Positions 1-64,000 of a stretch of DNA of 64,000 nucleotides are shown piece after piece. Source of the DNA: Pseudomonas silesiensis (lineage in GTDB: Bacteria > Pseudomonadota > Gammaproteobacteria > Pseudomonadales > Pseudomonadaceae). The first letter of the stretch is position 1. Every line of letters starts with the position of its first letter. The position numbers and the translations under genes were made by a program. The notes beneath the pieces are model-generated. The model made no database searches and was not told the origin of the DNA. It was given only the letters and a program-made list of their open reading frames with translations. The DNA lies in NCBI RefSeq assembly GCF_001661075.1, contig NZ_CP014870.1, forward strand, positions 3,554,501 to 3,618,500, in the 5' to 3' direction.

Positions 1-294
1 CGGGCCTTGCTGCATGAACCGCGCCTGCTGCTGCTCGACGAAGCCAGCGTCGGCCTCGACCCGGCCAGTCGCCTGGCGCTCAACCAGCACATCCGCAGCC
101 TGTGCCGCGAGCAGCACCTCAGCGTGCTCTGGACCACCCATTTGCTCGATGAAGTGCACGCCAGCGACGACTTGCTGATTCTCCATCAGGGCCGGCTGGT
201 GGCCAGCGGACAGGCTGATGCCCTGAGCCTGGAACATGGTGGCGACCTTGGGTCGGCTTTCGCTCGCCTGACGACCACTGGAGTCGCCCCATGA
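1..294 (+). CDS. ABC transporter ATP-binding protein, 3' fragment
   Basis: C-terminal part of the ATPase of an ABC-2 type exporter; the start, Walker A and signature motif lie left of the window. Visible are Walker B with D-loop (LLLLDEASVGLDP) and the switch histidine in TTHLLDE, followed by the short tail usual for these ATPases. The stop overlaps the permease start by 4 bp (ATGA), so the two are translationally coupled. The CXXCW protein and AgmR downstream place it in the Pseudomonas PQQ-dependent alcohol oxidation locus. The exported substrate is unknown. Family assignment is firm; the link to PQQ alcohol oxidation is inferred from context. Confidence 0.9.
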   Translation, partial: RALLHEPRLLLLDEASVGLDPASRLALNQHIRSLCREQHLSVLWTTHLLDEVHASDDLLILHQGRLVASGQADALSLEHGGDLGSAFARLTTTGVAP

Positions 295-1082
295 ATGCTT
301 ACTGGCAGTGTTTCAGCGGCATCGTATTGCGCGAGTGGCTGCGTTTTGTATTGCAGCGCACCCGATTCCTCAGCGCACTGGTGCGGCCGCTGCTGTGGCT
401 ACTGGTGTTCGCCGCCGGCTTTCGCGCGGCACTCGGGATCGCGATCATCGCGCCTTACGACACCTACATTCCCTATGAGGTCTACATCGTCCCTGGGCTG
501 GCCTGCATGATCCTGCTGTTCAATGGCATGCAAGGGTCACTTTCGATGGTTTACGACCGGGAAATGGGCAGCATGCGCGTACTGCTGACCAGCCCCCTGC
601 CCCGGACCTTCCTGCTGTGCAGCAAGCTGCTGGCCACTGCGTTGATTTCGCTGTTGCAGGTGTATGCCTTTCTGGCGATCGCCTGGGTGTACGGCGTGCA
701 GCCACCGGCCATGGGTTTGCTGATGGCGCTGCCGGCGCTGTTGCTGGTGGCGTTGATGCTCAGCGCGCTGGGTTTGCTGCTGTCCAACGCTATTCGCCAG
801 CTGGAGAACTTTGCCGGGGTGATGAACTTCGTGATCTTCCCGCTGTTTTTCCTGTCGTCGGCGCTGTATCCGCTGTGGAAGATGCGCGATTCCAGCGAGT
901 GGTTGTACTGGTTGTGCGCGTTGAACCCTTTCAGCCATGCGGTGGAGCTGGTGCGGTTTGCCTTGTACGAGCGCTTCAATCCATTGGCGCTGGCGGTATG
1001 CGTGGGGCTGACGCTGGTGTTCGCCCTGCTCGCCGTCCTCACCTTCAACCCGCAACACGCCGCCCTGCGCAAATCCACCTGA
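291..1082 (+). CDS. ABC-2 type transporter permease of the PQQ-alcohol locus
   Basis: Inner-membrane subunit of the exporter whose ATPase precedes it. The 263-residue protein has about six hydrophobic segments (near residues 30-45, 65-80, 105-130, 140-165, 175-195 and 230-250) and the ABC-2 pattern of an amphipathic N-terminus and a conserved stretch before the last helix (LNPFSHAVELVRFALYERF). The ATG lies inside the ATPase stop, so this is one operon. Transporters of this type are conserved beside PQQ ethanol dehydrogenase genes in Pseudomonas, but what they export has not been settled as far as I know. Confidence 0.88.
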   Translation: MNAYWQCFSGIVLREWLRFVLQRTRFLSALVRPLLWLLVFAAGFRAALGIAIIAPYDTYIPYEVYIVPGLACMILLFNGMQGSLSMVYDREMGSMRVLLTSPLPRTFLLCSKLLATALISLLQVYAFLAIAWVYGVQPPAMGLLMALPALLLVALMLSALGLLLSNAIRQLENFAGVMNFVIFPLFFLSSALYPLWKMRDSSEWLYWLCALNPFSHAVELVRFALYERFNPLALAVCVGLTLVFALLAVLTFNPQHAALRKST

Positions 1083-1097
1083 CACCACAAATGCCCC

Positions 1098-1190
1098 CTG
1101 TGGGAGCGGGCTTGCTCGCGAAGGCTGCTTCTCATTCAACATTTACGTTGGCTGATACACCGCCTTCGCGAGCAAGCCCGCTCCCACATT
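1098..1190. repeat. REPIN (two inverted REP cores)
   Basis: Two inverted copies of the Pseudomonas REP core (CTGTGGGAGCGGGCTTGCTC and its complement) flank a short spacer downstream of the permease. Such pairs form long hairpins in RNA and are typical of intergenic DNA in this group. Confidence 0.9.
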
Positions 1191-1328
1191 TGGCCATCGC
1201 CGACTTCAGGATTGGTGCATGCAGCAGGTAAATTTACTACTTTAGTACTGCTTCACCTGTCCATCGTCGCATTCCATTCGCACCGCCACTGGCATGTAAT
1301 AGGTTCATAACTATAAGGATCGAACCCC

Positions 1329-1886
1329 ATGCCGCGTGCCCGACCCTGTCTGCTACGCCCTTCTCTCGCTGCGCTGTCGCTGAGCCTGTTGCTGGGCGTC
1401 GCCCAGGCCGACACGCCGCTGTTTTCAGCCGACGGCTATCGCATCGGTCTCTACCGCAGCCCGACCCCGAATCAACTGCAGGGTGGGGCCATCATCGACA
1501 CGCCCGCCCTGCAAACCCTGCTCAGCCAAACGCCGCGCCCGCTGCTGATCGACGTCTACCGGCGCCAATGGCTGCACGGCCGTTTCATCGAAGATCAGCC
1601 CCACGAGAACCTGCCCGGCAGCCATTGGCTGGCCAATACCGGTGACGGTGATCTGCCACCCGCCTGGCAGGACTATTTTGCGCGTAACCTGAACACATTG
1701 ACCGCCGGTGACCTGGCGCGACCGCTGGTCTTCTACTGCCGCTCCGATTGCTGGCTGAGCTGGAACGCGGTCAAGCGTGCCGCCGCCATGGGCTATAAGA
1801 CACTGTATTGGTACCGCGACGGCCTGGATGCCTGGCAAGCGGCGAATCTGCCCGTGACCCCGGCCCAACCCGAGCCCTTTCCCTGA
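1329..1886 (+). CDS. PQQ-dependent catabolism-associated CXXCW-type rhodanese-like protein
   Basis: A 185-residue exported protein. It starts with a signal peptide (basic MPRARP, hydrophobic core to about residue 24, cleavage near AQA-DT). A rhodanese-like fold is suggested by LLIDVYRRQW (about 72-81) and the conserved loop VFYCRSDCWLSWNAVKRA (about 134-151), which carries the motif that names the family found next to PQQ alcohol dehydrogenases. Here the cysteines are C137 and C141, so the literal spacing is C-X3-C-W. Probably periplasmic; no biochemical role is established. It lies between the exporter genes and agmR on the same strand. Confidence 0.85.
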   Translation: MPRARPCLLRPSLAALSLSLLLGVAQADTPLFSADGYRIGLYRSPTPNQLQGGAIIDTPALQTLLSQTPRPLLIDVYRRQWLHGRFIEDQPHENLPGSHWLANTGDGDLPPAWQDYFARNLNTLTAGDLARPLVFYCRSDCWLSWNAVKRAAAMGYKTLYWYRDGLDAWQAANLPVTPAQPEPFP

Positions 1887-1942
1887 TCTTTACGCTTGCG
1901 CGTTATTGCCACACCATAATCAAAATAATGAGGTGAAAGGCC

Positions 1943-2608
1943 ATGTACAAAATCCTGATTGCCGACGATCACCCGCTGTTTCGCGAAGCCATTCATAACG
2001 TCGTCAGCGATGGTTTTCCGGGCAGCGAGGTGATGGAAACCGCCGACCTCGACAGCGCCCTGGCCCTGACCCTGGAGCATGACGACCTGGACCTGATCCT
2101 GCTCGACCTGAACATGCCCGGCATGCACGGGCTCAACGGCCTGATCAACCTGCGCAACGAGGCGCCGACCATTCCGGTGGTGATCGTCTCCGCCGAACAG
2201 GACAAACAGATCGTGCTGCAGGCCATCACTTACGGCGCGGTGGGATTCATTACCAAATCCTCGCCACGGGCGCAGATGACCGAGGCCATCCAGCAGATCC
2301 TCAACGGCAACGTCTACTTGCCGCCGGACATCATCCGCACGCAGAAAAGCGGCACCCATCGCCGGATGAACGATAACCCGAGCTTTCCGCCTGAACTGCT
2401 CCAGGCCCTGACCCGCAAGCAGTTGCTGGTGCTGGAACGCATGACCAAGGGCGAGTCGAACAAACAGATCGCCTACACCCTGGAAATCGCCGAAACCACG
2501 GTCAAGGCCCATGTCTCGGCGATTCTGCGCAAACTCAATGTGCATAATCGGGTGCAGGCAATTTTGAGTGCCGGGGATATTGATTTCGGGTCTTATCTGC
2601 GGCGCTGA
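1943..2608 (+). CDS. agmR: LuxR/NarL-type response regulator AgmR (ErbR/PedR1)
   Basis: Response regulator of 221 residues controlling PQQ-dependent alcohol oxidation genes in Pseudomonas (AgmR, ErbR, ExaE-like, PedR1). The receiver domain (1-120) has acidic D8/D9, phospho-acceptor D55 in [10 protein letters not shown] and K105 region FITKSSP. The GerE-type helix-turn-helix occupies about 150-205 ([15 protein letters not shown] to [14 protein letters not shown]). An AGGTGAAAGGCC ribosome-binding region precedes the ATG. The convergent hybrid kinase NahK is the partner implicated for this regulator in P. aeruginosa and P. putida, inferred here from synteny. Confidence 0.92.
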
Positions 2609-2639
2609 ACATTGGGGCAACCAGAAGACCGAGTCGGCC

Positions 2640-2736
2640 CTTTCGCGAGCAAGCCCGCTCCCACATGAGATCTCCAGTGAACACAAATTTTGTGACCACC
2701 CGAGATTAAATGTGGGAGCGGGCTTGCTCGCGAAGA
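2640..2736. repeat. REPIN between convergent agmR and nahK
   Basis: Two inverted REP cores (GCGAGCAAGCCCGCTCCCAC and its complement) separated by about 45 bp. They fill the gap between the two stop codons and may act as a bidirectional barrier to transcription. Confidence 0.88.
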
Positions 2737-2759
2737 GGCCCGCACAGACACCACAAGCC

Positions 2760-5393
2760 TCAAGGCCTGCCGAGCAAATGACTCATCGCCGTCTTGAGCT
2801 TCATCGGCCGCACCGGCTTGTGCATCAATGTGTGCCCCAGTTCACGGATCTGCTGCTTGAGTTCGTTGCTGTAGTTGGCGGTGATCATCATCGCCGGAAT
2901 CGCTGAACCACGCCGGACGTTGATTCGGGCCACGGCATCGACGCCGTTCTTGTCATCATCCAGGTGATAGTCGGCAATCAGCAAATCCGCTTCGGCGTGA
3001 TAGTTGTCCACCTGGCGCGCCAGATCCTGCTCCGACAGCGCCGTCACCACCAGGCAACCCCAGCCTTCCAGCAACGTGCGCATGCCGGCGCAAATGGCCG
3101 CGTCGTTGTCCAGCACCCACACCCGCGCCCCGCGCAGACGCTCCAGCATCGGCTCGCTCATCAGCAGGCTCGGCAGCGCCTTGGGGGCCGTGGCGCTCAA
3201 CGGCACCTCGACCGAGAACATCGAGCCCTTGCCCGGCCACGAACGCACGTGAATCCGGTGCCCGAGAATCCCGGCAATCTTTTCGACAATCGCCAGCCCC
3301 AGCCCCAAACCACGGTCCTGGTCGGGACGCTGCACATCGCCGCGCTTGAACTCCTGGAAAATCTCTTCCAGGCGGTTTTCAGCAATGCCCATGCCGCTGT
3401 CCCACACCTGGATCGACAGCCGCTGGTGATGACGCCGGCAACCGAGCACCACCCGCCCACTGTAGGTGTAGCGAATGGCATTGCTCAGCAGATTGCGCAG
3501 GATCCGCGCCAGCAGTTGAATGTCGCTGCGCACCAACGCCGAACACCCGATGAAATGCAGTTCCAGACCTTCGCTGCGGGCGACCTGGGTGTATTCCGCC
3601 GCGAGGTTTTCCAGCAGCTCGCTCAGGGCGAACGGTGCAATGTCGGCCTTGATCACCCCGGCATCGAGCTTGGAAATATCCACCAGGGTACCCAGCAGGT
3701 TTTCCACGTCTTCCAGGGAATTGCTGACATTGCGCACCAGCACCGCGTTGGCCACCGGTTCGCGGCGCTCCAGCAGCGCACTGGTGAACAGCCGTGCGGC
3801 ATTCAAAGGTTGCAACAGGTCGTGGCTGACGGCGGCCAGAAACTTGGTCTTCGACAGGTTGGCCTGTTCGGCTTCGAGCTTGGCCTCGCGCAGGCGTGAC
3901 TCCACCCGCCGACGCTCGTCGATTTCCCGCAGCAACTGATCATTGAGGGTAGTCAATTCCGCCGTGCGTTCGCGCACCCGCAGTTCCAGATTCTGATAAG
4001 CCTGGTGCAAGGCTTCGGCGGTGCGCCGGCGTTCGGTGATGTCGCGGATCAGCACGAAGATCCCCACCACTTCGCCGCTGGCCAGGCGATTGGGCACGTA
4101 GGAGCGCAGCATGTAGCGCTCCTGATTATTGATGTTGATCTCGGCAAATTCGAAGGTCACGCTCTCACCGGCCAGCGCCCGGGCCACATAGGCTTCCAGG
4201 CGCTGGTAATGCTGCTCGCTGTGCACTTCGCGCAGGCTCTGCCCGAGCATCACGCCCCGGGGCCAGCAATACCATTCTTCGTAGACCTTGTTGGTGAACT
4301 CATACACCAGATCGGCATTGAGGTAAGCGATCAGCGCCGGCACATGGTCGGTGATCAGGCGAATCCAGCGCTCGCTTTCGCTGAGGGCTTCGGCATGCTG
4401 GTAGCGCTCGGTGATGTCGGTGAAGGTGTTGACGAAGCCACCGGTGGGCAACGGATGGGTGCGGATTTCCAGGACCCGGCCATCATAAAGGCGCTGCTCG
4501 CATTCCTGTACCGGGCGCCCGTTGCCATCGCGACTGGCCGGGGTCAGCAGGTTCAGCTCGCTGTCGGCAATCACTTCGGTGAACGGCCGATGAGCCGCCA
4601 CCGGGGCCAGGCCGCTCAGCTCGAGAAAACGCCGGTTCCACAGCTCCAGGATGCCTTCGGCGTTGACCATGGCCACGCCCTGGGACAGGTTGTCGACCGC
4701 CCGTTGCAGCAGATGGGATTTCTGCGCCACGGCTTGTTCGCGGCGCACGGTCTCGCTGAGTTTGACGTCGGTGATGTCGGTGAACAGAATCACCCGCCCG
4801 CCTTCCTGGGTCGGCCGTTCGCTGACTTGCAGCCAACGGCCGTCCTGCAGGCGATAGAGCAGGTTTTCATCGGCATGGCCCCGGGGTTCTTCGGTGAACA
4901 GCCCGGTGACACTCATCAGCCGCTTGACCTCGGCCAGACGCATGCCGGCGTTGATCCGCACCCGGCTGTTGCCCCAGAACGCCTTGAAGCGGCTGTTGAA
5001 CAGCACGATCCGCTGCTCGGCATCGAACAGCACGAAGGCGTCGGAAATGCTCTCGATGGCATCGATCAAATGCCGGTGCGCGGTTTCAGCCCGCAGGCGC
5101 GCTTCGCTGAGCAAGTGATTGCCCGACTTGAGTTCGGCCATGGCCTGGTTCAGGGCGTCGGTGCGCTCACGCACCTGTTCGGCCAGCACCACCGAATGCT
5201 GGAACGCCGCGTAGGGGTCGTTGCCTCGGGTGATACCGGACTCGATCCGTTCGATCAGCGCACTGTTGATCCGCTGCAACTTGTGGTTGTCATGCTGCAG
5301 GCTGGCGATTTGCGCCTGCAGCTCAGCGACGTCCAGGGGACCGGTCTCGGGCAATGGCAACCCCGGTGAAGGTCTGGTTGATGTGCATGCCAT
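2760..5393 (-). CDS. nahK: Hybrid sensor histidine kinase NahK (ErcS'/PedS1)
   Basis: An 877-residue soluble hybrid kinase. Domains in order: N-terminal coiled coil (about 20-100), three PAS domains (about 108-215, 228-330, 345-455), a linking coiled coil (455-515), HisKA with H524 in AVSHDLLQPLNAARLF, HATPase (ending about 740) and a C-terminal receiver with D808 in LLIADYHLDDD. No membrane segment is seen. Its start overlaps the nosP stop by about 70 bp; a GGAG nine bases before the ATG supports this start. In P. aeruginosa the orthologous kinase is inhibited by NO-bound NosP and influences biofilm formation through phosphotransfer to HptB; it has also been linked to ethanol oxidation. Assignment rests on domain order and neighbours. 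Confidence 0.9.
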   Translation of the reverse strand: MACTSTRPSPGLPLPETGPLDVAELQAQIASLQHDNHKLQRINSALIERIESGITRGNDPYAAFQHSVVLAEQVRERTDALNQAMAELKSGNHLLSEARLRAETAHRHLIDAIESISDAFVLFDAEQRIVLFNSRFKAFWGNSRVRINAGMRLAEVKRLMSVTGLFTEEPRGHADENLLYRLQDGRWLQVSERPTQEGGRVILFTDITDVKLSETVRREQAVAQKSHLLQRAVDNLSQGVAMVNAEGILELWNRRFLELSGLAPVAAHRPFTEVIADSELNLLTPASRDGNGRPVQECEQRLYDGRVLEIRTHPLPTGGFVNTFTDITERYQHAEALSESERWIRLITDHVPALIAYLNADLVYEFTNKVYEEWYCWPRGVMLGQSLREVHSEQHYQRLEAYVARALAGESVTFEFAEININNQERYMLRSYVPNRLASGEVVGIFVLIRDITERRRTAEALHQAYQNLELRVRERTAELTTLNDQLLREIDERRRVESRLREAKLEAEQANLSKTKFLAAVSHDLLQPLNAARLFTSALLERREPVANAVLVRNVSNSLEDVENLLGTLVDISKLDAGVIKADIAPFALSELLENLAAEYTQVARSEGLELHFIGCSALVRSDIQLLARILRNLLSNAIRYTYSGRVVLGCRRHHQRLSIQVWDSGMGIAENRLEEIFQEFKRGDVQRPDQDRGLGLGLAIVEKIAGILGHRIHVRSWPGKGSMFSVEVPLSATAPKALPSLLMSEPMLERLRGARVWVLDNDAAICAGMRTLLEGWGCLVVTALSEQDLARQVDNYHAEADLLIADYHLDDDKNGVDAVARINVRRGSAIPAMMITANYSNELKQQIRELGHTLMHKPVRPMKLKTAMSHLLGRP

Positions 5394-6486
5394 TGAACTG
5401 TTCTCCGTAGGTGTTGAAACCCATCACCCGCTGGTCACGCAAAAAGCCGCCGATCTGCTCCAGGTTTCCGCCGTCTTCCAGCTCCAGGCGCCTGAGAAAA
5501 CAATCGCAGCCAATGGTCAGCAACAGCTCGCCGAGACGTTCCTGCAAGCCTTCGAACAGGTGTTGCAGATTGGGCAGCATCGGCCCCGGGGTCATGACCG
5601 TGAGAACGATGCCGTTTTCCACCGCGCAGTAGAAACTCAGGCTCAGGTCCGGATGAACCTGCTGGATCGCCCGCACGTAATACTGATCGTTGATCCGCAC
5701 CGCCAGCGGGTGCGCGGCGAAGATCCGGTGATCGAGTTCGGCCACCGGGACGCCAATGTGCCGGGCGTACTCCTCGGCGGCAGGTTCGGCATTGAGCTCG
5801 AACACCCGGCGCGAGGCGCTGTCAGCCCCGGTGACCACCAGTTTCTCCGCCCGGGGCAGGATGTGGTGAGTGGTAAAGACCTCGAAGTCGAGCCAGGTAT
5901 TGACCAGCACCACCACCGCCGCACCGCTGTGAAACTCGCCATTGAAATAGACGTGGGTGTGGGTCAGGTAGTTGTCATCACCGGCCGAGCCACCGAAATG
6001 CGGGATGTCGCCCAAGGCCGCGCTCAAGGCGGCGAGGACCATTTCTTCGCGGCTGGACAGGCCATCGAGCAAGGTCAGGGCAAAGCTGTTGCCCTTGATC
6101 GGCGCCAGGGTATTGCTGCGGCAGCCACTGACCAGGCGTTCGACCATCTGCTGGGCGTCGATCAGGCTGAAACGCTCCATCTCGCAGATCAGTTCGGCGT
6201 CGATCGAGAAATGTCGATGATCGAAGCCCACCGCGGTCACGCAGTTGCGACCGTAGCCCAGGGGGGTGATTTCCCCGGCGCTGGTGCAGCCCACCAGGCG
6301 AATGCCGCCGAAACTCTGCTCCAGGGCCTGGCCCAGCGCCTGCAAGTCGTACTCGGCGGAGCAGAAGAACAGCACGAAGCCCAGATGGGGATGCAACAAC
6401 TGCCGCGCCAGCTCCTGGGCCACTTGCCCGGCATCGGTGGCCTGGGACATGGCACTGACCACACCTTCACTCTGGACCTGCTGCAT
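5323..6486 (-). CDS. nosP: NosP, FIST-domain nitric-oxide sensor
   Basis: A 387-residue FIST protein: FIST_N spans about residues 25-225 (starting LARQLLHPHLGFVLFFCSAEYD) and FIST_C about 230-375. NosP binds heme and NO and regulates the co-transcribed kinase NahK in P. aeruginosa and relatives. GGGAGGCGACG precedes the ATG as a strong ribosome-binding site. The reading frame runs into nahK, so the two proteins are probably made together. The name rests on FIST architecture plus the invariant nosP-nahK order; I cannot verify the heme ligand from sequence. Confidence 0.88.
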   Translation of the reverse strand: MQQVQSEGVVSAMSQATDAGQVAQELARQLLHPHLGFVLFFCSAEYDLQALGQALEQSFGGIRLVGCTSAGEITPLGYGRNCVTAVGFDHRHFSIDAELICEMERFSLIDAQQMVERLVSGCRSNTLAPIKGNSFALTLLDGLSSREEMVLAALSAALGDIPHFGGSAGDDNYLTHTHVYFNGEFHSGAAVVVLVNTWLDFEVFTTHHILPRAEKLVVTGADSASRRVFELNAEPAAEEYARHIGVPVAELDHRIFAAHPLAVRINDQYYVRAIQQVHPDLSLSFYCAVENGIVLTVMTPGPMLPNLQHLFEGLQERLGELLLTIGCDCFLRRLELEDGGNLEQIGGFLRDQRVMGFNTYGEQFNGMHINQTFTGVAIARDRSPGRR

Positions 6487-6646
6487 CGTCGCCTCCCGCA
6501 GGTGCGTGTGTATGAGGGGTGAGTGTACGAAGGCTGTGGGGGGCGACCTATGCTACTTGGGTAGCGGTCTGGGGGTTCGATGGGATGAGAGAAGTGTCAA
6601 ACGTCCCTGTGGGAGAGCAGTGTCAAATCCACAAAACACCACACAT

Positions 6647-6743
6647 CCCTGTGGGAGCGAGCTTGCTCGCGATGGCGTAGTGTCAGTCAACATGGATGTT
6701 GAATGTTAATCCGCTATCGCGAGCAAGCTCGCTCCCACAGGGA
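6647..6743. repeat. REPIN downstream of the porin gene
   Basis: Inverted REP cores (TGTGGGAGCGAGCTTGCTCG and complement) around a 40-bp spacer. A truncated extra copy (CCCTGTGGGAGAGCAGTG) lies at about 6605-6622. Confidence 0.88.
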
Positions 6744-6764
6744 TTAGCGTTGGCCCAGCTGGGG

Positions 6765-7949
6765 TTACCAGGTCAGCACCGCCCCCACCGCAAAGGTATC
6801 GGTGTCTTCATTCTGCGCACTGCTGTCATACCCGTTGATTTCGAACTGGTTGTACTCGGCCACCAACTTGAGGTTGTCGTTGACGTCATGGAACAGCGCA
6901 ACGCCGCGGGTCTCGTAATCCGCACCGCTGCCGACCACGCCATTGCCGTCGTCCTCGGTCTTGCCATACGACAGGGCCAGGCGGTTCTTGCCCAGTTTGT
7001 AGGAGCCTTGCAGCAGGTAGCCGTCGCTGTCGACATTGCGCAGGGTCGGCTCGCCGGCGTTGTTGGTGAAAAACGGATTGATACCCTTGGCCTGGAACCC
7101 GGAACCGGTCAGCGACAAGCCGCCCATCTTGGCCTGCACGCCATAGCCGACGCCTTTGGAGGTGATTGATTCAACGCTCGAGTCGGTATTGTCCGACGTC
7201 TGGTAGCTGCCGTTGACCCAGCTATAAATCTTGGCCCCGGCGAGGTCGAACTGATAGGTGATCTCGCTCTCGGTGCGCGGGTTCTCCTGGTACGCCTTGC
7301 CCGTCGGGCTGCTGTCGTTGGTGTCTACGGGGTCCATGATCCCCACGGCCACCCGCAGGCCGTCCATCACCGGCGTGCGGTAGGTGATCTGCGAAGTGGG
7401 GAACGGATACGGGTAACCGGTGCCGATGTTGCCGAACGACACCCCGCCACCGTCCACCAGCCCCAGGGTATCGCTGACCTGGCCATAACCGGCGAGCAAT
7501 TCATCCAGCAATATGTTGGAACGGGCAAACAGACCGAAGTCCTTGCCGATCAGCACCTCGCCCCATTGCGGGTTGGCCACCGTGCCGTAGAACTGCCGCA
7601 CATCGATGGCGGTGTCGGTGCCGTTGGTTTCGCTGTCGTTGATGGTGACCCAGAACGAGGCACGGGCGCCGAGCTTGAGGTCATCGACCTGCTTGCCCAT
7701 GTTGAAGCCCAGGTAGTTGGGCAGAAAGCCCATCTTGACCCGCGACTGCCGCCGGTCGTACTGCTCGCCGGCGCGGTCGACATCGCTGTTGACGTAGAAG
7801 GCGTTGACGTAGCCGTCGGTGGAAAACGTAGTCTGGTCCTTGTCGTACAGCATGATCTCGGCCTCGGCCATGGCACTCAAACCGAGGGTCGACAGGCTGG
7901 CGAAAAAGGCAGGCAAGTAACGATGCTTGAAGTTCTTATTGTTGTGCAT
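6765..7949 (-). CDS. Outer-membrane porin, Gram-negative porin (Porin_4-like)
   Basis: A 394-residue outer-membrane beta-barrel. The start at MHNNKNFKHRYLP gives a signal peptide with cleavage near AMA-EAE; the frame stays open much further upstream, but that part is antisense to the next gene. The mature protein shows alternating strands (KLGARASFWVTIND, VRQFYGTVANPQWGEVLIGKDFG, LKLVAEYNQFEING) and ends in aromatic W (AVGAVLTW), the typical outer-membrane assembly signal. The motif GEVLIGKDFG and the acidic loop 3 region resemble trimeric general diffusion porins. Substrate unknown. It stands alone between REP DNA and tauE. Confidence 0.88.
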   Translation of the reverse strand: MHNNKNFKHRYLPAFFASLSTLGLSAMAEAEIMLYDKDQTTFSTDGYVNAFYVNSDVDRAGEQYDRRQSRVKMGFLPNYLGFNMGKQVDDLKLGARASFWVTINDSETNGTDTAIDVRQFYGTVANPQWGEVLIGKDFGLFARSNILLDELLAGYGQVSDTLGLVDGGGVSFGNIGTGYPYPFPTSQITYRTPVMDGLRVAVGIMDPVDTNDSSPTGKAYQENPRTESEITYQFDLAGAKIYSWVNGSYQTSDNTDSSVESITSKGVGYGVQAKMGGLSLTGSGFQAKGINPFFTNNAGEPTLRNVDSDGYLLQGSYKLGKNRLALSYGKTEDDGNGVVGSGADYETRGVALFHDVNDNLKLVAEYNQFEINGYDSSAQNEDTDTFAVGAVLTW

Positions 7950-8158
7950 GGCGCGCTCCGCGACGGGGGACTTGATTTCGGAGGCGATTATCGAAAGTGG
8001 ACCGGCGGCGTCATACGCTGCCTTGGCGCTGGTTTTGAGCTGCTTTGGAGTGGCGGGTACAGCGCGGCGAATTCGATGTAGGACCGCGCGCTGGCAAGGC
8101 TCGCCACTTAAGACGTACACCTGTGGATGCGACTGGCGTCCACAGGAACCGGTACCCC

Positions 8159-8965
8159 CTAGGCGCCCGCTCTGTAGAGCATGTAAGCGGCGACCATCAC
8201 GCAGATGCTGGCGAAGCCGATCTGCAGGAGCCGGGCCGGGACGCGCGCGCAAAGCTTGCGGCCAATGACCATGCCGAGGATGCTGGCGACGATGAACACC
8301 ACGCCCACACCGTCGATGCGTACCCCGGCGTGAAACGCACCGATGACGCCGATCGCCGAAATCAGGCTGATCACCATCAAGGAGGTGGCGACGATCCCGC
8401 GCATCTGCACGTCGGTCAGTTGCTTGAAGGCCGGGACAATCAGGAATCCGCCGCCCACCCCCAGCAACCCGGAGACGACCCCGGTCACCGCGCCGAGTGC
8501 CGCCAGGGTCGCGGTGCATTTGGCGGTCCAGGAAAAGCGCCCGGTCTGCTGGTCGAGCATGCAGTTCTTCTGGCCCCAGTTGGCGTGGCCATGGTCGCTC
8601 GGCCCTGGCTCCCGGCGCTCGCGGCGCAGCATGCGCCAGGCGACCATGACCATCAGCAGGCTGAACAGGATCATCAGGATTTTTTCCGGCAACTGGTGGG
8701 CGAAGAAAATGCCCACCGGCGAAAAAATCGCCCCGAGCAAGGCGATCAATAGCGCCGCGCGGTAGCGCACCAGCCCGTGACGCAAACCATCGATGGCGCC
8801 GACCGCCGCCGCACTGCCCACCGCAAACAGCGCAACCGGTGCCGCCTGGGTCATGGTCAGACCCAACCCCAGCACCAGGGCCGGCACCGCAAGAATCCCG
8901 CCACCGGCTCCGGTCAATCCAAGGACCAGGCCCATCACCACGCCAAAAAAACCTGCCAACAACAT
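8159..8965 (-). CDS. TauE/SafE family sulfite exporter
   Basis: A 268-residue inner-membrane protein with two repeated halves typical of TauE/SafE, each opening with a glycine-rich motif (GLTGAGGGILAVPALVLG near residue 17 and GLLGVGGGFLIVPAF near 165) and about eight hydrophobic helices. A charged loop (RRERREPGPSDHGH) joins the halves. It is divergent from a persulfide-dioxygenase-like hydrolase, whose sulfite product it could export; that role is inferred from the pairing. A GTG seven bases upstream of the ATG is in another frame and is not the start. Confidence 0.87.
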   Translation of the reverse strand: MLLAGFFGVVMGLVLGLTGAGGGILAVPALVLGLGLTMTQAAPVALFAVGSAAAVGAIDGLRHGLVRYRAALLIALLGAIFSPVGIFFAHQLPEKILMILFSLLMVMVAWRMLRRERREPGPSDHGHANWGQKNCMLDQQTGRFSWTAKCTATLAALGAVTGVVSGLLGVGGGFLIVPAFKQLTDVQMRGIVATSLMVISLISAIGVIGAFHAGVRIDGVGVVFIVASILGMVIGRKLCARVPARLLQIGFASICVMVAAYMLYRAGA

Positions 8966-8970
8966 AAGGC

Positions 8971-9012
8971 ACTCATGATCCGCAAAATAAAAGCCGGGAA
9001 CGCCCGGTATCG
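8971..9012 (-). promoter_or_regulatory. Terminator-like hairpin just upstream of tauE
   Basis: Read on the minus strand, CCGGG-CGTT-CCCGG is followed by CTTTTATTTT, about ten bases before the tauE start codon region. It has the form of a weak intrinsic terminator or attenuator inside the leader. Function inferred only. Confidence 0.35.
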
Positions 9013-9130
9013 TTTGAGTAACAGGATAGAGCCCGTTCAGCTTTTTTCATTAACTGAATCAATACGGGGGTGGTCAACCCGAGGGAAATGAAACTACCCT
9101 CAAGGTCTGTCCCCTCCAAAAAAAGCCACC

Positions 9131-9994
9131 ATGCCCGCCTTGATTGAAGCCTTCCTCGACCCCGCCTCGTCCACTTACAGCTACGTCATCTACGAAGCCG
9201 ACGGCGGTCAATGCGCGATCGTCGATCCGGTGCTCGATTACGACCCCGCCGCCGGACGCACCGGCACGACTCAGGCCGACAGGCTCATCGCCTTCGTCCG
9301 CCAGCATCAATTGCAGGTGCAATGGCTGCTGGAAACCCACGCCCACGCCGATCATCTGTCCGCCGCGCCCTACTTGCGCCGGCAACTGGGCGGCAGGATC
9401 GCGATAGGTGAGTCCATCGGCAAGGTTCAGGACGTGTTCAAGGCCCTGTTCAACCTGGAAGCGGAATTTGCCGTCGATGGTTCGCAGTTCGATCACCTGT
9501 TCGCGCCGGACGAGTCATTCATGATCGGCAACCTCAAGGCCACGGCCCTGCATGTGCCCGGCCACACCCCGGCGGACATGGCCTATCTGGTCGATGGCGA
9601 GCAGATTCTGGTGGGCGACACGCTGTTCATGCCGGACGTCGGTACCGCCCGTTGCGACTTCCCCGGTGGCAATGCCAGCCAGATGTTCACATCGATCCGC
9701 AAACTGCTGGCCTTCCCCGCCAGCGTCAGTCTTTACGTCTGCCACGATTACCCTACCGGGGGCCGCGAATCCCGGTGCATGACGACAGTGGGCGAGCAAC
9801 GAAAAAGCAATATCCACGTCCATGACGGCATCGACGAAGCCGCGTTCGTAGCCATGCGCAATCAGCGCGACGCGGGATTGGGCATGCCGACGCTGTTGCT
9901 GCCGGCGATCCAGGTGAATGTGCGGGCGGGGAACTTGCCGCCCGCCGAAGGCAATGGCATGACCTACCTGAAAATCCCCCTTAACAAATTTTAA
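9131..9994 (+). CDS. MBL-fold metallo-hydrolase, persulfide dioxygenase (ETHE1/Blh)-like
   Basis: A 287-residue metallo-beta-lactamase-fold protein. Metal ligands are visible in ETHAHADHLSA (H70, H72, D74, H75), VPGHTPADM (H144 region), LVGDTLF (Asp about 161) and LYVCHDYP (His about 205). The length and long C-terminal region (MPTLLLPAIQVNVRAGNLP) match the bacterial Blh-type persulfide dioxygenases rather than glyoxalase II. These oxidise glutathione persulfide to sulfite. It is divergent from the tauE-type exporter, a logical pair. No BigR/SqrR regulator lies between them. The exact substrate is inferred from family. Confidence 0.82.
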   Translation: MPALIEAFLDPASSTYSYVIYEADGGQCAIVDPVLDYDPAAGRTGTTQADRLIAFVRQHQLQVQWLLETHAHADHLSAAPYLRRQLGGRIAIGESIGKVQDVFKALFNLEAEFAVDGSQFDHLFAPDESFMIGNLKATALHVPGHTPADMAYLVDGEQILVGDTLFMPDVGTARCDFPGGNASQMFTSIRKLLAFPASVSLYVCHDYPTGGRESRCMTTVGEQRKSNIHVHDGIDEAAFVAMRNQRDAGLGMPTLLLPAIQVNVRAGNLPPAEGNGMTYLKIPLNKF

Positions 9995-10002
9995 ACGCAC
10001 AA

Positions 10003-10097
10003 CCTGTGGGAGCGAGCTTGCTCGCGAAGGGGCCGTACCAGTCGACATTGATGTTGCCTGACACACCGCCATCGCGAGCAAGCTCGCTCCCACAGGG
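10003..10097. repeat. REPIN between MBL hydrolase and bkdR
   Basis: Inverted REP cores beginning CCTGTGGGAGCGAGCTTGCT and ending in the complement CACAGGG. They lie between the convergent stop codons of the MBL hydrolase gene and bkdR. Confidence 0.9.
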
Positions 10098-10104
10098 TTT
10101 GCGT

Positions 10105-10593
10105 TTAGCTGCCGAGGGTCAGACCGTTGGCCGGCAACGGCAGCGCCGTCTTGTAGCGCACCTGCTTGAGCGCAAAGCTCGACCGGATGTTCGCCACCCC
10201 CGGGACCTTGGTCAGAAAATCCATCATGAAGCGCTCAAGTGACTGAATGGTCGGCACCAGCACCCGGATCAGGTAGTCCGGGTCGCCGGCCATCAGGTAG
10301 CACTCCATGACTTCCGGGCGATCCGAGATCGCCTCTTCGAAATGCTGCAAGGCCTCCTCCACCTGTTTCTCCAGGCTGACATGAATGAACACATTCACGT
10401 GCAGCCCCAACAGATCGGCATCCAGCAAGGTGACCTGTTCGCGAATCAGCCCCAGTTCTTCCATCGCCTTGACCCGGTTGAAACAGGGTGTCGGCGACAG
10501 GTTGACCGAGCGTGCGAGGTCGGCGTTTGTGATCCGCGCATTCTCCTGCAGGCTGTTCAAAATGCCGATATCGGTACGGTCCAGTTTGCGCAT
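10105..10593 (-). CDS. bkdR: BkdR, Lrp/AsnC-family activator of the bkd operon
   Basis: A 162-residue Lrp-type regulator. The N-terminal winged HTH (about 5-55: [39 protein letters not shown]) is followed by the RAM effector domain (about 65-150, with [12 protein letters not shown]). In P. putida BkdR activates the branched-chain keto-acid dehydrogenase operon in response to branched-chain amino acids. The gene is divergent from bkdA1 over a 186-bp gap, the arrangement known for this system. Confidence 0.93.
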
Positions 10594-10704
10594 GAGACAA
10601 AAACACCTGTGATTTTATGTTTATGCAGATTTTTTATCCTCAAATGACTGCAAGTGCAACGAAAGACAGAGAAATATTCTCCTTGGCCCGGCCTATGATT
10701 GTTG

Positions 10705-10732
10705 TAGGACAAGAATTCTCCTACAGGAGAAT
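10705..10732 (+). promoter_or_regulatory. Palindromes in the bkdR-bkdA1 gap, candidate BkdR or operator site
   Basis: Two overlapping inverted repeats: GTAGGA-N9-TCCTAC (10705-10725) and the perfect ATTCTCCT-AC-AGGAGAAT (10715-10732). They sit about 50 bp before the bkdA1 ATG. BkdR is known to bind this gap in P. putida; assigning these repeats to it is inference. Confidence 0.4.
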
Positions 10733-10734
10733 GA

Positions 10735-12015
<1,281 letters not shown>

Positions 12016-12016
12016 C

Positions 12017-13075
12017 ATGAACGATCACAACAGCAATATTCAGTTGGATACCGCCATGACCACGACCACCATGACCATGATCCAGGCCCTGCGCTCGGCC
12101 ATGGATGTGATGCTTGAGCGTGATGACAACGTCGTCGTATTCGGCCAGGACGTGGGCTACTTCGGCGGCGTGTTCCGTTGCACCGAAGGCCTGCAGACCA
12201 AGTACGGCACCTCCCGGGTGTTCGACGCGCCGATCTCCGAAAGCGGCATCGTCGGCGTCGCCGTGGGCATGGGCGCCTACGGTTTGCGGCCGGTTGCAGA
12301 AATCCAGTTCGCCGACTACGTCTACCCGGCTTCGGACCAGATCATTTCCGAAGCCGCCCGCCTGCGTTATCGCTCGGCCGGCGAGTTCACCGCGCCGATG
12401 ACCCTGCGCATGCCTTGCGGCGGCGGCATCTATGGCGGCCAGACCCACAGCCAGAGCATCGAGGCGATGTTCACCCAGGTCTGCGGCCTGCGCACGGTCA
12501 TGCCGTCCAACCCTTACGACGCCAAGGGCCTGCTGATCGCCTCCATCGAAAACGATGACCCGGTGATCTTCCTCGAGCCGAAGCGCTTGTACAACGGTCC
12601 GTTCGACGGTCACCACGATCGTCCGGTGACCCCGTGGTCGAAACACCCCGCCGCACAAGTGCCGGACGGTTACTACACCGTGCCGCTGGACGTTGCCGCC
12701 ATCACCCGTCCGGGCAAGGCGGTGACCATCCTGACGTACGGCACCACCGTCTACGTGTCGCAAGTCGCCGCCGAAGAAACCGGCATCGACGCCGAAGTCA
12801 TCGACCTGCGCAGCCTGTGGCCGCTGGACCTGGACACCATCGTCAAGTCGGTGAAGAAAACCGGACGCTGCGTCATCGTTCACGAAGCGACCCGCACCTG
12901 CGGTTTCGGCGCCGAACTGGTGGCCCTGGTGCAGGAACACTGCTTCCACTACCTGGAAGCGCCAATCGAGCGCGTCACCGGCTGGGACACCCCCTACCCG
13001 CACGCGCAAGAGTGGGCGTATTTCCCAGGGCCGTCCCGAGTGGGCGCGGCGTTGAAACGGGTCATGGAGGTCTGA
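12017..13075 (+). CDS. bkdA2: 2-oxoisovalerate dehydrogenase E1 beta subunit
   Basis: Beta subunit (352 residues) of E1. It has the transketolase-like pyrimidine domain (about 20-200; DVGYFGGVFRCTEGLQ, FDAPISESGIVGVAVGMGAYG) and the C-terminal domain that contacts E2 (about 215-345; EATRTCGFGAELV). The start lies one base after the bkdA1 stop with GGGGA upstream, so translation is coupled. A second in-frame ATG 14 codons in would give a protein nearer to that of other species, but the N-terminal MNDHN form is usual in Pseudomonas. Confidence 0.95.
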   Translation: MNDHNSNIQLDTAMTTTTMTMIQALRSAMDVMLERDDNVVVFGQDVGYFGGVFRCTEGLQTKYGTSRVFDAPISESGIVGVAVGMGAYGLRPVAEIQFADYVYPASDQIISEAARLRYRSAGEFTAPMTLRMPCGGGIYGGQTHSQSIEAMFTQVCGLRTVMPSNPYDAKGLLIASIENDDPVIFLEPKRLYNGPFDGHHDRPVTPWSKHPAAQVPDGYYTVPLDVAAITRPGKAVTILTYGTTVYVSQVAAEETGIDAEVIDLRSLWPLDLDTIVKSVKKTGRCVIVHEATRTCGFGAELVALVQEHCFHYLEAPIERVTGWDTPYPHAQEWAYFPGPSRVGAALKRVMEV

Positions 13076-14350
13076 ATGGGCACGCACGTTATTAAAATGC
13101 CGGACATTGGTGAAGGCATTGCAGAAGTTGAATTGTCGGTATGGCACGTCAAGGTTGGCGACATGGTTGTCGAGGATCAGGTGCTGGCCGATGTCATGAC
13201 CGACAAGGCGATGGTCGACATCCCGTCCCCGGTGCATGGCAAGGTGATTGCGCTGGGTGGACAGCCGGGCGAAGTCATGGCCGTGGGCAGCATCCTGATC
13301 AGCATTGAAGTCGAAGGCGCGGGCAACGTTAAAGAATCGGCCCAGCCAACGGTTGCTGCCGTGAAAGAAGTGCCGGTCGTAGCGCCGAAAGTTGCCGCGG
13401 CGGTTGAGAGCAAACCGGTTGCGGCACCACGTCCAGCCGCCGTTTGCCAGGGCCCGATGGTGGCTCGCGAAGCCGATGAGCGCCCGCTGGCTTCCCCGGC
13501 CGTGCGCAAACATGCGCTGGACCTGGGCATTCAGTTGCGCCTGGTGCGTGGCACCGGCCCTGCCGGTCGCGTGTTGCACGAAGACCTCGAGACCTATCTG
13601 GCCCAAGGTCAGCAACCACAGTCGTCCGCGGCTGCCGCTTACGCCCAGCGTAACGATGAAGAACAGATCCCGGTGATCGGCATGCGCCGCAAGATCGCCC
13701 AGCGCATGCAGGATGCCACCCAGCGCGCTGCCCACTTCAGTTATGTCGAGGAAATCGACGTCACCGCCGTGGAAGAGTTGCGCGCGCATTTGAACGAAAA
13801 ACACGGTGCGACCCGTGGCAAGCTGACCTTGCTGCCGTTCCTGGTCCGCGCCCTGGTCGTCGCCCTGCGCGATTTCCCGCAGATCAACGCCCGTTACGAC
13901 GACGAAGCCCAGGTCATCACCCGCCTCGGCGCGGTGCACGTGGGCATCGCCACCCAGGCCGACATCGGCTTGATGGTACCGGTGGTGCGTCACGCCGAAG
14001 CCCGCAGCCTGTGGGACAGCGCCACGGAAATCTCGCGCCTGGCCACCGCTGCGCGCACCGGCAAGGCCAGCCGCGATGAACTGTCCGGGTCGAGCATCAC
14101 CCTGACCAGCCTCGGCGCGTTGGGCGGCATCGTCAGCACCCCGGTGCTGAACCTGCCGGAAGTGGCGATCGTCGGCGTGAACAAAATCGTCGAACGCCCG
14201 ATGGTGGTCAAAGGCCAGATCGTTATTCGCAAGATGATGAACCTTTCCAGCTCCTTCGATCACCGCGTGGTCGACGGCATGGACGCGGCGCAATTCATCC
14301 AGGCGGTTCGTGGCTTGCTCGAACAACCCGCCACCTTGTTCGTGGAGTAA
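13076..14350 (+). CDS. bkdB: Branched-chain keto-acid dehydrogenase E2 (lipoamide acyltransferase)
   Basis: A 424-residue E2 core. A single lipoyl domain covers residues 1-80 with lipoylated K44 in MTDKAMVD, then an Ala/Pro/Val-rich linker (about 85-130), a peripheral-subunit-binding domain (about 139-177; LASPAVRKHALDLGI, GPAGRVLHEDL) and the catalytic acyltransferase domain (195-424) ending with the active-site motif DHRVVDGMDAA. It follows bkdA2 with no gap. It transfers the branched acyl group to CoA in the cytosolic complex. Confidence 0.95.
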   Translation: MGTHVIKMPDIGEGIAEVELSVWHVKVGDMVVEDQVLADVMTDKAMVDIPSPVHGKVIALGGQPGEVMAVGSILISIEVEGAGNVKESAQPTVAAVKEVPVVAPKVAAAVESKPVAAPRPAAVCQGPMVAREADERPLASPAVRKHALDLGIQLRLVRGTGPAGRVLHEDLETYLAQGQQPQSSAAAAYAQRNDEEQIPVIGMRRKIAQRMQDATQRAAHFSYVEEIDVTAVEELRAHLNEKHGATRGKLTLLPFLVRALVVALRDFPQINARYDDEAQVITRLGAVHVGIATQADIGLMVPVVRHAEARSLWDSATEISRLATAARTGKASRDELSGSSITLTSLGALGGIVSTPVLNLPEVAIVGVNKIVERPMVVKGQIVIRKMMNLSSSFDHRVVDGMDAAQFIQAVRGLLEQPATLFVE

Positions 14351-14353
14351 GAC

Positions 14354-15736
14354 ATGCAGAATTTGAACACCACGCTGCTGATCATCGGCGGCGGCCCTGG
14401 CGGTTATGTGACGGCGATCCGTGCCGGACAGCTGGGCATCCCGACCATTCTGGTGGAAGGCGAATCGTTGGGCGGTACTTGCCTGAACATTGGCTGTATT
14501 CCGTCGAAAGCGTTGATCCACGTGGCCGAACAGTTCCACCAGACGCAGCACCACAGCCAGCACTCGGCGCTGGGCATCAGCGTTTCGGCGCCGACCCTGG
14601 ACATCGGCAAGAGCGTCGAATGGAAGGACGGCATCGTCGATCGCCTGACCACTGGCGTCTCGGCGCTGCTGAAGAAGCACAAGATTCAGGTGATCCTGGG
14701 CTGGGCCAAGGTCATCGACGGCAAGACCGTTGAAGTCGGCGACACGCGGATCCAGTGCGAGCACCTGGTGCTGGCCACCGGTTCGAAAAGCGTGAACCTG
14801 CCGATGCTGCCGATTGGCGGACCGATCATCTCCTCTACCGAAGCCCTGGCGCCGACTTCCGTGCCAAAACGTCTGGTGGTGGTGGGTGGCGGTTACATCG
14901 GTCTGGAGCTGGGGATTGCCTATCGCAAGCTCGGTGCCGACGTCAGCGTGGTCGAGGCGCAAGAGCGGATCCTGCCAGCCTACGACGCCGAACTGACCCA
15001 GCCCGTGCATGACGAGCTGAAAAAACTTGGCATCAGGCTTTACTTGAAACACAGCGTGCAAGGCTTTGATTCACAAAGTAATACGCTGCAGGTTAGTGAC
15101 CCGAATGGTGACACACTGAATCTGGAAACCGATCAGGTACTGGTCGCCGTCGGACGTAAACCCAACACCCAGGGCTGGAACCTCGAAGCGCTGAACCTGG
15201 ATATGAACGGCTCGTCGATCAAAATCGACAACCGCTGCCAGACCAGCATGCGCAACGTGTACGCCATCGGCGACCTGAGCGGCGAACCGATGCTCGCGCA
15301 CCGGGCCATGGCCCAGGGCGAGATGGTTGCCGAATTGATCAGCGGTAAATCCCGCGAATTCAACCCGACCGCCATCGCTGCCGTGTGCTTTACCGACCCG
15401 GAACTGGTGGTGGTCGGTAAGACCCCGGACGAAGCCAAGGCTGCGGGGCTGGACTGCATTGTGTCGAGCTTTCCGTTTGCGGCCAATGGCCGGGCGATGA
15501 CCCTGGAATCGAAAAGCGGCTTCGTGCGGGTCGTGGCGCGGCGTGACAATCATGTGATTGTCGGTTGGCAGGCGGTGGGTGTGGGCGTGTCGGAGTTGTC
15601 GACTGCATTTGGCCAGAGCCTGGAAATGGGTGCGCGGCTGGAAGACATCGCCGGGACGATCCATGCGCATCCGACCTTGGGCGAAGCGGTGCAGGAAGCG
15701 GCGTTGCGGGCCCTCGGCCACGCACTGCACCTATAA
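14354..15736 (+). CDS. lpdV: Dihydrolipoyl dehydrogenase of the bkd complex (LPD-Val)
   Basis: E3 component, 460 residues, which reoxidises dihydrolipoamide with FAD and NAD+. FAD motif [10 protein letters not shown] (10-19), redox disulfide C43/C48 in [16 protein letters not shown] motif [13 protein letters not shown] (about 178-190), second FAD motif VYAIGDL (about 302) and the C-terminal catalytic [14 protein letters not shown] (His/Glu pair). Last gene of the operon, three bases after bkdB. A REPIN follows immediately. The operon context identifies it as the valine-specific isozyme. Confidence 0.95.
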
Positions 15737-15742
15737 ACCGGA

Positions 15743-15835
15743 CCTGTAGGAGCGAGGCTTGCCCGCGAACAAGACACCACGGTGTATCTGAACCACAGCG
15801 TTATCGTTGTTCGCGGGCAAGCCTCGCTCCTACAA
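15743..15835. repeat. REPIN after lpdV
   Basis: Inverted REP variant (CCTGTAGGAGCGAGGCTTGC and complement) eight bases past the lpdV stop, in the position expected for the end of the bkd transcript. Confidence 0.9.
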
Positions 15836-15950
15836 AGGATCGCATTCCGGGCTGCGAAAAGGGCCCGGAATGAAGTATTGTTGTCCCCATCCAGAAAAAA
15901 CGTCAGAAGCCTTGAACCGTTTCGGCGGTTGTTAAGCGATAGAGGGTGTC

Positions 15951-16970
15951 ATGGGTAACGAAAGCATCAATTGGGACAAGTTGGGTTTTGACTACATCAA
16001 GACAGACAAGCGCTATTTGTCGCACTGGCGTAATGGCGAGTGGGACGCAGGCACCCTGACCGAAGACAATGTGCTGCACATCAGCGAAGGCTCCACTGCC
16101 CTTCACTATGGCCAGCAATGCTTCGAAGGCCTGAAGGCCTATCGGTGCAAGGACGGCTCGATCAACCTGTTCCGCCCGGACCAGAACGCCGCCCGCATGC
16201 AGCGCAGCTGCGCTCGCCTGCTGATGCCGCAGGTGTCCACCGAGCAGTTCATCGAAGCCTGCAAGGACGTGGTCCGCGCCAACGAGCGTTTCATCCCGCC
16301 TTACGGCACCGGCGGCGCGCTGTACCTGCGTCCGTTCGTGATCGGCGTGGGTGACAACATCGGCGTGCGTACCGCCCCCGAGTTCATCTTCTCGATCTTC
16401 TGCATCCCGGTCGGCGCCTACTTCAAGGGTGGCCTGACCCCGCACAATTTCCTGATCTCAAGCTACGACCGCGCAGCCCCACAAGGCACCGGTGCGGCCA
16501 AGGTCGGTGGCAACTACGCCGCCAGCCTGATGCCGAACTCCCTGGCCAAGAAGGCGCACTTTGCCGACTGCATCTACCTGGACCCGATGACCCACACCAA
16601 AATCGAGGAAGTCGGTTCGGCCAACTTCTTCGGGATCACCCACGACAACAAGTTCGTCACCCCGAACTCGCCGTCGGTGCTGCCGGGCATCACCCGCCTG
16701 TCGTTGATCGAACTGGCCAAGTCCCGTCTGGGCCTGGAAGTGATCGAAGGCGACGTGTTCATCGACAAACTGTCCGATTTCAAGGAAGCCGGCGCCTGTG
16801 GGACTGCCGCGGTGATCACGCCGATCGGCGGCATCAGCTACAACGACAAGTTGCACGTGTTCCACAGCGAAACCGACGTCGGCCCGATCACCCAGAAGCT
16901 CTACAAAGAGCTGACGGGCGTGCAGACCGGTGACGTCGAGGCGCCAGCAGGCTGGATCGTCAAGGTTTGA
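15951..16970 (+). CDS. ilvE: Branched-chain amino acid aminotransferase
   Basis: A 339-residue fold-type IV PLP aminotransferase interconverting Leu/Ile/Val and their keto acids. Likely Schiff-base lysine K184 in GAAKVGGNYAASL; phosphate-binding EVGSANFFGI and GACGTAAVITPIGGI are conserved. The length and motif set match the longer BCAT type used by pseudomonads. It lies just downstream of the bkd operon but has its own 214-bp leader and a strong terminator, so it is a separate unit working in the same pathway. Confidence 0.93.
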   Translation: MGNESINWDKLGFDYIKTDKRYLSHWRNGEWDAGTLTEDNVLHISEGSTALHYGQQCFEGLKAYRCKDGSINLFRPDQNAARMQRSCARLLMPQVSTEQFIEACKDVVRANERFIPPYGTGGALYLRPFVIGVGDNIGVRTAPEFIFSIFCIPVGAYFKGGLTPHNFLISSYDRAAPQGTGAAKVGGNYAASLMPNSLAKKAHFADCIYLDPMTHTKIEEVGSANFFGITHDNKFVTPNSPSVLPGITRLSLIELAKSRLGLEVIEGDVFIDKLSDFKEAGACGTAAVITPIGGISYNDKLHVFHSETDVGPITQKLYKELTGVQTGDVEAPAGWIVKV

Positions 16971-16994
16971 TCTGACGACACAGTTCCTTTGCGC

Positions 16995-17034
16995 AAAAAA
17001 AGCCCGGCCATCGGTTTGATGGCCGGGCTTTTTT
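16995..17034 (+). terminator. Intrinsic terminator of ilvE
   Basis: Stem GCCCGGCCATC / GATGGCCGGGC with loop GGTTT, preceded by a run of A and followed by TTTTTT. It sits 24 bp after the ilvE stop and could work in both directions. Confidence 0.93.
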
Positions 17035-17069
17035 ATGGTTGCCCAATTACAGGGCGACTGGGCGGGCGC

Positions 17070-17148
17070 CATCGCGAGCAAGCTCGCTCCCACATTTGAT
17101 GTGTGAACGCCGCAGATCCGTGTGGGAGCGAGCTTGCTCGCGATGGCG
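17070..17148. repeat. REPIN between ilvE and rstB-like gene
   Basis: Two REP cores in inverted order (CATCGCGAGCAAGCTCGCTC ... GAGCGAGCTTGCTCGCGATG) with a short 30-bp spacer. Confidence 0.88.
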
Positions 17149-17178
17149 ATTTGATGAACGACACATCAGGCGAGAGAA

Positions 17179-18480
17179 TCAGGCAGGCGTCGGCAACCAC
17201 AATCTGAACCGGGCCCCGCCCAGCGGCGACGCCTCGACGGTCAGCGTTCCGCCCTGGGCCTCCAGTGCCCGGCGACTGATCGCCAATCCCAGGCCAAAAC
17301 CGCCCGTGGCGCGATCCCGGCTGCGGTCCAGGCGATAGAACGGCTCGAAAATCCGCTCACGTTCATCGTCGGGAATACCGATGCCATCGTCGTCGACCCA
17401 GATCTCACATCCCTTGGGGCCAACCTGTACACCGATCTGAATCCGTTTTTCGCAGTAGCGCATGGCATTGCGCAGCAGGTTCTGCAAGGCGCGGGCGGTC
17501 AGGCGCGGGTCGAGGCTGAAGCGTTCGAGCTGGCCGTGGAGCAATACATCGATGACGATGTTCGGCGATTCCAGCTCTTCGTCGACGCTGCCAAGGATGC
17601 TGTCGATGAATTCATCCAGCGAGACGTCAACCCGCTCTGGCAGCCGCGCCGGGTTTTGCAGGCGGCTGTAGGACAGCAACTCCAGCACCAGCTCATCGAG
17701 TTCACGGATGTGATCCACCAGGCCTTGCAGGCGCTCGCGGCTGGCGGCCGGCAGGTCATCAGACAGCGCCAGGGCCAGGCCGAAATCCAGGCGCGTCAGG
17801 GGCGTGCGCAGTTCGTGGGAGACGGCATTGAGCAAGTCCCGCTGCTGGTTGAGCAGGTTCTCGATGTCGCCGGCCATGGTGTCGAACACATTGGCCAGGC
17901 TGCCGATGTTGGAGCTGGCGGAGATCTGCGTGCGCTCGCTCAACTGCCCCTTGCCGAAGCGTTCCGCCGTGCCCTTGAGGCGTTCCAGGTCGCGCCAGTG
18001 CGGGCGCAGCCACAGCAACAGACAGGCAAGCATGGTCGCGCCGATCAGCACGTTGATGCTCCAGTACAGCAAACTGACGTCCGTCGGGTCCGGCGGCACC
18101 ACCATTTTCACCACCGTGCGCTCGTTCAGCGGCGACACCGCCAGGGTGCGCCAGCCCCAGTCGCCAATACGGACGATGTTCTCGCCGCGCTGTAGACGTT
18201 GCCGTTCATCGGGGGTGAAGTCGGCGTCGTCGTTGCCACTCAACACGATGTGCAGCGGCTGGAATTCCTTGTCCATCTCCGCCGCCAGGGCCGGCCATTG
18301 CGCCGGGGGCACGGAATGGAACTGTTTGACGATGAGGGTCTGCAGGCCTCGGGAATAGTCGAGGTTGTAGGTGAGAAAACGCTCGTGAAAGACTTTGATC
18401 ACCAGGTCCGGCACCAGGTAGATCGCCGCGCTGAACGAGACGATGGTCACCAGGTACAGGCGAAAGAGGATTCTGAACAT
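17179..18480 (-). CDS. RstB-like sensor histidine kinase
   Basis: A 433-residue membrane kinase, the same size as E. coli RstB and sharing its pattern. TM1 about 8-28, periplasmic domain 29-135, TM2 about 138-158, the motif LRPHWRDLERLK, HAMP (about 160-212), HisKA with H222 in AVSHELRTPLTRLDF, and HATPase with N box NLLRNAMRYCEK, DDDGIGIPDDERERIFEPFYR and GGFGLGLAI. The start MFRILFRLYL lies 4 bp beyond the regulator stop. The stimulus is unknown. The divergent RND genes suggest, but do not prove, an efflux role. Confidence 0.88.
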   Translation of the reverse strand: MFRILFRLYLVTIVSFSAAIYLVPDLVIKVFHERFLTYNLDYSRGLQTLIVKQFHSVPPAQWPALAAEMDKEFQPLHIVLSGNDDADFTPDERQRLQRGENIVRIGDWGWRTLAVSPLNERTVVKMVVPPDPTDVSLLYWSINVLIGATMLACLLLWLRPHWRDLERLKGTAERFGKGQLSERTQISASSNIGSLANVFDTMAGDIENLLNQQRDLLNAVSHELRTPLTRLDFGLALALSDDLPAASRERLQGLVDHIRELDELVLELLSYSRLQNPARLPERVDVSLDEFIDSILGSVDEELESPNIVIDVLLHGQLERFSLDPRLTARALQNLLRNAMRYCEKRIQIGVQVGPKGCEIWVDDDGIGIPDDERERIFEPFYRLDRSRDRATGGFGLGLAISRRALEAQGGTLTVEASPLGGARFRLWLPTPA

Positions 18481-18484
18481 CGGC

Positions 18485-19186
18485 TCAGCATTCCCACTCG
18501 GAACGGCTGAACAGGTAGCCCTTGCCCCAGACCGTCTTGATCTTGCGCGCCTCGCCGGCGCAATCGCCGAACTTGCGCCGCAACTTGGAAATGGCCACGT
18601 CCACCGAGCGGTCGGTGCCGTTGAACTCGATGCCGCGCAGGCGTTGCAGGATCTGGTCGCGGCTGAGCACTTCGCCGGCATGCCGGGCCAGCACCACCAG
18701 CAGGTTGTATTCGCCGCTGGACAGTTCGACCGGTTGCTCGCGCCAGGTCACGGTGCGTTCGGACAGGTCGATGCACAGATTGCCCATGAGGATTCGGTCG
18801 TTGACGGCCTGGGGTTCGCCGAGGCTGCTGCGCCGCAGCAACGTCCGCACCCGGGCCAGCAGCACCCGTGGCTCGCAAGGTTTGGTGACGTAGTCGTCGG
18901 CGCCCATCTCCAGGCCCAGCACCTGGTCGTGGCTGTCGTCGCGGGCGGTGAGCATCAGGATCGGCAGCATGGCCGAATCGGCGCGCAGCAATCGACAGAC
19001 TTGCAGGCCGTCCAGCCCGGGCAGCATCAGGTCGAGGATCACCAGGTCCGGCGGATCGACCCGGGCCCGTTCGCGCACATGGTCGCCGCGGCCGATCACG
19101 CTGACGCAGTAGCCGTTGCGTTCCAGGTAGCTGGCGATCAGTTCGGCGAGGGCGGTGTCGTCTTCGACCAGGAGGATGTTGGGCAT
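18485..19186 (-). CDS. RstA-like OmpR-family response regulator
   Basis: A 233-residue regulator with receiver (1-120; D9/D10, phospho-acceptor D52 in LVILDLMLPG, K102 region VTKPCEP) and C-terminal winged helix (about 135-230; SSGEYNLLVVLARHAGEVLSR, VDVAISKLRRKFGD). The start at MPNILLVEDD, preceded by GGAAA, is the conserved one. Co-directional with and just ahead of the kinase gene. The divergent promoter region towards the RND genes also contains a REPIN. Confidence 0.88.
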   Translation of the reverse strand: MPNILLVEDDTALAELIASYLERNGYCVSVIGRGDHVRERARVDPPDLVILDLMLPGLDGLQVCRLLRADSAMLPILMLTARDDSHDQVLGLEMGADDYVTKPCEPRVLLARVRTLLRRSSLGEPQAVNDRILMGNLCIDLSERTVTWREQPVELSSGEYNLLVVLARHAGEVLSRDQILQRLRGIEFNGTDRSVDVAISKLRRKFGDCAGEARKIKTVWGKGYLFSRSEWEC

Positions 19187-19225
19187 GGGGTGTTTCCAGA
19201 AAGTGCTGTGGTTACTGTTCCGGCC

Positions 19226-19310
19226 TCTTCGCGGGCAAGCCTCGCTCCTACAGGTTTGGCGATATTGCAGACTGGCGCATGGCCTGTAGGAGCGAGGCTT
19301 GCCCGCGAAC
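19226..19310. repeat. REPIN in the rstA-like / RND divergent gap
   Basis: Inverted REP variants (CGCGGGCAAGCCTCGCTCCT ... AGGAGCGAGGCTTGCCCGCG). This is unusual in that it lies between two divergent starts, in a promoter region rather than after stop codons. Confidence 0.87.
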
Positions 19311-19454
19311 GAGCGCGAAGCGGTCGCCAAGGATATACGCCCTCACCCACACCTGAGTAAAACCCTTACACAATTTCACACAGCACCTACAAAGCTTAAC
19401 CGATACCTTCCCCGCCTCCCCGTAGGATGGCGGGGTCATTATTGGGGTATTTAC

Positions 19455-20612
19455 ATGTCAAACAACCTGCTTGCCAGGCTCAGCCTGATCGCACTGGCCT
19501 TGACGCTGAGCGCTTGCGACAAGGCCCCGACTGCCGAAGAGCAGGCGCCACTGGCCACGGTTCGTATCGAAACCCTATCGACCCGGCCACTGTCGATCAG
19601 CAGCGAACTGAGCGGGCGCATTGCCGCGCCGCGCATCGCCGAAGTCCGCGCCCGGGTGGCCGGCGTGGTGCTGCAACGGACCTTCCGTGAAGGCAGCGAC
19701 GTGAAACAGGGCGACGTGCTGTTTCGCATCGACCCGGCACCGTTCAAGGCTGACCTGGACAGCGCCGAGGCCGCGTTGCGCAAGGCCGAGGCCAATGCCT
19801 TCCAGGCGCGCTTGCAAGAGCAGCGCTATGCCCAGTTGATCGAAGGCAATGCCATCAGCGGCCAGGACTACGACAACGCCCGGGCGGCGGTACGCCAAAC
19901 AGCCGCCGACGTCGCCGCCAACCAGGCCGCGGTGCAGCGGGCGAAACTGAACCTGGGTTACGCCACCGTCACCGCGCCGATTTCCGGGCGCATCGGCCGC
20001 GCGCTGGTCACCGAAGGCGCGCTGGTCGGGCAGAACGAAACCACGCCGCTGGCCTTGATCCAGCAGTTGAACCCGATTCACGCCGACCTCACCCAGTCGA
20101 CCCGTGAACTCAACGAACTGCGCCGCGCCTTCCGATCCGGTCAATTGCAGCAGGTAGGCCAGGGCCAGGCCAAGGCCACGCTGATCCAGGACGACGGCAG
20201 CCTCTATCCGTTGCCGGGCAAGTTGCTGTTCACCGACATCACGGTCGACCCGGGCACCGGCCAGATCATCCTGCGCAGCGAGTTCCCCAACCCGGACCTC
20301 GATTTGCTGCCGGGCAGTTTCGTTCGCGTGCGACTGGAACAAGCGGTCAATGAGCAGGGTATCAGCGTGCCGCAACGGGCCATTCAGCGCGACAGCGCCG
20401 GCATCCCCCAGGTGCTGTTGCTCGACGCCGAACAACGGGTCGGCCAACAGCAGGTGGAACTGGGCCCCGTGCAGAACGATCGCTGGATCGTCACCGGCGG
20501 CCTCAAGGCCGGCGACCGCATCGTCGTCGAAGGCCTGCAACACGCCAAGCCCGGCGAGAAAGTGCAGATCGACGACTCCCCTCTTCCCCTTGCCCAGGCT
20601 TCTGGTCAGTAA
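19455..20612 (+). CDS. RND efflux periplasmic adaptor (membrane fusion) lipoprotein
   Basis: A 385-residue adaptor of the AcrA/MexA type. The signal peptide ends in lipobox LSAC with acylated C21. Then the barrel-sandwich (lipoyl-like) halves, an alpha-hairpin (about 90-160; AEAALRKAEANAFQARLQEQRYAQL), a beta-barrel (about 200-280) and a membrane-proximal domain. It links the inner-membrane pump to an outer-membrane channel. The start at MSNNLLARLS was chosen because it begins the lipoprotein signal; the frame is open further upstream through the REPIN. The substrate is not predictable. Confidence 0.9.
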   Translation: MSNNLLARLSLIALALTLSACDKAPTAEEQAPLATVRIETLSTRPLSISSELSGRIAAPRIAEVRARVAGVVLQRTFREGSDVKQGDVLFRIDPAPFKADLDSAEAALRKAEANAFQARLQEQRYAQLIEGNAISGQDYDNARAAVRQTAADVAANQAAVQRAKLNLGYATVTAPISGRIGRALVTEGALVGQNETTPLALIQQLNPIHADLTQSTRELNELRRAFRSGQLQQVGQGQAKATLIQDDGSLYPLPGKLLFTDITVDPGTGQIILRSEFPNPDLDLLPGSFVRVRLEQAVNEQGISVPQRAIQRDSAGIPQVLLLDAEQRVGQQQVELGPVQNDRWIVTGGLKAGDRIVVEGLQHAKPGEKVQIDDSPLPLAQASGQ

Positions 20613-20627
20613 GCAGGACGCTTTTTT

Positions 20628-23600
20628 ATGCCGCAGTTCTTTATCGATCGCCCGGTGTTCGCCTGGGTGGTCGCCCTGTTCATTCTGCTGGCCGGTGCCT
20701 TGGCCATTACACAGTTGCCGGTGGCGCAGTACCCCGACGTCGCCCCGCCGCAGATCGAAATCTATGCCGTGTACCCGGGCGCGTCGGCGCAGACCGTGGA
20801 CGAGAGTGTGGTCAGCCTGATCGAGGAAGAGCTCAACGGCGCCGATCACCTGCTGTATTTCGAGTCGCAAAGCAGCCTCGGCAGCGCGACGATCAAGGCC
20901 ACTTTTCAGCCGGGCACCAATCCGGAGATGGCCCAGGTCGATGTGCAGAACCGCCTGAAAGTCGTCGAATCGCGCCTGCCGCAGGCGGTCACCCAGCAGG
21001 GTTTGCAGGTTGAGAAAGTCTCGGCCGGTTTCCTGCTGCTGATCACCCTGACCTCCAGCGACGGCAAACTCGACGAGGTGGCGCTCAGCGATTACCTGGC
21101 GCGCAACGTGATGAACGAGATCAAGCGCCTGGACGGCGTCGGCAAGGCCCAGTTGTACGGCGCGGAACGGGCGATGCGGATCTGGATCGACCCGCGCAAA
21201 CTCATCGGATTCAACCTGACCCCGGCCGACGTCAACGCCGCCATCGTCGCGCAGAACGCCCAGGTCTCGGCTGGCAGCATTGGCGACTTGCCGACCCGCA
21301 GCACCCAGGAAATCACCGCGACCATCCTGGTCAAAGGTCAGTTGTCGACCCCGGAGGAGTTCGCCGACATCGTGCTCAAGGCCAACCCCGACGGTTCCAC
21401 CGTGCGCATCGGCGACGTGGCGCGGGTCGAGATCGGCAGTCAGGAATATCAGTTCGGCACCCGCCTGAACGGCAAGCCATCGACTGCGGTCAGCGTGCAA
21501 TTGGCCCCCGGCGCTAATGCCCTGAGCACCGCGACCCTGGTGCGGGCGAAGATGGATGAACTGGCGCGCTACTTCCCCTCCAATGTGGAATACAAGATCC
21601 CGTACGACACCTCGCCTTTCGTCAAGGTATCGATCACCAAGGTGGTCTACACCCTGATCGAGGCAATGGTGCTGGTGTTTGCGGTGATGTTCCTGTTCCT
21701 GCAAAACATCCGCTACACGCTGATTCCGACCCTGGTGGTGCCGGTGGCGCTGATGGGGACCTTCGCCACCATGTTGGCCCTGGGTTTCTCGATCAACGTG
21801 CTGACCATGTTCGGCATGGTGCTGGCTATCGGCATCCTGGTCGACGACGCGATTGTGGTGGTGGAAAACGTCGAACGGATCATGGTCAGCGAAGGCCTGT
21901 CGCCCAAGGAAGCGACGCGCAAGGCGATGCAGCAGATCACCGGCGCGATCATCGGCATCACCCTGGTGCTGGTGGCGGTGTTCATTCCCATGGCGTTCAT
22001 GCAGGGCTCGGTCGGGGTGATCTACCGGCAGTTCTCCTTGTCGATGGCCACCTCGATCCTGTTCTCCGCGTTCCTCGCCCTGACCTTGACCCCGGCACTG
22101 TGCGCAACCTTGCTCAAGCCGATCGCGAAAGGCGAGCATCATGAAAAACGTGGGTTCTTCGGCTGGTTCAACCGGCGTTTTGAACAATTGACCGTGCGCT
22201 ATCAGGGCTGGGTTGCCTATGCGTTGAAGCGCACGGGCCGCTACCTGTTGATCTACGGCGTGCTGTTGATCGGCCTGGGTATTTGCTTCAGTCGCCTGCC
22301 CTCCTCGTTCCTGCCGGTGGAAGACCAGGGCTACACCATCACCGACGTGCAACTGCCGCCGGGCGCGAGCAAGAACCGCACGGTGCAGGTGGTCGAACAG
22401 ATCGAAGCGCACAACGCCACTGAACCCGGGGTTGGCGACAGCACGGTGATCCTTGGCTTCAGTTTTTCCGGCAGCGGCCAGAACGCGGCGCTGGCGTTCA
22501 CCACGCTCAAGGATTGGTCCGATCGCGGCAGCGACGACTCGGCCAGTTCGATAGCCGACCGCGCCAATATCGCCCTCAGCCAGATCAAGGACGCCGTGGC
22601 CTTCGCCGTCCTGCCGCCACCCGTGGACGGTCTCGGCACCTCCAGCGGTTTCGAGTTCCGCCTGCAGGATCGGGGCGGCCTCGGCCATGCCACGCTGATG
22701 CAGGCGCGCACCGAGCTGCTCGAGGCCGCCGAGAAAAGCCCGATCCTGATGAACGTCCGCGAAAGCGCCCTGGCCGAAGCGCCGCAAGTGCAACTGATCG
22801 TGGACCGTAAACAGGCGAACGCGCTGGGCGTCTCGTTTGCCGACATTGGCAGCGTGCTGTCCACCGCCGTCGGGTCGGCCTACATCAACGACTTCCCCAA
22901 CCAAGGGCGGATGCAACGGGTGGTGGTCCAGGCCGAAGGCGATCAACGCAGTCAGGTCGCCGATCTGCTGAAGATCCATGTACGCAACAGTAGCGGGAAC
23001 ATGGTGCCGTTGTCGGCCTTTGTCCAGGCCAATTGGACCCAGGGCCCGGCGCAGTTGACCCGTTACAACGGCTACCCGGCGATCAGCATTTCCGGCGAAC
23101 CGAAACCCGGCCACAGCACTGGTGAAGCCATGGCCGAAATCGAACGACTGGTGGCGCAAGGGCCCGCAGGCCTGGGCCAGGAATGGACCGGCCTGTCGCT
23201 GCAGGAACGCCTGTCCGGCAGTCAGGCGCCGATCCTGCTCGGGTTGTCGCTGTTGATTGTGTTCCTGTGCCTGGCGGCACTGTACGAAAGCTGGTCGATC
23301 CCGACCTCTGTGTTGCTGGTGGTGCCGCTCGGGGTGCTCGGTGCGGTCCTGGCCGTGACCCTGCGCGGGATGCCCAACGACGTGTTCTTCAAGGTCGGGC
23401 TGATCACCATCATCGGCTTGTCGGCAAAAAACGCGATCCTGATCATCGAGTTCGCCAAGAGCCTGTACGACGAAGGCCACGACCTGATCGACGCCACGCT
23501 CCAGGCCGCCGGCTTGCGCCTGCGGCCGATCGTCATGACGTCGCTCGCCTTCATCCTCGGTGTAGTGCCGCTGGCGCTTGCCACCGGAGCCAGCTCGGCG

Positions 23601-23741
23601 AGCCAGCAAGCCATCGGCACCGGGGTGATCGGCGGGATGATCACCGCAACGTTGGCGGTGGTGTTTGTACCTGTGTTTTTTGTGGTGGTGATGAAACGCG
23701 TACGCAAGCGACCATCACAACACCACGAATCCGGATCATGA
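20628..23741 (+). CDS. RND multidrug efflux inner-membrane transporter (AcrB/MexB type)
   Basis: A 1037-residue HAE1-family proton-driven exporter with 12 membrane segments and two large periplasmic loops. TM4 carries the proton-relay pair in GILVDDAIVVVENVERIM and TM10 carries lysine in LSAKNAILIIEFAK. Porter-domain hallmarks such as PDVAPPQIEIYAVYPGASAQ and IRYTLIPTLVVPVALMGTF are present. It follows the adaptor by 15 bp. No outer-membrane factor gene follows, so it must borrow a channel encoded elsewhere. The stop codon overlaps that of the convergent fibronectin-III gene. Confidence 0.93.
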   Translation: MPQFFIDRPVFAWVVALFILLAGALAITQLPVAQYPDVAPPQIEIYAVYPGASAQTVDESVVSLIEEELNGADHLLYFESQSSLGSATIKATFQPGTNPEMAQVDVQNRLKVVESRLPQAVTQQGLQVEKVSAGFLLLITLTSSDGKLDEVALSDYLARNVMNEIKRLDGVGKAQLYGAERAMRIWIDPRKLIGFNLTPADVNAAIVAQNAQVSAGSIGDLPTRSTQEITATILVKGQLSTPEEFADIVLKANPDGSTVRIGDVARVEIGSQEYQFGTRLNGKPSTAVSVQLAPGANALSTATLVRAKMDELARYFPSNVEYKIPYDTSPFVKVSITKVVYTLIEAMVLVFAVMFLFLQNIRYTLIPTLVVPVALMGTFATMLALGFSINVLTMFGMVLAIGILVDDAIVVVENVERIMVSEGLSPKEATRKAMQQITGAIIGITLVLVAVFIPMAFMQGSVGVIYRQFSLSMATSILFSAFLALTLTPALCATLLKPIAKGEHHEKRGFFGWFNRRFEQLTVRYQGWVAYALKRTGRYLLIYGVLLIGLGICFSRLPSSFLPVEDQGYTITDVQLPPGASKNRTVQVVEQIEAHNATEPGVGDSTVILGFSFSGSGQNAALAFTTLKDWSDRGSDDSASSIADRANIALSQIKDAVAFAVLPPPVDGLGTSSGFEFRLQDRGGLGHATLMQARTELLEAAEKSPILMNVRESALAEAPQVQLIVDRKQANALGVSFADIGSVLSTAVGSAYINDFPNQGRMQRVVVQAEGDQRSQVADLLKIHVRNSSGNMVPLSAFVQANWTQGPAQLTRYNGYPAISISGEPKPGHSTGEAMAEIERLVAQGPAGLGQEWTGLSLQERLSGSQAPILLGLSLLIVFLCLAALYESWSIPTSVLLVVPLGVLGAVLAVTLRGMPNDVFFKVGLITIIGLSAKNAILIIEFAKSLYDEGHDLIDATLQAAGLRLRPIVMTSLAFILGVVPLALATGASSASQQAIGTGVIGGMITATLAVVFVPVFFVVVMKRVRKRPSQHHESGS

Positions 23742-25412
23742 TCCCGATAAATTGATTAAAGCCGGGATCGAACAATTTCCAGCAGCATCCCTGGCACGCA
23801 CCTCGAATACTTCGGCGATGCCATGCGTCAAACCGGTGACCGGGTAGCGGGTTCGGCGGTCCTGGCTCACCGGCTCCCAGGCTCCCCCATTGCGGCGGAT
23901 TTCATAACCGGTCACATCTACATTGTCATCAGAGGGATGCCAGCTCAGCCTTGCATTTCCCTCTGTCAGTGCCATGGACTGCAGCCCTCGCGGCGATGTG
24001 GGGGGCACTCGATCATGGGTCACTACACTGATCGACGCCGGTAATGCCGGGACGGGCCCTTCAGGTCTACGGGGCTGGACTTTGAACAGATATTCCTTCT
24101 CGGGGGTCAACCCCGTGGCGATGAATTCGAGCGCCGTGGTTCGTACCGGTTCTCGACCCGGGCAGGTGATTTCATAGTCAATCAAATAGGAGTGATCCTC
24201 AGGCCTGTCCCACTTCACCCACGCCTCGCAGAAGGTTCGACCAGGCGTGCGCAGGTTGCGCGGTTGCGTCCTGTCGGGACCGATCGTGATCGAGGTGCGT
24301 GAGGGCTCCGAGTGGCCACTGGCATTGAAGGCACGAACTTCGATGAAGTATCGGGCGTCAGGGACAAGATATTTGATGCCAGCCGTTAAATGTTCAGTGG
24401 TCAGCGTGTCGATGACTTCGGGATATTTATCTTCCAGGCCATAGGTCAATTCATAGCCGGGTTCCTTGGGGGTTCCCGCCCAACTGACAGCCACCCTGTC
24501 GTAGGTGACGATCAGGTGCAAAACACCTGGATGCGAGGGTATGGGGGGGCCGTCCAGGGTCTTTTCCGTGATGGTTGCGGGCAAGGAGTCGCCATTGGTA
24601 TTGGCGGCACTCACTTCGATAAAGTACGACGTATTTTTACTCAGGCCTGTCAACTCATGGTTCGGGTTGCTCGTCACCAGGGTCTGAGGGGCACCGCCAG
24701 GCTCGACACGATAGTGGACGACATATTCGATAGCCCCCGGGGACGGGGACCATGTCAGATTCATCTTGCTGCTGCCTGGGGTTACGTGCAGGTCCGCTGG
24801 CGGCGCGGGCACCTGCAATGTCTGTTTAACGATGCGGGCTGGAGCCGAATCACCGTTGCTGTTGGACGAGCGAACATCAATGTAATAGTTGGTATTAGAC
24901 AGCAGCCCAACGATCGTACAGGCAGGGTCAAGCGAGGTGGTATCAGTCGCCGGACCACTGGGCGCAACGCCGTAACTGATCTTGTAGCAAGTCACATTGG
25001 CGGGACCGGACCACGTCAATGCCATGCTATCCCTGGTTGGCACAGCGTTCAGATTCGTCGGGGCGGCAGGCGGAGAAGTGGCCAGGCTGGTCGCTGCCTC
25101 CACCCACATGGGAGATGACGCTTCCTCGGTGTTGATGCCATAGACGTGGATGTAATATCGGGTCCCGGGAGCAAGCCCGGTGATCTCGAATTTCTTTTGA
25201 GGCAACGGCAAGTCTATTTGGTCGATGAAGTTGTCCTCCGACCGTTCGCGCCCCCATTTCACCCGGGTTCCGGTTTGCCCTCCACCAGCACCATAGCCCC
25301 AGCTGATTTTCACGGACGACTCTGAAGTGCTCGTCACGACCAGACCTGCCGGTGAACTGAGTCGTGACGATCCGGAAGAGTGGGACGTTGATAACAGAGA
25401 ATGTCTTTTCAC
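23736..25412 (-). CDS. Multi-domain fibronectin type III protein, no signal peptide
   Basis: A 558-residue protein made almost wholly of fibronectin-III modules, six by eye (about 18-108, 112-198, 201-287, 290-378, 381-465, 470-555). Each shows the FN3 pattern SPxxLxVxxxxxSVxISW, Y-x-(I/V)-Y and LTPGTxYxIxVxA. No catalytic domain, signal peptide or membrane helix is evident. GTG start (VKRHSLLSTS) with AGGA nine bases upstream; the nearby ATG is in a different frame and soon becomes non-FN3. It sits where an RND outer-membrane gene would be expected, convergent with the transporter. Function unknown; surface binding or a non-classically exported protein are possibilities. Confidence 0.75.
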   Translation of the reverse strand: MKRHSLLSTSHSSGSSRLSSPAGLVVTSTSESSVKISWGYGAGGGQTGTRVKWGRERSEDNFIDQIDLPLPQKKFEITGLAPGTRYYIHVYGINTEEASSPMWVEAATSLATSPPAAPTNLNAVPTRDSMALTWSGPANVTCYKISYGVAPSGPATDTTSLDPACTIVGLLSNTNYYIDVRSSNSNGDSAPARIVKQTLQVPAPPADLHVTPGSSKMNLTWSPSPGAIEYVVHYRVEPGGAPQTLVTSNPNHELTGLSKNTSYFIEVSAANTNGDSLPATITEKTLDGPPIPSHPGVLHLIVTYDRVAVSWAGTPKEPGYELTYGLEDKYPEVIDTLTTEHLTAGIKYLVPDARYFIEVRAFNASGHSEPSRTSITIGPDRTQPRNLRTPGRTFCEAWVKWDRPEDHSYLIDYEITCPGREPVRTTALEFIATGLTPEKEYLFKVQPRRPEGPVPALPASISVVTHDRVPPTSPRGLQSMALTEGNARLSWHPSDDNVDVTGYEIRRNGGAWEPVSQDRRTRYPVTGLTHGIAEVFEVRARDAAGNCSIPALINLSGS

Positions 25413-25480
25413 TTGTGTTCATCCTGAAACATTGCCAACGAAGGTGGCGATGCTTGCATTAAAGTCGTTCGCGCCGGCAA

Positions 25481-25506
25481 CGCCACTAACAGACCTGTTA
25501 GTGGCG
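25481..25506. promoter_or_regulatory. Perfect 11-bp palindrome upstream of the FN3 gene
   Basis: CGCCACTAACA and TGTTAGTGGCG are separated by four bases, about 70 bp upstream of the FN3 start. There is no T-run, so a terminator is unlikely. It fits a dimer operator (it contains CT-N12-AG) or a leader hairpin. Confidence 0.5.
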
Positions 25507-25636
25507 CGGCGCTAGCTTTATGCCAATGCCCGGCATCACTCCTCGTCAGATCAAAAGATCGCAGCCTTCGGCAGTGCCTACAAAACCCCGGTGACCTGGT
25601 CTATGGTGGGAGCAATCCTGCTTGCCGTGAGCTCAC

Positions 25637-26278
25637 ATGCCCTACCTCGCCCGCACCCACCCACGCCTGTCCGCCGCCGCCACGCTCGGCATCGCGGTAG
25701 GCATTCTCGCTCCTGCCGATTCGATCATCAGCAAAATCCTTTTCGGCTGGAATGCCGGGGTCTGGACGTACCTGATCCTGATGGTTTGGCTCACCGTGCG
25801 GGCCAAAGCGCCGGACGTGAAGCGCATTGCCGAGGTCGAAGATGAGAACGCCGGGCTGGTGCTATTTGTGGTGTGCAGCGCTGCGATTGCGAGCCTGGCG
25901 ACCATCGCCTTCGAACTGGCCGGCAGCCGGGACCTGGAAACGACCCGCAAGATGCTGCACTACGGCTTTACTGCGTTGACCGTGATCGGGTCCTGGCTGC
26001 TGATCGGGGTCATTTTCAGCGTGCATTATGCTCGGCTGTTCTACACCTGGGACGGCAAGGACCCGGCGCTGCGTTTTGCTGAAGGCCTGACAACGCCCAA
26101 TTACTGGGACTTCCTGTACTTCTCGTTCACCATCGGGGTAGCCGTGCAGACCTCGGATGTCGGTGTAGCGACACGGGATTTGCGCAAGATCGTGCTGGCG
26201 CAGTCGTTGATCGGCTTCCTGTTCAATACCGCCATTCTCGGCTTCTCGATCAACATCGCGGCAGGCCTGTTCAACTGA
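25637..26278 (+). CDS. DUF1345 membrane protein
   Basis: A 213-residue inner-membrane protein of the DUF1345 family. About five hydrophobic segments (near 12-28, 38-52, 78-98, 112-135 and 185-210) and the family signature [23 protein letters not shown] (about 155-177). The role is unknown; the family resembles channel-like proteins but no transport activity is established to my knowledge. It stands alone between the FN3 gene (divergent) and an AraC gene. Confidence 0.85.
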
Positions 26279-26354
26279 CTCGTGCACAAACGTTCTAGGC
26301 ATCGACCACGATTCCGGCGCTAAATAGGCCGGCAATCCGTCCCACAGGTGCAGC

Positions 26355-27224
26355 ATGCCCCCTCACAACTGGATCGACCTGGCCCAGGACGCCGACACCG
26401 GCATCGAGACGCTGCGCGCGCATTTCGAGGGCCACGCCTACGACCCGCACTGGCATGACAGCTATCTGGTGGGCGTCACCGAGCAAGGGGTCCAGCAGTT
26501 CAACTGTCGGCGGGCCAGGCATCAAAGTACGCCGGGCAAGGTGTTTCTGCTCGAACCGGGCGACATCCACGATGGCGAAGCGCCGACCGAGGACGGTTTC
26601 ACCTACCGCATGCTGTACCTCGATCCGCAGTGGCTCACACGTGAACTCAGTGCAGTATTCGACAATGCTCCCGATAATAGTCAGTTGAGTTTCGCCAATA
26701 CCCTGACCACCGACGTGCGTCTGGCCCACGCCACCAGCCTGGCGTTTCAAGCACTGCATCAGGGTGAGCTCAAGATCGTGCGCCAGACCGCTCTCGACGG
26801 TTTGCTCGAACGTCTCACCCGCCATTTGCACTGGCGGGCTGGTTATGGCGACGATCCGCGCCTGCCGTCGGTGGCGAAGAAGGCGCGGGAGTACCTGCAC
26901 GCCAATGCTCAATACGACATCGGCCTCGACCAAGTGGCCGCAGCAACGGGCGTCGATCGATTCCGCCTGACCCGCGCCTTCAAGGCCGCCTACGGCATGG
27001 CCCCTCACGCTTATCTGGTGCAGTTGCGCCTGGCCACGGCCCGTCGGATGCTGGCCCGTGGCGAGCAACCGGCCACGGTGGCCATGGCGTTGGGGTTTGC
27101 CGACCAGAGCCACCTGGGGCGCTGGTTCGTGCGCGCCTACGGCCTGACGCCCGCGCTGTATCGCAAGCGCTGCTCAAATCTTCCAGACAGCCAAGCTCGG
27201 GAGCGTGAAGATCGGGTTCAATGA
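26355..27224 (+). CDS. AraC-family transcriptional regulator
   Basis: A 289-residue regulator with an N-terminal cupin-like AraC ligand domain (about 15-150; HAYDPHWHDSYLVGVTEQGVQQF, LLEPGDIHDGEA) and a C-terminal double HTH (about 185-280; GLDQVAAATGVDRFRLTRAFKA, GMAPHAYLVQLRLATARRML). Such regulators often control the adjacent LysE exporter, which starts 21 bp after its stop, and respond to an amino acid or related compound. Effector unknown. Confidence 0.88.
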   Translation: MPPHNWIDLAQDADTGIETLRAHFEGHAYDPHWHDSYLVGVTEQGVQQFNCRRARHQSTPGKVFLLEPGDIHDGEAPTEDGFTYRMLYLDPQWLTRELSAVFDNAPDNSQLSFANTLTTDVRLAHATSLAFQALHQGELKIVRQTALDGLLERLTRHLHWRAGYGDDPRLPSVAKKAREYLHANAQYDIGLDQVAAATGVDRFRLTRAFKAAYGMAPHAYLVQLRLATARRMLARGEQPATVAMALGFADQSHLGRWFVRAYGLTPALYRKRCSNLPDSQAREREDRVQ

Positions 27225-27245
27225 TCTTCACCGGAGTTGCCCGCG

Positions 27246-27854
27246 ATGTTGCCTTCTTTCCCGACGTTTTTGCCGTTCCTGCTATTTGCTTTCGTGGCGT
27301 CGATCACACCCGGCCCGACCAACATCCTGGCGTTGAGCAACAGCGCTCGATATGGATTGGCGGCCGCCGTGCCGATCATCTTCGGTGCCTGTGCCAGTGC
27401 CGCGACCATTGTGCTGCTGGTCGGCACCGGTGCCGGTTCATCGCTGACCACGCTACCCGTCGTTCAAACCGCAATGCAGTGGACAGGCGTGGCCTGGCTG
27501 AGTTTTTTGGCGTGGCAGATTTTCAGCGCTCCCGCCGAGGCCCTTGTCACTGAACAGTCCACTGCCCGCCTGGGGCTGGTGGGCGCAGCCAGCCTGCAAT
27601 TGATCAACCCGAAAACCTGGATGATGGCGCTGGCTGTTGTGAGCGTGTTCGCCGGAAGCGGCGAGCAGCGCCTTGGTCACGTGCTGTATTTGTCCCTGGC
27701 TTTTTTCCTGATATCCCTGCCATGCCTCGGCGTCTGGGCATTGCTCGGCGCGGGCTCGACGCGGTGGTTGCGCTCGCCGCGAGCGATGCAGCGTTTCAAC
27801 CGCTGCATGGCCCTGTTGCTGCTGGGATCGGCCTGGTTGAGTGTGTTGGCCTGA
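27246..27854 (+). CDS. LysE/RhtB-family amino-acid exporter
   Basis: A 202-residue inner-membrane exporter with about six helices and the family N-terminal motif SITPGPTNILALSNSARYG (about 18-36), plus NPKTWMMALA in the middle. GGAG nine bases upstream supports the ATG used; a TTG three codons earlier is too close to that site. Probably co-transcribed with the AraC gene. The substrate is unknown but is likely an amino acid or derivative. Confidence 0.87.
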   Translation: MLPSFPTFLPFLLFAFVASITPGPTNILALSNSARYGLAAAVPIIFGACASAATIVLLVGTGAGSSLTTLPVVQTAMQWTGVAWLSFLAWQIFSAPAEALVTEQSTARLGLVGAASLQLINPKTWMMALAVVSVFAGSGEQRLGHVLYLSLAFFLISLPCLGVWALLGAGSTRWLRSPRAMQRFNRCMALLLLGSAWLSVLA

Positions 27855-27915
27855 AGCCGCCTTCGCTGCGGTACGGCAAGCCGACAAACCAGCGCCTACC
27901 GCGTCAACGCCCCCC

Positions 27916-27945
27916 CCTTGTAGGAGCCGGCTTGCTGGCGAAGGC
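27916..27945. repeat. Single REP core
   Basis: One REP copy (TTGTAGGAGCCGGCTTGCTG ...) next to a CCCCCCCC tract; no inverted partner is visible within 150 bp. Confidence 0.75.
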
Positions 27946-28042
27946 GTCCGCATGGCCACTACAAGGCTGACTGCCACCCGTCGGCATTTTTTGCTCCTCG
28001 ATCAATCAGGCACTTGACGGCGGATTCGTTTTTAGTGTCTTC

Positions 28043-28056
28043 TGAAACCGGTTTCA
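28043..28056. promoter_or_regulatory. PtxS operator upstream of ptxS
   Basis: TGAAACCGGTTTCA is a perfect 14-bp palindrome and is the PtxS operator described in P. putida and P. aeruginosa. It lies 53 bp before the ptxS start; a half-site GGTTTCA follows at 28099. It implies autorepression relieved by 2-ketogluconate. Confidence 0.93.
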
Positions 28057-28109
28057 GCGCTGTCTCACACAGCACAAAACTTATAAATCCAATAATAAGG
28101 TTTCAGACC

Positions 28110-29135
28110 GTGAACGATTTCTCCGCCGCCCAGCGCAGCCGCGTGACCATGCTCGATGTGGCCGAACACGCCAAGGTCTCCAAGGCCAGCGTCTCGCGCT
28201 TCATCGGCGATGACCGCGCCCTGCTCTCCGAGGCGATTGCCTTGCGCATCGAGCAGGCGATTGCCGAATTGGGCTACCGCCCGAACCAGATGGCCCGCGG
28301 CCTGAAACGCGGCCGCACCCGCCTGATCGGCATGCTGGTGGCCGATATCCGCAACCCTTATTCGATTGCCGTGATGCACGGGGTGGAAACCGCCTGCCGT
28401 CGACACGGCTACAGCCTGGTGGTGTGCAACACCGACCGCGATGACGAGCAGGAACGCCAGCACCTGGCCCTGCTGCGCTCCTACAACATCGAAGGCCTGA
28501 TCGTGAACACCCTCGGCCACCATCGCGATGAATTGCGCGAGTTGCACCGGGAAATGCCGCTGGTGCTGGTGGACCGTAAGGTCGAGCAGCTCGACAGCGA
28601 TCTGGTCGGGCTGGACAACCCGGCGGCGGTCGAGATGGCCCTCGCCCATCTTGAAGCACAGGGTTACCGAGATGTGCTGCTGGTCACCGAACCTTATGAC
28701 GGCACCAGCTCGCGAATCGAGCGGGTCAGCAGTTTCAAGGCGCAGATTGCCCTGCGTCCGGCGCTTTGCGGCACCCTCATCGAAACCGGCAGCGAACTGA
28801 CTGCCCAGCTGAAAACCTTCCTTGATTCGCCTGGTCCCGGCCCGAAAGCACTGTTCTGCGCGAACGGTATTGCAGCGCTGGCCAGCACCCATGCCTTGCG
28901 GGAGTTGCACTGCAATCTGTTCGAGGATGTCGGCCTGATCGCCCTCGATGACCTGGATTGGTACCCGCTGGTGGGCAGCGGCATCACTGCCCTCGCCCAG
29001 CCCACGGCGGAGATTGGTGCCAGTGCGTTTGAGTGTTTGCTCAAGCGTTTGCGAGGAGATGACGGGCCGGTGCGGACGGTGGATTTTTCAGCGCGGTTGA
29101 TTGCAAGAGGTTCAACCCTTGGAAATTCTCGGTGA
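28110..29135 (+). CDS. ptxS: PtxS, LacI-family repressor of 2-ketogluconate genes
   Basis: A 341-residue LacI-type regulator. The HTH is residues 14-34 (MLDVAEHAKVSKASVSRFIG), followed by the hinge (YRPNQMARGLKRGRTRLIG) and a periplasmic-binding-protein-like effector domain (55-330). GTG start chosen: AAGG nine bases upstream and continuation into the conserved TMLDVAEHA. PtxS represses the kgu genes and itself and releases DNA on binding 2-ketogluconate. Both its own promoter and that of kguE carry the perfect operator. A REPIN separates it from kguE. Confidence 0.93.
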   Translation: MNDFSAAQRSRVTMLDVAEHAKVSKASVSRFIGDDRALLSEAIALRIEQAIAELGYRPNQMARGLKRGRTRLIGMLVADIRNPYSIAVMHGVETACRRHGYSLVVCNTDRDDEQERQHLALLRSYNIEGLIVNTLGHHRDELRELHREMPLVLVDRKVEQLDSDLVGLDNPAAVEMALAHLEAQGYRDVLLVTEPYDGTSSRIERVSSFKAQIALRPALCGTLIETGSELTAQLKTFLDSPGPGPKALFCANGIAALASTHALRELHCNLFEDVGLIALDDLDWYPLVGSGITALAQPTAEIGASAFECLLKRLRGDDGPVRTVDFSARLIARGSTLGNSR

Positions 29136-29146
29136 ATGTTCCGGCC

Positions 29147-29258
29147 TCTTCGCGGGCAAGCCCGCTCCCACAGTGAGCTATGTCGTACACCAATCTGTGT
29201 CCACCGAAGATCCCTGTGGGAGCGGCGGTGCGGCGATCCGACTTGCCCGCGAAGAGGC
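29147..29258. repeat. REPIN with an inserted variant REP
   Basis: Left core CGCGGGCAAGCCCGCTCCCA is standard; the right core is interrupted, reading GTGGGAGCGGCGGTGCGGCG ATCCGACTTGCCCGCGA. The same interrupted variant recurs at 31119-31160. Confidence 0.82.
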
Positions 29259-29308
29259 CCTGAAAAACACTGCAAGACTCACTTAGCCCATTCTTCTTCG
29301 AACAAAAA

Positions 29309-29322
29309 TGAAACCGGTTTCA
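29309..29322. promoter_or_regulatory. PtxS operator upstream of kguE
   Basis: Second perfect copy of TGAAACCGGTTTCA, ending 13 bp before the kguE ATG and next to the ribosome-binding site, so bound PtxS would block transcription of the whole kgu operon. Confidence 0.93.
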
Positions 29323-29335
29323 GAGGTCAATAACA

Positions 29336-30118
29336 ATGAATAAGCCACCCGTCTCCATCAGCCTGTCCAGTTACGGCGCCGACCTGGTACGCCAGCGCGG
29401 CCAGGGCAGTTTCATCGACATCCTGGCCGCCGCCGGCGCTACGCGCATCGAATGGCGCGAAGAACTGCTGACCGCAGAAGACCCGAGACAACTGGCCGAC
29501 GCCACCCGTGCCCAAGGCCTGGAAAGTGTGTATTCCTCGCCAATGGAACTGTGGCTCGCAGGCCAGTCGAAGCCCAATCCGGAGCTGATCATCGCCCTGC
29601 AACGCGCCCATGCGTTCGGTGCCAGATGGCTGAAGGTTTCCCTGGGCTATTTCACCGACACCTGCGACCTCCAGGCCCTGAATCAGGTCCTTGGCAAAAG
29701 CACCGTGCAACTGCTGGTGGAAAACGACCAGACCCTGCACGGTGGGCGCATCGAACCCTTCCAGCGTTTTTTCGCCGCCGTCGAGCAACACCACCTGCCC
29801 ATCAAGATGACCTTCGACATCGGCAACTGGCACTGGCAGGACCAGTCGGCCGCCAACGCCGCGCGGTTGCTCGGTCGTCACGTCGGCTATGTGCATTGCA
29901 AAGCCGTGTCGCGCCGCGCCGACGGCAAACTGGTCGCCCTGCCACCCACCGCCAGTGACCTGCACCTGTGGGAACAACTGCTGCGGCACATGACCCAAGG
30001 CGTGATGCGGGCGGCGGAATATCCGCTGCAAGGCGAAGACCTGCTGCAACTGACCACCGAACACGTCGCCGCACTCGCCCGCCTCGGCCAACCCCGCCTG
30101 GAGAATGCGCATGTCTGA
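29336..30118 (+). CDS. kguE: KguE, 2-ketogluconate utilisation epimerase-like protein
   Basis: A 260-residue TIM-barrel protein of the sugar phosphate isomerase/epimerase (AP endonuclease 2) family. Likely metal-binding residues lie in [12 protein letters not shown] (about 122-133), [10 protein letters not shown] (about 158-167) and VGYVHCKAV (about 181-189). First gene of kguE-K-T-D, with GAGG nine bases before the ATG. Its precise reaction in 2-ketogluconate catabolism is not well defined. The stop overlaps the kguK start by 8 bp. Confidence 0.9.
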
Positions 30119-31187
30119 GTTCGATATTCTCTCGTTTGGCGAAACCATGGCAATGTTCGTCGCCGAACAGAACGGCGAGCTGGCCGAGGTCGGTCATTTC
30201 CACAAACGCATTGCCGGCGCCGACAACAACGTCGCCATCGGCCTGTCGCGGCTAGGGTTCAAGGTGGCGTGGTTGAGCCGGGTCGGCGCCGATTCCCTGG
30301 GCCGCTTCGTCATCGACACCCTGGAGAAGGAGGGCCTGGACTGCAGCAACGTTGCCATCGACGCTGCACACCCGACCGGTTTTCAGCTCAAGTCCCGCAC
30401 TGACGACGGCGGCGATCCTGTGGTCGAGTACTTCCGGCGCGGTTCGGCGGCGAGTCATCTGTCGCCAGCGTCGATCGTGCCCGAATTGCTCGAGGCGCGG
30501 CATTTGCACGCCACCGGCATTCCCCCGGCGCTGTCTGCCACGGCGAGGGAAATGTCCTTCGAATTGATGACCCGCATGCGCGAGGCCGGGCGTAGCGTGT
30601 CGTTCGACCCGAACCTGCGCCCGAGCCTGTGGGCCAGTTCGCAACAGATGATCACTGAAATCAACCGCCTCGCCGCCCTGGCCCATTGGGTGCTGCCGGG
30701 GTTGAGCGAAGGCCGGCTGCTGACCGGTTTCGAGGATCCCGCCGACATCGCGGCGTTTTATCTGGACCAGGGTGCCGAAGCCGTCGCGATCAAGCTCGGA
30801 TCGCATGGGGCGTACTACCGCACCCATCAGGATCAGGGATTTGTCGCCGGCGTACCGGTGCAAACCGTGGTCGACACCGTCGGTGCCGGCGACGGGTTTG
30901 CCGTCGGGATGATCAGCGCATTGCTGGAAAACTACAGCTTCGCCGATGCGGTGAAGCGCGCCAACTGGATTGGCAGCCGTGCGGTGCAGAGTCGGGGGGA
31001 TATGGAGGGGTTGCCTACTCGGCTTGAGATGTCTGCCGAGTTTGAGGCCGCCATCGCGGGCAAGCCCGCTCCCACAGGGGGTTGTGGTGGACCACAGATT
31101 TATGATCGTCACGCAAATCCTGTGGGACCGGCGGTGCGGCGATCCGACTTGCCCGCGATGAGGTCCGCACAGTCACTGAACATCTAA
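30111..31187 (+). CDS. kguK: KguK, 2-ketogluconate kinase, with REP-encoded C-terminal tail
   Basis: PfkB-family kinase (358 residues as read) phosphorylating 2-ketogluconate to the 6-phosphate. The PfkB signatures are [22 protein letters not shown] near residue 30 ([13 protein letters not shown]) and [16 protein letters not shown] (about 253-268) with the catalytic Asp in GAGDGF. The start at MSEFDIL has GGAG seven bases upstream; an ATG two codons earlier is too close. Odd: from about residue 309 ([15 protein letters not shown] onwards) the last 50 codons are a REPIN read through, so the tail is probably not functional. Confidence 0.9.
31050..31163. repeat. REPIN inside the 3' end of kguK
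   Basis: Left core CATCGCGGGCAAGCCCGCTC and an interrupted right core (GTGGGACCGGCGGTGCGGCG ... ACTTGCCCGCGATG). It is translated as the kguK tail because no stop occurs before it. Confidence 0.85.
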
Positions 31188-31233
31188 AACCGTTACCTGC
31201 TGCGACAAAAACAACAAGCTCAGGAGCACCACC

Positions 31234-32532
31234 ATGAAAACCGCAACCCTCGCCGCCCGCCGCTGGTGGTACATCATGCCCATCGTGTTCATCACCTACA
31301 GCCTGGCGTACCTCGACCGCGCCAACTACGGATTCGCCGCCGCCTCCGGCATGGCGGCGGACCTGATGATCACACCGGGCCTGTCATCGATGCTCGGCGC
31401 CCTGTTCTTCCTCGGCTACTTTTTCTTCCAGGTGCCGGGGGCGATCTACGCGCAGAAACACAGCGTGAAAAAGCTGATCTTCGTCAGCCTGATTCTCTGG
31501 GGCAGCCTGGCCACCTTGACCGGGATTGTCTCCAACGCCTATTGGCTGATCGTCATCCGCTTCATGCTCGGCGTGGTCGAAGCCGCGGTCATGCCGGCGA
31601 TGCTGGTGTACCTGTGCCACTGGTTCACCCGCGCGGAACGCTCGCGCGCCAATACCTTCCTGATCCTCGGCAACCCGGTGACCATGCTCTGGATGTCAGT
31701 GGTGTCGGGCTATCTGGTGCAGCATTACAGCTGGCGCTGGATGTTCATCATCGAAGGCTTGCCGGCAGTGCTCTGGGCGTTTATCTGGTGGCGCCTGGCC
31801 GATGACCGTCCGGCCCAGGCCAAGTGGCTCAGCGACCAGGAAAAACACGACCTGGAAAGCGCCCTGGCCGCCGAACAAGTGGGCATCAAGGCGGTGAAAA
31901 ACTACGCCGAAGCCTTCCGCTCGCCCACCGTGATCATCCTGGCCCTGCAGTTTTTCTGCTGGAGCATTGGCGTCTACGGCTTCGTGCTGTGGCTGCCGTC
32001 GATCCTCAAGGCCGGTGCGCAAATGGACATGATCGAAGCGGGTTGGCTCTCGGCGCTGCCGTACCTGGCCGCCGTCATCGGCATGCTGCTGGTGTCCTGG
32101 GGGTCGGACAAATTGCAAAAACGTAAACGCTTCGTGTGGCCGCCGCTGTTGATCGCTTCGATTGCCTTCTACGGTTCCTACGCCCTGGGCGCCGAACACT
32201 TCTGGTGGTCCTACACCTTGCTGGTGATTGCCGGCGCTTGCATGTACGCGCCTTACGGGCCGTTTTTCGCCATCGTCCCGGAGATCCTTCCGGCCAACGT
32301 GGCGGGCGGCGCCATGGCGTTGATCAACAGCATGGGCGCCCTCGGTTCGTTCGGCGGTTCCTATCTGGTCGGCTACCTGAACAGCTCCACCGGGTCGCCC
32401 GGCGCGTCGTATCTGTTGATGAGCGGCGCACTGATGCTGTCGGTGGTGTTGACGATGTGCCTCAAGCCCGGCGCCAGCGACCGGGCCGTGACCCAGGTTG
32501 CCGCGCAACGGCCAGTGGCTACTCACCCTTGA
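31234..32532 (+). CDS. kguT: KguT, MFS transporter for 2-ketogluconate
   Basis: A 432-residue major facilitator of the anion:cation symporter type with 12 membrane helices. N-terminal FITYSLAYLDRANYGFAAA and the loop 2-3 region (AQKHSVKKL) are typical, as is RAERSRANTFLILGNPVTMLW. It imports 2-ketogluconate made in the periplasm from glucose. A CAGGAGCACC ribosome-binding site precedes the ATG. It lies between kguK and kguD as in other pseudomonads. Confidence 0.92.
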   Translation: MKTATLAARRWWYIMPIVFITYSLAYLDRANYGFAAASGMAADLMITPGLSSMLGALFFLGYFFFQVPGAIYAQKHSVKKLIFVSLILWGSLATLTGIVSNAYWLIVIRFMLGVVEAAVMPAMLVYLCHWFTRAERSRANTFLILGNPVTMLWMSVVSGYLVQHYSWRWMFIIEGLPAVLWAFIWWRLADDRPAQAKWLSDQEKHDLESALAAEQVGIKAVKNYAEAFRSPTVIILALQFFCWSIGVYGFVLWLPSILKAGAQMDMIEAGWLSALPYLAAVIGMLLVSWGSDKLQKRKRFVWPPLLIASIAFYGSYALGAEHFWWSYTLLVIAGACMYAPYGPFFAIVPEILPANVAGGAMALINSMGALGSFGGSYLVGYLNSSTGSPGASYLLMSGALMLSVVLTMCLKPGASDRAVTQVAAQRPVATHP

Positions 32533-32553
32533 ATTGATGTTGAGATGACGACA

Positions 32554-33531
32554 ATGAAAAAGCAGGTTGTGCTGTACAAGAAACTCTCGCCGACGCTGAT
32601 GGCTCGCCTGCAAGCGCAGGCCGAGGTGACGCTGATCGACACCCTCGACAGCGAAGGCCTGGCCAGGCTGCGCGCCGCCCTGCCCCGCGCCCATGGCTTG
32701 CTCGGCGCCAGCCTGAAACTGGATGCCGGACTGCTCGACCTGGCGCCGGATCTTCAAGCCATCGCCAGCGTTTCCGTGGGCGTCGACAACTACGACATTG
32801 ATTACCTGACCGAACGACGGATCCTGCTGAGCAACACCCCCGATGTGTTGACCGAAACCACCGCCGACACCGGGTTCGCGCTGATCCTGGCCACTGCCCG
32901 GCGCGTGGTGGAACTGGCCAACGTGGTTCGCGCCGGCGAGTGGACGCGCAATGTCGGCCCTGCACAGTTCGGCACCGACGTGCATGGCAAGACCCTGGGC
33001 ATCATCGGCATGGGGCGGATCGGCGAAGCGCTGGCCCAGCGCGGGCATTTCGGCTTTGGCATGCCGGTGATCTACCACAGCCAAACGCCGAAGCCGGCAG
33101 TGGAACAGCGATTCGATGCGCAGTACAGGAGCCTGCCACATTTGTTGCAGGAGGCTGATTTCGTCTGCCTCACACTGCCACTGACAGCTGCAACCGAAGG
33201 GCTGATTGGCGCTCGGGAGTTCGCCCTGATGGGGCCTGAAACGATCTTCATCAACATCTCCCGGGGCAAGGTGGTGGATGAAGCGGCCATGATCGAGGCA
33301 TTGCGCGACGGGCAGATTCGGGCGGCGGGGCTGGATGTGTTCGAGCGTGAGCCGTTGAACCCGGACTCGCCGTTGTTGCGGTTGAACAATGTCGTGGCGA
33401 CGCCGCACATTGGCTCGGCGACCCATGAGACGCGCGAGGCCATGGCCCGGTGCGCGGTGGATAATCTACTGGCGGCGTTGGGGGGTGAGCGGCCGAAGAA
33501 TCTGGTGAATGTTCAAGCGTGGAAGGCCTGA
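32554..33531 (+). CDS. kguD: KguD, 2-ketogluconate-6-phosphate reductase
   Basis: NAD(P)H-dependent D-2-hydroxyacid dehydrogenase (325 residues) reducing 2-keto-6-phosphogluconate to 6-phosphogluconate. Rossmann motif GIIGMGRIGEAL (about 149-160), catalytic Arg in INISRGKVVDE, Glu in FEREPL and His in TPHIGSAT. The start MKKQVVLYKKL has GAG nine bases upstream; an ATG three codons earlier (32545) is possible but poorly spaced from any ribosome-binding site. Final gene of the operon; its product enters the Entner-Doudoroff pathway. Confidence 0.91.
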   Translation: MKKQVVLYKKLSPTLMARLQAQAEVTLIDTLDSEGLARLRAALPRAHGLLGASLKLDAGLLDLAPDLQAIASVSVGVDNYDIDYLTERRILLSNTPDVLTETTADTGFALILATARRVVELANVVRAGEWTRNVGPAQFGTDVHGKTLGIIGMGRIGEALAQRGHFGFGMPVIYHSQTPKPAVEQRFDAQYRSLPHLLQEADFVCLTLPLTAATEGLIGAREFALMGPETIFINISRGKVVDEAAMIEALRDGQIRAAGLDVFEREPLNPDSPLLRLNNVVATPHIGSATHETREAMARCAVDNLLAALGGERPKNLVNVQAWKA

Positions 33532-33554
33532 TGGATCTGGCGTTCATGAGATAG

Positions 33555-33657
33555 CCCTCGCGGGCAAGCCCGCTCCCACAGGGATGTTCAGCGCACTCAA
33601 TATCTGTGTACGGCGCAGAGACTGTGGGAGCGAGACCGGCTTGCCGGCGAAGGCGGC
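33555..33657. repeat. REPIN after kguD
   Basis: Inverted REP cores of two types: CGCGGGCAAGCCCGCTCCCA on the left, TGTGGGAGCGAGACCGGCTT with a small insertion on the right. Confidence 0.82.
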
Positions 33658-33756
33658 GTATCAGTCGCCATCAATGTTGAATGAAATGGCAGTGGGCACA
33701 CCGCTAAGCCCTTTGGAAGACTGGTTGAAACACTGCCAGTGTGCACACCGCTAAGC

Positions 33757-33785
33757 CCTGTGGGAGCGGGCTTGCCCGCGAAGGG
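33757..33785. repeat. Single REP core beside a short local duplication
   Basis: CTGTGGGAGCGGGCTTGCCC GCGAAGG. The preceding CACACCGCTAAGCCCTGTGG is a near copy of bases at about 33699-33718, showing a small local duplication. Confidence 0.72.
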
Positions 33786-33809
33786 GCCAGCAAAACCTGC
33801 ACAAAACCC

Positions 33810-34997
33810 TCAGGCCCGCCGCGCCTCCAAAAGCTCCGACGCACACGACGCAATCCGCTGACATGCATCGGCCAGCTTGCGCCTGTCCACCACCAGCCCG
33901 ATCCGGATATGCCCTGCCGCACTCGGCCCGAACGCTTCGCCGGCCAGCACCGAGACGCCATAACCGTCCAGCAGTCGCTCGGCAAAGCGCTGGGCCGACA
34001 GGCCGGTCTCGCGCACATCGACCATCACGAACATCCCGCCATCCGGCCGTATCGGCCGCAGGCCCGCGCAGCCGTGCAGGCTCGCGCACACCAGGTCGCG
34101 GCGCTGGCGGTACTCCTCGCGCATCAACGCCACTTCGGGCAATTCCTCCTGCAGGGCCCGTTGCGCTGCCCTCTGCACGAACTCCGGAATACCGAACAGC
34201 ATGCACAACGACAGATGCTCCAGATGATCGGCCAAGGGCTTGGGCCCAATCACCCAGCCCACCCGCCAGCCACTCATGGCGTGGGACTTGGACAGGCTGT
34301 TGATGGTCGCGGTGCGTTCGGCCATGCTCGGCAGGCTGGCCGGGCTGATGTGATCGCCTTCGTACAGCAGATCGCTGTACACCTCGTCACTGATCAGCCA
34401 CACGTCATGCCGAATGCACAACGCAGCCAATGCCTGCCAGATCTTCAGGGACAGGCTCGCACCTGAAGGGTTGTTTGGGCTGTTGAGCAACATGGCCCGG
34501 GTTCGTGGCGTGATCAGCGCCGCGACATCCCCGGGATCGACCCGGAAGCCGTTCTCCGGGCGCACCGCAACAGGCACGACTTTCGCGCCAATGGCGCCGA
34601 ACACGCCCTCATAAGTCACGTACATCGGTTCGGCCACTATCACCTCGTCCCCCGGATCGAGCAGGCATTGCGCCACCGAATACACCGCACACTGGGCACC
34701 GGGCATGACGATCACATGGTCGGCATCCACCGCCTGCCCGCTCTGTCGCTGATGCCGACGGGCGATGCTGTCGCGTAACCGGCGGTTGCCGCGGACTTCC
34801 GAGTAATGGGTGTCACCCGCCAACAAGCTGTCTATAGCGGCGAGAACGATAGGTTGCGGGGTATCGAAATCCGGGTCGCCGACTGACAGCAGCAGTATAT
34901 CGACGCCCTGTTCGCGCAATTGCAGTGCGCGATTGTGTATCTGCCAGGCCGCGGCGCCTTCACCGGCGATGCGTTGGGTCAAGCCTGAATAGCGCAT
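33810..34997 (-). CDS. PLP-dependent class I/II aminotransferase
   Basis: A 395-residue fold-type I aminotransferase. Substrate-arm N-terminus with SVGDPDFDTPQPI (about 31-43), LNSPNNPSGA (about 165-174, with the conserved NNP), SDEVYSDLLYEG and PLP lysine in NSLSKSHAMSGWRVGW (about 230-245), and a C-terminal Arg region (HIRIGLVVDR). GGAG six bases upstream decides for MRYSGLTQRI over a longer reading. The substrate cannot be told from sequence; it resembles aspartate/aromatic-type enzymes. No neighbour suggests a pathway. Confidence 0.87.
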   Translation of the reverse strand: MRYSGLTQRIAGEGAAAWQIHNRALQLREQGVDILLLSVGDPDFDTPQPIVLAAIDSLLAGDTHYSEVRGNRRLRDSIARRHQRQSGQAVDADHVIVMPGAQCAVYSVAQCLLDPGDEVIVAEPMYVTYEGVFGAIGAKVVPVAVRPENGFRVDPGDVAALITPRTRAMLLNSPNNPSGASLSLKIWQALAALCIRHDVWLISDEVYSDLLYEGDHISPASLPSMAERTATINSLSKSHAMSGWRVGWVIGPKPLADHLEHLSLCMLFGIPEFVQRAAQRALQEELPEVALMREEYRQRRDLVCASLHGCAGLRPIRPDGGMFVMVDVRETGLSAQRFAERLLDGYGVSVLAGEAFGPSAAGHIRIGLVVDRRKLADACQRIASCASELLEARRA

Positions 34998-35474
34998 GTA
35001 GTTCTCCAGTCGCGCAGGTTCCTGAGTCAACCCTATCTCAATTCACCAAACGCGCCACCCTGGCATTTCAATCGCTGGTTGCAGGCACTCCGTTTATCGG
35101 GTGGCGGGCTGTTGCCCATGCTGGGTCATTCACGGTGGAAATTTTCCGGGGACGATTGTTCGGCCGGCTGGCCTTCCCTACAAAAAACACATTAAATCAA
35201 TGACTTATTTATAAAAATACACGACTGAAGAATGAAGCGAATACTCCTACAGATGTAGGTCGCATTAGCTGACAGCGTTTTCCCTGTGAGCTGATTAAAG
35301 TCGCCTACCTGTAATTTGTGACAGGTTCCAAGGCGGATTAATCGCGCTATAAGGAGAACGTGCCTACAGCCTTATTCAGGTGGCTGAAGGACGGCCGCGC
35401 GAACCATCCCTTTTTGAAGTAGGAAGATTCTGCCGCGCCCACGCCGTCAATGATGATGAATGGGAGATTCAGTT
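34998..35474. other. 477-bp gene-free regulatory region
   Basis: Between a divergent aminotransferase gene and the LasR-like HTH gene. It holds the palindrome CCTACA-GA-TGTAGG (35246-35259), a lux-box-like 20-mer (35307-35326), AT-rich DNA at about 35180-35240 and an AAGGAG at 35351 followed at poor spacing by a GTG that would give only a 20-residue peptide. No convincing gene. Confidence 0.6.
35307..35326 (+). promoter_or_regulatory. Lux-box-like site upstream of the LasR-like HTH gene
   Basis: ACCTGTAATTTGTGACAGGT has 6-bp inverted arms ACCTGT/ACAGGT and the CT-N12-AG spacing of las/rhl and lux boxes. It ends 148 bp before the HTH gene. Recognition by that protein or by another LuxR-type receptor is inferred. 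Confidence 0.55.
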
Positions 35475-35759
35475 ATGTACCGTTCCACGACCGCCTCAGT
35501 CCAAGCATCGCCCGCCCAGGTCAGTTTCCAGCCACAGGAGTGCAAGCAACCCCGCGCGATCAAGCTCACTGCCAGGGAAAAGGAAGTCTTGCAATGGAGC
35601 GCCATTGGCAAGTCGTCCTGGGAGATCGCCCAGATTGTCGAGTGCACCGAGGCCGGTGTGAATTACCACTTTTGTAACATTCGCCGAAAATTCGGCGTGA
35701 GATCGCGCTGGATCGCTATGGTCATGGCGCTGGAACAAGGTTTGATTCAAACGCCTTGA
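35475..35759 (+). CDS. DNA-binding-domain-only LuxR/LasR-like regulator
   Basis: A 94-residue protein consisting of a short tail and one GerE/LuxR HTH (about 30-90). The HTH is strikingly like the C-terminus of quorum-sensing receptors such as Las[27 protein letters not shown] and NIRRKFGV match almost position by position. The autoinducer-binding domain is absent; upstream DNA shows no remnant of it. GGGAG eight bases before the ATG sets the start. A lux-box-like palindrome lies upstream, so autoregulation or cross-talk with quorum sensing is plausible. An RcsB-like regulator follows 51 bp later on the same strand. Confidence 0.82.
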
Positions 35760-35810
35760 ACCGGTTCCTCCGCGGCGGTCAGCCTGAGAATGACCCTGTT
35801 GAGGTACTGC

Positions 35811-36539
35811 ATGAATCTGCAACACAGCCAACGGCTTGACCCCTCCCGCGCCAATGCCTGTGACGATACGCCGGTATCGCACAGGCCTCCTTCGAACAAC
35901 GTGCTGCGCATTATCCTTGCCGACGATCACCCCGTGGTTTTGTTGGGTGCCGAAATGGCCCTCGGCGACTCGTTCTCGATCGTTGCCCAGGCGCAGGACG
36001 CCGATGAGTTGATCCACCATTTGCAGTGCACCCCCTGTGATCTGTTGATCAGTGATTACTCGATGCCCTATGGGCATTTTCCCGATGGCCTGGCGTTGAT
36101 GGGTTACCTCAGGCGGCACTTCAGCCACCTGCCTCTGATCGTGATGACCATGTTGCGCAATCCTTCACTGCTGCAGGCATTGCTCAACCATGGCGTAAAC
36201 GCGCTGTTTGACAAACGCAGCCCTTTGCGAGAATTGAGACAGGCCGTGCACAGCGTCACTAAAGGACGCCGCTACCTGTGCCCGACGTTTGCGGGGATTC
36301 TGGATGCCCGGGCCTTGCCCTCCTCCGGCACGTGCACGCCATTGGCCAGCCTTTCCCAAAGGGAACTGGAAGTGGTGCGGCTGTTCGTCCAGGGCCTGTC
36401 CGGCCGGCAGATCGCCGCCCAGCTCAACCGCAGCGAAAAAACCATCAGCCGACAAAAACGCACCGCCATGGACAAGTTGGGACTTGGCCATGACGGTGGG
36501 TTGGTGGAGTTTGCGAGGGTAAGCGGGTTGAAATTTTAG
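35811..36539 (+). CDS. RcsB-like response regulator
   Basis: A 242-residue two-domain regulator: receiver (about 31-155) with D38/D39, phospho-acceptor D82 in LLISDYSMPYG, and K131 region FDKRSP, then a LuxR-type HTH (about 175-238; LSQRELEVVRLFVQGLSGRQIAAQLNRSEKTISRQK). The phrases GHFPDGLALMGYLRRHF and KTISRQKRTAMDKLG closely parallel E. coli RcsB. GAGG six bases before MNLQHSQRL favours this start over one seven codons earlier. No RcsC/RcsD-type kinase is nearby, so it is an orphan here. Confidence 0.83.
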   Translation: MNLQHSQRLDPSRANACDDTPVSHRPPSNNVLRIILADDHPVVLLGAEMALGDSFSIVAQAQDADELIHHLQCTPCDLLISDYSMPYGHFPDGLALMGYLRRHFSHLPLIVMTMLRNPSLLQALLNHGVNALFDKRSPLRELRQAVHSVTKGRRYLCPTFAGILDARALPSSGTCTPLASLSQRELEVVRLFVQGLSGRQIAAQLNRSEKTISRQKRTAMDKLGLGHDGGLVEFARVSGLKF

Positions 36540-36878
36540 GTGCCTAGCCTTTCATTGAAACTGACCCTCCCCAAAACGATCAAAGAAAAGCTTGCACCCT
36601 GTAAGCACCCGGGCATGGCTTACTTCACAAAACAGCAAAAACGGCGCTACCGTGAATAGCTTCAAAGCACGCGAAAGCGGGTGCAACTTGAACAATTGAA
36701 CAGTGGGCATAAAGGCACCTTTGACGAGCGAAGGAAGAAAGCGGGGCAGGCTATAGGACCAGGTGTCACTCGGATGTAGGACTTATCCGAAGTACTCGTC
36801 CTACACGTCAGTGCAGCCCATAGGAAACGTGCGCCGTTGCGACCGCGCTTCCTATGGCGTTACTGCGTCACCCCATGT
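36540..36878. other. 339-bp gap between convergent genes, with inverted repeats
   Basis: No gene seen. It holds TGTAGGAC-N15-GTCCTACA (36775-36805) and CCATAGGAA-N22-TTCCTATGG (36818-36857), both able to form hairpins, but neither is followed by a T-run. They may end the two convergent transcripts or mark an uncharacterised RNA or repeat. Confidence 0.5.
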
Positions 36879-38873
36879 TCAAGGGTTGGGTGGTGGTGGA
36901 ACGTTGCAGGTGCCTTCGCCCACAAACATGCCCACCTCAGTATTGGTAGGCACTGATGAAGCGGGTTTTCCCGTAATTGCGTAAGTCACTTCGCCTTTGC
37001 CTATCGGCGCTGACTTCGTATAGGTGGGAAGGATGTGATCAACGTAGGGTTCAATGAGCCAGACAATGCCGTTTTCAGCCTGTTCTTTGGATATATTGGT
37101 GAACGTTGCTGATTTCCTCGCGGAGGGTACCTCCACCGGATTGTCAAAGTCCGTGTAGGCTTTCCACGTCACGGTGACTTCATCGCCTTCGTTCAAGTGC
37201 TTGCTCGGAGGAATTCTGTATTCGACTCCAAATTTTGTAGCCGTTGAATCCCAGCGCAAAGAGTTGCACCACAAAATCCCTGCTGGATTGGTCCACAATG
37301 GTTCGGCATCCGGCAATTTCAAAATCAAAAATTCGATCTTCACGGGAGTACGGTCCTTGGGCTCCTCCGGGTTTTCGTGGGCCGCGTTTGTCAGCTCATA
37401 CCATACCGGCATTGTTGAGCTGGGACCGGCGTCCCGGATGATGTCCCAGTCGTCCAGTAGACTGATTTCAATAAAATTACCCACGGTGTCTTTCGCTACA
37501 TCAATCTCATAAGGAACGCCGATAGGTGTTCCATTCCACATGACCTGATAGGTGTCGCGGTCTACCAGCGGGTCAACCAATTCTATTCTGGCTACAACTT
37601 CCTGGTCTTCATCCGAATCGATCAACTCATCAGGCTTGGCTGATTCGCCCGTGATCGTCACTTTCTTCAGGCCCGGGTTGCCAGGCTCGGGGTCTGGCAG
37701 CGGATTGACCGGCCCCGGGGCGGACAGGTTGCATTTGACGGTTTCGATATCCGATGGAAACGGTTCCACGCCGCGAAATACCTTGTAAGCCACTTCCGTC
37801 TCCACCACCCCTACCGTGTCACTCCCATACTCTTTCCAGATGGTGGCCCAGGGTACGGGGATGTTGATGCCGCCGGATGGATTAGCGCCAACAGGTGTTG
37901 GAGACTCTAGCTGTTCTACGCCCCAGCGCACCACGATTTGGTCGGTAGATTTGCCGTTGGTAATGTGGGGAATATTAACCATCACGCCGCCATCGACGAT
38001 ATCCGAGCGAAGCAGCTCACCGCCGGTGCCGTCCGTCACCTTGGGTGTATCCAGTAATGGGACGGGCCATGGGCCGAGCGCCACTGACATGAGCTCGTAT
38101 CTGGAGAGAATTGCATTACCGGCCTTGTCAACCAGGATGTAACCACCGCAACGCAGACCATCGCCCGTTTCTATTATTTTCGCTTTCGGGATCCTTACCG
38201 TTTGACCGGGTGACACAGGGATTGGCCCCTCTATCACATCCATGTCTTCCGGCTTTTCCGGCAACTTGTCCTTCATCCAGCCGTAGTACATTTGAACGTC
38301 GGGTTTATCTCCGTCCCACGTAGGAATTGTGGCTTCAAGATAATCGTTTACGCCGAAGGATGTATCGACGATAGGAGGCTTGACCGTAAACACCATAGGT
38401 TTTGGATTTATTCCCAGGTTGGGAGGAATTTTGTCGATATAGATGGGGACTCTATTGGACCAATCTTTTGCAGTAAGCTGATTTTCATGCTCGTATCTGA
38501 GCTCGAAAGCGCCTTCGTTTTCAGCGTCCAGCAAGAATTCTTTCGGGATGATGAAATTCAGCGGTACCCAGACAGGGTTAGCGCGACCTGCATAGGGATG
38601 TTCTTGAAGCAGGGTCCATTCATTACTGCCCGCACGGGCTACCTGCAACCTGAAATATTCAGTTCTTGCAGGGTTGGTGGGAAGACTTCCGCCCCATGTT
38701 GCTATCGTTGTTTTTTGATCTGTATTGAGCGTTGCCCGAAGGATCAATCCCAGGGGATCATCCTTTATTACAAAAGCAGAAACGTCCGGGTCCTGGACCA
38801 CCAGTGGCGCCGCCCCGCCTGATGCGAATTCGTCTGACGCAAGTTTCTGCTCTTTTTTATCTGAACCTGCCAT
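36879..38873 (-). CDS. Large beta-sandwich repeat protein of unknown function
   Basis: A 664-residue protein I do not recognise by name. It has no signal peptide or membrane helix. Repeated units of roughly 100-130 residues read as Ig-like beta sandwiches, each with a (D/Q)xxxVxW strand (DQIVVRWG, DTYQVMWNGTPIG, DEVTVTWKAYTD) and Pro-rich joints (PGPVNPLPDPEPGNPG). The tail is proline-rich (CNVPPPPNP). GGAG nine bases upstream sets the start at MAGSDKKEQK; two earlier ATGs lack a site. Codon use is visibly more AT-rich than in neighbours, suggesting transfer. A lux-box-like 20-mer lies 148 bp upstream. Confidence 0.72.
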   Translation of the reverse strand: MAGSDKKEQKLASDEFASGGAAPLVVQDPDVSAFVIKDDPLGLILRATLNTDQKTTIATWGGSLPTNPARTEYFRLQVARAGSNEWTLLQEHPYAGRANPVWVPLNFIIPKEFLLDAENEGAFELRYEHENQLTAKDWSNRVPIYIDKIPPNLGINPKPMVFTVKPPIVDTSFGVNDYLEATIPTWDGDKPDVQMYYGWMKDKLPEKPEDMDVIEGPIPVSPGQTVRIPKAKIIETGDGLRCGGYILVDKAGNAILSRYELMSVALGPWPVPLLDTPKVTDGTGGELLRSDIVDGGVMVNIPHITNGKSTDQIVVRWGVEQLESPTPVGANPSGGINIPVPWATIWKEYGSDTVGVVETEVAYKVFRGVEPFPSDIETVKCNLSAPGPVNPLPDPEPGNPGLKKVTITGESAKPDELIDSDEDQEVVARIELVDPLVDRDTYQVMWNGTPIGVPYEIDVAKDTVGNFIEISLLDDWDIIRDAGPSSTMPVWYELTNAAHENPEEPKDRTPVKIEFLILKLPDAEPLWTNPAGILWCNSLRWDSTATKFGVEYRIPPSKHLNEGDEVTVTWKAYTDFDNPVEVPSARKSATFTNISKEQAENGIVWLIEPYVDHILPTYTKSAPIGKGEVTYAITGKPASSVPTNTEVGMFVGEGTCNVPPPPNP

Positions 38874-39021
38874 GTTGTCGCTCTCCATATTCACCATCAG
38901 GCGCCCTGGACGTTCCATGGCGCTTCTGCGAGAAAAGCAGACCGAATATTGCGGGCACTACCCAAACGCTTCCCGTCGTTCTGCGCGTGGGAGCAGTAAA
39001 GCGTTTTTTATGGAACTGCGT

Positions 39022-39041
39022 AACTGTCAAAGTTGACAGGT
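39022..39041 (-). promoter_or_regulatory. Lux-box-like site upstream of the 664-residue protein gene
   Basis: On the minus strand ACCTGTCAACTTTGACAGTT, with inner perfect arms CTGTCAA/TTGACAG and CT-N12-AG spacing. It matches the site at 35307 at 15 of 20 positions in gene orientation and lies the same 148 bp from its start codon. Confidence 0.5.
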
Positions 39042-39151
39042 ACCTGCATAGTTTCGGCTTTTTTCAAGGCACGATGACCCAAGGCGCCTCAAGAGGGGTG
39101 GCGCGCTACGCCCCGCAGGCCCGCCGCAGTAGTGGCCTTGCCAAGGAGGGG

Positions 39152-40294
39152 TCAGACCTTGCGCGCAGCCATCCGCCAGACCCGCGCTATATCGCTCGCC
39201 CGTTCACGCAACAGGCGCGGCGCTTCGCTGCAGGCTTGCGCCAGTGTCATCGGGCCGCTCGCCAGGGCAAACGCGGCATCGATGCCGTGGGCATACAGCG
39301 CTTGATAGCCTTCACCCAAGGTACCGGCGATGACGATGACTGGCACGCCGTGCTCGCGAGCAATGCGCGCGACACCGAACGGCGTTTTGCCGCGCAAGGT
39401 CTGGGCATCGAAACGACCCTCGCCGGTGATCACCAGGTCGGCATTTTTTACCGCTTCGGCCAGGCCGACCAGTTCGGCCACCACTTCAACGCCGGCTTGG
39501 AATTGCGCGTCGAGAAAGGCCTTGGCGGCAAACCCCAGGCCGCCTGCCGCGCCACTGCCCGGTTCGTCGCGTACGTCTTTGTGCAGGGCTTGGGCGCAGA
39601 GTTCGGCGAAGTGGTCGAGGGCCTGATCCAGTTGCTGGACCTGCTCGGGCGAAGCGCCTTTTTGCGGGCCGAAAATGGCTGAGGCGCCGTGGGGCCCGCA
39701 CAGTGGATTGTCGACGTCGGCGGCAATGTCGAAGCGCACTGTTGCCAGACGGGGGTCGATGTCGCCCAGTTCGATGCAGGCCAGTTGTTGGAGCGCCAAA
39801 CCACCGGGCTCAAGTGCCTTGCCCTGTGCGTCGAGCAGCTTCACTCCCAAGGCTTGCATTGCTCCGGCACCGCCGTCATTGGTGGCGCTGCCGCCAATGG
39901 CCAGGATCACCCGTTGCGCGCCGGCATCCAGTGCGGCGCGGATTAATTGGCCGGTGCCGAAGGTGCTGCTGATGCAGGCGTCGCGCTGATTGAGCGGTAC
40001 CAACTGCAGACCGCTGGCTTCGGCCATTTCGATGATCGCGGTGTGGCTGTGGGGCAACCAGCCCCAGGCGGCGTTGACCGTTGCGCCCAGTGGGCCGCGA
40101 ACGTCAGCGTGGCGCAGTTGGCCATTGCAGGCTGCCAGGACGGACTCAACCGTGCCCTCCCCGCCATCGGCCATCGGGCATTTGATCAACTGGGCATCAG
40201 GCCAGACCTCAGCCAGGCCGATGGCAATGGCGTCGGCCACGCCCTGGGCGCTGAGGCTGTCCTTGAACGAATCGGGGGCGATGACGATTTTCAT
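39152..40294 (-). CDS. Glycerate 2-kinase (GarK/GlxK family)
   Basis: A 380-residue glycerate kinase of the bacterial GarK/GlxK family, phosphorylating D-glycerate with ATP, typically to 2-phosphoglycerate. Signatures: N-terminal MKIVIAPDSFKDSLSA, CPMADGGEGTVE (about 39-50), ILAIGGSATNDGGAGAMQALG (about 129-149), ADVDNPLCGPHGAS (about 192-205) and GEGRFDAQTLRGKTP (about 284-298). It lies downstream of a CdaR-type regulator on the same strand, the usual pairing for glycerate/sugar-diacid genes. garK and glxK cannot be told apart here. Confidence 0.92.
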   Translation of the reverse strand: MKIVIAPDSFKDSLSAQGVADAIAIGLAEVWPDAQLIKCPMADGGEGTVESVLAACNGQLRHADVRGPLGATVNAAWGWLPHSHTAIIEMAEASGLQLVPLNQRDACISSTFGTGQLIRAALDAGAQRVILAIGGSATNDGGAGAMQALGVKLLDAQGKALEPGGLALQQLACIELGDIDPRLATVRFDIAADVDNPLCGPHGASAIFGPQKGASPEQVQQLDQALDHFAELCAQALHKDVRDEPGSGAAGGLGFAAKAFLDAQFQAGVEVVAELVGLAEAVKNADLVITGEGRFDAQTLRGKTPFGVARIAREHGVPVIVIAGTLGEGYQALYAHGIDAAFALASGPMTLAQACSEAPRLLRERASDIARVWRMAARKV

Positions 40295-40408
40295 GGGAAT
40301 TCTCCTGGTCCAATGCCCTTATGCTGCCAGTTGGCATCAACAATGACGCCAGTCCACGGCACAAATTACGATCAGGTTTGTTGTTCATTGTCACAAAACC
40401 CGTGCCCC

Positions 40409-40438
40409 CCCTGTAGGAGCAAGCTCGCTCCTACAGGG
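40409..40438. repeat. Compact REP palindrome
   Basis: CCCTGTAGGAGC and GCTCCTACAGGG, exact complements, flank AAGCTC. A minimal REP hairpin between cdaR and the glycerate kinase gene, possibly reducing read-through. Confidence 0.8.
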
Positions 40439-40448
40439 GATGTGTCGT

Positions 40449-41570
40449 TTACGGCTTTGCGTCGGTGTCAGGCAATAGCTGAACACCCAGATACAGCGCG
40501 AGCATGCCCTCCAGGCGCAATGGATCGACGCCACTGAGTTCGGCGATGCGTTCCATCCTATAGCGCAAACTATTGCGATGGATGCCCAGTGCATCGGCGC
40601 AAGCCTGGCTCTGGCCGTCGTGATCGCACCAGCTGCGCAAGGTCGCCAGCAATTGGCCGTTGCCGTCCTTGGCGATGACTTTACGTAACGGTTTGAGCAA
40701 CTCATCCAGGGCGTCGTCGTTGCGATGACGCCAGAGCATCACCGGCAGTCGATAGCGGCTCAACGTCAGCAAACGGGTTCGCGGCACGACGTCGCGTCCA
40801 TAGGCCAGCAAGTCCCCGACCTGCCGATTGCAACGACGCAGCCCCGACAGCCCGTCGGCCTGCTCGCCCACCGCAATGCGCAGGATGTTCCAGCCCAGGC
40901 CGTCGAGCTTTTCCAGCAGGCGTTCGTGCTCGACCGCCTGGCTGGCCGGTCGGCACCACAGCAACGAGGACTTGGCCGAGCTGATGCACCAACTGTCCGG
41001 ATGGCGCGAGGTCAGCCAGGCGCCGAGCGCTTCGACGGTTTGCCCCGGCCCCTGCTCCATACCCAGCTCGAACAGATACGGCACCCGGTTCATCCGTGGC
41101 TTGAGCCCCAGTTGTTGTGCTTCGTCGATCAGCCGCGGTGAATCACCGGCGTCGCTGAGCAGCAACGCCAGCAGGTCATCACACCGCTGGCGTCGCCATT
41201 GTTGCTCGGCCTGTTGATTACGCTGGGCCACCAGCATTTCGGCGGTCATGCGCACCAGTTCGGCGTAGGTGCGCAATTGCTCCGGTTCGCCGGTGATGCC
41301 GAGCACGCCGATCAGGCGCTGGTCGAGCAGCAGCGGCAGGTTGATGCCCGGCTGCACGCCTTTGAGATGGATCGCGGTCTGGGCGTCGATCTCCACCACC
41401 CGGGCATTGGCCAGCACCAGTTGCGCGCCTTCATGCCGGGTGTTGACCCGCTCCGGTTCGCCGCTGCCGAGGATCAGCCCCTGGCTGTCCATGACGTTGA
41501 CGTTGTACGGCAGGATGGCCATCGCCCGGTCGACGATGTCCTGCGCCAGGTCGTGATCGAGTTCGAACAT
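40449..41570 (-). CDS. cdaR: CdaR/SdaR-type sugar diacid regulator
   Basis: A 373-residue activator of glycerate/glucarate-type genes. The N-terminal diacid recognition domain covers about 1-135 (MFELDHDLAQDIVDRAMAILPYNVNVMD, IGVLGITGEPEQ), then a GGDEF-like central region, and a C-terminal PucR-type HTH (about 305-362; LLATLRSWCDHDGQSQACADALGIHRNSLRYRMERI). The start at MFELDHD is the conserved one, with AAGGA eight bases upstream across a C-rich tract. It probably controls the glycerate kinase gene 154 bp downstream. Confidence 0.88.
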   Translation of the reverse strand: MFELDHDLAQDIVDRAMAILPYNVNVMDSQGLILGSGEPERVNTRHEGAQLVLANARVVEIDAQTAIHLKGVQPGINLPLLLDQRLIGVLGITGEPEQLRTYAELVRMTAEMLVAQRNQQAEQQWRRQRCDDLLALLLSDAGDSPRLIDEAQQLGLKPRMNRVPYLFELGMEQGPGQTVEALGAWLTSRHPDSWCISSAKSSLLWCRPASQAVEHERLLEKLDGLGWNILRIAVGEQADGLSGLRRCNRQVGDLLAYGRDVVPRTRLLTLSRYRLPVMLWRHRNDDALDELLKPLRKVIAKDGNGQLLATLRSWCDHDGQSQACADALGIHRNSLRYRMERIAELSGVDPLRLEGMLALYLGVQLLPDTDAKP

Positions 41571-41690
41571 AGGGGGGTCCTTGAATGCGGGGGAAGGCTG
41601 GCCGGGATTCACTTGGCGATCAACGTTACCCTCGCTTGGCGAAAAATCATAATAAAGCGCACCTGCCTACGATGTTGTATCTGCGCCCCC

Positions 41691-41784
41691 CCCTGTAGGA
41701 GCCGGCTTGCCGGCGAAGGCGTCTTCACAGTCGATAAAGTTGTCGCCAGATACGCCGTCTTCGCTGGCAAGCCAGCTCCTACAG
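41691..41784. repeat. REPIN upstream of the aldo/keto reductase gene
   Basis: Inverted REP variant (CCTGTAGGAGCCGGCTTGCC ... GGCAAGCCAGCTCCTACAG), next to a CCCCCCCCC tract, in the divergent gap. Confidence 0.85.
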
Positions 41785-41875
41785 TTTTGATCTGCGTTGT
41801 TTGATTATTGTGTTTGATCCCGGCCGTTGTTCTGGTATTTGATTGTGCCTTTCCCACTGGTAAAAGGATTTCGTC

Positions 41876-42889
41876 ATGAGCTACCGCACGCTGGGTCATT
41901 CGGGTCTGCAGGTGTCGACCCTGACCCTGGGCACCATGATGTTCGGCGAACAGACCAGCCCCGAAGATTCCCTGCGGATCATCGACAAGGCCTGGGACCA
42001 GGGCATCAATTTCATCGACACTGCCGACGTCTACACCAACGGCCGCTCCGAGGAAATCGTCGGCGAAGCGATTGCCGGCAATCGCCACGAATGGGTGCTG
42101 GCGACCAAGGTCGGTTTCGGTCCGGTGGACGGCGTGCCCAACCGCAGCGGCCTGAGCCGCAAGCACCTGTTCAATGGCATCGACGCCAGCCTGACGCGCC
42201 TGGGCACCGACTATCTGGACATTTATTACCTGCACCGCGAGGACCACAACACACCGCTGGAGGTCACGGTGTCGGCCATCGGCGACCTGATTCGCCAGGG
42301 CAAGATCCGCTACTGGGGTTTGTCGAACTACCGCGGCTGGCGCATTGCCGAAGTGATTCGCGTGGCGGACACACTGGGCGTCGACCGGCCGGTGATCAGT
42401 CAGCCGCTGTATAACATCGTCAACCGCCAGGCCGAAACCGAGCAGATCACTGCTGCACAGGCCTATGGCCTGGGCGTGGTGCCTTACAGCCCGTTGGCGC
42501 GCGGGGTGCTCAGCGGCAAGTACGCGCCGGATGTGCAACCTGACGCCAACAGCCGTGCCGGACGCGCAGATAAACGCATTCTGGAAACCGAGTGGCGGGT
42601 TGAATCCCTGCGCATTGCGCAGCAGATCCAGGCGTACACCCAGGGCCGCGGGGTGGGTATTGTCGAGTTCGCGATTGCCTGGGTATTGAACAACAGCGCG
42701 GTGACCTCGGCGATTGTCGGCCCGCGGACCGAGGAACAATGGGATGCCTACACCAAGGCCCAGGCGGTGAAAATCACGGCTGAGGATGAAGCGTTCATCG
42801 ATTCGCTGGTGACACCGGGGCATGCGTCGACGCCGGGGTTCAATGATGTGAGCCATTTCGTGTCCGGGCGTAAGCCCCTGCCCTTGTAG
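41876..42889 (+). CDS. Aldo/keto reductase
   Basis: A 337-residue NADPH-dependent (beta/alpha)8 reductase. The tetrad appears as D in FIDTADVYTNG, Y in the same motif, K in VLATKVGFG and H in IYYLHREDHNTP; cofactor binding is in GVVPYSPLARGVLSG and TSAIVGPRTEEQ. The substrate is unknown. The stop codon TAG is part of a REP repeat (CCTTGTAGGAGCGAGG), so the repeat defines the C-terminus, which nonetheless ends near the expected length. Confidence 0.88.
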   Translation: MSYRTLGHSGLQVSTLTLGTMMFGEQTSPEDSLRIIDKAWDQGINFIDTADVYTNGRSEEIVGEAIAGNRHEWVLATKVGFGPVDGVPNRSGLSRKHLFNGIDASLTRLGTDYLDIYYLHREDHNTPLEVTVSAIGDLIRQGKIRYWGLSNYRGWRIAEVIRVADTLGVDRPVISQPLYNIVNRQAETEQITAAQAYGLGVVPYSPLARGVLSGKYAPDVQPDANSRAGRADKRILETEWRVESLRIAQQIQAYTQGRGVGIVEFAIAWVLNNSAVTSAIVGPRTEEQWDAYTKAQAVKITAEDEAFIDSLVTPGHASTPGFNDVSHFVSGRKPLPL

Positions 42890-42974
42890 GAGCGAGGCTT
42901 GCCCGCGAAGCATGCGGCACGGTTTTGCAGGCACACCGCATCATCGTTCTTCGCGGGCAAGCCTCGCTCCTACA
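42884..42974. repeat. REPIN overlapping the aldo/keto reductase stop
   Basis: Inverted REP variant (TTGTAGGAGCGAGGCTTGCC ... GGCAAGCCTCGCTCCTACA) whose first bases contain the TAG stop of the preceding gene. Confidence 0.88.
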
Positions 42975-43068
42975 CTGATCGGGCCGGTGTTGATTGATCG
43001 GTCAATATTCGGCTCGAAAACCACGTATCCTCTGCGCCCCGTTTCACGTTCAACCTCGCGAGGGCAGT

Positions 43069-43950
43069 TTGTCTAAAGGTATCGCTTTATCGGTCTCGGC
43101 CTCGGTGCTGTTTGCCGTCATGTATTACTTCACCTCGCTGCTCTCCCCCCTGAGCGGCGTGGAAATCTTCGGCTGGCGCATGCTGCTGACACTGCCCTGC
43201 ATGACCGTGTTCATGGTGGTCTCCGGCGAATGGAAGCGGGTGATCGCCCTGTTTCGGCGGCTGGCCAGCCAACCCAAACTGCTCGCCGGCATTGCCCTTT
43301 CCGCAACGCTGCTCGGCCTGCAACTCTGGCTGTTCATGTGGGCTCCGCTCAACGGCTATAGCCTCGATGTGTCCCTGGGCTATTTCCTGTTACCGCTGTC
43401 CATGGTCCTGACCGGGCGGGTCGCCTATGGCGAGCGTCTGTCCTACCTGCAAAAGGTGGCGGTGTTCTTTGCTTCCCTCGGCGTGCTCAACGAGCTGTAT
43501 CAGGTGGGTGGTTTTTCCTGGGCGACCTTGTTGGTCGTCATCGGTTATCCACTGTACTTCATCCTGCGCAAGCGCCTGGCGACCGACAACCTCGGCGGTC
43601 TGTGGATGGACATGGCCATGATGGTGCCGGTGGCGCTGTGGTTCGTTCAAGGGGGCGAACAAGGCTTCGGCGTATTCAACCAGCATCCATGGCTGTCGCT
43701 GCTGATCCCGCTGCTCGGGGTGATCAGTGCTTCGGCGCTGGTGGTCTACATCATCGCCAGCCGGTTGTTGCCGTTCAGCCTGTTCGGCTTGTTGAGCTAC
43801 GTCGAACCGGTGCTGTTGCTCGGGGTGGCGTTGTTGCTGGGGGAAAGCATCAAGCCTGGGGAATGGCTGACCTACATTCCGATCTGGATGGCGGTGGTGG
43901 TGCTGGTGTTTGAAGGGTTCAAGCACATGGTCCGTAACCGCAGACCTTAA
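43069..43950 (+). CDS. rarD: RarD-like EamA-family permease
   Basis: A 293-residue drug/metabolite transporter with ten hydrophobic helices in two repeats. The N-terminus SKGIALSVSASVLFAVMYYFTSLL and GVEIFGWRMLLTLP are characteristic of RarD. TTG start chosen: GAGG lies five bases upstream and the conserved SKG follows; the frame is open further back but without conservation. The transported compound is not known. Confidence 0.83.
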   Translation: MSKGIALSVSASVLFAVMYYFTSLLSPLSGVEIFGWRMLLTLPCMTVFMVVSGEWKRVIALFRRLASQPKLLAGIALSATLLGLQLWLFMWAPLNGYSLDVSLGYFLLPLSMVLTGRVAYGERLSYLQKVAVFFASLGVLNELYQVGGFSWATLLVVIGYPLYFILRKRLATDNLGGLWMDMAMMVPVALWFVQGGEQGFGVFNQHPWLSLLIPLLGVISASALVVYIIASRLLPFSLFGLLSYVEPVLLLGVALLLGESIKPGEWLTYIPIWMAVVVLVFEGFKHMVRNRRP

Positions 43951-43966
43951 CCACACACAAAACAAA

Positions 43967-44057
43967 TGTGGGAGCGAGCTTGCTCGCGATGGCGTCTTCA
44001 GTTTCAACATTGATGTTGGCTGACAGACCGCTATCGCGAGCAAGCTCGCTCCCACAG
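43967..44057. repeat. REPIN between rarD and hppD
   Basis: Inverted cores TGTGGGAGCGAGCTTGCTCG and complement around a 40-bp spacer, between convergent stops. Confidence 0.9.
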
Positions 44058-44075
44058 TTTTACCGCAGTAGCAGT

Positions 44076-45152
44076 TTAGTCGGTAGAAAGCACACCACGA
44101 CGAACCTGATCACGCTCGATCGATTCGAACAGCGCCTTGAAGTTGCCTTCACCAAAGCCATCGTCGCCTTTGCGCTGGATGAACTCGAAGAACACCGGCC
44201 CCATAAGGGTTTCCGAGAAGATCTGCAGCAGCAAACGCTTGTCGCCCGACTCGGACGAACCGTCCAGCAAAATGCCCCGCGCCTGCAGTTCGTCGACCGG
44301 TTCGCCGTGGTTCGGCAAACGGCCTTCGAGCATCTCGTAGTAGGTTTCCGGCGGCGCAGTCATGAAGCGCATGCCAATGCTTTTCAGGTGATCCCAGGTC
44401 TTGATCAGGTCATCGCTGAGGAAGGCCACGTGCTGGATGCCCTCGCCGTTGAACTGCATCAGGAACTCTTCGATCTGCCCGGCGCCCTTGGACGACTCCT
44501 CGTTCAACGGGATACGGATCATGCCGTCCGGTGCGGTCATCGCCTTGGACGTCAGGCCGGTGTACTCGCCCTTGATGTCGAAGTAGCGGATCTCGCGGAA
44601 GTTGAACAGTTTCTCGTAGAAGTTGGCCCAATAGGCCATGCGTCCGCGATAAACGTTGTGGGTCAGGTGATCGATGATCTTCAGGCCAGCCCCGACCGGG
44701 TTGCGGTCAACGCCTTCGATGAACACGAAGTCGATGTCGTAGATCGAGCTGCCTTCGCCGAAACGGTCGATCAGGTACAGCGGCGCACCGCCGATGCCTT
44801 TGATCGCCGGCAGGTGCAGCTCCATCGGACCGGTCTCGATGTGGATCGGCTGGGCGCCGAGTTCCAGGGCACGCTTGTAGGCCTTTTGCGAATCCTTGAC
44901 CCGAAAGGCCATGCCGCACACCGACGGGCCGTGTTCGGCTGCGAAGTAGGACGCGACACTGTTGGGTTCGTTGTTGAGGATCAGGTTGATCGCGCCCTGG
45001 CGATACAGGTGCACGTCTTTGGAACGATGGGTCGCGACCTTGGTGAAGCCCATGATCTGGAAGATCGGCTCCAGGGTGTTGGGGGTTGGCGATGCGAATT
45101 CGATGAATTCAAAGCCCATCAGGCCCATTGGGTTTTCGTATAAATCTGCCAT
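44076..45152 (-). CDS. hppD: 4-hydroxyphenylpyruvate dioxygenase
   Basis: A 358-residue Fe(II) enzyme converting 4-hydroxyphenylpyruvate to homogentisate in tyrosine degradation. Two vicinal-oxygen-chelate modules; iron ligands are expected at the His in [11 protein letters not shown] (about 163), the His in [12 protein letters not shown] (about 241) and the Glu in [20 protein letters not shown] (about 322). GAGG seven bases upstream of the ATG. The length and sequence fit the Pseudomonas enzyme, whose homogentisate product can form brown pyomelanin. No homogentisate genes are adjacent. Confidence 0.96.
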
Positions 45153-45623
45153 TTTGGCGCCTCATCATTTTATCAAGTAACGGATTCGTTAGTTGCTGGC
45201 AATGCTGAGACTGGCGGGTGGCGCGCAGGAGATGCCCCGAACGCTGCGGGCGAGGAAGTCACCGTAGATCAATTGAAACCCAAATATCTTCATTGTCGAC
45301 CCAAGGCTATGACGGGCGAGGCTTCTGCTGCCAGAAGACGATTATTCTTATATGCGTAACCCGATTCTACACAGCGTAAATCAATTTGTCCGCCTTCTGT
45401 ATCAAATCCCCTTTTTCCCTGCGCGCGCAAGGGGTTTGTTACACAGGAAAATCCCCGCCAGGGGCATTGGCTTGTTTCCAATCAGCCACGAGCCTGTAGT
45501 ACCGTTGATCGGCAAAAGCCCCCAAGTCGATCTATCATGCCCGTTACTCGAACTCTTTTTGGGAGGCCTGTTGTCGTCCTGCCTGCATTTGAGAGCCCTC
45601 TTTCCCCGTAACAGGTTCCACGA
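45153..45623. other. 471-bp divergent gap between hppD and the EAL gene
   Basis: It must hold the hppD promoter (AT-rich TTATTCTTATATGCG near 45343) and the EAL-gene promoter. Short imperfect repeats only; no gene, REP copy or clear terminator seen. Confidence 0.6.
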
Positions 45624-47159
45624 ATGCCATTGAACGTCAAAAACCGCCGCAAACGCGGGATCAGGATTGCCGTGACCGTCTTGAGCGGTTTACTCCCGGT
45701 ACTGCTGGGGTTCGCCATTCTCTGTATGCAGGCAGAACGCACGCTGCAACAAAGTACCCGGCTGACGGCGGAGGAAGCCGTGCACCAGTTCGAATTGATG
45801 TTCGACAACACCGCCGAGGCCGCGCGCGAGTTGCTGCCGCTGGCGGGCCAACGCTGCAACGATGTCAAGCTGGCCTTGCGCGAACAGGTCACCCGCCGTC
45901 CCTTCGTGCGCTCGACCAATCTGGTGTGGGATGACAGCATTTACTGCAGTTCCCTGTTCGGTGACTATCAGGAAAAGATCAATGCCGGCGACTACAACCA
46001 AGGCCAGTTGTTGTTGATGAAGGGCAATCCGGTCACGCCCGATAGCGCGCTGCTGGTGTATCGACTCAGTGATGGGCTACGAGGCGCCTTGAGCGCTCTG
46101 GACGGTTATCACCTGAGCAATGTATTGCGTCTGATCGACCGAAAGACCTTGCTGGTATTGCAAGTGGGCCCGAATTGGCTGTCCGCCGATGGCAGGTTCC
46201 ATGACGGTGCCCTGCCCCTCTTTGCGGTAGCGCAAAACGAACTGGCCTCCTCGCGCTACGCTTTTACCGTGGCAGCCGGTTTCCCGGAGGGCGAAACCTG
46301 GCGTTATATGAAAAGCGAATACCCGCCACTGTTCAGCTTGCTGATGTTTTTCGGCGTGGTATCCGGCTCGATCGGGCATGTCCTGCAAAAGCGCGCCATG
46401 TCACCCAGGCATGAAATGCAGCGCGCGATGGAAGCCGCTGAGTTCATTCCCTACTTCCAGCCGGTGGTCCATGGCGACAGCAAGCAGTGGTCCGGTTGCG
46501 AGGTGCTGATGCGCTGGAATCATCCGAAGGAAGGTTTGGTGCGCCCGGATCTGTTCATCCCGTTTGCCGAATATTCCGGGCTGATCGTGCCGATGACCCG
46601 CTCATTGATGCAACAGACCGCCACGTTGCTGGCGCCCCTGTCTGCGTCGTTCAAAGAGCCGTTTCACATTGGCATCAACATCACCGCCAGCCATTGCAAG
46701 GACCTGGATCTGGTGGAGGATTGTCGCGAGTTCATCCAGGCTTTCGCACCGGGCTCGATCAGCCTGGTGCTGGAGTTGACCGAGCGCGAACTCATCGAGC
46801 CCACGGCCATGACCCATCAATTGTTCGAACAGCTGCACGGGCTCGGCGTAATGATCGCGATCGACGACTTTGGCACCGGCCACTCGAGCCTGGGTTATCT
46901 GCGTGAATTCAATGTGGACTTCCTGAAGATCGACCAGAGCTTCGTCGCCATGATCGGGGGCGACGCCCTTTCCCGGCACATTCTCGACACCATCATCGAG
47001 CTTTCGGCCAAGCTTGATCTGGCCATCGTCGCCGAAGGCGTGGAAACCCCGGAGCAAAGTGATTACCTGACCGCCCACGGCGTTAACTTCCTGCAGGGTT
47101 ATCTGTTTGGCCGGCCAATGCCCGCCGAAGAGTTCATTAATGCATTAAGTCACCATTAA
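45624..47159 (+). CDS. CSS-motif EAL-domain c-di-GMP phosphodiesterase
   Basis: A 511-residue membrane enzyme. TM1 about 13-33, a periplasmic CSS domain (about 35-230) with the CSS motif in IYCSSLFG, TM2 about 232-250, then a cytoplasmic EAL domain (268-508). The EAL signature reads EVLMRW (EVL variant); other catalytic parts are intact: NITASH, LELTERELI, IDDFGTGHSSLGYL, DFLKIDQSF and AEGVET. Expected to hydrolyse c-di-GMP, with activity set by the redox state of the periplasmic cysteines as in E. coli PdeB/PdeC-type proteins. The ribosome-binding site is weak (AGG). Confidence 0.9.
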   Translation: MPLNVKNRRKRGIRIAVTVLSGLLPVLLGFAILCMQAERTLQQSTRLTAEEAVHQFELMFDNTAEAARELLPLAGQRCNDVKLALREQVTRRPFVRSTNLVWDDSIYCSSLFGDYQEKINAGDYNQGQLLLMKGNPVTPDSALLVYRLSDGLRGALSALDGYHLSNVLRLIDRKTLLVLQVGPNWLSADGRFHDGALPLFAVAQNELASSRYAFTVAAGFPEGETWRYMKSEYPPLFSLLMFFGVVSGSIGHVLQKRAMSPRHEMQRAMEAAEFIPYFQPVVHGDSKQWSGCEVLMRWNHPKEGLVRPDLFIPFAEYSGLIVPMTRSLMQQTATLLAPLSASFKEPFHIGINITASHCKDLDLVEDCREFIQAFAPGSISLVLELTERELIEPTAMTHQLFEQLHGLGVMIAIDDFGTGHSSLGYLREFNVDFLKIDQSFVAMIGGDALSRHILDTIIELSAKLDLAIVAEGVETPEQSDYLTAHGVNFLQGYLFGRPMPAEEFINALSHH

Positions 47160-47392
47160 CTAATCGCTAAAAGTGACAAGACAGAGCGGCGCGCACCCGT
47201 TTGTATCAAAATACTAGTGTAGTTACATAAAGAAAAAGACAGGATTTACTCTTGGCTCATTAACTACTACAATTTTTCATGCCTGCGCAAAGATTGGCAG
47301 GCGAGCCATTATCACCGAGTCGCTACAAGGCGCCTGGCTTATAGCCTTGTTTGCGGTTGGTATCAGCCAAATACACTATTGGAGTAAAGATA

Positions 47393-47758
47393 TTGTCCAG
47401 ACTCGCTGAATTTCGTGCAGCTGAAAAGGCCCTTCAGGAACAGCTCAAGCAGCTGGAAGCCCTGAAGAACGATGCCGGGCTCAAGAAAGAAATCGAATTC
47501 GAAGAAAAGCTCCAGGGGCTGATGAAAAACTATGGCAAAAGCCTGCGCGACGTCATCGCCATTCTTGATCCGAACCCGGGCAAATCCGGTCTGCAACAGG
47601 CCGCAGCGCCTAAAACCCGCCGCGCTCGCGTGGTCAAGGTTTACCAGAATCCGCACACCGGTGAACTGATTGAAACCAAAGGCGGCAACCACCGCGGCCT
47701 GAAAGCCTGGAAGGAACAATACGGCGTTGACACCGTGGATTCCTGGCTGCGTGGTTAA
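47393..47758 (+). CDS. MvaT/MvaU-family H-NS-like xenogeneic silencer
   Basis: A 121-residue nucleoid protein. N-terminal coiled-coil oligomerisation region (about 1-60; SRLAEFRAAEKALQEQLKQL) and C-terminal DNA-binding domain (about 78-121) with the AT-pincer region ETKGGNHRGLKAWK. TTG start, with GGAG eight bases before it. It silences AT-rich foreign DNA and can heteropolymerise with paralogues. The sequence looks closer to MvaU/MvaV than to MvaT, but I do not assign a symbol. A strong terminator follows. Confidence 0.9.
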   Translation: MSRLAEFRAAEKALQEQLKQLEALKNDAGLKKEIEFEEKLQGLMKNYGKSLRDVIAILDPNPGKSGLQQAAAPKTRRARVVKVYQNPHTGELIETKGGNHRGLKAWKEQYGVDTVDSWLRG

Positions 47759-47772
47759 GCACTCACGGTAAT

Positions 47773-47802
47773 AAAAAGCCCTGTCAATGCAGGGCTTTTT
47801 TC
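47773..47802 (+). terminator. Intrinsic terminator of the MvaT/MvaU-type gene
   Basis: Stem GCCCTG/CAGGGC with loop TCAATG, A-run before and TTTTTT after, 14 bp past the stop codon. Confidence 0.93.
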
Positions 47803-47932
47803 TTGGGCAACGTCTAACTGCGACCAGGGGTACCGATCATCCGCTACTTGCCGGCTACTGCGTGCTTAGTCCCATCGGCTATCTACAAATGTCGGTAAGT
47901 ACTAACACCCTGCAGTACATTGAAATCTTCAA

Positions 47933-48457
47933 CTAAAGTTTCAAGCTGTTACGGGCAGCGTCTATTTCGGTCTGACTTGCCTTATAAGCTTCCGCCTGCC
48001 CCGCGCAAGAAAAAACATAGGCCTTATCGGCATCCACGGCCGCCACCAATGTTTGAGACAGCACATGACGACCGTTCTGGGTGATGGTGCAGGTAGTTTC
48101 CAGCGCTTCCAGGCGACTCAAGCGAGTGGGGTGAATCTTGTTGCAGACACTTTGATAGCCGCCTTGGAAGAAGTCTTTCTGCACCGACTTGCGCATCTCC
48201 AGCAACACGCCCTCCAGGTTCACCTGATGGCCACTTTGTACCTGGGTCATGGTCAACTCCATCACCATCACCGGCGTGCCGCCTTGATCGATTTTCACCG
48301 CGCGTTGGCGCGATACCTGGGCATTGGCGGGATCTTGCGGGACGGCTTCGACTTGCCAGCCGTGAGGCCAGGTCACGACTGGCGCATCGGCGTGAGCACT
48401 GGTCACCGCTGACAGCGCCCCCAGCAGAAGGAAGATCGATGGACAGAATCGAATCAT
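47933..48457 (-). CDS. Exported hypothetical protein (possibly DUF4946)
   Basis: A 174-residue secreted protein with a clear signal peptide (MIRFCPSIFLLLGALSAVTSAHA, cleaved near AHA-DAP). The mature part has three cysteines (CNKIHPTRL, TTCTITQNG, FSCAGQAEA) and a short alpha/beta pattern with WPHGWQVEAVP at the start. It resembles the DUF4946 proteins of Pseudomonas, an identification from memory of the pattern. Probably periplasmic; function unknown. Confidence 0.75.
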   Translation of the reverse strand: MIRFCPSIFLLLGALSAVTSAHADAPVVTWPHGWQVEAVPQDPANAQVSRQRAVKIDQGGTPVMVMELTMTQVQSGHQVNLEGVLLEMRKSVQKDFFQGGYQSVCNKIHPTRLSRLEALETTCTITQNGRHVLSQTLVAAVDADKAYVFSCAGQAEAYKASQTEIDAARNSLKL

Positions 48458-48594
48458 TGCAATGAATACTCAGGGGTTGATCCGTAAAGTCTGAGCCTCG
48501 CCCGTCGGTCAGGCAATAGCCGGGTTTGGTGATGCCCGCGCCCTTGCGTATCATGGGCACCATTCGCTAGCCCCACTTATTGTCCGGAGGGCCC

Positions 48595-49116
48595 ATGAGC
48601 CTGCACGAATTGAACACCTTCCCCGGCGTGACCGCCCAGCCTGATACCGCGACCCGGAAGTTCGTTTTCAACCACACCATGCTGCGGGTCAAGGACATTA
48701 CCAAGTCCCTGGACTTCTACACCCGGATCCTCGGTTTCTCGCTGGTGGAAAAACGCGACTTCCCGGAAGCCGAATTCAGCCTGTACTTCCTGGCGCTGGT
48801 CGATAAGGACCAGATCCCGGCCGACGCCGCAGCGCGCACCGAATGGATGAAGTCGATCCCCGGCATTCTCGAACTGACCCACAACCACGGCACCGAAAAC
48901 GACGCGGATTTCGCCTACCACAACGGCAACACCGACCCCCGCGGTTTCGGCCACATCTGCATCTCGGTGCCGGACATCGTCGCCGCCTGCGAGCGCTTCG
49001 AGGCACTGGGCTGCGATTTTCAGAAACGCCTGAACGACGGGCGCATGAAGAGCCTGGCGTTCATCAAGGATCCGGATGCCTATTGGGTCGAAATCATCCA
49101 GCCCGCCCCGCTGTAA
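48595..49116 (+). CDS. gloA: Lactoylglutathione lyase (glyoxalase I)
   Basis: A 173-residue glyoxalase I that isomerises the methylglyoxal-glutathione hemithioacetal. Metal ligands: His in FNHTMLRVKD (about 26), Glu in LELTHNHG (about 93), His in GFGHICISV (about 121), Glu in YWVEIIQ (about 167). The long form, with the N-terminal extension, is the zinc type. GGAGG lies just before the chosen ATG; an ATG five codons upstream would include that site in the coding region. Single gene. Confidence 0.94.
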   Translation: MSLHELNTFPGVTAQPDTATRKFVFNHTMLRVKDITKSLDFYTRILGFSLVEKRDFPEAEFSLYFLALVDKDQIPADAAARTEWMKSIPGILELTHNHGTENDADFAYHNGNTDPRGFGHICISVPDIVAACERFEALGCDFQKRLNDGRMKSLAFIKDPDAYWVEIIQPAPL

Positions 49117-49135
49117 GCCACGCCACAAATCCCCT

Positions 49136-49264
49136 CTGTAGGAGCAGCCGGTCGACGCTCGATTGCTCGCGAAAAACCTGAGGCCGCCGCGGGGCACCTG
49201 TCATCCAGCGTTATCGTTGACGACCATCGTCGGAACGCCGCCCGGAGCAAGCTCGCTCCCACAG
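49136..49264. repeat. REP pair with GGGCGGCGTTCCGACGATGG module
   Basis: A left REP interrupted by CAGCCGGTCGACGCTCGATT and a right REP (GGAGCAAGCTCGCTCCCACA) carrying the inner module CGTTATCGTTGACGACCATC and CGGAACGCCGCC. The same module recurs at 52771 and 57569. Confidence 0.75.
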
Positions 49265-49330
49265 TGTGCTGCGTCGATCACAAGTCTTCGGCTCGCCCCG
49301 TATCAATGTACAAAAGCGTGCAACGGCGCG

Positions 49331-49367
49331 CACAAAAAAACCCATGATCGCTCATGGGTTTTTTGTG
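49331..49367. terminator. Bidirectional terminator between gloA and ahpF
   Basis: ACCCATGA-TCGC-TCATGGGT with A-run on the left and T-run on the right, 17 bp past the ahpF stop. It can stop transcripts from both directions. Confidence 0.92.
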
Positions 49368-49383
49368 TTTTCAGCGTCGGCGG

Positions 49384-50946
49384 TTACGCCGGGGCCGAAG
49401 TCCGGATCAAGTGATCGAACGCGCTCAGGGAAGCCTTCGCCCCCTCGCCCACCGCAATCACGATCTGCTTGTACGGCACAGTCGTCACGTCACCGGCCGC
49501 AAACACACCCGGCACCGACGTCTCACCCCGGGCATCGACGATGATCTCGCCGCGCGGCGACAACTCGACGGTGCCTTTAAGCCAATCGGTATTGGGCAAC
49601 AGACCGATCTGCACGAAGATCCCCTCCAGTTCCACCGTCCGCAGCTCGTCCGACTGACGATCCTTGTAGCGCAGGCCATTGACCTTCTGGCCGTCGCCGG
49701 TCACTTCGGTGGTTTGCGCATGGGTGATCACGGTCACGTTCGGCAGGCTGTGCAACTTGCGCTGCAAGACCGCATCCGCGCGCAGTTGCACGTCGAATTC
49801 GAGCAATGTCACGTGGGACACGATGCCGGCCAGGTCGATGGCCGCTTCGACGCCGGAGTTACCGCCGCCGATCACCGCCACCCGCTTGCCTTTGAACAGC
49901 GGACCGTCACAGTGCGGGCAGTACGCCACGCCCTTGTTGCGGTATTGCAGCTCACCGGGGACGTTCATTTCACGCCAGCGCGCACCGGTCGCGAGGATCA
50001 CGGTCCTGGCTTTCAATGTCGCGCCGCTGGCGAAGCGGACTTCGTTCAGTTCGCCGTTCTTGCCCGGCACCAGCTTGTCGGCGCGTTGCAGGTTCATGAT
50101 GTCGACGTCGTACTGCTTGACGTGTTCTTCCAGGGCCACGGCCAGTTTCGGCCCTTCGGTTTCCTGCACCGAGATGAAGTTTTCGATGGCCATGGTGTCC
50201 AGCACCTGCCCACCAAAACGCTCGGCTGCGACACCAGTGCGAATGCCTTTACGGGCCGCGTAGATCGCTGCCGCAGCACCGGCCGGGCCACCGCCGACAA
50301 CCAGTACGTCAAAGGCTTCTTTGGCACTGATTTTCTCGGCCTGGCGCTCGATGCCGCTGGTGTCGATCCTGGCGAGGATTTCTTCCAGGCCCATGCGACC
50401 CTGGCCGAAGTTCACGCCGTTGAGGTAGACACTGGGCACGGCCATGATCTGGCGCTCGTCGACTTCGGCCTGGAACAGCGCGCCGTCGATGGCGACGTGG
50501 CGGATGTTCGGGTTCAATACCGCCATCAGGTTCAGCGCCTGGACCACGTCCGGGCAGTTCTGGCAGGACAGCGAGAAGTAGGTCTCGAAGTTGAATTCGC
50601 CCTTGAGCGAACGGATCTGTTCGATCACCTCGACACTGGCCTTCGATGGGTGGCCGCCGACTTGCAGCAAGGCCAGCACCAGGGAGGTGAATTCGTGGCC
50701 CATGGGGATGCCGGCGAAACGCAGGCTGATATCGGCACCTGGGCGGTTGATCGAGAACGATGGTTTGCGTGCATCATCACCGTTGTCGAGCAAGGTAATC
50801 TGGCTGGAAAGACTGGCAACGTCCTTCAGCAGTTCGAGCATTTCCCTGGATTTCGCACCGTCGTCGAGGGAGGCAACGATCTCGATCGGTTGGGTGACCC
50901 GTTCCAGGTATGACTTCAACTGGGTTTTAAGATTGGCGTCCAACAT
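49384..50946 (-). CDS. ahpF: Alkyl hydroperoxide reductase subunit F
   Basis: A 520-residue NADH- and FAD-dependent disulfide reductase that regenerates AhpC. The N-terminal tandem thioredoxin-fold domain carries CQNC (about 128-131); FAD motif [19 protein letters not shown] (about 215), redox CPHC (about 344-347), NADH motif [17 protein letters not shown] and C-terminal [16 protein letters not shown]. It is downstream of ahpC on the same strand, separated by a terminator-like hairpin that probably lowers its expression relative to ahpC. Confidence 0.96.
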
Positions 50947-50975
50947 ACGGGCGATTTCCTTTTTGAATGTGTAAA

Positions 50976-51013
50976 AAAAAACGCCCCAGCGAATCTCGCC
51001 CGGGCGTTTTTAT
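50976..51013 (-). terminator. Terminator/attenuator between ahpC and ahpF
   Basis: AACGCCC and GGGCGTT stems around a 14-base loop, with T-run on the minus strand. Positioned 60 bp after ahpC and 30 bp before ahpF; partial read-through would set an AhpC excess. Confidence 0.88.
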
Positions 51014-51073
51014 TGGGCGGTGCAGCGTACTCATTAGGTGCGGAGTTCCGCCCTGATCAAGCGTGTCACTGAC

Positions 51074-51637
51074 TTAGATCTTGCCGACCAGGTCCAGGGA
51101 CGGAGCCAGAGTGGCCTCGCCTTCTTTCCACTTGGCTGGGCAAACCTGGCCCGGGTGAGCAGCGACGTATTGAGCAGCCTTGATTTTGCGCAGCAGCTCG
51201 GAAGCGTCACGGCCTACGCCACCGTCGTTCAGCTCGACGATTTTGATCTGGCCTTCAGGGTTGATCACGAAGGTGCCACGGTCAGCCAGACCGGCTTCTT
51301 CGATCAGCACGTCGAAGTTGCGGGAGATGGCGTGGGTCGGGTCACCGATCATGGTGTACTGGATTTTGCCAATGGCTGGCGACGTGTTGTGCCAGGCAGC
51401 GTGGGCAAAGTGGGTATCGGTGGAAACGCTGTAGATCTCGACGCCCAGCTTCTGGAACGCGTCGTAGTTGTCAGCCAGGTCTTCCAGTTCGGTCGGGCAA
51501 ACGAAGGTGAAGTCGGCTGGGTAGAAGAACACGACAGACCACTTGCCTTTCAGGTCAGCGTCCGACACTTTTACGAAGTCGCCATTTTTGAAGGCGTCAG
51601 CTTTGAACGGTTTAACTTGGCTGTTGATGATAGGCAT
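51074..51637 (-). CDS. ahpC: Alkyl hydroperoxide reductase subunit C (2-Cys peroxiredoxin)
   Basis: A 187-residue typical 2-Cys peroxiredoxin. Peroxidatic Cys in [17 protein letters not shown] (about 47) and resolving Cys in [10 protein letters not shown] (about 166), with Arg in [10 protein letters not shown]. It reduces H2O2, organic peroxides and peroxynitrite with AhpF. A strong ribosome-binding site (GGAGAGTC) precedes the ATG. Expected to be under OxyR, but I cannot delimit an OxyR site in the 185-bp leader. Confidence 0.97.
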
Positions 51638-51822
51638 CGATGACTCTCCGTCAGGGGTTGAATAAGTTGATGGAATGAATCCTACCTATCCAATCCCCCG
51701 ATGGCTCATTGGCAAACCTCATGCTGCTGATTGGTTTTCGCTATTAGCTGACAGTATTAATAGAAGAAATCGCTCCAAGGGCTTTTCTCCATGGACTCCA
51801 CAGCACGACGGTTAGAACGCTT

Positions 51823-52761
51823 CTAGGAGATGACGGGCTTTTCAACGATCCGTGGCATCACCGGAAACGGGTTGGCGTCGACGTAGCGCATGGCCGACTT
51901 CATATCCTTCCAGCCGACGTAACTCATCAGCGACTTAAGATCCCATCCGCTCTGATGCGCCCAAGTGGCGAAGCCGCGGCGCAGGGAATGGCTGGTGTAA
52001 TGTTCAGCGGGAATCCCCGCGCGCTCCAGCGCCTGGCGCAATAACGGGATCACGCTGTTGGCGTGCAACCCCTCCTCGCTCAAGTGGCCCCAACGGTCGA
52101 TCCCGCGAAACACCGGGCCACGGACCAGCGCCGCCGCACTGATCCAGTCGATGTACGCCTGCACCGGACACAACCGCTGCAAAGCCGGTGTCTGATAGGT
52201 CTTGCCAAGGTTGTCCCGGTCGCTCTTGCTGCGCGGCAGGTACAGCGTGATACCGGCTCCGGCGCTCGCTTGCACGTGCTCGATCTGCAGGCGACATAAC
52301 TCATCGCTGCGAAAGCCACGCCAGAAGCCCAGTAGGATCAGCGCTGTGTCGCGCTTCGCCCGCAGCAGCACCGGTTGATTGTCTGCAGATTGTGCGGTTT
52401 GCGCCTCTTGCTCCAGCCAGGCCACTGCCTGTTCGAGGTGCTGCAACTGCAAGGGCTCTGCCTGTTTCTCCTGCGCCGGATGCAGCGCGCGAATGCCCTT
52501 GAATACCTTGCGCACCACCGGCGCCTTGGTGGGATCGGCAAAACCCTGACTGTTGTGCCATTGCGCCAAGGCCGACAAGCGCAGCTTCAGGGTGTTGATC
52601 GACAGCTCACCGGCATACGCCACCAGGTAGCGCGCGATGCTATCGGCCGTTGCCGGCAGAAATCCGCCCCAACTGCCTTCGAAGTGCTCGATGGCCGCCC
52701 GGTAGCTGCGACGGGTGTTGTCGCGGGTGGCGGCTTGAAGATAACGATCCAGCTCACTCAT
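51823..52761 (-). CDS. Tyrosine recombinase/integrase, chromosomal
   Basis: A 312-residue site-specific recombinase. N-terminal SAM-like core-binding domain (about 1-95) and catalytic domain (100-300) with the complete residue set R151 (GFRSDEL), K179 (PRSKSD), H258 and R261 (HSLRRGF), W284 (YVGWKD, Trp replacing the usual His) and nucleophile Y293 (MRYVDANP). The start MSELDRYLQA abuts a REP repeat, whose last bases contribute the AGGTG ribosome-binding site. No prophage or att duplication is seen; the gene lies between ahpC and a divergent KfrA-like gene, so it seems domesticated. Confidence 0.87.
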   Translation of the reverse strand: MSELDRYLQAATRDNTRRSYRAAIEHFEGSWGGFLPATADSIARYLVAYAGELSINTLKLRLSALAQWHNSQGFADPTKAPVVRKVFKGIRALHPAQEKQAEPLQLQHLEQAVAWLEQEAQTAQSADNQPVLLRAKRDTALILLGFWRGFRSDELCRLQIEHVQASAGAGITLYLPRSKSDRDNLGKTYQTPALQRLCPVQAYIDWISAAALVRGPVFRGIDRWGHLSEEGLHANSVIPLLRQALERAGIPAEHYTSHSLRRGFATWAHQSGWDLKSLMSYVGWKDMKSAMRYVDANPFPVMPRIVEKPVIS

Positions 52762-52770
52762 GAAAATCAC

Positions 52771-52887
52771 CTGTAGGAGCGAGCCTGCTCCGGGCGGCGT
52801 TCCGACGATGGACGTCAACGATGACGTTTGCCGCCTGAATGCCTGCGGCGTCCTCGGGTTTTTCGCGAGCAAGCTCGCTCCTACAGG
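52771..52887. repeat. REP pair with GGGCGGCGTTCCGACGATGG module, next to integrase start
   Basis: CTGTAGGAGCGAGCCTGCTC followed by the module CGGGCGGCGTTCCGACGATG and an inverted REP (GCGAGCAAGCTCGCTCCTAC). Nine bases separate it from the integrase ATG. Confidence 0.8.
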
Positions 52888-52933
52888 GTGCGGTGTACGG
52901 AAATAGAGGGTCGAACACTTCGAAAACGCTCTC

Positions 52934-52962
52934 ACACGGGGTAATACCAGTATATCCCGTGT
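52934..52962. promoter_or_regulatory. 29-bp interrupted palindrome in the integrase-kfrA gap
   Basis: ACACGGG and CCCGTGT arms with a 15-base centre containing ATAC-CA-GTAT. The size is like a tyrosine-recombinase core site or a dimer operator. Function inferred only. Confidence 0.45.
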
Positions 52963-52996
52963 AACAAACATAGAGATATTTAACTTTTAGTATGGC

Positions 52997-53029
52997 GTGG
53001 TACAATGTGTATTTAGTGGTACATACCAC
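52997..53029 (+). promoter_or_regulatory. GTGGTACA repeats and GTGGTA-CA-TACCAC operator before the KfrA-like gene
   Basis: The perfect palindrome GTGGTA-CA-TACCAC (53016-53029) is preceded 19 bp earlier by the direct repeat GTGGTACA (52997). The first repeat contains TACAAT, a plausible -10 with TTTAAC 16 bases upstream, so this looks like an autoregulated promoter. Confidence 0.55.
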
Positions 53030-53052
53030 ATTACGAAATCGTAGGAGAGCAC

Positions 53053-54069
53053 ATGGCCCGTGGCGGCATCAACAAAGCAGTGGTCCAAACGGCCCGATTG
53101 GCAATCCTCGCCCGCGGCGAAAACCCGAGCATCGACGCGGTACGGATCGAAATGGGCAACACCGGGTCGAAAACCACCATTCACCGCTACCTGAAAGAAC
53201 TGGATGACGGCACCGAACCGGCCGAGTCTTCTTCCGAGCCCCTCGACGACGAGCTCGCAGCACTGGTCTCGCACCTGGCGCAGCGCCTGAGGGAGCAGGC
53301 CCAGGAGCCAATCGACCAGGCACGCGCGCAGTTCGAGAAACAGCGAACAGAGCTTGAAACTCAGCTGACCGAAGCCCGGCAAGCCAATACGCTGTTGCAG
53401 CAGCAATACGAAATTCAAAGCCTGGCTTACACCCAGGAATCCGACGCACTGGAAAGCACTCGGACCCTGTTGCAGGGCGAACAAACCCGCAACGCCGGAC
53501 TGAACCAGGCATTGGCTGATTTCGAATTACGCCTGCAAGACAAGGACGAGCAGATCCGCTCCCTTGAAGAGAAACATCTGCATTCGCGCGATGCGCTGGA
53601 GCACTACCGCAACGCCGTCAAAGAGCAGCGCGAGCAGGAGCAAAGCCGCCATGAAGGCCAGGTGCAGCAGATTCAGATGGAATTGCGCCAGGCCCAGCAA
53701 AGCGCACTGGTACGTCAGGATGAAATCACCCAATTGCACCGCGACAATGAGCGCCTGCTGACCGAGAACCGGGGAACGCTGCGCGAGCTGAGCCTGCTGC
53801 AGGAGCAGCTCAAGCAAACCCACCATCGCCAGGACCAGTTGCTGGAACAGGTCAACCGCATCGACAGCGAGCGCACCCTCCTCCAGGAACGCTTGCGCAC
53901 AGCCCTGCTGGAAAGTCAGTCACTCAAACAGAGTGTCGAGGAACACGCCCAGGCCAATAAATCACTGGAAGCTGAATTGACGCAGGCCCAGTCGCAGCTG
54001 GAGCAACTGCGCCTGGCGGCCGTCGTTGCGACAGCCCCCGACGCAGCAGAACAGCAAAAGGACGATTAA
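53053..54069 (+). CDS. KfrA-like DNA-binding coiled-coil protein
   Basis: A 338-residue protein. The N-terminal KfrA_N-type DNA-binding domain covers about 1-75 ([47 protein letters not shown]). The rest (about 75-325) is one long alpha-helical coiled coil rich in Glu, Gln, Leu and Arg. KfrA proteins of plasmids bind their own promoter and assist partitioning or DNA organisation. Here the gene is chromosomal, divergent from a tyrosine recombinase, and preceded by a matching palindromic promoter. GGAGAGCAC precedes the ATG. Role unknown. Confidence 0.85.
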
Positions 54070-55424
54070 CCGGCGACCGGCGACCGCATAGTGACGAACT
54101 CTTCGGCGGCCGTGGGGTGCACGCCGATGGTTTCGTCGAAGTCACGCTTGGTCGCGCCGGCCTTCAAGGCAATCGCCAGGCCCTGGACGATTTCACCGGC
54201 ATCCGGACCGACCATGTGGCAACCCAGCACCTTGTCGGTCTTGCCGTCCACCACCAGCTTCATCAGCGTGCGCTCCTGGCATTCGGTCAGGGTCAGCTTC
54301 ATCGGCCGGAAACGGCTTTCGAAGATCACCACCTCGTGCCCGGCCTCCCGGGCCTCCTCCTCGGTCAAACCGACGGTGCCGATGTTCGGCAGGCTGAACA
54401 CCGCTGTCGGGATCATCTTGTAATCCACCGGGCGATACTGCTCAGGCTTGAACAGGCGTCGCGCCACCGCCATGCCTTCGGCCAGCGCGACCGGCGTCAG
54501 TTGAACCCGGCCAATGACATCCCCGAGCGCCAGGATCGATGGTTCGGCAGTCTGATACTGCTCATCGACCTCGACGAAGCCTTTCTTGTCGAGCTTGACC
54601 CCGGTGTTTTCCAACCCCAGATTGTCCAGCATCGGACGCCGGCCGGTGGCGTAGAACACGCAATCGGCTTCCAGCTCGCGACCGTCCTTCAGGGTGACTT
54701 TCAGACTGCCATCGGCCTGCTTGTCGATGCGCTCGATGTCGGCATTGAATTGCAGATCCATGCCCCGCTTGGTCAGCTCTTCCTGCAGGTGCTTACGCAC
54801 CGCTCCGTCGAAGCCACGCAGGAACAGTTCACCGCGATAGAGCAAGGTGGTGTCGGCGCCCAGGCCGTGGAAGATCCCGGCGAACTCGACGGCGATGTAA
54901 CCGCCACCCACCACCAGCACGCGCTTGGGCAGCTCCTTGAGAAAGAACGCCTGGTTGGAACTGATTGCGTGCTCGTGCCCCGGAATCTCTGGAATCAGCG
55001 GCCAGCCGCCGGTGGCAATCAGGATGTTCTTGGCGGTGAAGCGTTCGCCATTGAATTCGACCGTATGCGGGTCGACGATCCTGGCGTGCCCTTCATGCAA
55101 GGTCACGCCGCTGTTGACCAGCAGGTTGCGATATATGCCATTGAGGCGATTGATCTCGCGATCCTTATTGGCAATCAGTGTCGCCCAATCGAATTTCGCC
55201 TCGCCCGGGGTCCAGCCGAAACCGGAAGACTGCTCGAAGTCTTCGGCAAAATGCGCGCCATAGACCAGCAACTTCTTCGGCACGCAGCCGACGTTCACGC
55301 ACGTACCACCCAGGTAACGGCTCTCGGCCACGGCCACTTTCGCACCAAAACCCGCCGCAAACCGCGCAGCCCGCACACCGCCGGAACCGGCGCCAATCAC
55401 ATAAAGGTCAAAATCGTAGGCCAT
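54066..55424 (-). CDS. gor: Glutathione-disulfide reductase
   Basis: A 452-residue FAD- and NADPH-dependent flavoenzyme reducing GSSG. FAD motif [19 protein letters not shown] (about 10-28), redox-active cysteines in [14 protein letters not shown] (about 40-53), NADPH motif [19 protein letters not shown] (about 172) with downstream Arg, and the C-terminal interface [11 protein letters not shown] with the active-site His. Convergent with the KfrA-like gene, overlapping its stop by 4 bp. RBS GGAGAAAG. Confidence 0.95.
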
Positions 55425-55506
55425 TTCTTTCTCCTCGGCAGGCTACCAGCATACCTGCAGACATCCGTTGGGCAAGCGCTGCACAGGATATGGGGCCGGA
55501 AAAAGA

Positions 55507-55532
55507 AAAAGCCACCCGAAGGTGGCTTTTCA
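55507..55532 (-). terminator. Intrinsic terminator of galU
   Basis: AAAAGCCACC-CGA-AGGTGGCTTTT, with a T-rich tail (TTTTTCTTTTTC) on the minus strand, 20 bp after the galU stop. Confidence 0.93.
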
Positions 55533-55551
55533 TTACAAGCGGGTCAGGCTA

Positions 55552-56391
55552 TCAGTAAGCCTTGCCAGTCTTGTAGAAGTTCTCGAAGCAGAAGTTGGTC
55601 GCGTCGATGTAGCCTTCGGCGCCGCCGCAGTCGAAACGCTTGCCCTTGAACTTGTAAGCCATGACGCAGCCGTTTTGGGCCTGCTTCATCAGGGCGTCGG
55701 TGATCTGGATTTCACCGCCCTTGCCTGGCTCGGTCTGTTCGATCAGGTCGAAGATGTCCGGGGTCAGGATGTAGCGACCGATGATCGCCAGGTTCGACGG
55801 TGCATCTTCAGGCTTTGGCTTCTCGACCATGCTGTGCACGCGGTAGATGTCGTCGCGGATCATTTCACCGGCGATCACGCCGTACTTGTGGGTTTCCTGC
55901 GGATCGACTTCCTGGATGGCGACGATCGAGCAGCGGAACTGCTTGTACAGCTTGACCATCTGGGTCAGTACGCCGTCACCGTCGAGGTTGACGCACAAGT
56001 CATCCGCCAGGACCACGGCGAAGGGTTCGTCGCCGATCAGTGGGCGGCCGGTCAGGATCGCGTGGCCCAGGCCTTTCATTTCGGTCTGGCGCGTGTAGGA
56101 GAACGAGCAGTTGTCGAGCAGCTTGCGGATGCCGACCAGGTACTTTTCCTTGTCGGTGCCCTTGATCTGGTTTTCCAGCTCGTAGCTGATGTCGAAGTGG
56201 TCTTCCAGGGCGCGTTTACCACGACCGGTGACGATGGAGATTTCGGTCAAACCGGCGTCCAGTGCTTCTTCGACGCCGTACTGGATCAGTGGCTTGTTTA
56301 CCACCGGCAGCATTTCTTTGGGCATGGCTTTGGTCGCTGGGAGGAAGCGAGTGCCGTAACCGGCTGCTGGGAACAAGCATTTCTTGATCAT
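55552..56391 (-). CDS. galU: UTP-glucose-1-phosphate uridylyltransferase
   Basis: A 279-residue nucleotidyltransferase making UDP-glucose for envelope and exopolysaccharide synthesis. Nucleotide-binding FPAAGYGTRFLPATKAMPKEMLPV (7-30), FAVVLADDLC (about 125-134, metal-binding Asp) and KPKPEDAPSNLAIIGRY (about 186) are conserved. Followed by its own terminator. The order gor-galU is common in Pseudomonas. Confidence 0.96.
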   Translation of the reverse strand: MIKKCLFPAAGYGTRFLPATKAMPKEMLPVVNKPLIQYGVEEALDAGLTEISIVTGRGKRALEDHFDISYELENQIKGTDKEKYLVGIRKLLDNCSFSYTRQTEMKGLGHAILTGRPLIGDEPFAVVLADDLCVNLDGDGVLTQMVKLYKQFRCSIVAIQEVDPQETHKYGVIAGEMIRDDIYRVHSMVEKPKPEDAPSNLAIIGRYILTPDIFDLIEQTEPGKGGEIQITDALMKQAQNGCVMAYKFKGKRFDCGGAEGYIDATNFCFENFYKTGKAY

Positions 56392-56683
56392 ATAAGTCCT
56401 TGAAAGGGCTGTGTGTTCGAGTTTCGGCGCAGTCTAAGTCAGGCGGCGCGCACCTTACAATGCCCCGCACTGGCTAACCGATGCCATCATAGAGAAATAT
56501 TCACGCGGATAGTTCCGCATAACCTTCTACGGATCTTCCGCCGCCATCTATAAATAGCAGAGACTGGCAGACTTGCACGGCCATCGACCGGACAGGCAAC
56601 CGCACCACCATACGCCCATCAGCACCCGCTGAGTGCATTTTGCGCTATCATTGCGCGATTGAACCAGCCAACGAGACAGATAG

Positions 56684-56872
56684 ATGTCGGAAGCAAAAAG
56701 TGTCAACGGGTTCCTGATCAATCAGGCGAAAGACGGCCAGTGGTGGGTAGGCAGTACCAGCGGCGAGAATATTGCCGGGCCTTTCCCGACCGAGACGTTG
56801 GCGATTGAAGTAGCATCCGTATTGGAACTCGAACACCCAGCCCCGAAGCGTCGCGGAGAGAACAAGTCCTGA
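56684..56872 (+). CDS. Small conserved hypothetical protein (62 aa)
   Basis: Short acidic-to-neutral soluble protein (62 residues) with a compact pattern DGQWWVGSTSGENIAGPFPTE that looks like a small beta-rich fold. Codon use fits a real gene. ACGAGACAG upstream is a weak ribosome-binding site. A terminator-like hairpin follows at about 56892-56921. No function can be assigned. Confidence 0.68.
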   Translation: MSEAKSVNGFLINQAKDGQWWVGSTSGENIAGPFPTETLAIEVASVLELEHPAPKRRGENKS

Positions 56873-56891
56873 GAAGCACCCTACTCGACCC

Positions 56892-56921
56892 AAGCCTTGC
56901 TCGCGCAGGGCTTTTTTGTGA
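56892..56921 (+). terminator. Terminator after the 62-aa gene
   Basis: AAGCCTTGC and GCAGGGCTT pair with one mismatch around TCGC, followed by TTTTTT. Confidence 0.75.
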
Positions 56922-57010
56922 TTGCCTGCAACAAAGTGGCCATTCGCTATAACCTTTTGATGCCAGCGCTGTTACAGGCTCAGCCCCTTCATCCTGACGA
57001 CGACAACGAC

Positions 57011-57292
57011 ATGAATAAATTTTTGCCACTGATCGCGGCACTGGCCCTGAGCGGCTGCGCCACCTCGGAAACGACTTACCTGCACAACGGCGAACAGGGC
57101 CTGACGATCGATTGCTCCGGAGAAGCCAATTCCTGGGCTACCTGCTACGAAAAGGCTGATGCTTCCTGCGCGGGCACCGGCTACAACATCGTCGGGACGG
57201 ACGGCACACCTGCGCCCAAGGAAAGCGAGAAGACCCTGGGCGTGGATGTCGGCAATTACAAGAACCGCAGCGTCGTCGTGGTCTGCAAGTAG
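57011..57292 (+). CDS. Small lipoprotein
   Basis: A 93-residue lipoprotein with signal MNKFLPLIAALALSGC, lipobox ALSGC and acylated C16. The mature part has four further cysteines (IDCSG, WATCYEK, ASCAGTG, VVCK), suggesting two disulfides in the periplasm, and a C-terminal strand NRSVVVVCK. Asp is not at +2, so outer-membrane sorting is expected. Function unknown. Confidence 0.78.
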   Translation: MNKFLPLIAALALSGCATSETTYLHNGEQGLTIDCSGEANSWATCYEKADASCAGTGYNIVGTDGTPAPKESEKTLGVDVGNYKNRSVVVVCK

Positions 57293-57303
57293 GGCACCCT
57301 GCC

Positions 57304-57534
57304 CTACATGTGAATTTCGGCGAACTTGATCCCCAGGCCGCGCACCGTCTCGATCAGGTCATCGAGACTATTGAAGGATTCGACTTCGTCATTGTCATCC
57401 ACCAGGAAAAAACTGCGCCCGGCGCTTTTCTTGAAAAACACGATCCATTCCTCCGGACTCGCCGGGTTCTGGATCACGTGGGTGGCAGAGATCTCACCCT
57501 CTGCATGGCACTTGCGTACCTGCTCTCGCTTCAT
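57304..57534 (-). CDS. Small conserved hypothetical protein (76 aa)
   Basis: A 76-residue soluble protein: MKREQVRKCHAEGEISATHVI, then EEWIVFFKKSAGRSFFLVDDNDEVESF and a C-terminal helix (LDDLIETVRGLGIKFAEIHM). It reads as a small alpha/beta domain. TAGAGC and GGAG lie upstream. Convergent with the lipoprotein gene. Not recognised. Confidence 0.7.
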   Translation of the reverse strand: MKREQVRKCHAEGEISATHVIQNPASPEEWIVFFKKSAGRSFFLVDDNDEVESFNSLDDLIETVRGLGIKFAEIHM

Positions 57535-57568
57535 GCTCTACTCCAGAAATGACAATGTGGCCCTGCCC

Positions 57569-57684
57569 ATGTAGGAGCGAGCTCGCTCCGGGCGGCGTTC
57601 CGACGATGGTCGTTAACGATAACGCGCGCTCACTGTTTAAACGCGGCGCTCTTGAACCCATCGCGAGCAAGCTCGCTCCTACAT
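57569..57684. repeat. REP pair with GGGCGGCGTTCCGACGATGG module (third copy)
   Basis: TGTAGGAGCGAGCTCGCTCC followed by GGGCGGCGTTCCGACGATGG TCGT, then an inverted REP (GCGAGCAAGCTCGCTCCTAC). Confidence 0.8.
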
Positions 57685-57706
57685 AAACCTGGCGTTCTTG
57701 AGTCCA

Positions 57707-58063
57707 TCATCCCGAGATACACGCAGTGGCGGCATCGCGTACATCCTGGGGGCGCAACGGTACATTGGAGATGCGCTCATGCAGCTTGATGCTGCTGCCG
57801 CTGGAACGTTCTTCGATAACGAATACCGCCGCCGGTCCCGAGGAGAGCTTCTGCGGCACGATCACCCGCACGCCATCCTTCTGCGGTTCGACTTGCAGGG
57901 CTCCGCGGCTGTCGGCGAGCTTCTCGGTCAGGCATTGCGCGTATTCATGGGGTTTCTTGCCCGAAATCACACTCATGGTGGGCAGCGTCTGATTGATATC
58001 CGAGACACTCGCACAACCACTCATCGCCACTACCAAAGGCAGGATCCATATACCCCATTTCAT
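57707..58063 (-). CDS. Small lipoprotein of unknown function
   Basis: A 118-residue lipoprotein. The start at MKWGIWILPL has GGAG seven bases upstream and begins a signal ending in lipobox MSGC (C18). The mature part is alpha/beta with HEYAQCLTEKLADSRGALQVEPQKDGVRVIV. It resembles small Pseudomonas envelope lipoproteins but I cannot name it. Confidence 0.76.
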   Translation of the reverse strand: MKWGIWILPLVVAMSGCASVSDINQTLPTMSVISGKKPHEYAQCLTEKLADSRGALQVEPQKDGVRVIVPQKLSSGPAAVFVIEERSSGSSIKLHERISNVPLRPQDVRDAATACISG

Positions 58064-58274
58064 GCTAAATCTCCGATAAAGAGCCTCCGACCGCATAAAT
58101 ACGGTTTTTCTCCGAGGCTCGTTGCGTTTATCGCGCAAGGAATCGCGAATAACTGTTTTTAATTGTCAAAGGGCACCTCGACGACCGGATAATAACCTGT
58201 TCGGGCTGATAAACTGCGCTAATCGCCCATGCTATCGTTTTGATTTTGTAGAAAAAGCCCTTCTGGAGGCGCCC

Positions 58275-58577
58275 ATGAAATTTATCCACCAGCGCGAGCA
58301 CCTCAACGAAGACGACATCGTCGTCATTCAATGCTCGCAAACCTGCAACATCCGCTTGATGAATGACGCCAATTTCCGCAGCTTCAAGAATGGCGGTCGT
58401 CACACTTACCACGGCGGTGCGTTCGACACCTTCCCCGCGCGTATTACTGCACCGAGCACCGGCTTCTGGAACATCACCATCGACACGGTCAACCGCCGGC
58501 CGATCAGCGTGACCCGCAAACCGACCCTGACCCACTCGATCAAGATCATCCGCCGCTCCAGCTCGAAACTGAGCTGA
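58275..58577 (+). CDS. DUF1883 domain protein
   Basis: A 100-residue beta-rich protein with the DUF1883 pattern: VVIQCSQTCNIRLMNDANFRSF, GGRHTYHGGAFDTFPARITAPSTGFWNITID and a basic C-terminus (TLTHSIKIIRRSS). GGAGG six bases before the ATG. No experimental function is known to me; the family is small and soluble. A 58-residue gene follows 29 bp later on the same strand. Confidence 0.8.
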   Translation: MKFIHQREHLNEDDIVVIQCSQTCNIRLMNDANFRSFKNGGRHTYHGGAFDTFPARITAPSTGFWNITIDTVNRRPISVTRKPTLTHSIKIIRRSSSKLS

Positions 58578-58606
58578 GTCGCGCACTCACATCAACACAA
58601 GCAGGT

Positions 58607-58783
58607 ATGACCGTGGCTCAAACGACCAAATACGTCATCAAATACAAACTCAACGGCGAACGCCGCTTCGAATTCGCCCAGCTCGAAAACGGCACTGAAG
58701 CAGAAGCCAAAGCCGCGCTGGACGTCATTCATGGGCAGACTGAAGACGTCATCAGCGACATCAGCGTCAGCAAGGCGCTGTAA
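58607..58783 (+). CDS. Very small protein (58 aa)
   Basis: Reads MTVAQTTKYVIKYKLNGERR through to ISDISVSKAL. GC-rich third positions and a beta-beta-alpha look (KYVIKYKL, RRFEFAQLENG, EAEAKAALDVIHG) make it a likely gene despite its size. AGCAGGT lies just upstream; spacing is short. It follows the DUF1883 gene and may share its transcript. Function unknown. Confidence 0.62.
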   Translation: MTVAQTTKYVIKYKLNGERRFEFAQLENGTEAEAKAALDVIHGQTEDVISDISVSKAL

Positions 58784-58806
58784 CGGCATCCGGAGCGTGC
58801 ACCTGG

Positions 58807-58856
58807 AGTTCGACCGCAAACGCCGGAGTGTTCGCGCCGGCAGCGCTCCCTAAGCT
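58807..58856 (+). promoter_or_regulatory. Ada-box-like promoter upstream of alkB
   Basis: AGT-TCGACC-GCAA (58807-58819) matches the E. coli Ada box AAT-N6-GCAA at all but one position. GGAGTG lies at +18 and TAAGCT, a plausible -10, at +44 from the box start, the same layout as upstream of ada. Confidence 0.6.
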
Positions 58857-58948
58857 GGCGGTCAAAGGCGTTCATGGTTATTACCGCGTGCCCCTGCGTG
58901 AGTCGCCTGCACAGCGGAAACGGCATACTCTTGGAATCATCTTTCACG

Positions 58949-59629
58949 ATGCCTTATAAGCCCATGCCCCCTTCCACCTTCGACCTGTTTGCCGACGCTG
59001 AACCCGAGCAGGAACGCCGGCGCGAGCAAATTGGCGAACAGTCTTTCGTCCTGAGGGGCTTCGCCCTGCCCTGGCTGGACCGGTTGCTGCCCGCACTGGA
59101 AAGCGTGCTGGCGGCTGCGCCGTTGCGGCAGATGGTTACGCCAGGCGGCTTCACCATGTCGGCGGCCATGAGCAGTTGCGGCACATGGGGCTGGACCACC
59201 GACCGCAGTGGCTACCGCTATACCCGCCATGACCCGCAAACCGGTCGACCATGGCCCGCGATGCCCGTGGTGTTTTTCGAACTGGCCCAAGCGGCAGCGC
59301 GGGAAGCAGGGTTTGCCGGTTTCATGCCGGATGCCTGCCTGATCAACCGATATGTCCCAGGCGCCAGGATGTCGTTGCACCAGGACAAGGACGAAGCCTG
59401 CCTGGCCGCGCCGATTGTTTCGGTGTCACTGGGGCTGCCGGCGATGTTCCTGTTCGGCGGCTTCGAGCGCAGCGACAAAAGCCAGCGAGTGCCGTTGTTG
59501 CATGGCGACATCGTGGTCTGGGGCGGCGTCGATCGCCTGCGTTATCACGGGGTGCTGCCGATCAAGGACGGCCAGCATCCGCGCCTGGGTGAACAGCGCA
59601 TCAACTTCACCTTTCGCACCGCCAAATGA
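58949..59629 (+). CDS. alkB: AlkB, DNA oxidative demethylase
   Basis: A 226-residue Fe(II)/2-oxoglutarate dioxygenase removing 1-methyladenine and 3-methylcytosine. FDLFAD at the N-terminus, RQMVTPGGFTMSAAMSSCG, ACLINRYVPGARMSLHQDKDE (HxD iron ligands), GDIVVWGGVDRLRYHGV (second His) and C-terminal INFTFR (2-oxoglutarate Arg) match E. coli AlkB. The start is uncertain: 58949 or 58964, and an ATG at 58874 lies close to the likely transcript start but adds non-conserved residues. It precedes ada with its own Ada-box-like promoter. Confidence 0.92.
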   Translation: MPYKPMPPSTFDLFADAEPEQERRREQIGEQSFVLRGFALPWLDRLLPALESVLAAAPLRQMVTPGGFTMSAAMSSCGTWGWTTDRSGYRYTRHDPQTGRPWPAMPVVFFELAQAAAREAGFAGFMPDACLINRYVPGARMSLHQDKDEACLAAPIVSVSLGLPAMFLFGGFERSDKSQRVPLLHGDIVVWGGVDRLRYHGVLPIKDGQHPRLGEQRINFTFRTAK

Positions 59630-59637
59630 AGCGCTCG

Positions 59638-59687
59638 AATTCGACCGCAAGACCCGGAGTGCGGTGGCCCATAGGGCTCGGTAATCT
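59638..59687 (+). promoter_or_regulatory. Ada-box-like promoter upstream of ada
   Basis: AAT-TCGACC-GCAA (59638-59650) is an exact AAT-N6-GCAA Ada box. GGAGTG is at +18 and TAATCT (-10) at +44, identical in spacing to the alkB promoter. The box starts 9 bp after the alkB stop. Confidence 0.65.
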
Positions 59688-59716
59688 GGATCGAACGGAC
59701 CAACGGATATGACGCC

Positions 59717-60781
59717 ATGACCAGTCACTCGCCAATCATCGACACCGAACATGACCCGCGCTGGGCCGCTGTCCTCGCGCGTGATCCTCGCGCCGACGGG
59801 CAGTTTGTCTATGCCGTGAAAACCACCGGTATCTATTGTCGCCCCAGCAGCCTGGCGCGCTTGCCGAAACCGCAGAATGTCGAATTTTTCGACACCGCCG
59901 CGCAAGCCGAGGCGGCGGGTTATCGTCCGAGCAAACGGCTGGCCAGGGATCAGAGCGAAGTCGCCATGCAACATGCCCTGACCGTGGCGGCCGCTTGCCG
60001 CCAGATCGAAACCGCCGAACACCTGCCCGCACTGGGCGAACTGGCCCTGGCTGCGGGCCTGAGCAGCTTTCACTTCCACCGGGTGTTCAAGACCGTGACC
60101 GGGCTGACGCCCAAGGGCTATGCCACGGCCCATCGTTCCCGCAAGGTCCGTGAACGCTTGACCGACGGCGGTTCGGTGACCGACGCGCTGTATGACGCCG
60201 GCTTCAACTCCAACAGTCGTTTTTACGAAGCCGCGGATCAACTGCTGGGCATGACACCCGGCGATTACCGCGCAGCCGGTCAAAACAACGACATTCGGTT
60301 TGCCGTCGGCCAGTGTTCCCTGGGCGCGATCCTGGTGGCGCAAAGTGCACGCGGGGTGTGCGCGATCCTGCTCGGCGACGATCCGCACCAACTGGTCTGC
60401 GACCTGCAGGACAAGTTCCGGCGGGCCAACCTGATCGGTGCCGATCACGAGTTCGAGCAGCTGATTGCCAAGGTCGTCGGCTTCATCGAAGCCCCGGCCA
60501 TCGGCCTGGACTTGCCGCTGGATGTTCGCGGAACGGCGTTTCAGGAACGGGTCTGGCATGCGCTGCGGGACATTCCGCCCGGCAGTACCGCCAGCTACGC
60601 CGATATCGCCCAGCGCATCGGTTCGCCGAAAGCCGTGCGCGCCGTGGCCCAGGCCTGTGGCGCGAACAGCCTGGCAGTGGCGATCCCCTGCCACCGCGTG
60701 GTGCGCAGCGATGGCAATTTGTCGGGGTATCGCTGGGGGGTGGCGCGCAAGCGGCAGTTGCTGGAGCGTGAGGGCCGGTAG
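59717..60781 (+). CDS. ada: Ada, regulator and O6-methylguanine-DNA methyltransferase, degenerate zinc site
   Basis: A 354-residue protein with the E. coli Ada layout: N-Ada sensor (1-80), AraC-type HTH (about 85-185; LAAGLSSFHFHRVFKTVTGLTPKGY), RNase-H-like linker and C-terminal methyltransferase with the active Cys in IPCHRVVRSDGNLSGYRWG (about 320). Odd: of the four cysteines that bind zinc in E. coli N-Ada, only the methyl-acceptor equivalent C41 (GIYCRPS) is kept; the others read S45, S72 and L75. Phosphotriester sensing may therefore be lost or altered. Ada-box-like promoters precede both this gene and alkB. Confidence 0.92.
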   Translation: MTSHSPIIDTEHDPRWAAVLARDPRADGQFVYAVKTTGIYCRPSSLARLPKPQNVEFFDTAAQAEAAGYRPSKRLARDQSEVAMQHALTVAAACRQIETAEHLPALGELALAAGLSSFHFHRVFKTVTGLTPKGYATAHRSRKVRERLTDGGSVTDALYDAGFNSNSRFYEAADQLLGMTPGDYRAAGQNNDIRFAVGQCSLGAILVAQSARGVCAILLGDDPHQLVCDLQDKFRRANLIGADHEFEQLIAKVVGFIEAPAIGLDLPLDVRGTAFQERVWHALRDIPPGSTASYADIAQRIGSPKAVRAVAQACGANSLAVAIPCHRVVRSDGNLSGYRWGVARKRQLLEREGR

Positions 60782-60967
60782 ATCAACAGAGCGCAACCTT
60801 CCGGCAAGCAAACGCAGGTACCGCTTTTCGATGGCCTCTCTCTTGTAGCCAGCGGCACCGGGCACGCGCCCCCCCCGATCAGAAAACCCGACTGGTCTTG
60901 CCCCGGTCATTGCTGATACAAAACGGTTCGACCGCCCCGCCCTGTATCCACCTCGGAGAACCCTGCA

Positions 60968-62032
60968 ATGAGCCAATGGCCAGATACCCGCATTCTTGAT
61001 CTGCTCGGGATCGAACTGCCGATCATCCAGGCGCCCATGGCCGGCGCCACGACCTCCGCCATGGTGATCGCGGCGAGCAACGCCGGCGGCCTGGGCTCGA
61101 TGCCCGCCGCCATGCTGAGTGTCGAGCAGTTGCGCGAAGAGCTGAAGACGATTCGCCAGCACAGCCAGCGACCGATCAACGTCAACTTCTTCTGCCATCA
61201 GCCCCCGGCGGCCGATGAGCAACGTGCCCGGGACTGGAAAAATCTGCTGGCGCCTTACTACCGCGAGCTGGGCGTCGACTTCGACGCGCCGACACCGGTG
61301 TCCAACCGCGCGCCATTCGATCATGCGGCCTGCGAAGTGATCGAAGCGCTGCGACCCGAAGTCGTGAGTTTTCACTTCGGCCTGCCGGAAAAATCCCTGC
61401 TGGATCGGGTGAAAGCCACCGGGGCCAAAGTGCTGTCTTCGGCCACCACCGTCGAAGAAGCACTGTGGCTTGAGCAGCAAGGTTGCGATGCGATCATCGC
61501 CATGGGGTATGAAGCCGGCGGTCATCGCGGGATGTTCCTCAGCGACGACCTGAGCAGTCAGATCGGCCTCTTCGCCCTGGTGCCGCAGATTGTCGACGCA
61601 GTGAAAGTGCCGGTCATCGCCGCGGGCGGCATTACCGATGCGCGAGGCGTCGCGGCCGCGTTTGTGCTGGGAGCGTCGGCGGTGCAAGTGGGCACCGCGT
61701 ATCTGTTCACGCCAGAGGCCAAGGTCAGCGCCTCTCACCACAAGGCCCTGCGCACGGCCAAGGCGAGCGAGACCGCCGTGACCAACATCTTCACCGGTCG
61801 CCCGGCACGGGGCATTCTGAACCGGGTGATGCGCGAACTTGGACCGATGAGCGATAAAGCGCCGGCGTTCCCGCTGGCGGGTGGAGCGCTGATGCCCCTG
61901 CGGACCAAGGGCGAATCGGATTTCAGCAACCTGTGGGCCGGGCAGGCGTTTACCTTGGGGGTTGAACTGACCACGGCGCAGTTGACCCGCAAGCTCGCGG
62001 ATGAAGGATTAGCGAAATTGATTAACCGCTAA
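60968..62032 (+). CDS. Nitronate monooxygenase (2-nitropropane dioxygenase family)
   Basis: A 354-residue FMN TIM-barrel enzyme oxidising alkyl nitronates such as propionate 3-nitronate. N-terminal LLGIELPIIQAPMAGATTS, GGLGSMPAAMLS, NFFCHQP, then QGCDAIIAMGYEAGGHRG (catalytic His in AGGHRG, about 180) and the phosphate-binding VPVIAAGGITDARGVAAAFVLGASAVQVGTAYL. The motif set fits class I enzymes. It follows ada but has its own leader; a link to alkylation repair is not implied. Confidence 0.88.
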   Translation: MSQWPDTRILDLLGIELPIIQAPMAGATTSAMVIAASNAGGLGSMPAAMLSVEQLREELKTIRQHSQRPINVNFFCHQPPAADEQRARDWKNLLAPYYRELGVDFDAPTPVSNRAPFDHAACEVIEALRPEVVSFHFGLPEKSLLDRVKATGAKVLSSATTVEEALWLEQQGCDAIIAMGYEAGGHRGMFLSDDLSSQIGLFALVPQIVDAVKVPVIAAGGITDARGVAAAFVLGASAVQVGTAYLFTPEAKVSASHHKALRTAKASETAVTNIFTGRPARGILNRVMRELGPMSDKAPAFPLAGGALMPLRTKGESDFSNLWAGQAFTLGVELTTAQLTRKLADEGLAKLINR

Positions 62033-62066
62033 AAACCTGCCATCGATTTTCCGACACGAACAAGCC

Positions 62067-62487
62067 AAATCCTGTAGGAGCCCGGCTTGCCGGCGAAGGC
62101 GTCCTCATGAGCGCTGCAAGACTTGAGACCGCCTTCGATGCGGTGCCGGCAAATCCTGTAGGAGCCCGGCTTGCCGGCGAAGGCATCCTCATGAGCGCTG
62201 CAAGGCTTGAGACCGCCTTCAATGCGGTGCCGCCAAATCCTGTAGGAGCCCGGCTTGCCGGCGAAGGCATCCTCATGAGCGCCGCAAGGCTTGAGACCAC
62301 CTTCGCTGCAGTGCCGCCAAATCCTGTAGGAGCCCGGCTTGCCGGCGAAGGCATCCTCATGAACGCTGCAAGGCTTGAGACCGCCTTCGATGCGGTGCCG
62401 CCAAATCCTGTAGGAGCCCGGCTTGCCGGCGAAGGCGTCCTCATGAGCGCTGCAAGACTTGAGACCGCCTTCGATGCGGTGCAGCGA
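62067..62487. repeat. Tandem array of five 84-bp REP-containing units
   Basis: Five head-to-tail units start at 62067, 62151, 62235, 62319 and 62403, each 84 bp. Each contains a REP core (CCTGTAGGAGCCCGGCTTGC CGGCGAAGGC) plus CTTGAGACCGCCTTCGATGC. Because 84 is a multiple of three, frames stay open on both strands, but no ribosome-binding site supports a protein. The 560-bp gap 62033-62592 holds only this array and the modA promoter. Confidence 0.93.
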
Positions 62488-62528
62488 TCCAACAAGCCAC
62501 CTCTCCAACGTTCCGTTTGCAGGCAATT

Positions 62529-63360
<832 letters not shown>

Positions 63361-64000
63361 ATGACCCTATCGAGTGCCGACTTTTCCGCGATCTGGCTGA
63401 CCCTGAAACTGGCGTCGCTGACCACGGTCATCCTGCTGATCATTGGCACGCCGATTGCGCTATGGCTGTCGCGCACCCGATCCTGGCTGCGCGGTCCGGT
63501 CGGGGCGATCGTCGCCCTGCCCCTGGTGCTGCCGCCCACGGTGATTGGTTTCTACTTGTTGCTGGCGCTGGGCCCTAACGGATACATCGGTCAACTCACC
63601 CAATCCCTGGGGCTGGGCACGCTCACGTTCAGCTTTGCAGGTTTGGTGATCGGCTCGGTGCTGTACTCGATGCCCTTCGTGGTCCAACCGCTGCAAAACG
63701 CATTTTCCGCCATCGGCACCCGCCCCCTGGAAGTGGCCGCGACCTTGCGCGCCAATCCCTGGGACACCTTTTTCAGTGTGATCCTGCCCCTGGCCCGGCC
63801 GGGTTTCATCACCGCGGCCATCCTCGGTTTCGCCCACACCGTCGGCGAGTTCGGCGTGGTACTGATGATCGGCGGCAACATTCCCGACAAGACCCGCGTG
63901 GTGTCGGTGCAGATCTACGACCACGTCGAGGCCATGGAATACGCCCAGGCCCATTGGCTGGCCGGGGCGATGCTGGTGTTCTCGTTTGCCGTGTTGCTGG
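63361..64000 (+). CDS. modB: Molybdate ABC transporter permease, 5' part
   Basis: The first 213 codons of the molybdate permease; the gene runs off the right edge. It starts ATGACCCTATCG directly after the modA TAA. About five membrane helices are visible and the EAA loop reads [29 protein letters not shown]. The helix before it ([20 protein letters not shown]) is typical of ModB. A ModC ATPase gene is expected beyond the window. Confidence 0.95.

Follow-up and report, generated by a model that had tools for sequence, protein, structure and literature searches.

Introduction

QscR, LasR, and RhlR from P. aeruginosa, which are the closest solved relatives of the LuxR solo alignment described below, work with luxI-type genes, whereas luxI was not found in the genome of this study (G000). 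The lasB OP1 site and the lux box of V. fischeri resemble ACCTGTCA-N4-TGACAGGT, a CT-N12-AG palindrome placed near -43 is of the LuxR type, and truncated LuxR of V. fischeri can activate constitutively. Stand-alone GerE-domain regulators, such as Bacillus GerE, consist of the DNA-binding domain only, as does the 94-amino acid protein that was the focus of this study; it differs from the Bacillus type in that its gene is tied to a (predicted) lux-box regulon, has its own box, and adjoins a gene for an RcsB-like response regulator.

The available part of the survey describes subgroup A as the LuxR-solo group with the widest distribution in P. fluorescens species, and its molecular mechanism as unknown (PMC8546723). 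Its members include PpoR and Ppu16R, and it is defined by the neighbors fpr and rlmG; for Ppu16R, according to the same part, a dependent promoter was not found and a direct target was not shown (PMC8546723). The surveyed proteins described there all have both domains, and DNA-binding-only LuxR proteins are outside its scope (PMC8546723). For PpoR of P. putida, the accessible text gives a microarray list of 62 genes, other than the box targets found here, and does not contain the term 'lux box' (PMC2703642). The box and regulon of this study were not found in the searchable portion of the open-access literature, in which a query with the half-site was empty. Since direct targets of subgroup-A solos were not reported in the available parts of these sources, the regulon predicted here is testable: with an operator, a promoter layout, and a list of targets predicted, the subgroup-A question becomes directly accessible to experiment, and the predicted targets differ from the neighboring genes previously tested for this subgroup, as far as these sources describe them. 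In the reading that we prefer (probability of roughly 0.6), the two boxes of the locus would be LuxR class-II operators, with a subgroup-A solo as the primary reader and the 94-amino acid protein as a second tier.

Features of the locus

The following features were located in the window (the whole stretch of 64,000 nucleotides that was analyzed).

35307..35326, forward strand: lux-type box 1, ACCTGTAATTTGTGACAGGT, of the subtype ending CAGGT, with one mismatch to the core
35348..35353, forward strand: TATAAG, a putative -10 hexamer whose first base is 39 bp beyond the first C in the core of box 1
35360..35474, forward strand: putative 5' leader of the 94-amino acid protein gene, well conserved, with its start placed from the -10
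35475..35759, forward strand: DNA-binding-domain-only (DBD-only) LuxR-type (GerE) protein of 94 amino acids, from the ORF call, Pfam, and relatives
35790..36539, forward strand: RcsB-like response regulator (REC and GerE) of 249 amino acids, possibly in the same operon as the 94-amino acid protein gene
36879..38873, reverse strand: protein of 664 amino acids without a Pfam match, a member of the protein cluster that was largest for the box targets sampled
38995..39000, reverse strand: putative -10 hexamer TTTACT, with 4 of 6 bases of TATAAT, at index 39-44 relative to box 2
39022..39041, reverse strand: lux-type box 2, ACCTGTCAACTTTGACAGTT, with the exact core, upstream of the 664-amino acid protein gene

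A 94-residue HTH protein without an autoinducer domain had been proposed from the letters of the window, and the Pfam search agreed: GerE (PF00196) matched residues 31-85 (E=5e-17; 61.7 bits against a cut-off of 23.5), and the protein, in which 30 residues precede the HTH match, gave no match to the autoinducer-binding domain PF03472. Its relatives formed 229 protein clusters at E≤1e-12. Because nearly all of the 120 clusters listed were 91-106 amino acids in length (most exactly 94), with named sources of Pseudomonas or metagenomes, the ORF was considered to be a real short protein.

The adjoining response regulator scored best against RcsB (146.2 bits versus at most 69 for the other models listed; PDB match at 3e-35). 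Designation as RcsB proper was rejected because the score was below the cut-off of the NCBIfam equivalog NF008098 (235 bits); the protein is RcsB-like only. These scores would suit an alternative in which the 94-amino acid protein is an accessory partner of this regulator, similar to RcsA or BglJ, and the role of the lux box is confined to controlling its expression. The two genes also adjoined at 6 of the 16 loci compared, including G219 and G006, in which this pair was kept and none of the other searched window neighbors was at the same place. However, a match to the response regulator was absent at 10 of the 16 loci (in one of these, G127, the contig continues for approximately 390 bp from where the match to the short gene starts), and the known RcsB partners are much longer than a GerE-only protein of 94 amino acids. 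We regard this partnership as unlikely; under the preferred two-tier reading, the 94-amino acid protein is perhaps a second-tier regulator that acts beside the RcsB-like response regulator.

Sequence and conservation of the boxes

The start codons of the 94- and 664-amino acid protein genes (35475 and 38873) were each 148 bp from the respective box, and the two 20-mers, both CT-N12-AG palindromes, were identical at 15 of 20 bases; this confirmed the arrangement that was first noticed in the sequence-only reading. At ≤2 mismatches, boxes 1 and 2 were the sole places within the window matching ACCTGTN6TGACAGNT: 4 strand-wise matches, versus a mean of 0.77 in shuffles, of which 1 in 100 reached 4. 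In an alignment of the ten closest orthologues of the 94-amino acid protein gene (the ten best matches; E≤2e-28), box 1 was the most conserved 20-bp stretch of 350 bp, and a box was present before the short gene at 13 of the 16 loci compared. The exact core of box 2 preceded genes for homologues of the 664-amino acid protein in G059 (58% identity), G002 (31%), and G109 (27%). Among 18 loci with relatives of this protein, an upstream box was found within 1 mismatch at 6 (the window's own counted) and within 2 mismatches at 2 more; the remaining loci, some in box-rich genomes, had no upstream box. The expected conservation before orthologues was, therefore, observed for box 1 in the ten closest, and for box 2 before close and some distant relatives, but not before others.

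The exact core, CTGTCA-N4-TGACAG, occurred in 13 copies in the 6.82-Mb genome, in contrast to 0 for the reversed-pattern control and a uniform expectation of 0.41. At ≤1 mismatch, 26 copies were found versus 4 for the control, so that the box is not random on a genome-wide scale, and a looser 20-mer pattern (≤3 mismatches) was mildly enriched: 217 versus 175 for the control (forward). With this frequency and the (for box 2, partial) conservation before orthologues, the likeness to las/rhl/lux boxes asserted in the sequence-only reading was upheld, and the 20-mers of the window look like genuine lux-type boxes. Judged from the genomic counts, both probably belong to a regulon with at least about a dozen sites. 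In the 199 genomes of the genus, 1285 exact sites were counted, and 30 of 143 genomes from other genera of the order had a box (none more than 3). From the 1285 sites, 93 distinct ones were fetched, of which 8 were inside long ORFs and some were terminator-like by eye. Operators of PhoB, LexA, GacA, and other Pseudomonas regulators were set aside because their spacing or symmetry did not fit.

Promoter geometry

TATAA was found at the spacing of box 1 in 10 of the 10 closest orthologues of the 94-amino acid protein gene. Among 71 of the 93 fetched sites, oriented by the nearest gene start within 250 bp, 13 had TANNNT at index 39 and 5 had it at index 40 (mean of 0.64 per position), compared with 2 and 1, respectively, for the opposite-side control, and T was present at index 44 in 66%. 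The strict motif at index 39 or 40 accounted for 18 of the 71 sites; the two window hexamers do not fit it, and several other boxes of this genome had no clear -10 at index 39-40. One boxed DBD-only gene had TA at index 40. A box centered at approximately -43 from the predicted transcription start, replacing the -35, would represent a putative LuxR class-II promoter geometry.

By eye, the sites at L078, L094, L095, L098, and L112, which are located elsewhere, were long hairpins, as would be the case if the palindromes were repeats, terminators, or chance occurrences and not operators. However, the window sites lie 148 bp before genes, are conserved, and show promoter-like spacing, and these properties, together with the enrichment in the genome, led us to reject a chance or terminator origin for them; an explanation of this type is scarcely credible.

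Co-occurrence with full-length LuxR solos

The full-length LuxR solo of this genome (G000:C1:693977-694687(-); 244 amino acids) is located between fpr and rlmG and, in a domain search, carried both PF03472 and PF00196. Its flanking genes, for ferredoxin-NADP reductase and 23S rRNA methyltransferase, were named by eye from the translations (the flanks of this first family were inspected in six genomes plus L013 and L026), and tblastn showed that they were kept in L175, L013, and L026. The best PDB relative of the family was 3szt (7e-51), which we take to be QscR; RhlR and LasR were also among the closest. The luxI gene (PF00765) was present in 40 of the 199 genomes and was not found in G000, in line with the absence initially noted for the window. 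With both domains, fpr/rlmG flanks, and no luxI found, the solo appears to fit the published subgroup A (PpoR-like). It shares signature domains and neighbors with PpoR and Ppu16R, and differs from them, as they are described in the available parts of the sources, in that a box and target list are predicted for it.

All 199 genus genomes drawn were included in a co-occurrence test, with cut-offs (E≤1e-80 and ≥3 boxes) set after the data had been seen, no score between 1e-76 and 1e-81, and counts uncorrected for phylogeny: all 92 genomes carrying a subgroup-A-like solo had at least 3 boxes (median of 10), as did 105 of 111 with either of two solo families versus 5 of 88 with neither. Two of these 5 (G199 and G109) have partial solo matches. 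The second family, a mtnC-linked (PsaR1/subgroup F-like) solo that was not found in this genome, was accompanied by at least 3 boxes in 13 of 19 genomes and by 0-2 boxes in 6. It was assigned by its flanks: at all 3 loci inspected by eye, the neighbors were enolase-phosphatase and ankyrin-type genes, as listed for both PsaR1 and subgroup F in the accessible text. Its link to the same box is one of co-occurrence. At the cut-offs used, the two families were never found together in one of the 199 genomes. The mean was 1.3 boxes in the 37 genomes whose solo match was more distant (E of 1e-50 to 1e-80); G007 had such a match at the same fpr-rlmG locus, yet no box. The number of boxes tracks the two families of full-length LuxR solos, and not the 94-amino acid protein.

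Since the solos are probably clade-linked and the correlation was uncorrected for phylogeny, any factor shared by these clades would also account for it, and the reader of the box may be a transcription factor of another kind, co-inherited with LuxR solos by coincidence. The CT-N12-AG symmetry and placement near -43, which are LuxR-type features of known systems, as well as the association of two solos, one at fpr-rlmG and the other at mtnC, with the same box, make this improbable, and the subgroup-A solo is the reader that we favor.

Role of the 94-amino acid protein

In the sequence-only reading, a ligand-independent or cross-talking quorum-type circuit was proposed, with the 94-amino acid protein as the reader of both sites. 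The mean number of boxes was 4.1 in 62 genomes with a match to this protein at E≤1e-13 (some of which were full-length LuxRs) versus 7.5 in 137 without, and 6.6 in 13 genomes with a match at E≤1e-25 versus 6.4 in 186 without. Among genomes with a solo, those with a DBD-only-type match had fewer boxes: 9.8 versus 13.0 (p=0.016). No match at E≤1e-13 was found in the box-rich genomes G010 (19 boxes), G019 (22), G033 (22), G058 (22), and G065 (35). Because presence of the protein did not go with more boxes, the claim found no support in this form and the protein was rejected as the general sole reader. Of the quorum-type circuit originally suggested, the lux-type boxes and lack of luxI stood, but not this reader.

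DBD-only genes were selected from 72 matches at E≤1e-13: 50 by a length rule and 5 added by hand as DBD-only, in which the N-terminus was over-extended or unparsed (L126, L210, L227, L231, and L232), with 17 left out. A box preceded 24 of the 55: 20 of 25 in solo genomes versus 4 of 30 in genomes with neither solo. Of the latter 4, one (G109) partially matches a solo. All 24 boxes had the CAGGT end, and G after CAG was found in 21% of the 71 general sites. The boxes before DBD-only genes thus form a distinct subtype, which fits a separate reader, and the 94-amino acid protein may, therefore, bind its own box. Both this subtype and the boxed genes in genomes without either solo would also be consistent with the 94-amino acid protein alone being a constitutive, autoregulating reader of boxes 1 and 2, to which, against the genome counts above, we assign only a small chance. 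Since the boxes track the solos and DBD-only boxes were mostly found in solo genomes, the circuit in the window is probably one arm of a larger regulon driven by a receptor, and the DBD-only gene seems to belong to this regulon, with a box subtype of its own.

From the computed boxes, conservation, promoter geometry, solo co-occurrence, and target classes, we infer who binds the boxes, the sign of regulation, the ligand, and the second-tier role as follows. The full-length solo would be the most likely primary reader in this genome and, because luxI was not found, would either answer a ligand that is external or not an AHL, or be active ligand-free. When active, the solo would switch on genes coding for surface proteins and others, among them the 664-amino acid protein, as well as the gene for the 94-amino acid protein. 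The latter, without a ligand domain, would then form a second tier acting on boxes of this type, resulting in feedback or ligand-free prolongation, in which the RcsB-like regulator encoded downstream possibly joins. A broader version is conceivable but doubtful: in many Pseudomonas without AHL synthase, one of the two interchangeable solos may sense a foreign or plant signal and, through a regulon composed of proteins of the 664, RHS, Tc, and autotransporter types and a ligand-free DNA-binding-only LuxR on the same boxes, may convert a transient signal into a state that persists (or limits itself).

Predicted targets

Clustering of the predicted targets was performed with 103 protein records, some of which were from paired boxes of one gene, and the largest cluster, to which the 664-amino acid protein belongs, had 13 members. 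No Pfam match at E≤1 and no PDB sequence match were found for this protein, so that the beta-sandwich suggested for it in the sequence-only reading is only putative. Its start was supported by the invariance of Met1 in 35 aligned sequences (the window's own counted). One member of its group gave a Pfam match (E=0.007) to an unrelated family.

Conservation of the 94-residue protein and of the two boxes

The sequence-only reading had placed a short LuxR-type frame in the window, together with two palindromes, each 148 bp from its gene, and these positions were confirmed:

35307-35326 (+): box 1, before the 94-aa gene
35475-35759: frame of the 94-aa protein
36879-38873 (-): gene of the 664-aa protein
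39022-39041 (-): box 2, before the 664-aa gene

The boxes were identical at 15 of 20 positions, both as CT-N12-AG, also as claimed. A Pfam search found the 94-aa protein to consist of about 30 residues followed by a GerE domain, in agreement with a DNA-binding domain alone (DBD-only), and gave no match for the 664-aa protein. The 94-aa protein appears to be a real short protein, because its relatives formed 229 clusters (protein search, E<=1e-12), and, among the 120 clusters listed, nearly all were 91-106 aa and the named organisms were Pseudomonas or metagenomes. The 249-aa gene downstream encoded an RcsB-like response regulator (RR). A second DBD-only paralogue in P. silesiensis (chromosome 5146163-5146354(-), L223), whose HTH was 52% identical, had no box in its upstream region.

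A pattern search allowing mismatches led to the core CTGTCA-N4-TGACAG, of which the box of the 94-aa gene is a one-mismatch copy. When 350 bp were compared among the ten closest orthologues of this gene, conservation over 20 bp was highest at box 1, and an invariant TATAA was found at a fixed spacing from it; in one of the ten (G219), the box had two mismatches to the core. A box within one mismatch preceded the short gene in 13 of 16 loci compared. Conservation of box 2 held in part: before distant 664-aa relatives, 6 of 18 loci (own included) had a box within one mismatch and two more within two, and the rest had none. The order aminotransferase, 94-aa gene, RR, 664-aa gene was retained in G059 with both boxes; in G002 and G109, the 664-aa homologues were merely 31% and 27% identical, yet the exact core was present (no RR match was found at the G109 locus). 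Ahead of the 94-aa start codon, the inferred leader (35360-35474, about 115 nt) was also well conserved in the ten orthologues, and is possibly regulatory.

Genome-wide frequency and promoter geometry

The 6.82-Mb genome contained 13 exact cores, versus 0 for the backward-read pattern. At least one exact core occurred in 139 of 199 genomes of the genus (maximum 35). Other genera of the order contributed 143 genomes; 30 of these had a core, never in more than three copies. At four loci (L094, L095, L098, and L112), the core was embedded in longer palindromes with arms of about 16 bases, perfect or almost so, which may be terminators or some other element; one P. silesiensis site (L078) was terminator-like in appearance.

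We fetched 93 distinct exact sites, 71 of which were oriented by the nearest gene. A gene start lay within 400 bp of 74 sites (median 84 bp), and eight fell within long ORFs. With positions indexed from the core's first C, TANNNT began at index 39 in 13 and at index 40 in 5 of the oriented sites, versus a mean per position of 0.64 and, on the opposite side, 2 and 1 at the same indices; T was found at index 44 in 66%. With this spacing, the centre of the box would lie about 43 bp upstream of the expected start, which is the class-II position of LuxR. Index 39-44 reads TATAAG for box 1 and TTTACT for box 2, both imperfect hexamers, and several other P. silesiensis sites had no clear hexamer there.

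Candidate reader of the box

The 94-aa protein, the reader initially proposed, does not appear to account for box number: several box-rich genomes had no match to it (E<=1e-13), a DBD-only gene did not raise the box count, and, among genomes with a LuxR solo (full-length, without cognate luxI), it went with fewer boxes (9.8 versus 13.0). Of the box-rich genomes without such a match, those inspected all carried full-length LuxR proteins. P. silesiensis has one as well (PF03472 and PF00196), located between fpr and rlmG, a context shared with subgroup A solos, which are defined by it in PMC8546723. No luxI was found in P. silesiensis; 40 of 199 genomes have one.

At E<=1e-80, a profile of nine such proteins (first family) had matches in 92 of 199 genomes, and at least three boxes were present in all 92 (median 10) versus 18 of 107 others, in counts that ignore phylogeny. 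A second solo family, first met in G018 and G020, was found in 19 of 199 genomes, including 13 of the 18 exceptions; no genome had both at the cut-offs used. Its neighbours, mtnC and an ankyrin-type gene, are those given in the literature for PsaR1 and subgroup F solos. With neither family, 5 of 88 genomes had at least three boxes, two with partial solo matches. Exceptions to this pattern were six second-family genomes (of 19) with 0-2 boxes and 37 genomes whose solo match was more distant (average 1.3 boxes); one of the latter (G007) had its solo at the same fpr-rlmG locus and zero boxes.

LuxR solos and lux boxes are already known kinds. The operator and target set predicted here for subgroup A, and for the mtnC-linked group, which include a DBD-only LuxR, were not found in the open-access literature searched. 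In the P. putida PpoR study (PMC2703642), the microarray list comprised 62 genes and the term "lux box" was absent from the text.

DBD-only genes within the predicted regulon

A box within two mismatches preceded 24 of 55 DBD-only genes; the TA that follows stood at index 39 in 23 cases and at index 40 in the other. Boxed genes were concentrated in solo genomes (20 of 25, versus 4 of 30 without a solo; Fisher p=6e-7, samples not independent), so that the short gene looks like a target of the solo. These boxes formed a subtype ending in CAGGT (24 of 24), while at the 71 general sites the base after CAG was G in 21% and T in 70%. Such a subtype would be expected if the boxes had a second reader, perhaps the DBD-only protein itself. 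Because of the solo-target pattern and the separate subtype, we propose that the DBD-only protein may act as a second-tier regulator beneath the solo.

Predicted targets

Besides the 664-aa gene, boxes in P. silesiensis preceded genes for an autotransporter, a DUF5122 repeat protein, an fn3-repeat protein, a GH3 family enzyme, and a type III polyketide synthase; other sites preceded genes without a clear match. When 103 records of predicted target proteins were grouped by single linkage, one large family emerged, the 664-type (13 members). A 767-aa homologue of the 664-aa protein, labelled RHS-type by its source, had no Pfam match at 1e-5. In relatives, the boxed genes included some of SpvB/TcdB, VRP1, or RHS type.

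By eye, 11 of 16 loci (L245-L260) had RHS/YD-repeat frames next to the DBD-only gene, in the place that the 664-aa gene takes in the window, and RHS repeats were found in both neighbour loci scanned with Pfam (G149 and G181). They are linked by position only, because none had its own box within one mismatch in the stretches fetched. One protein record (P0067) shared 85% identity with 19% of the 664-aa protein (the N-terminal part, by eye) and then continued in an unrelated tail, which suggests swapped C-terminal parts.

The polyketide synthase gene (L261, chromosome 145500-149500) lies about 160 bp downstream of its box and hints at a small-molecule product in the regulon. At L271 (chromosome 4540000-4545000), a one-mismatch box at 2412 lies 122 bp upstream of a 211-aa response regulator gene, possibly another regulator in the regulon.
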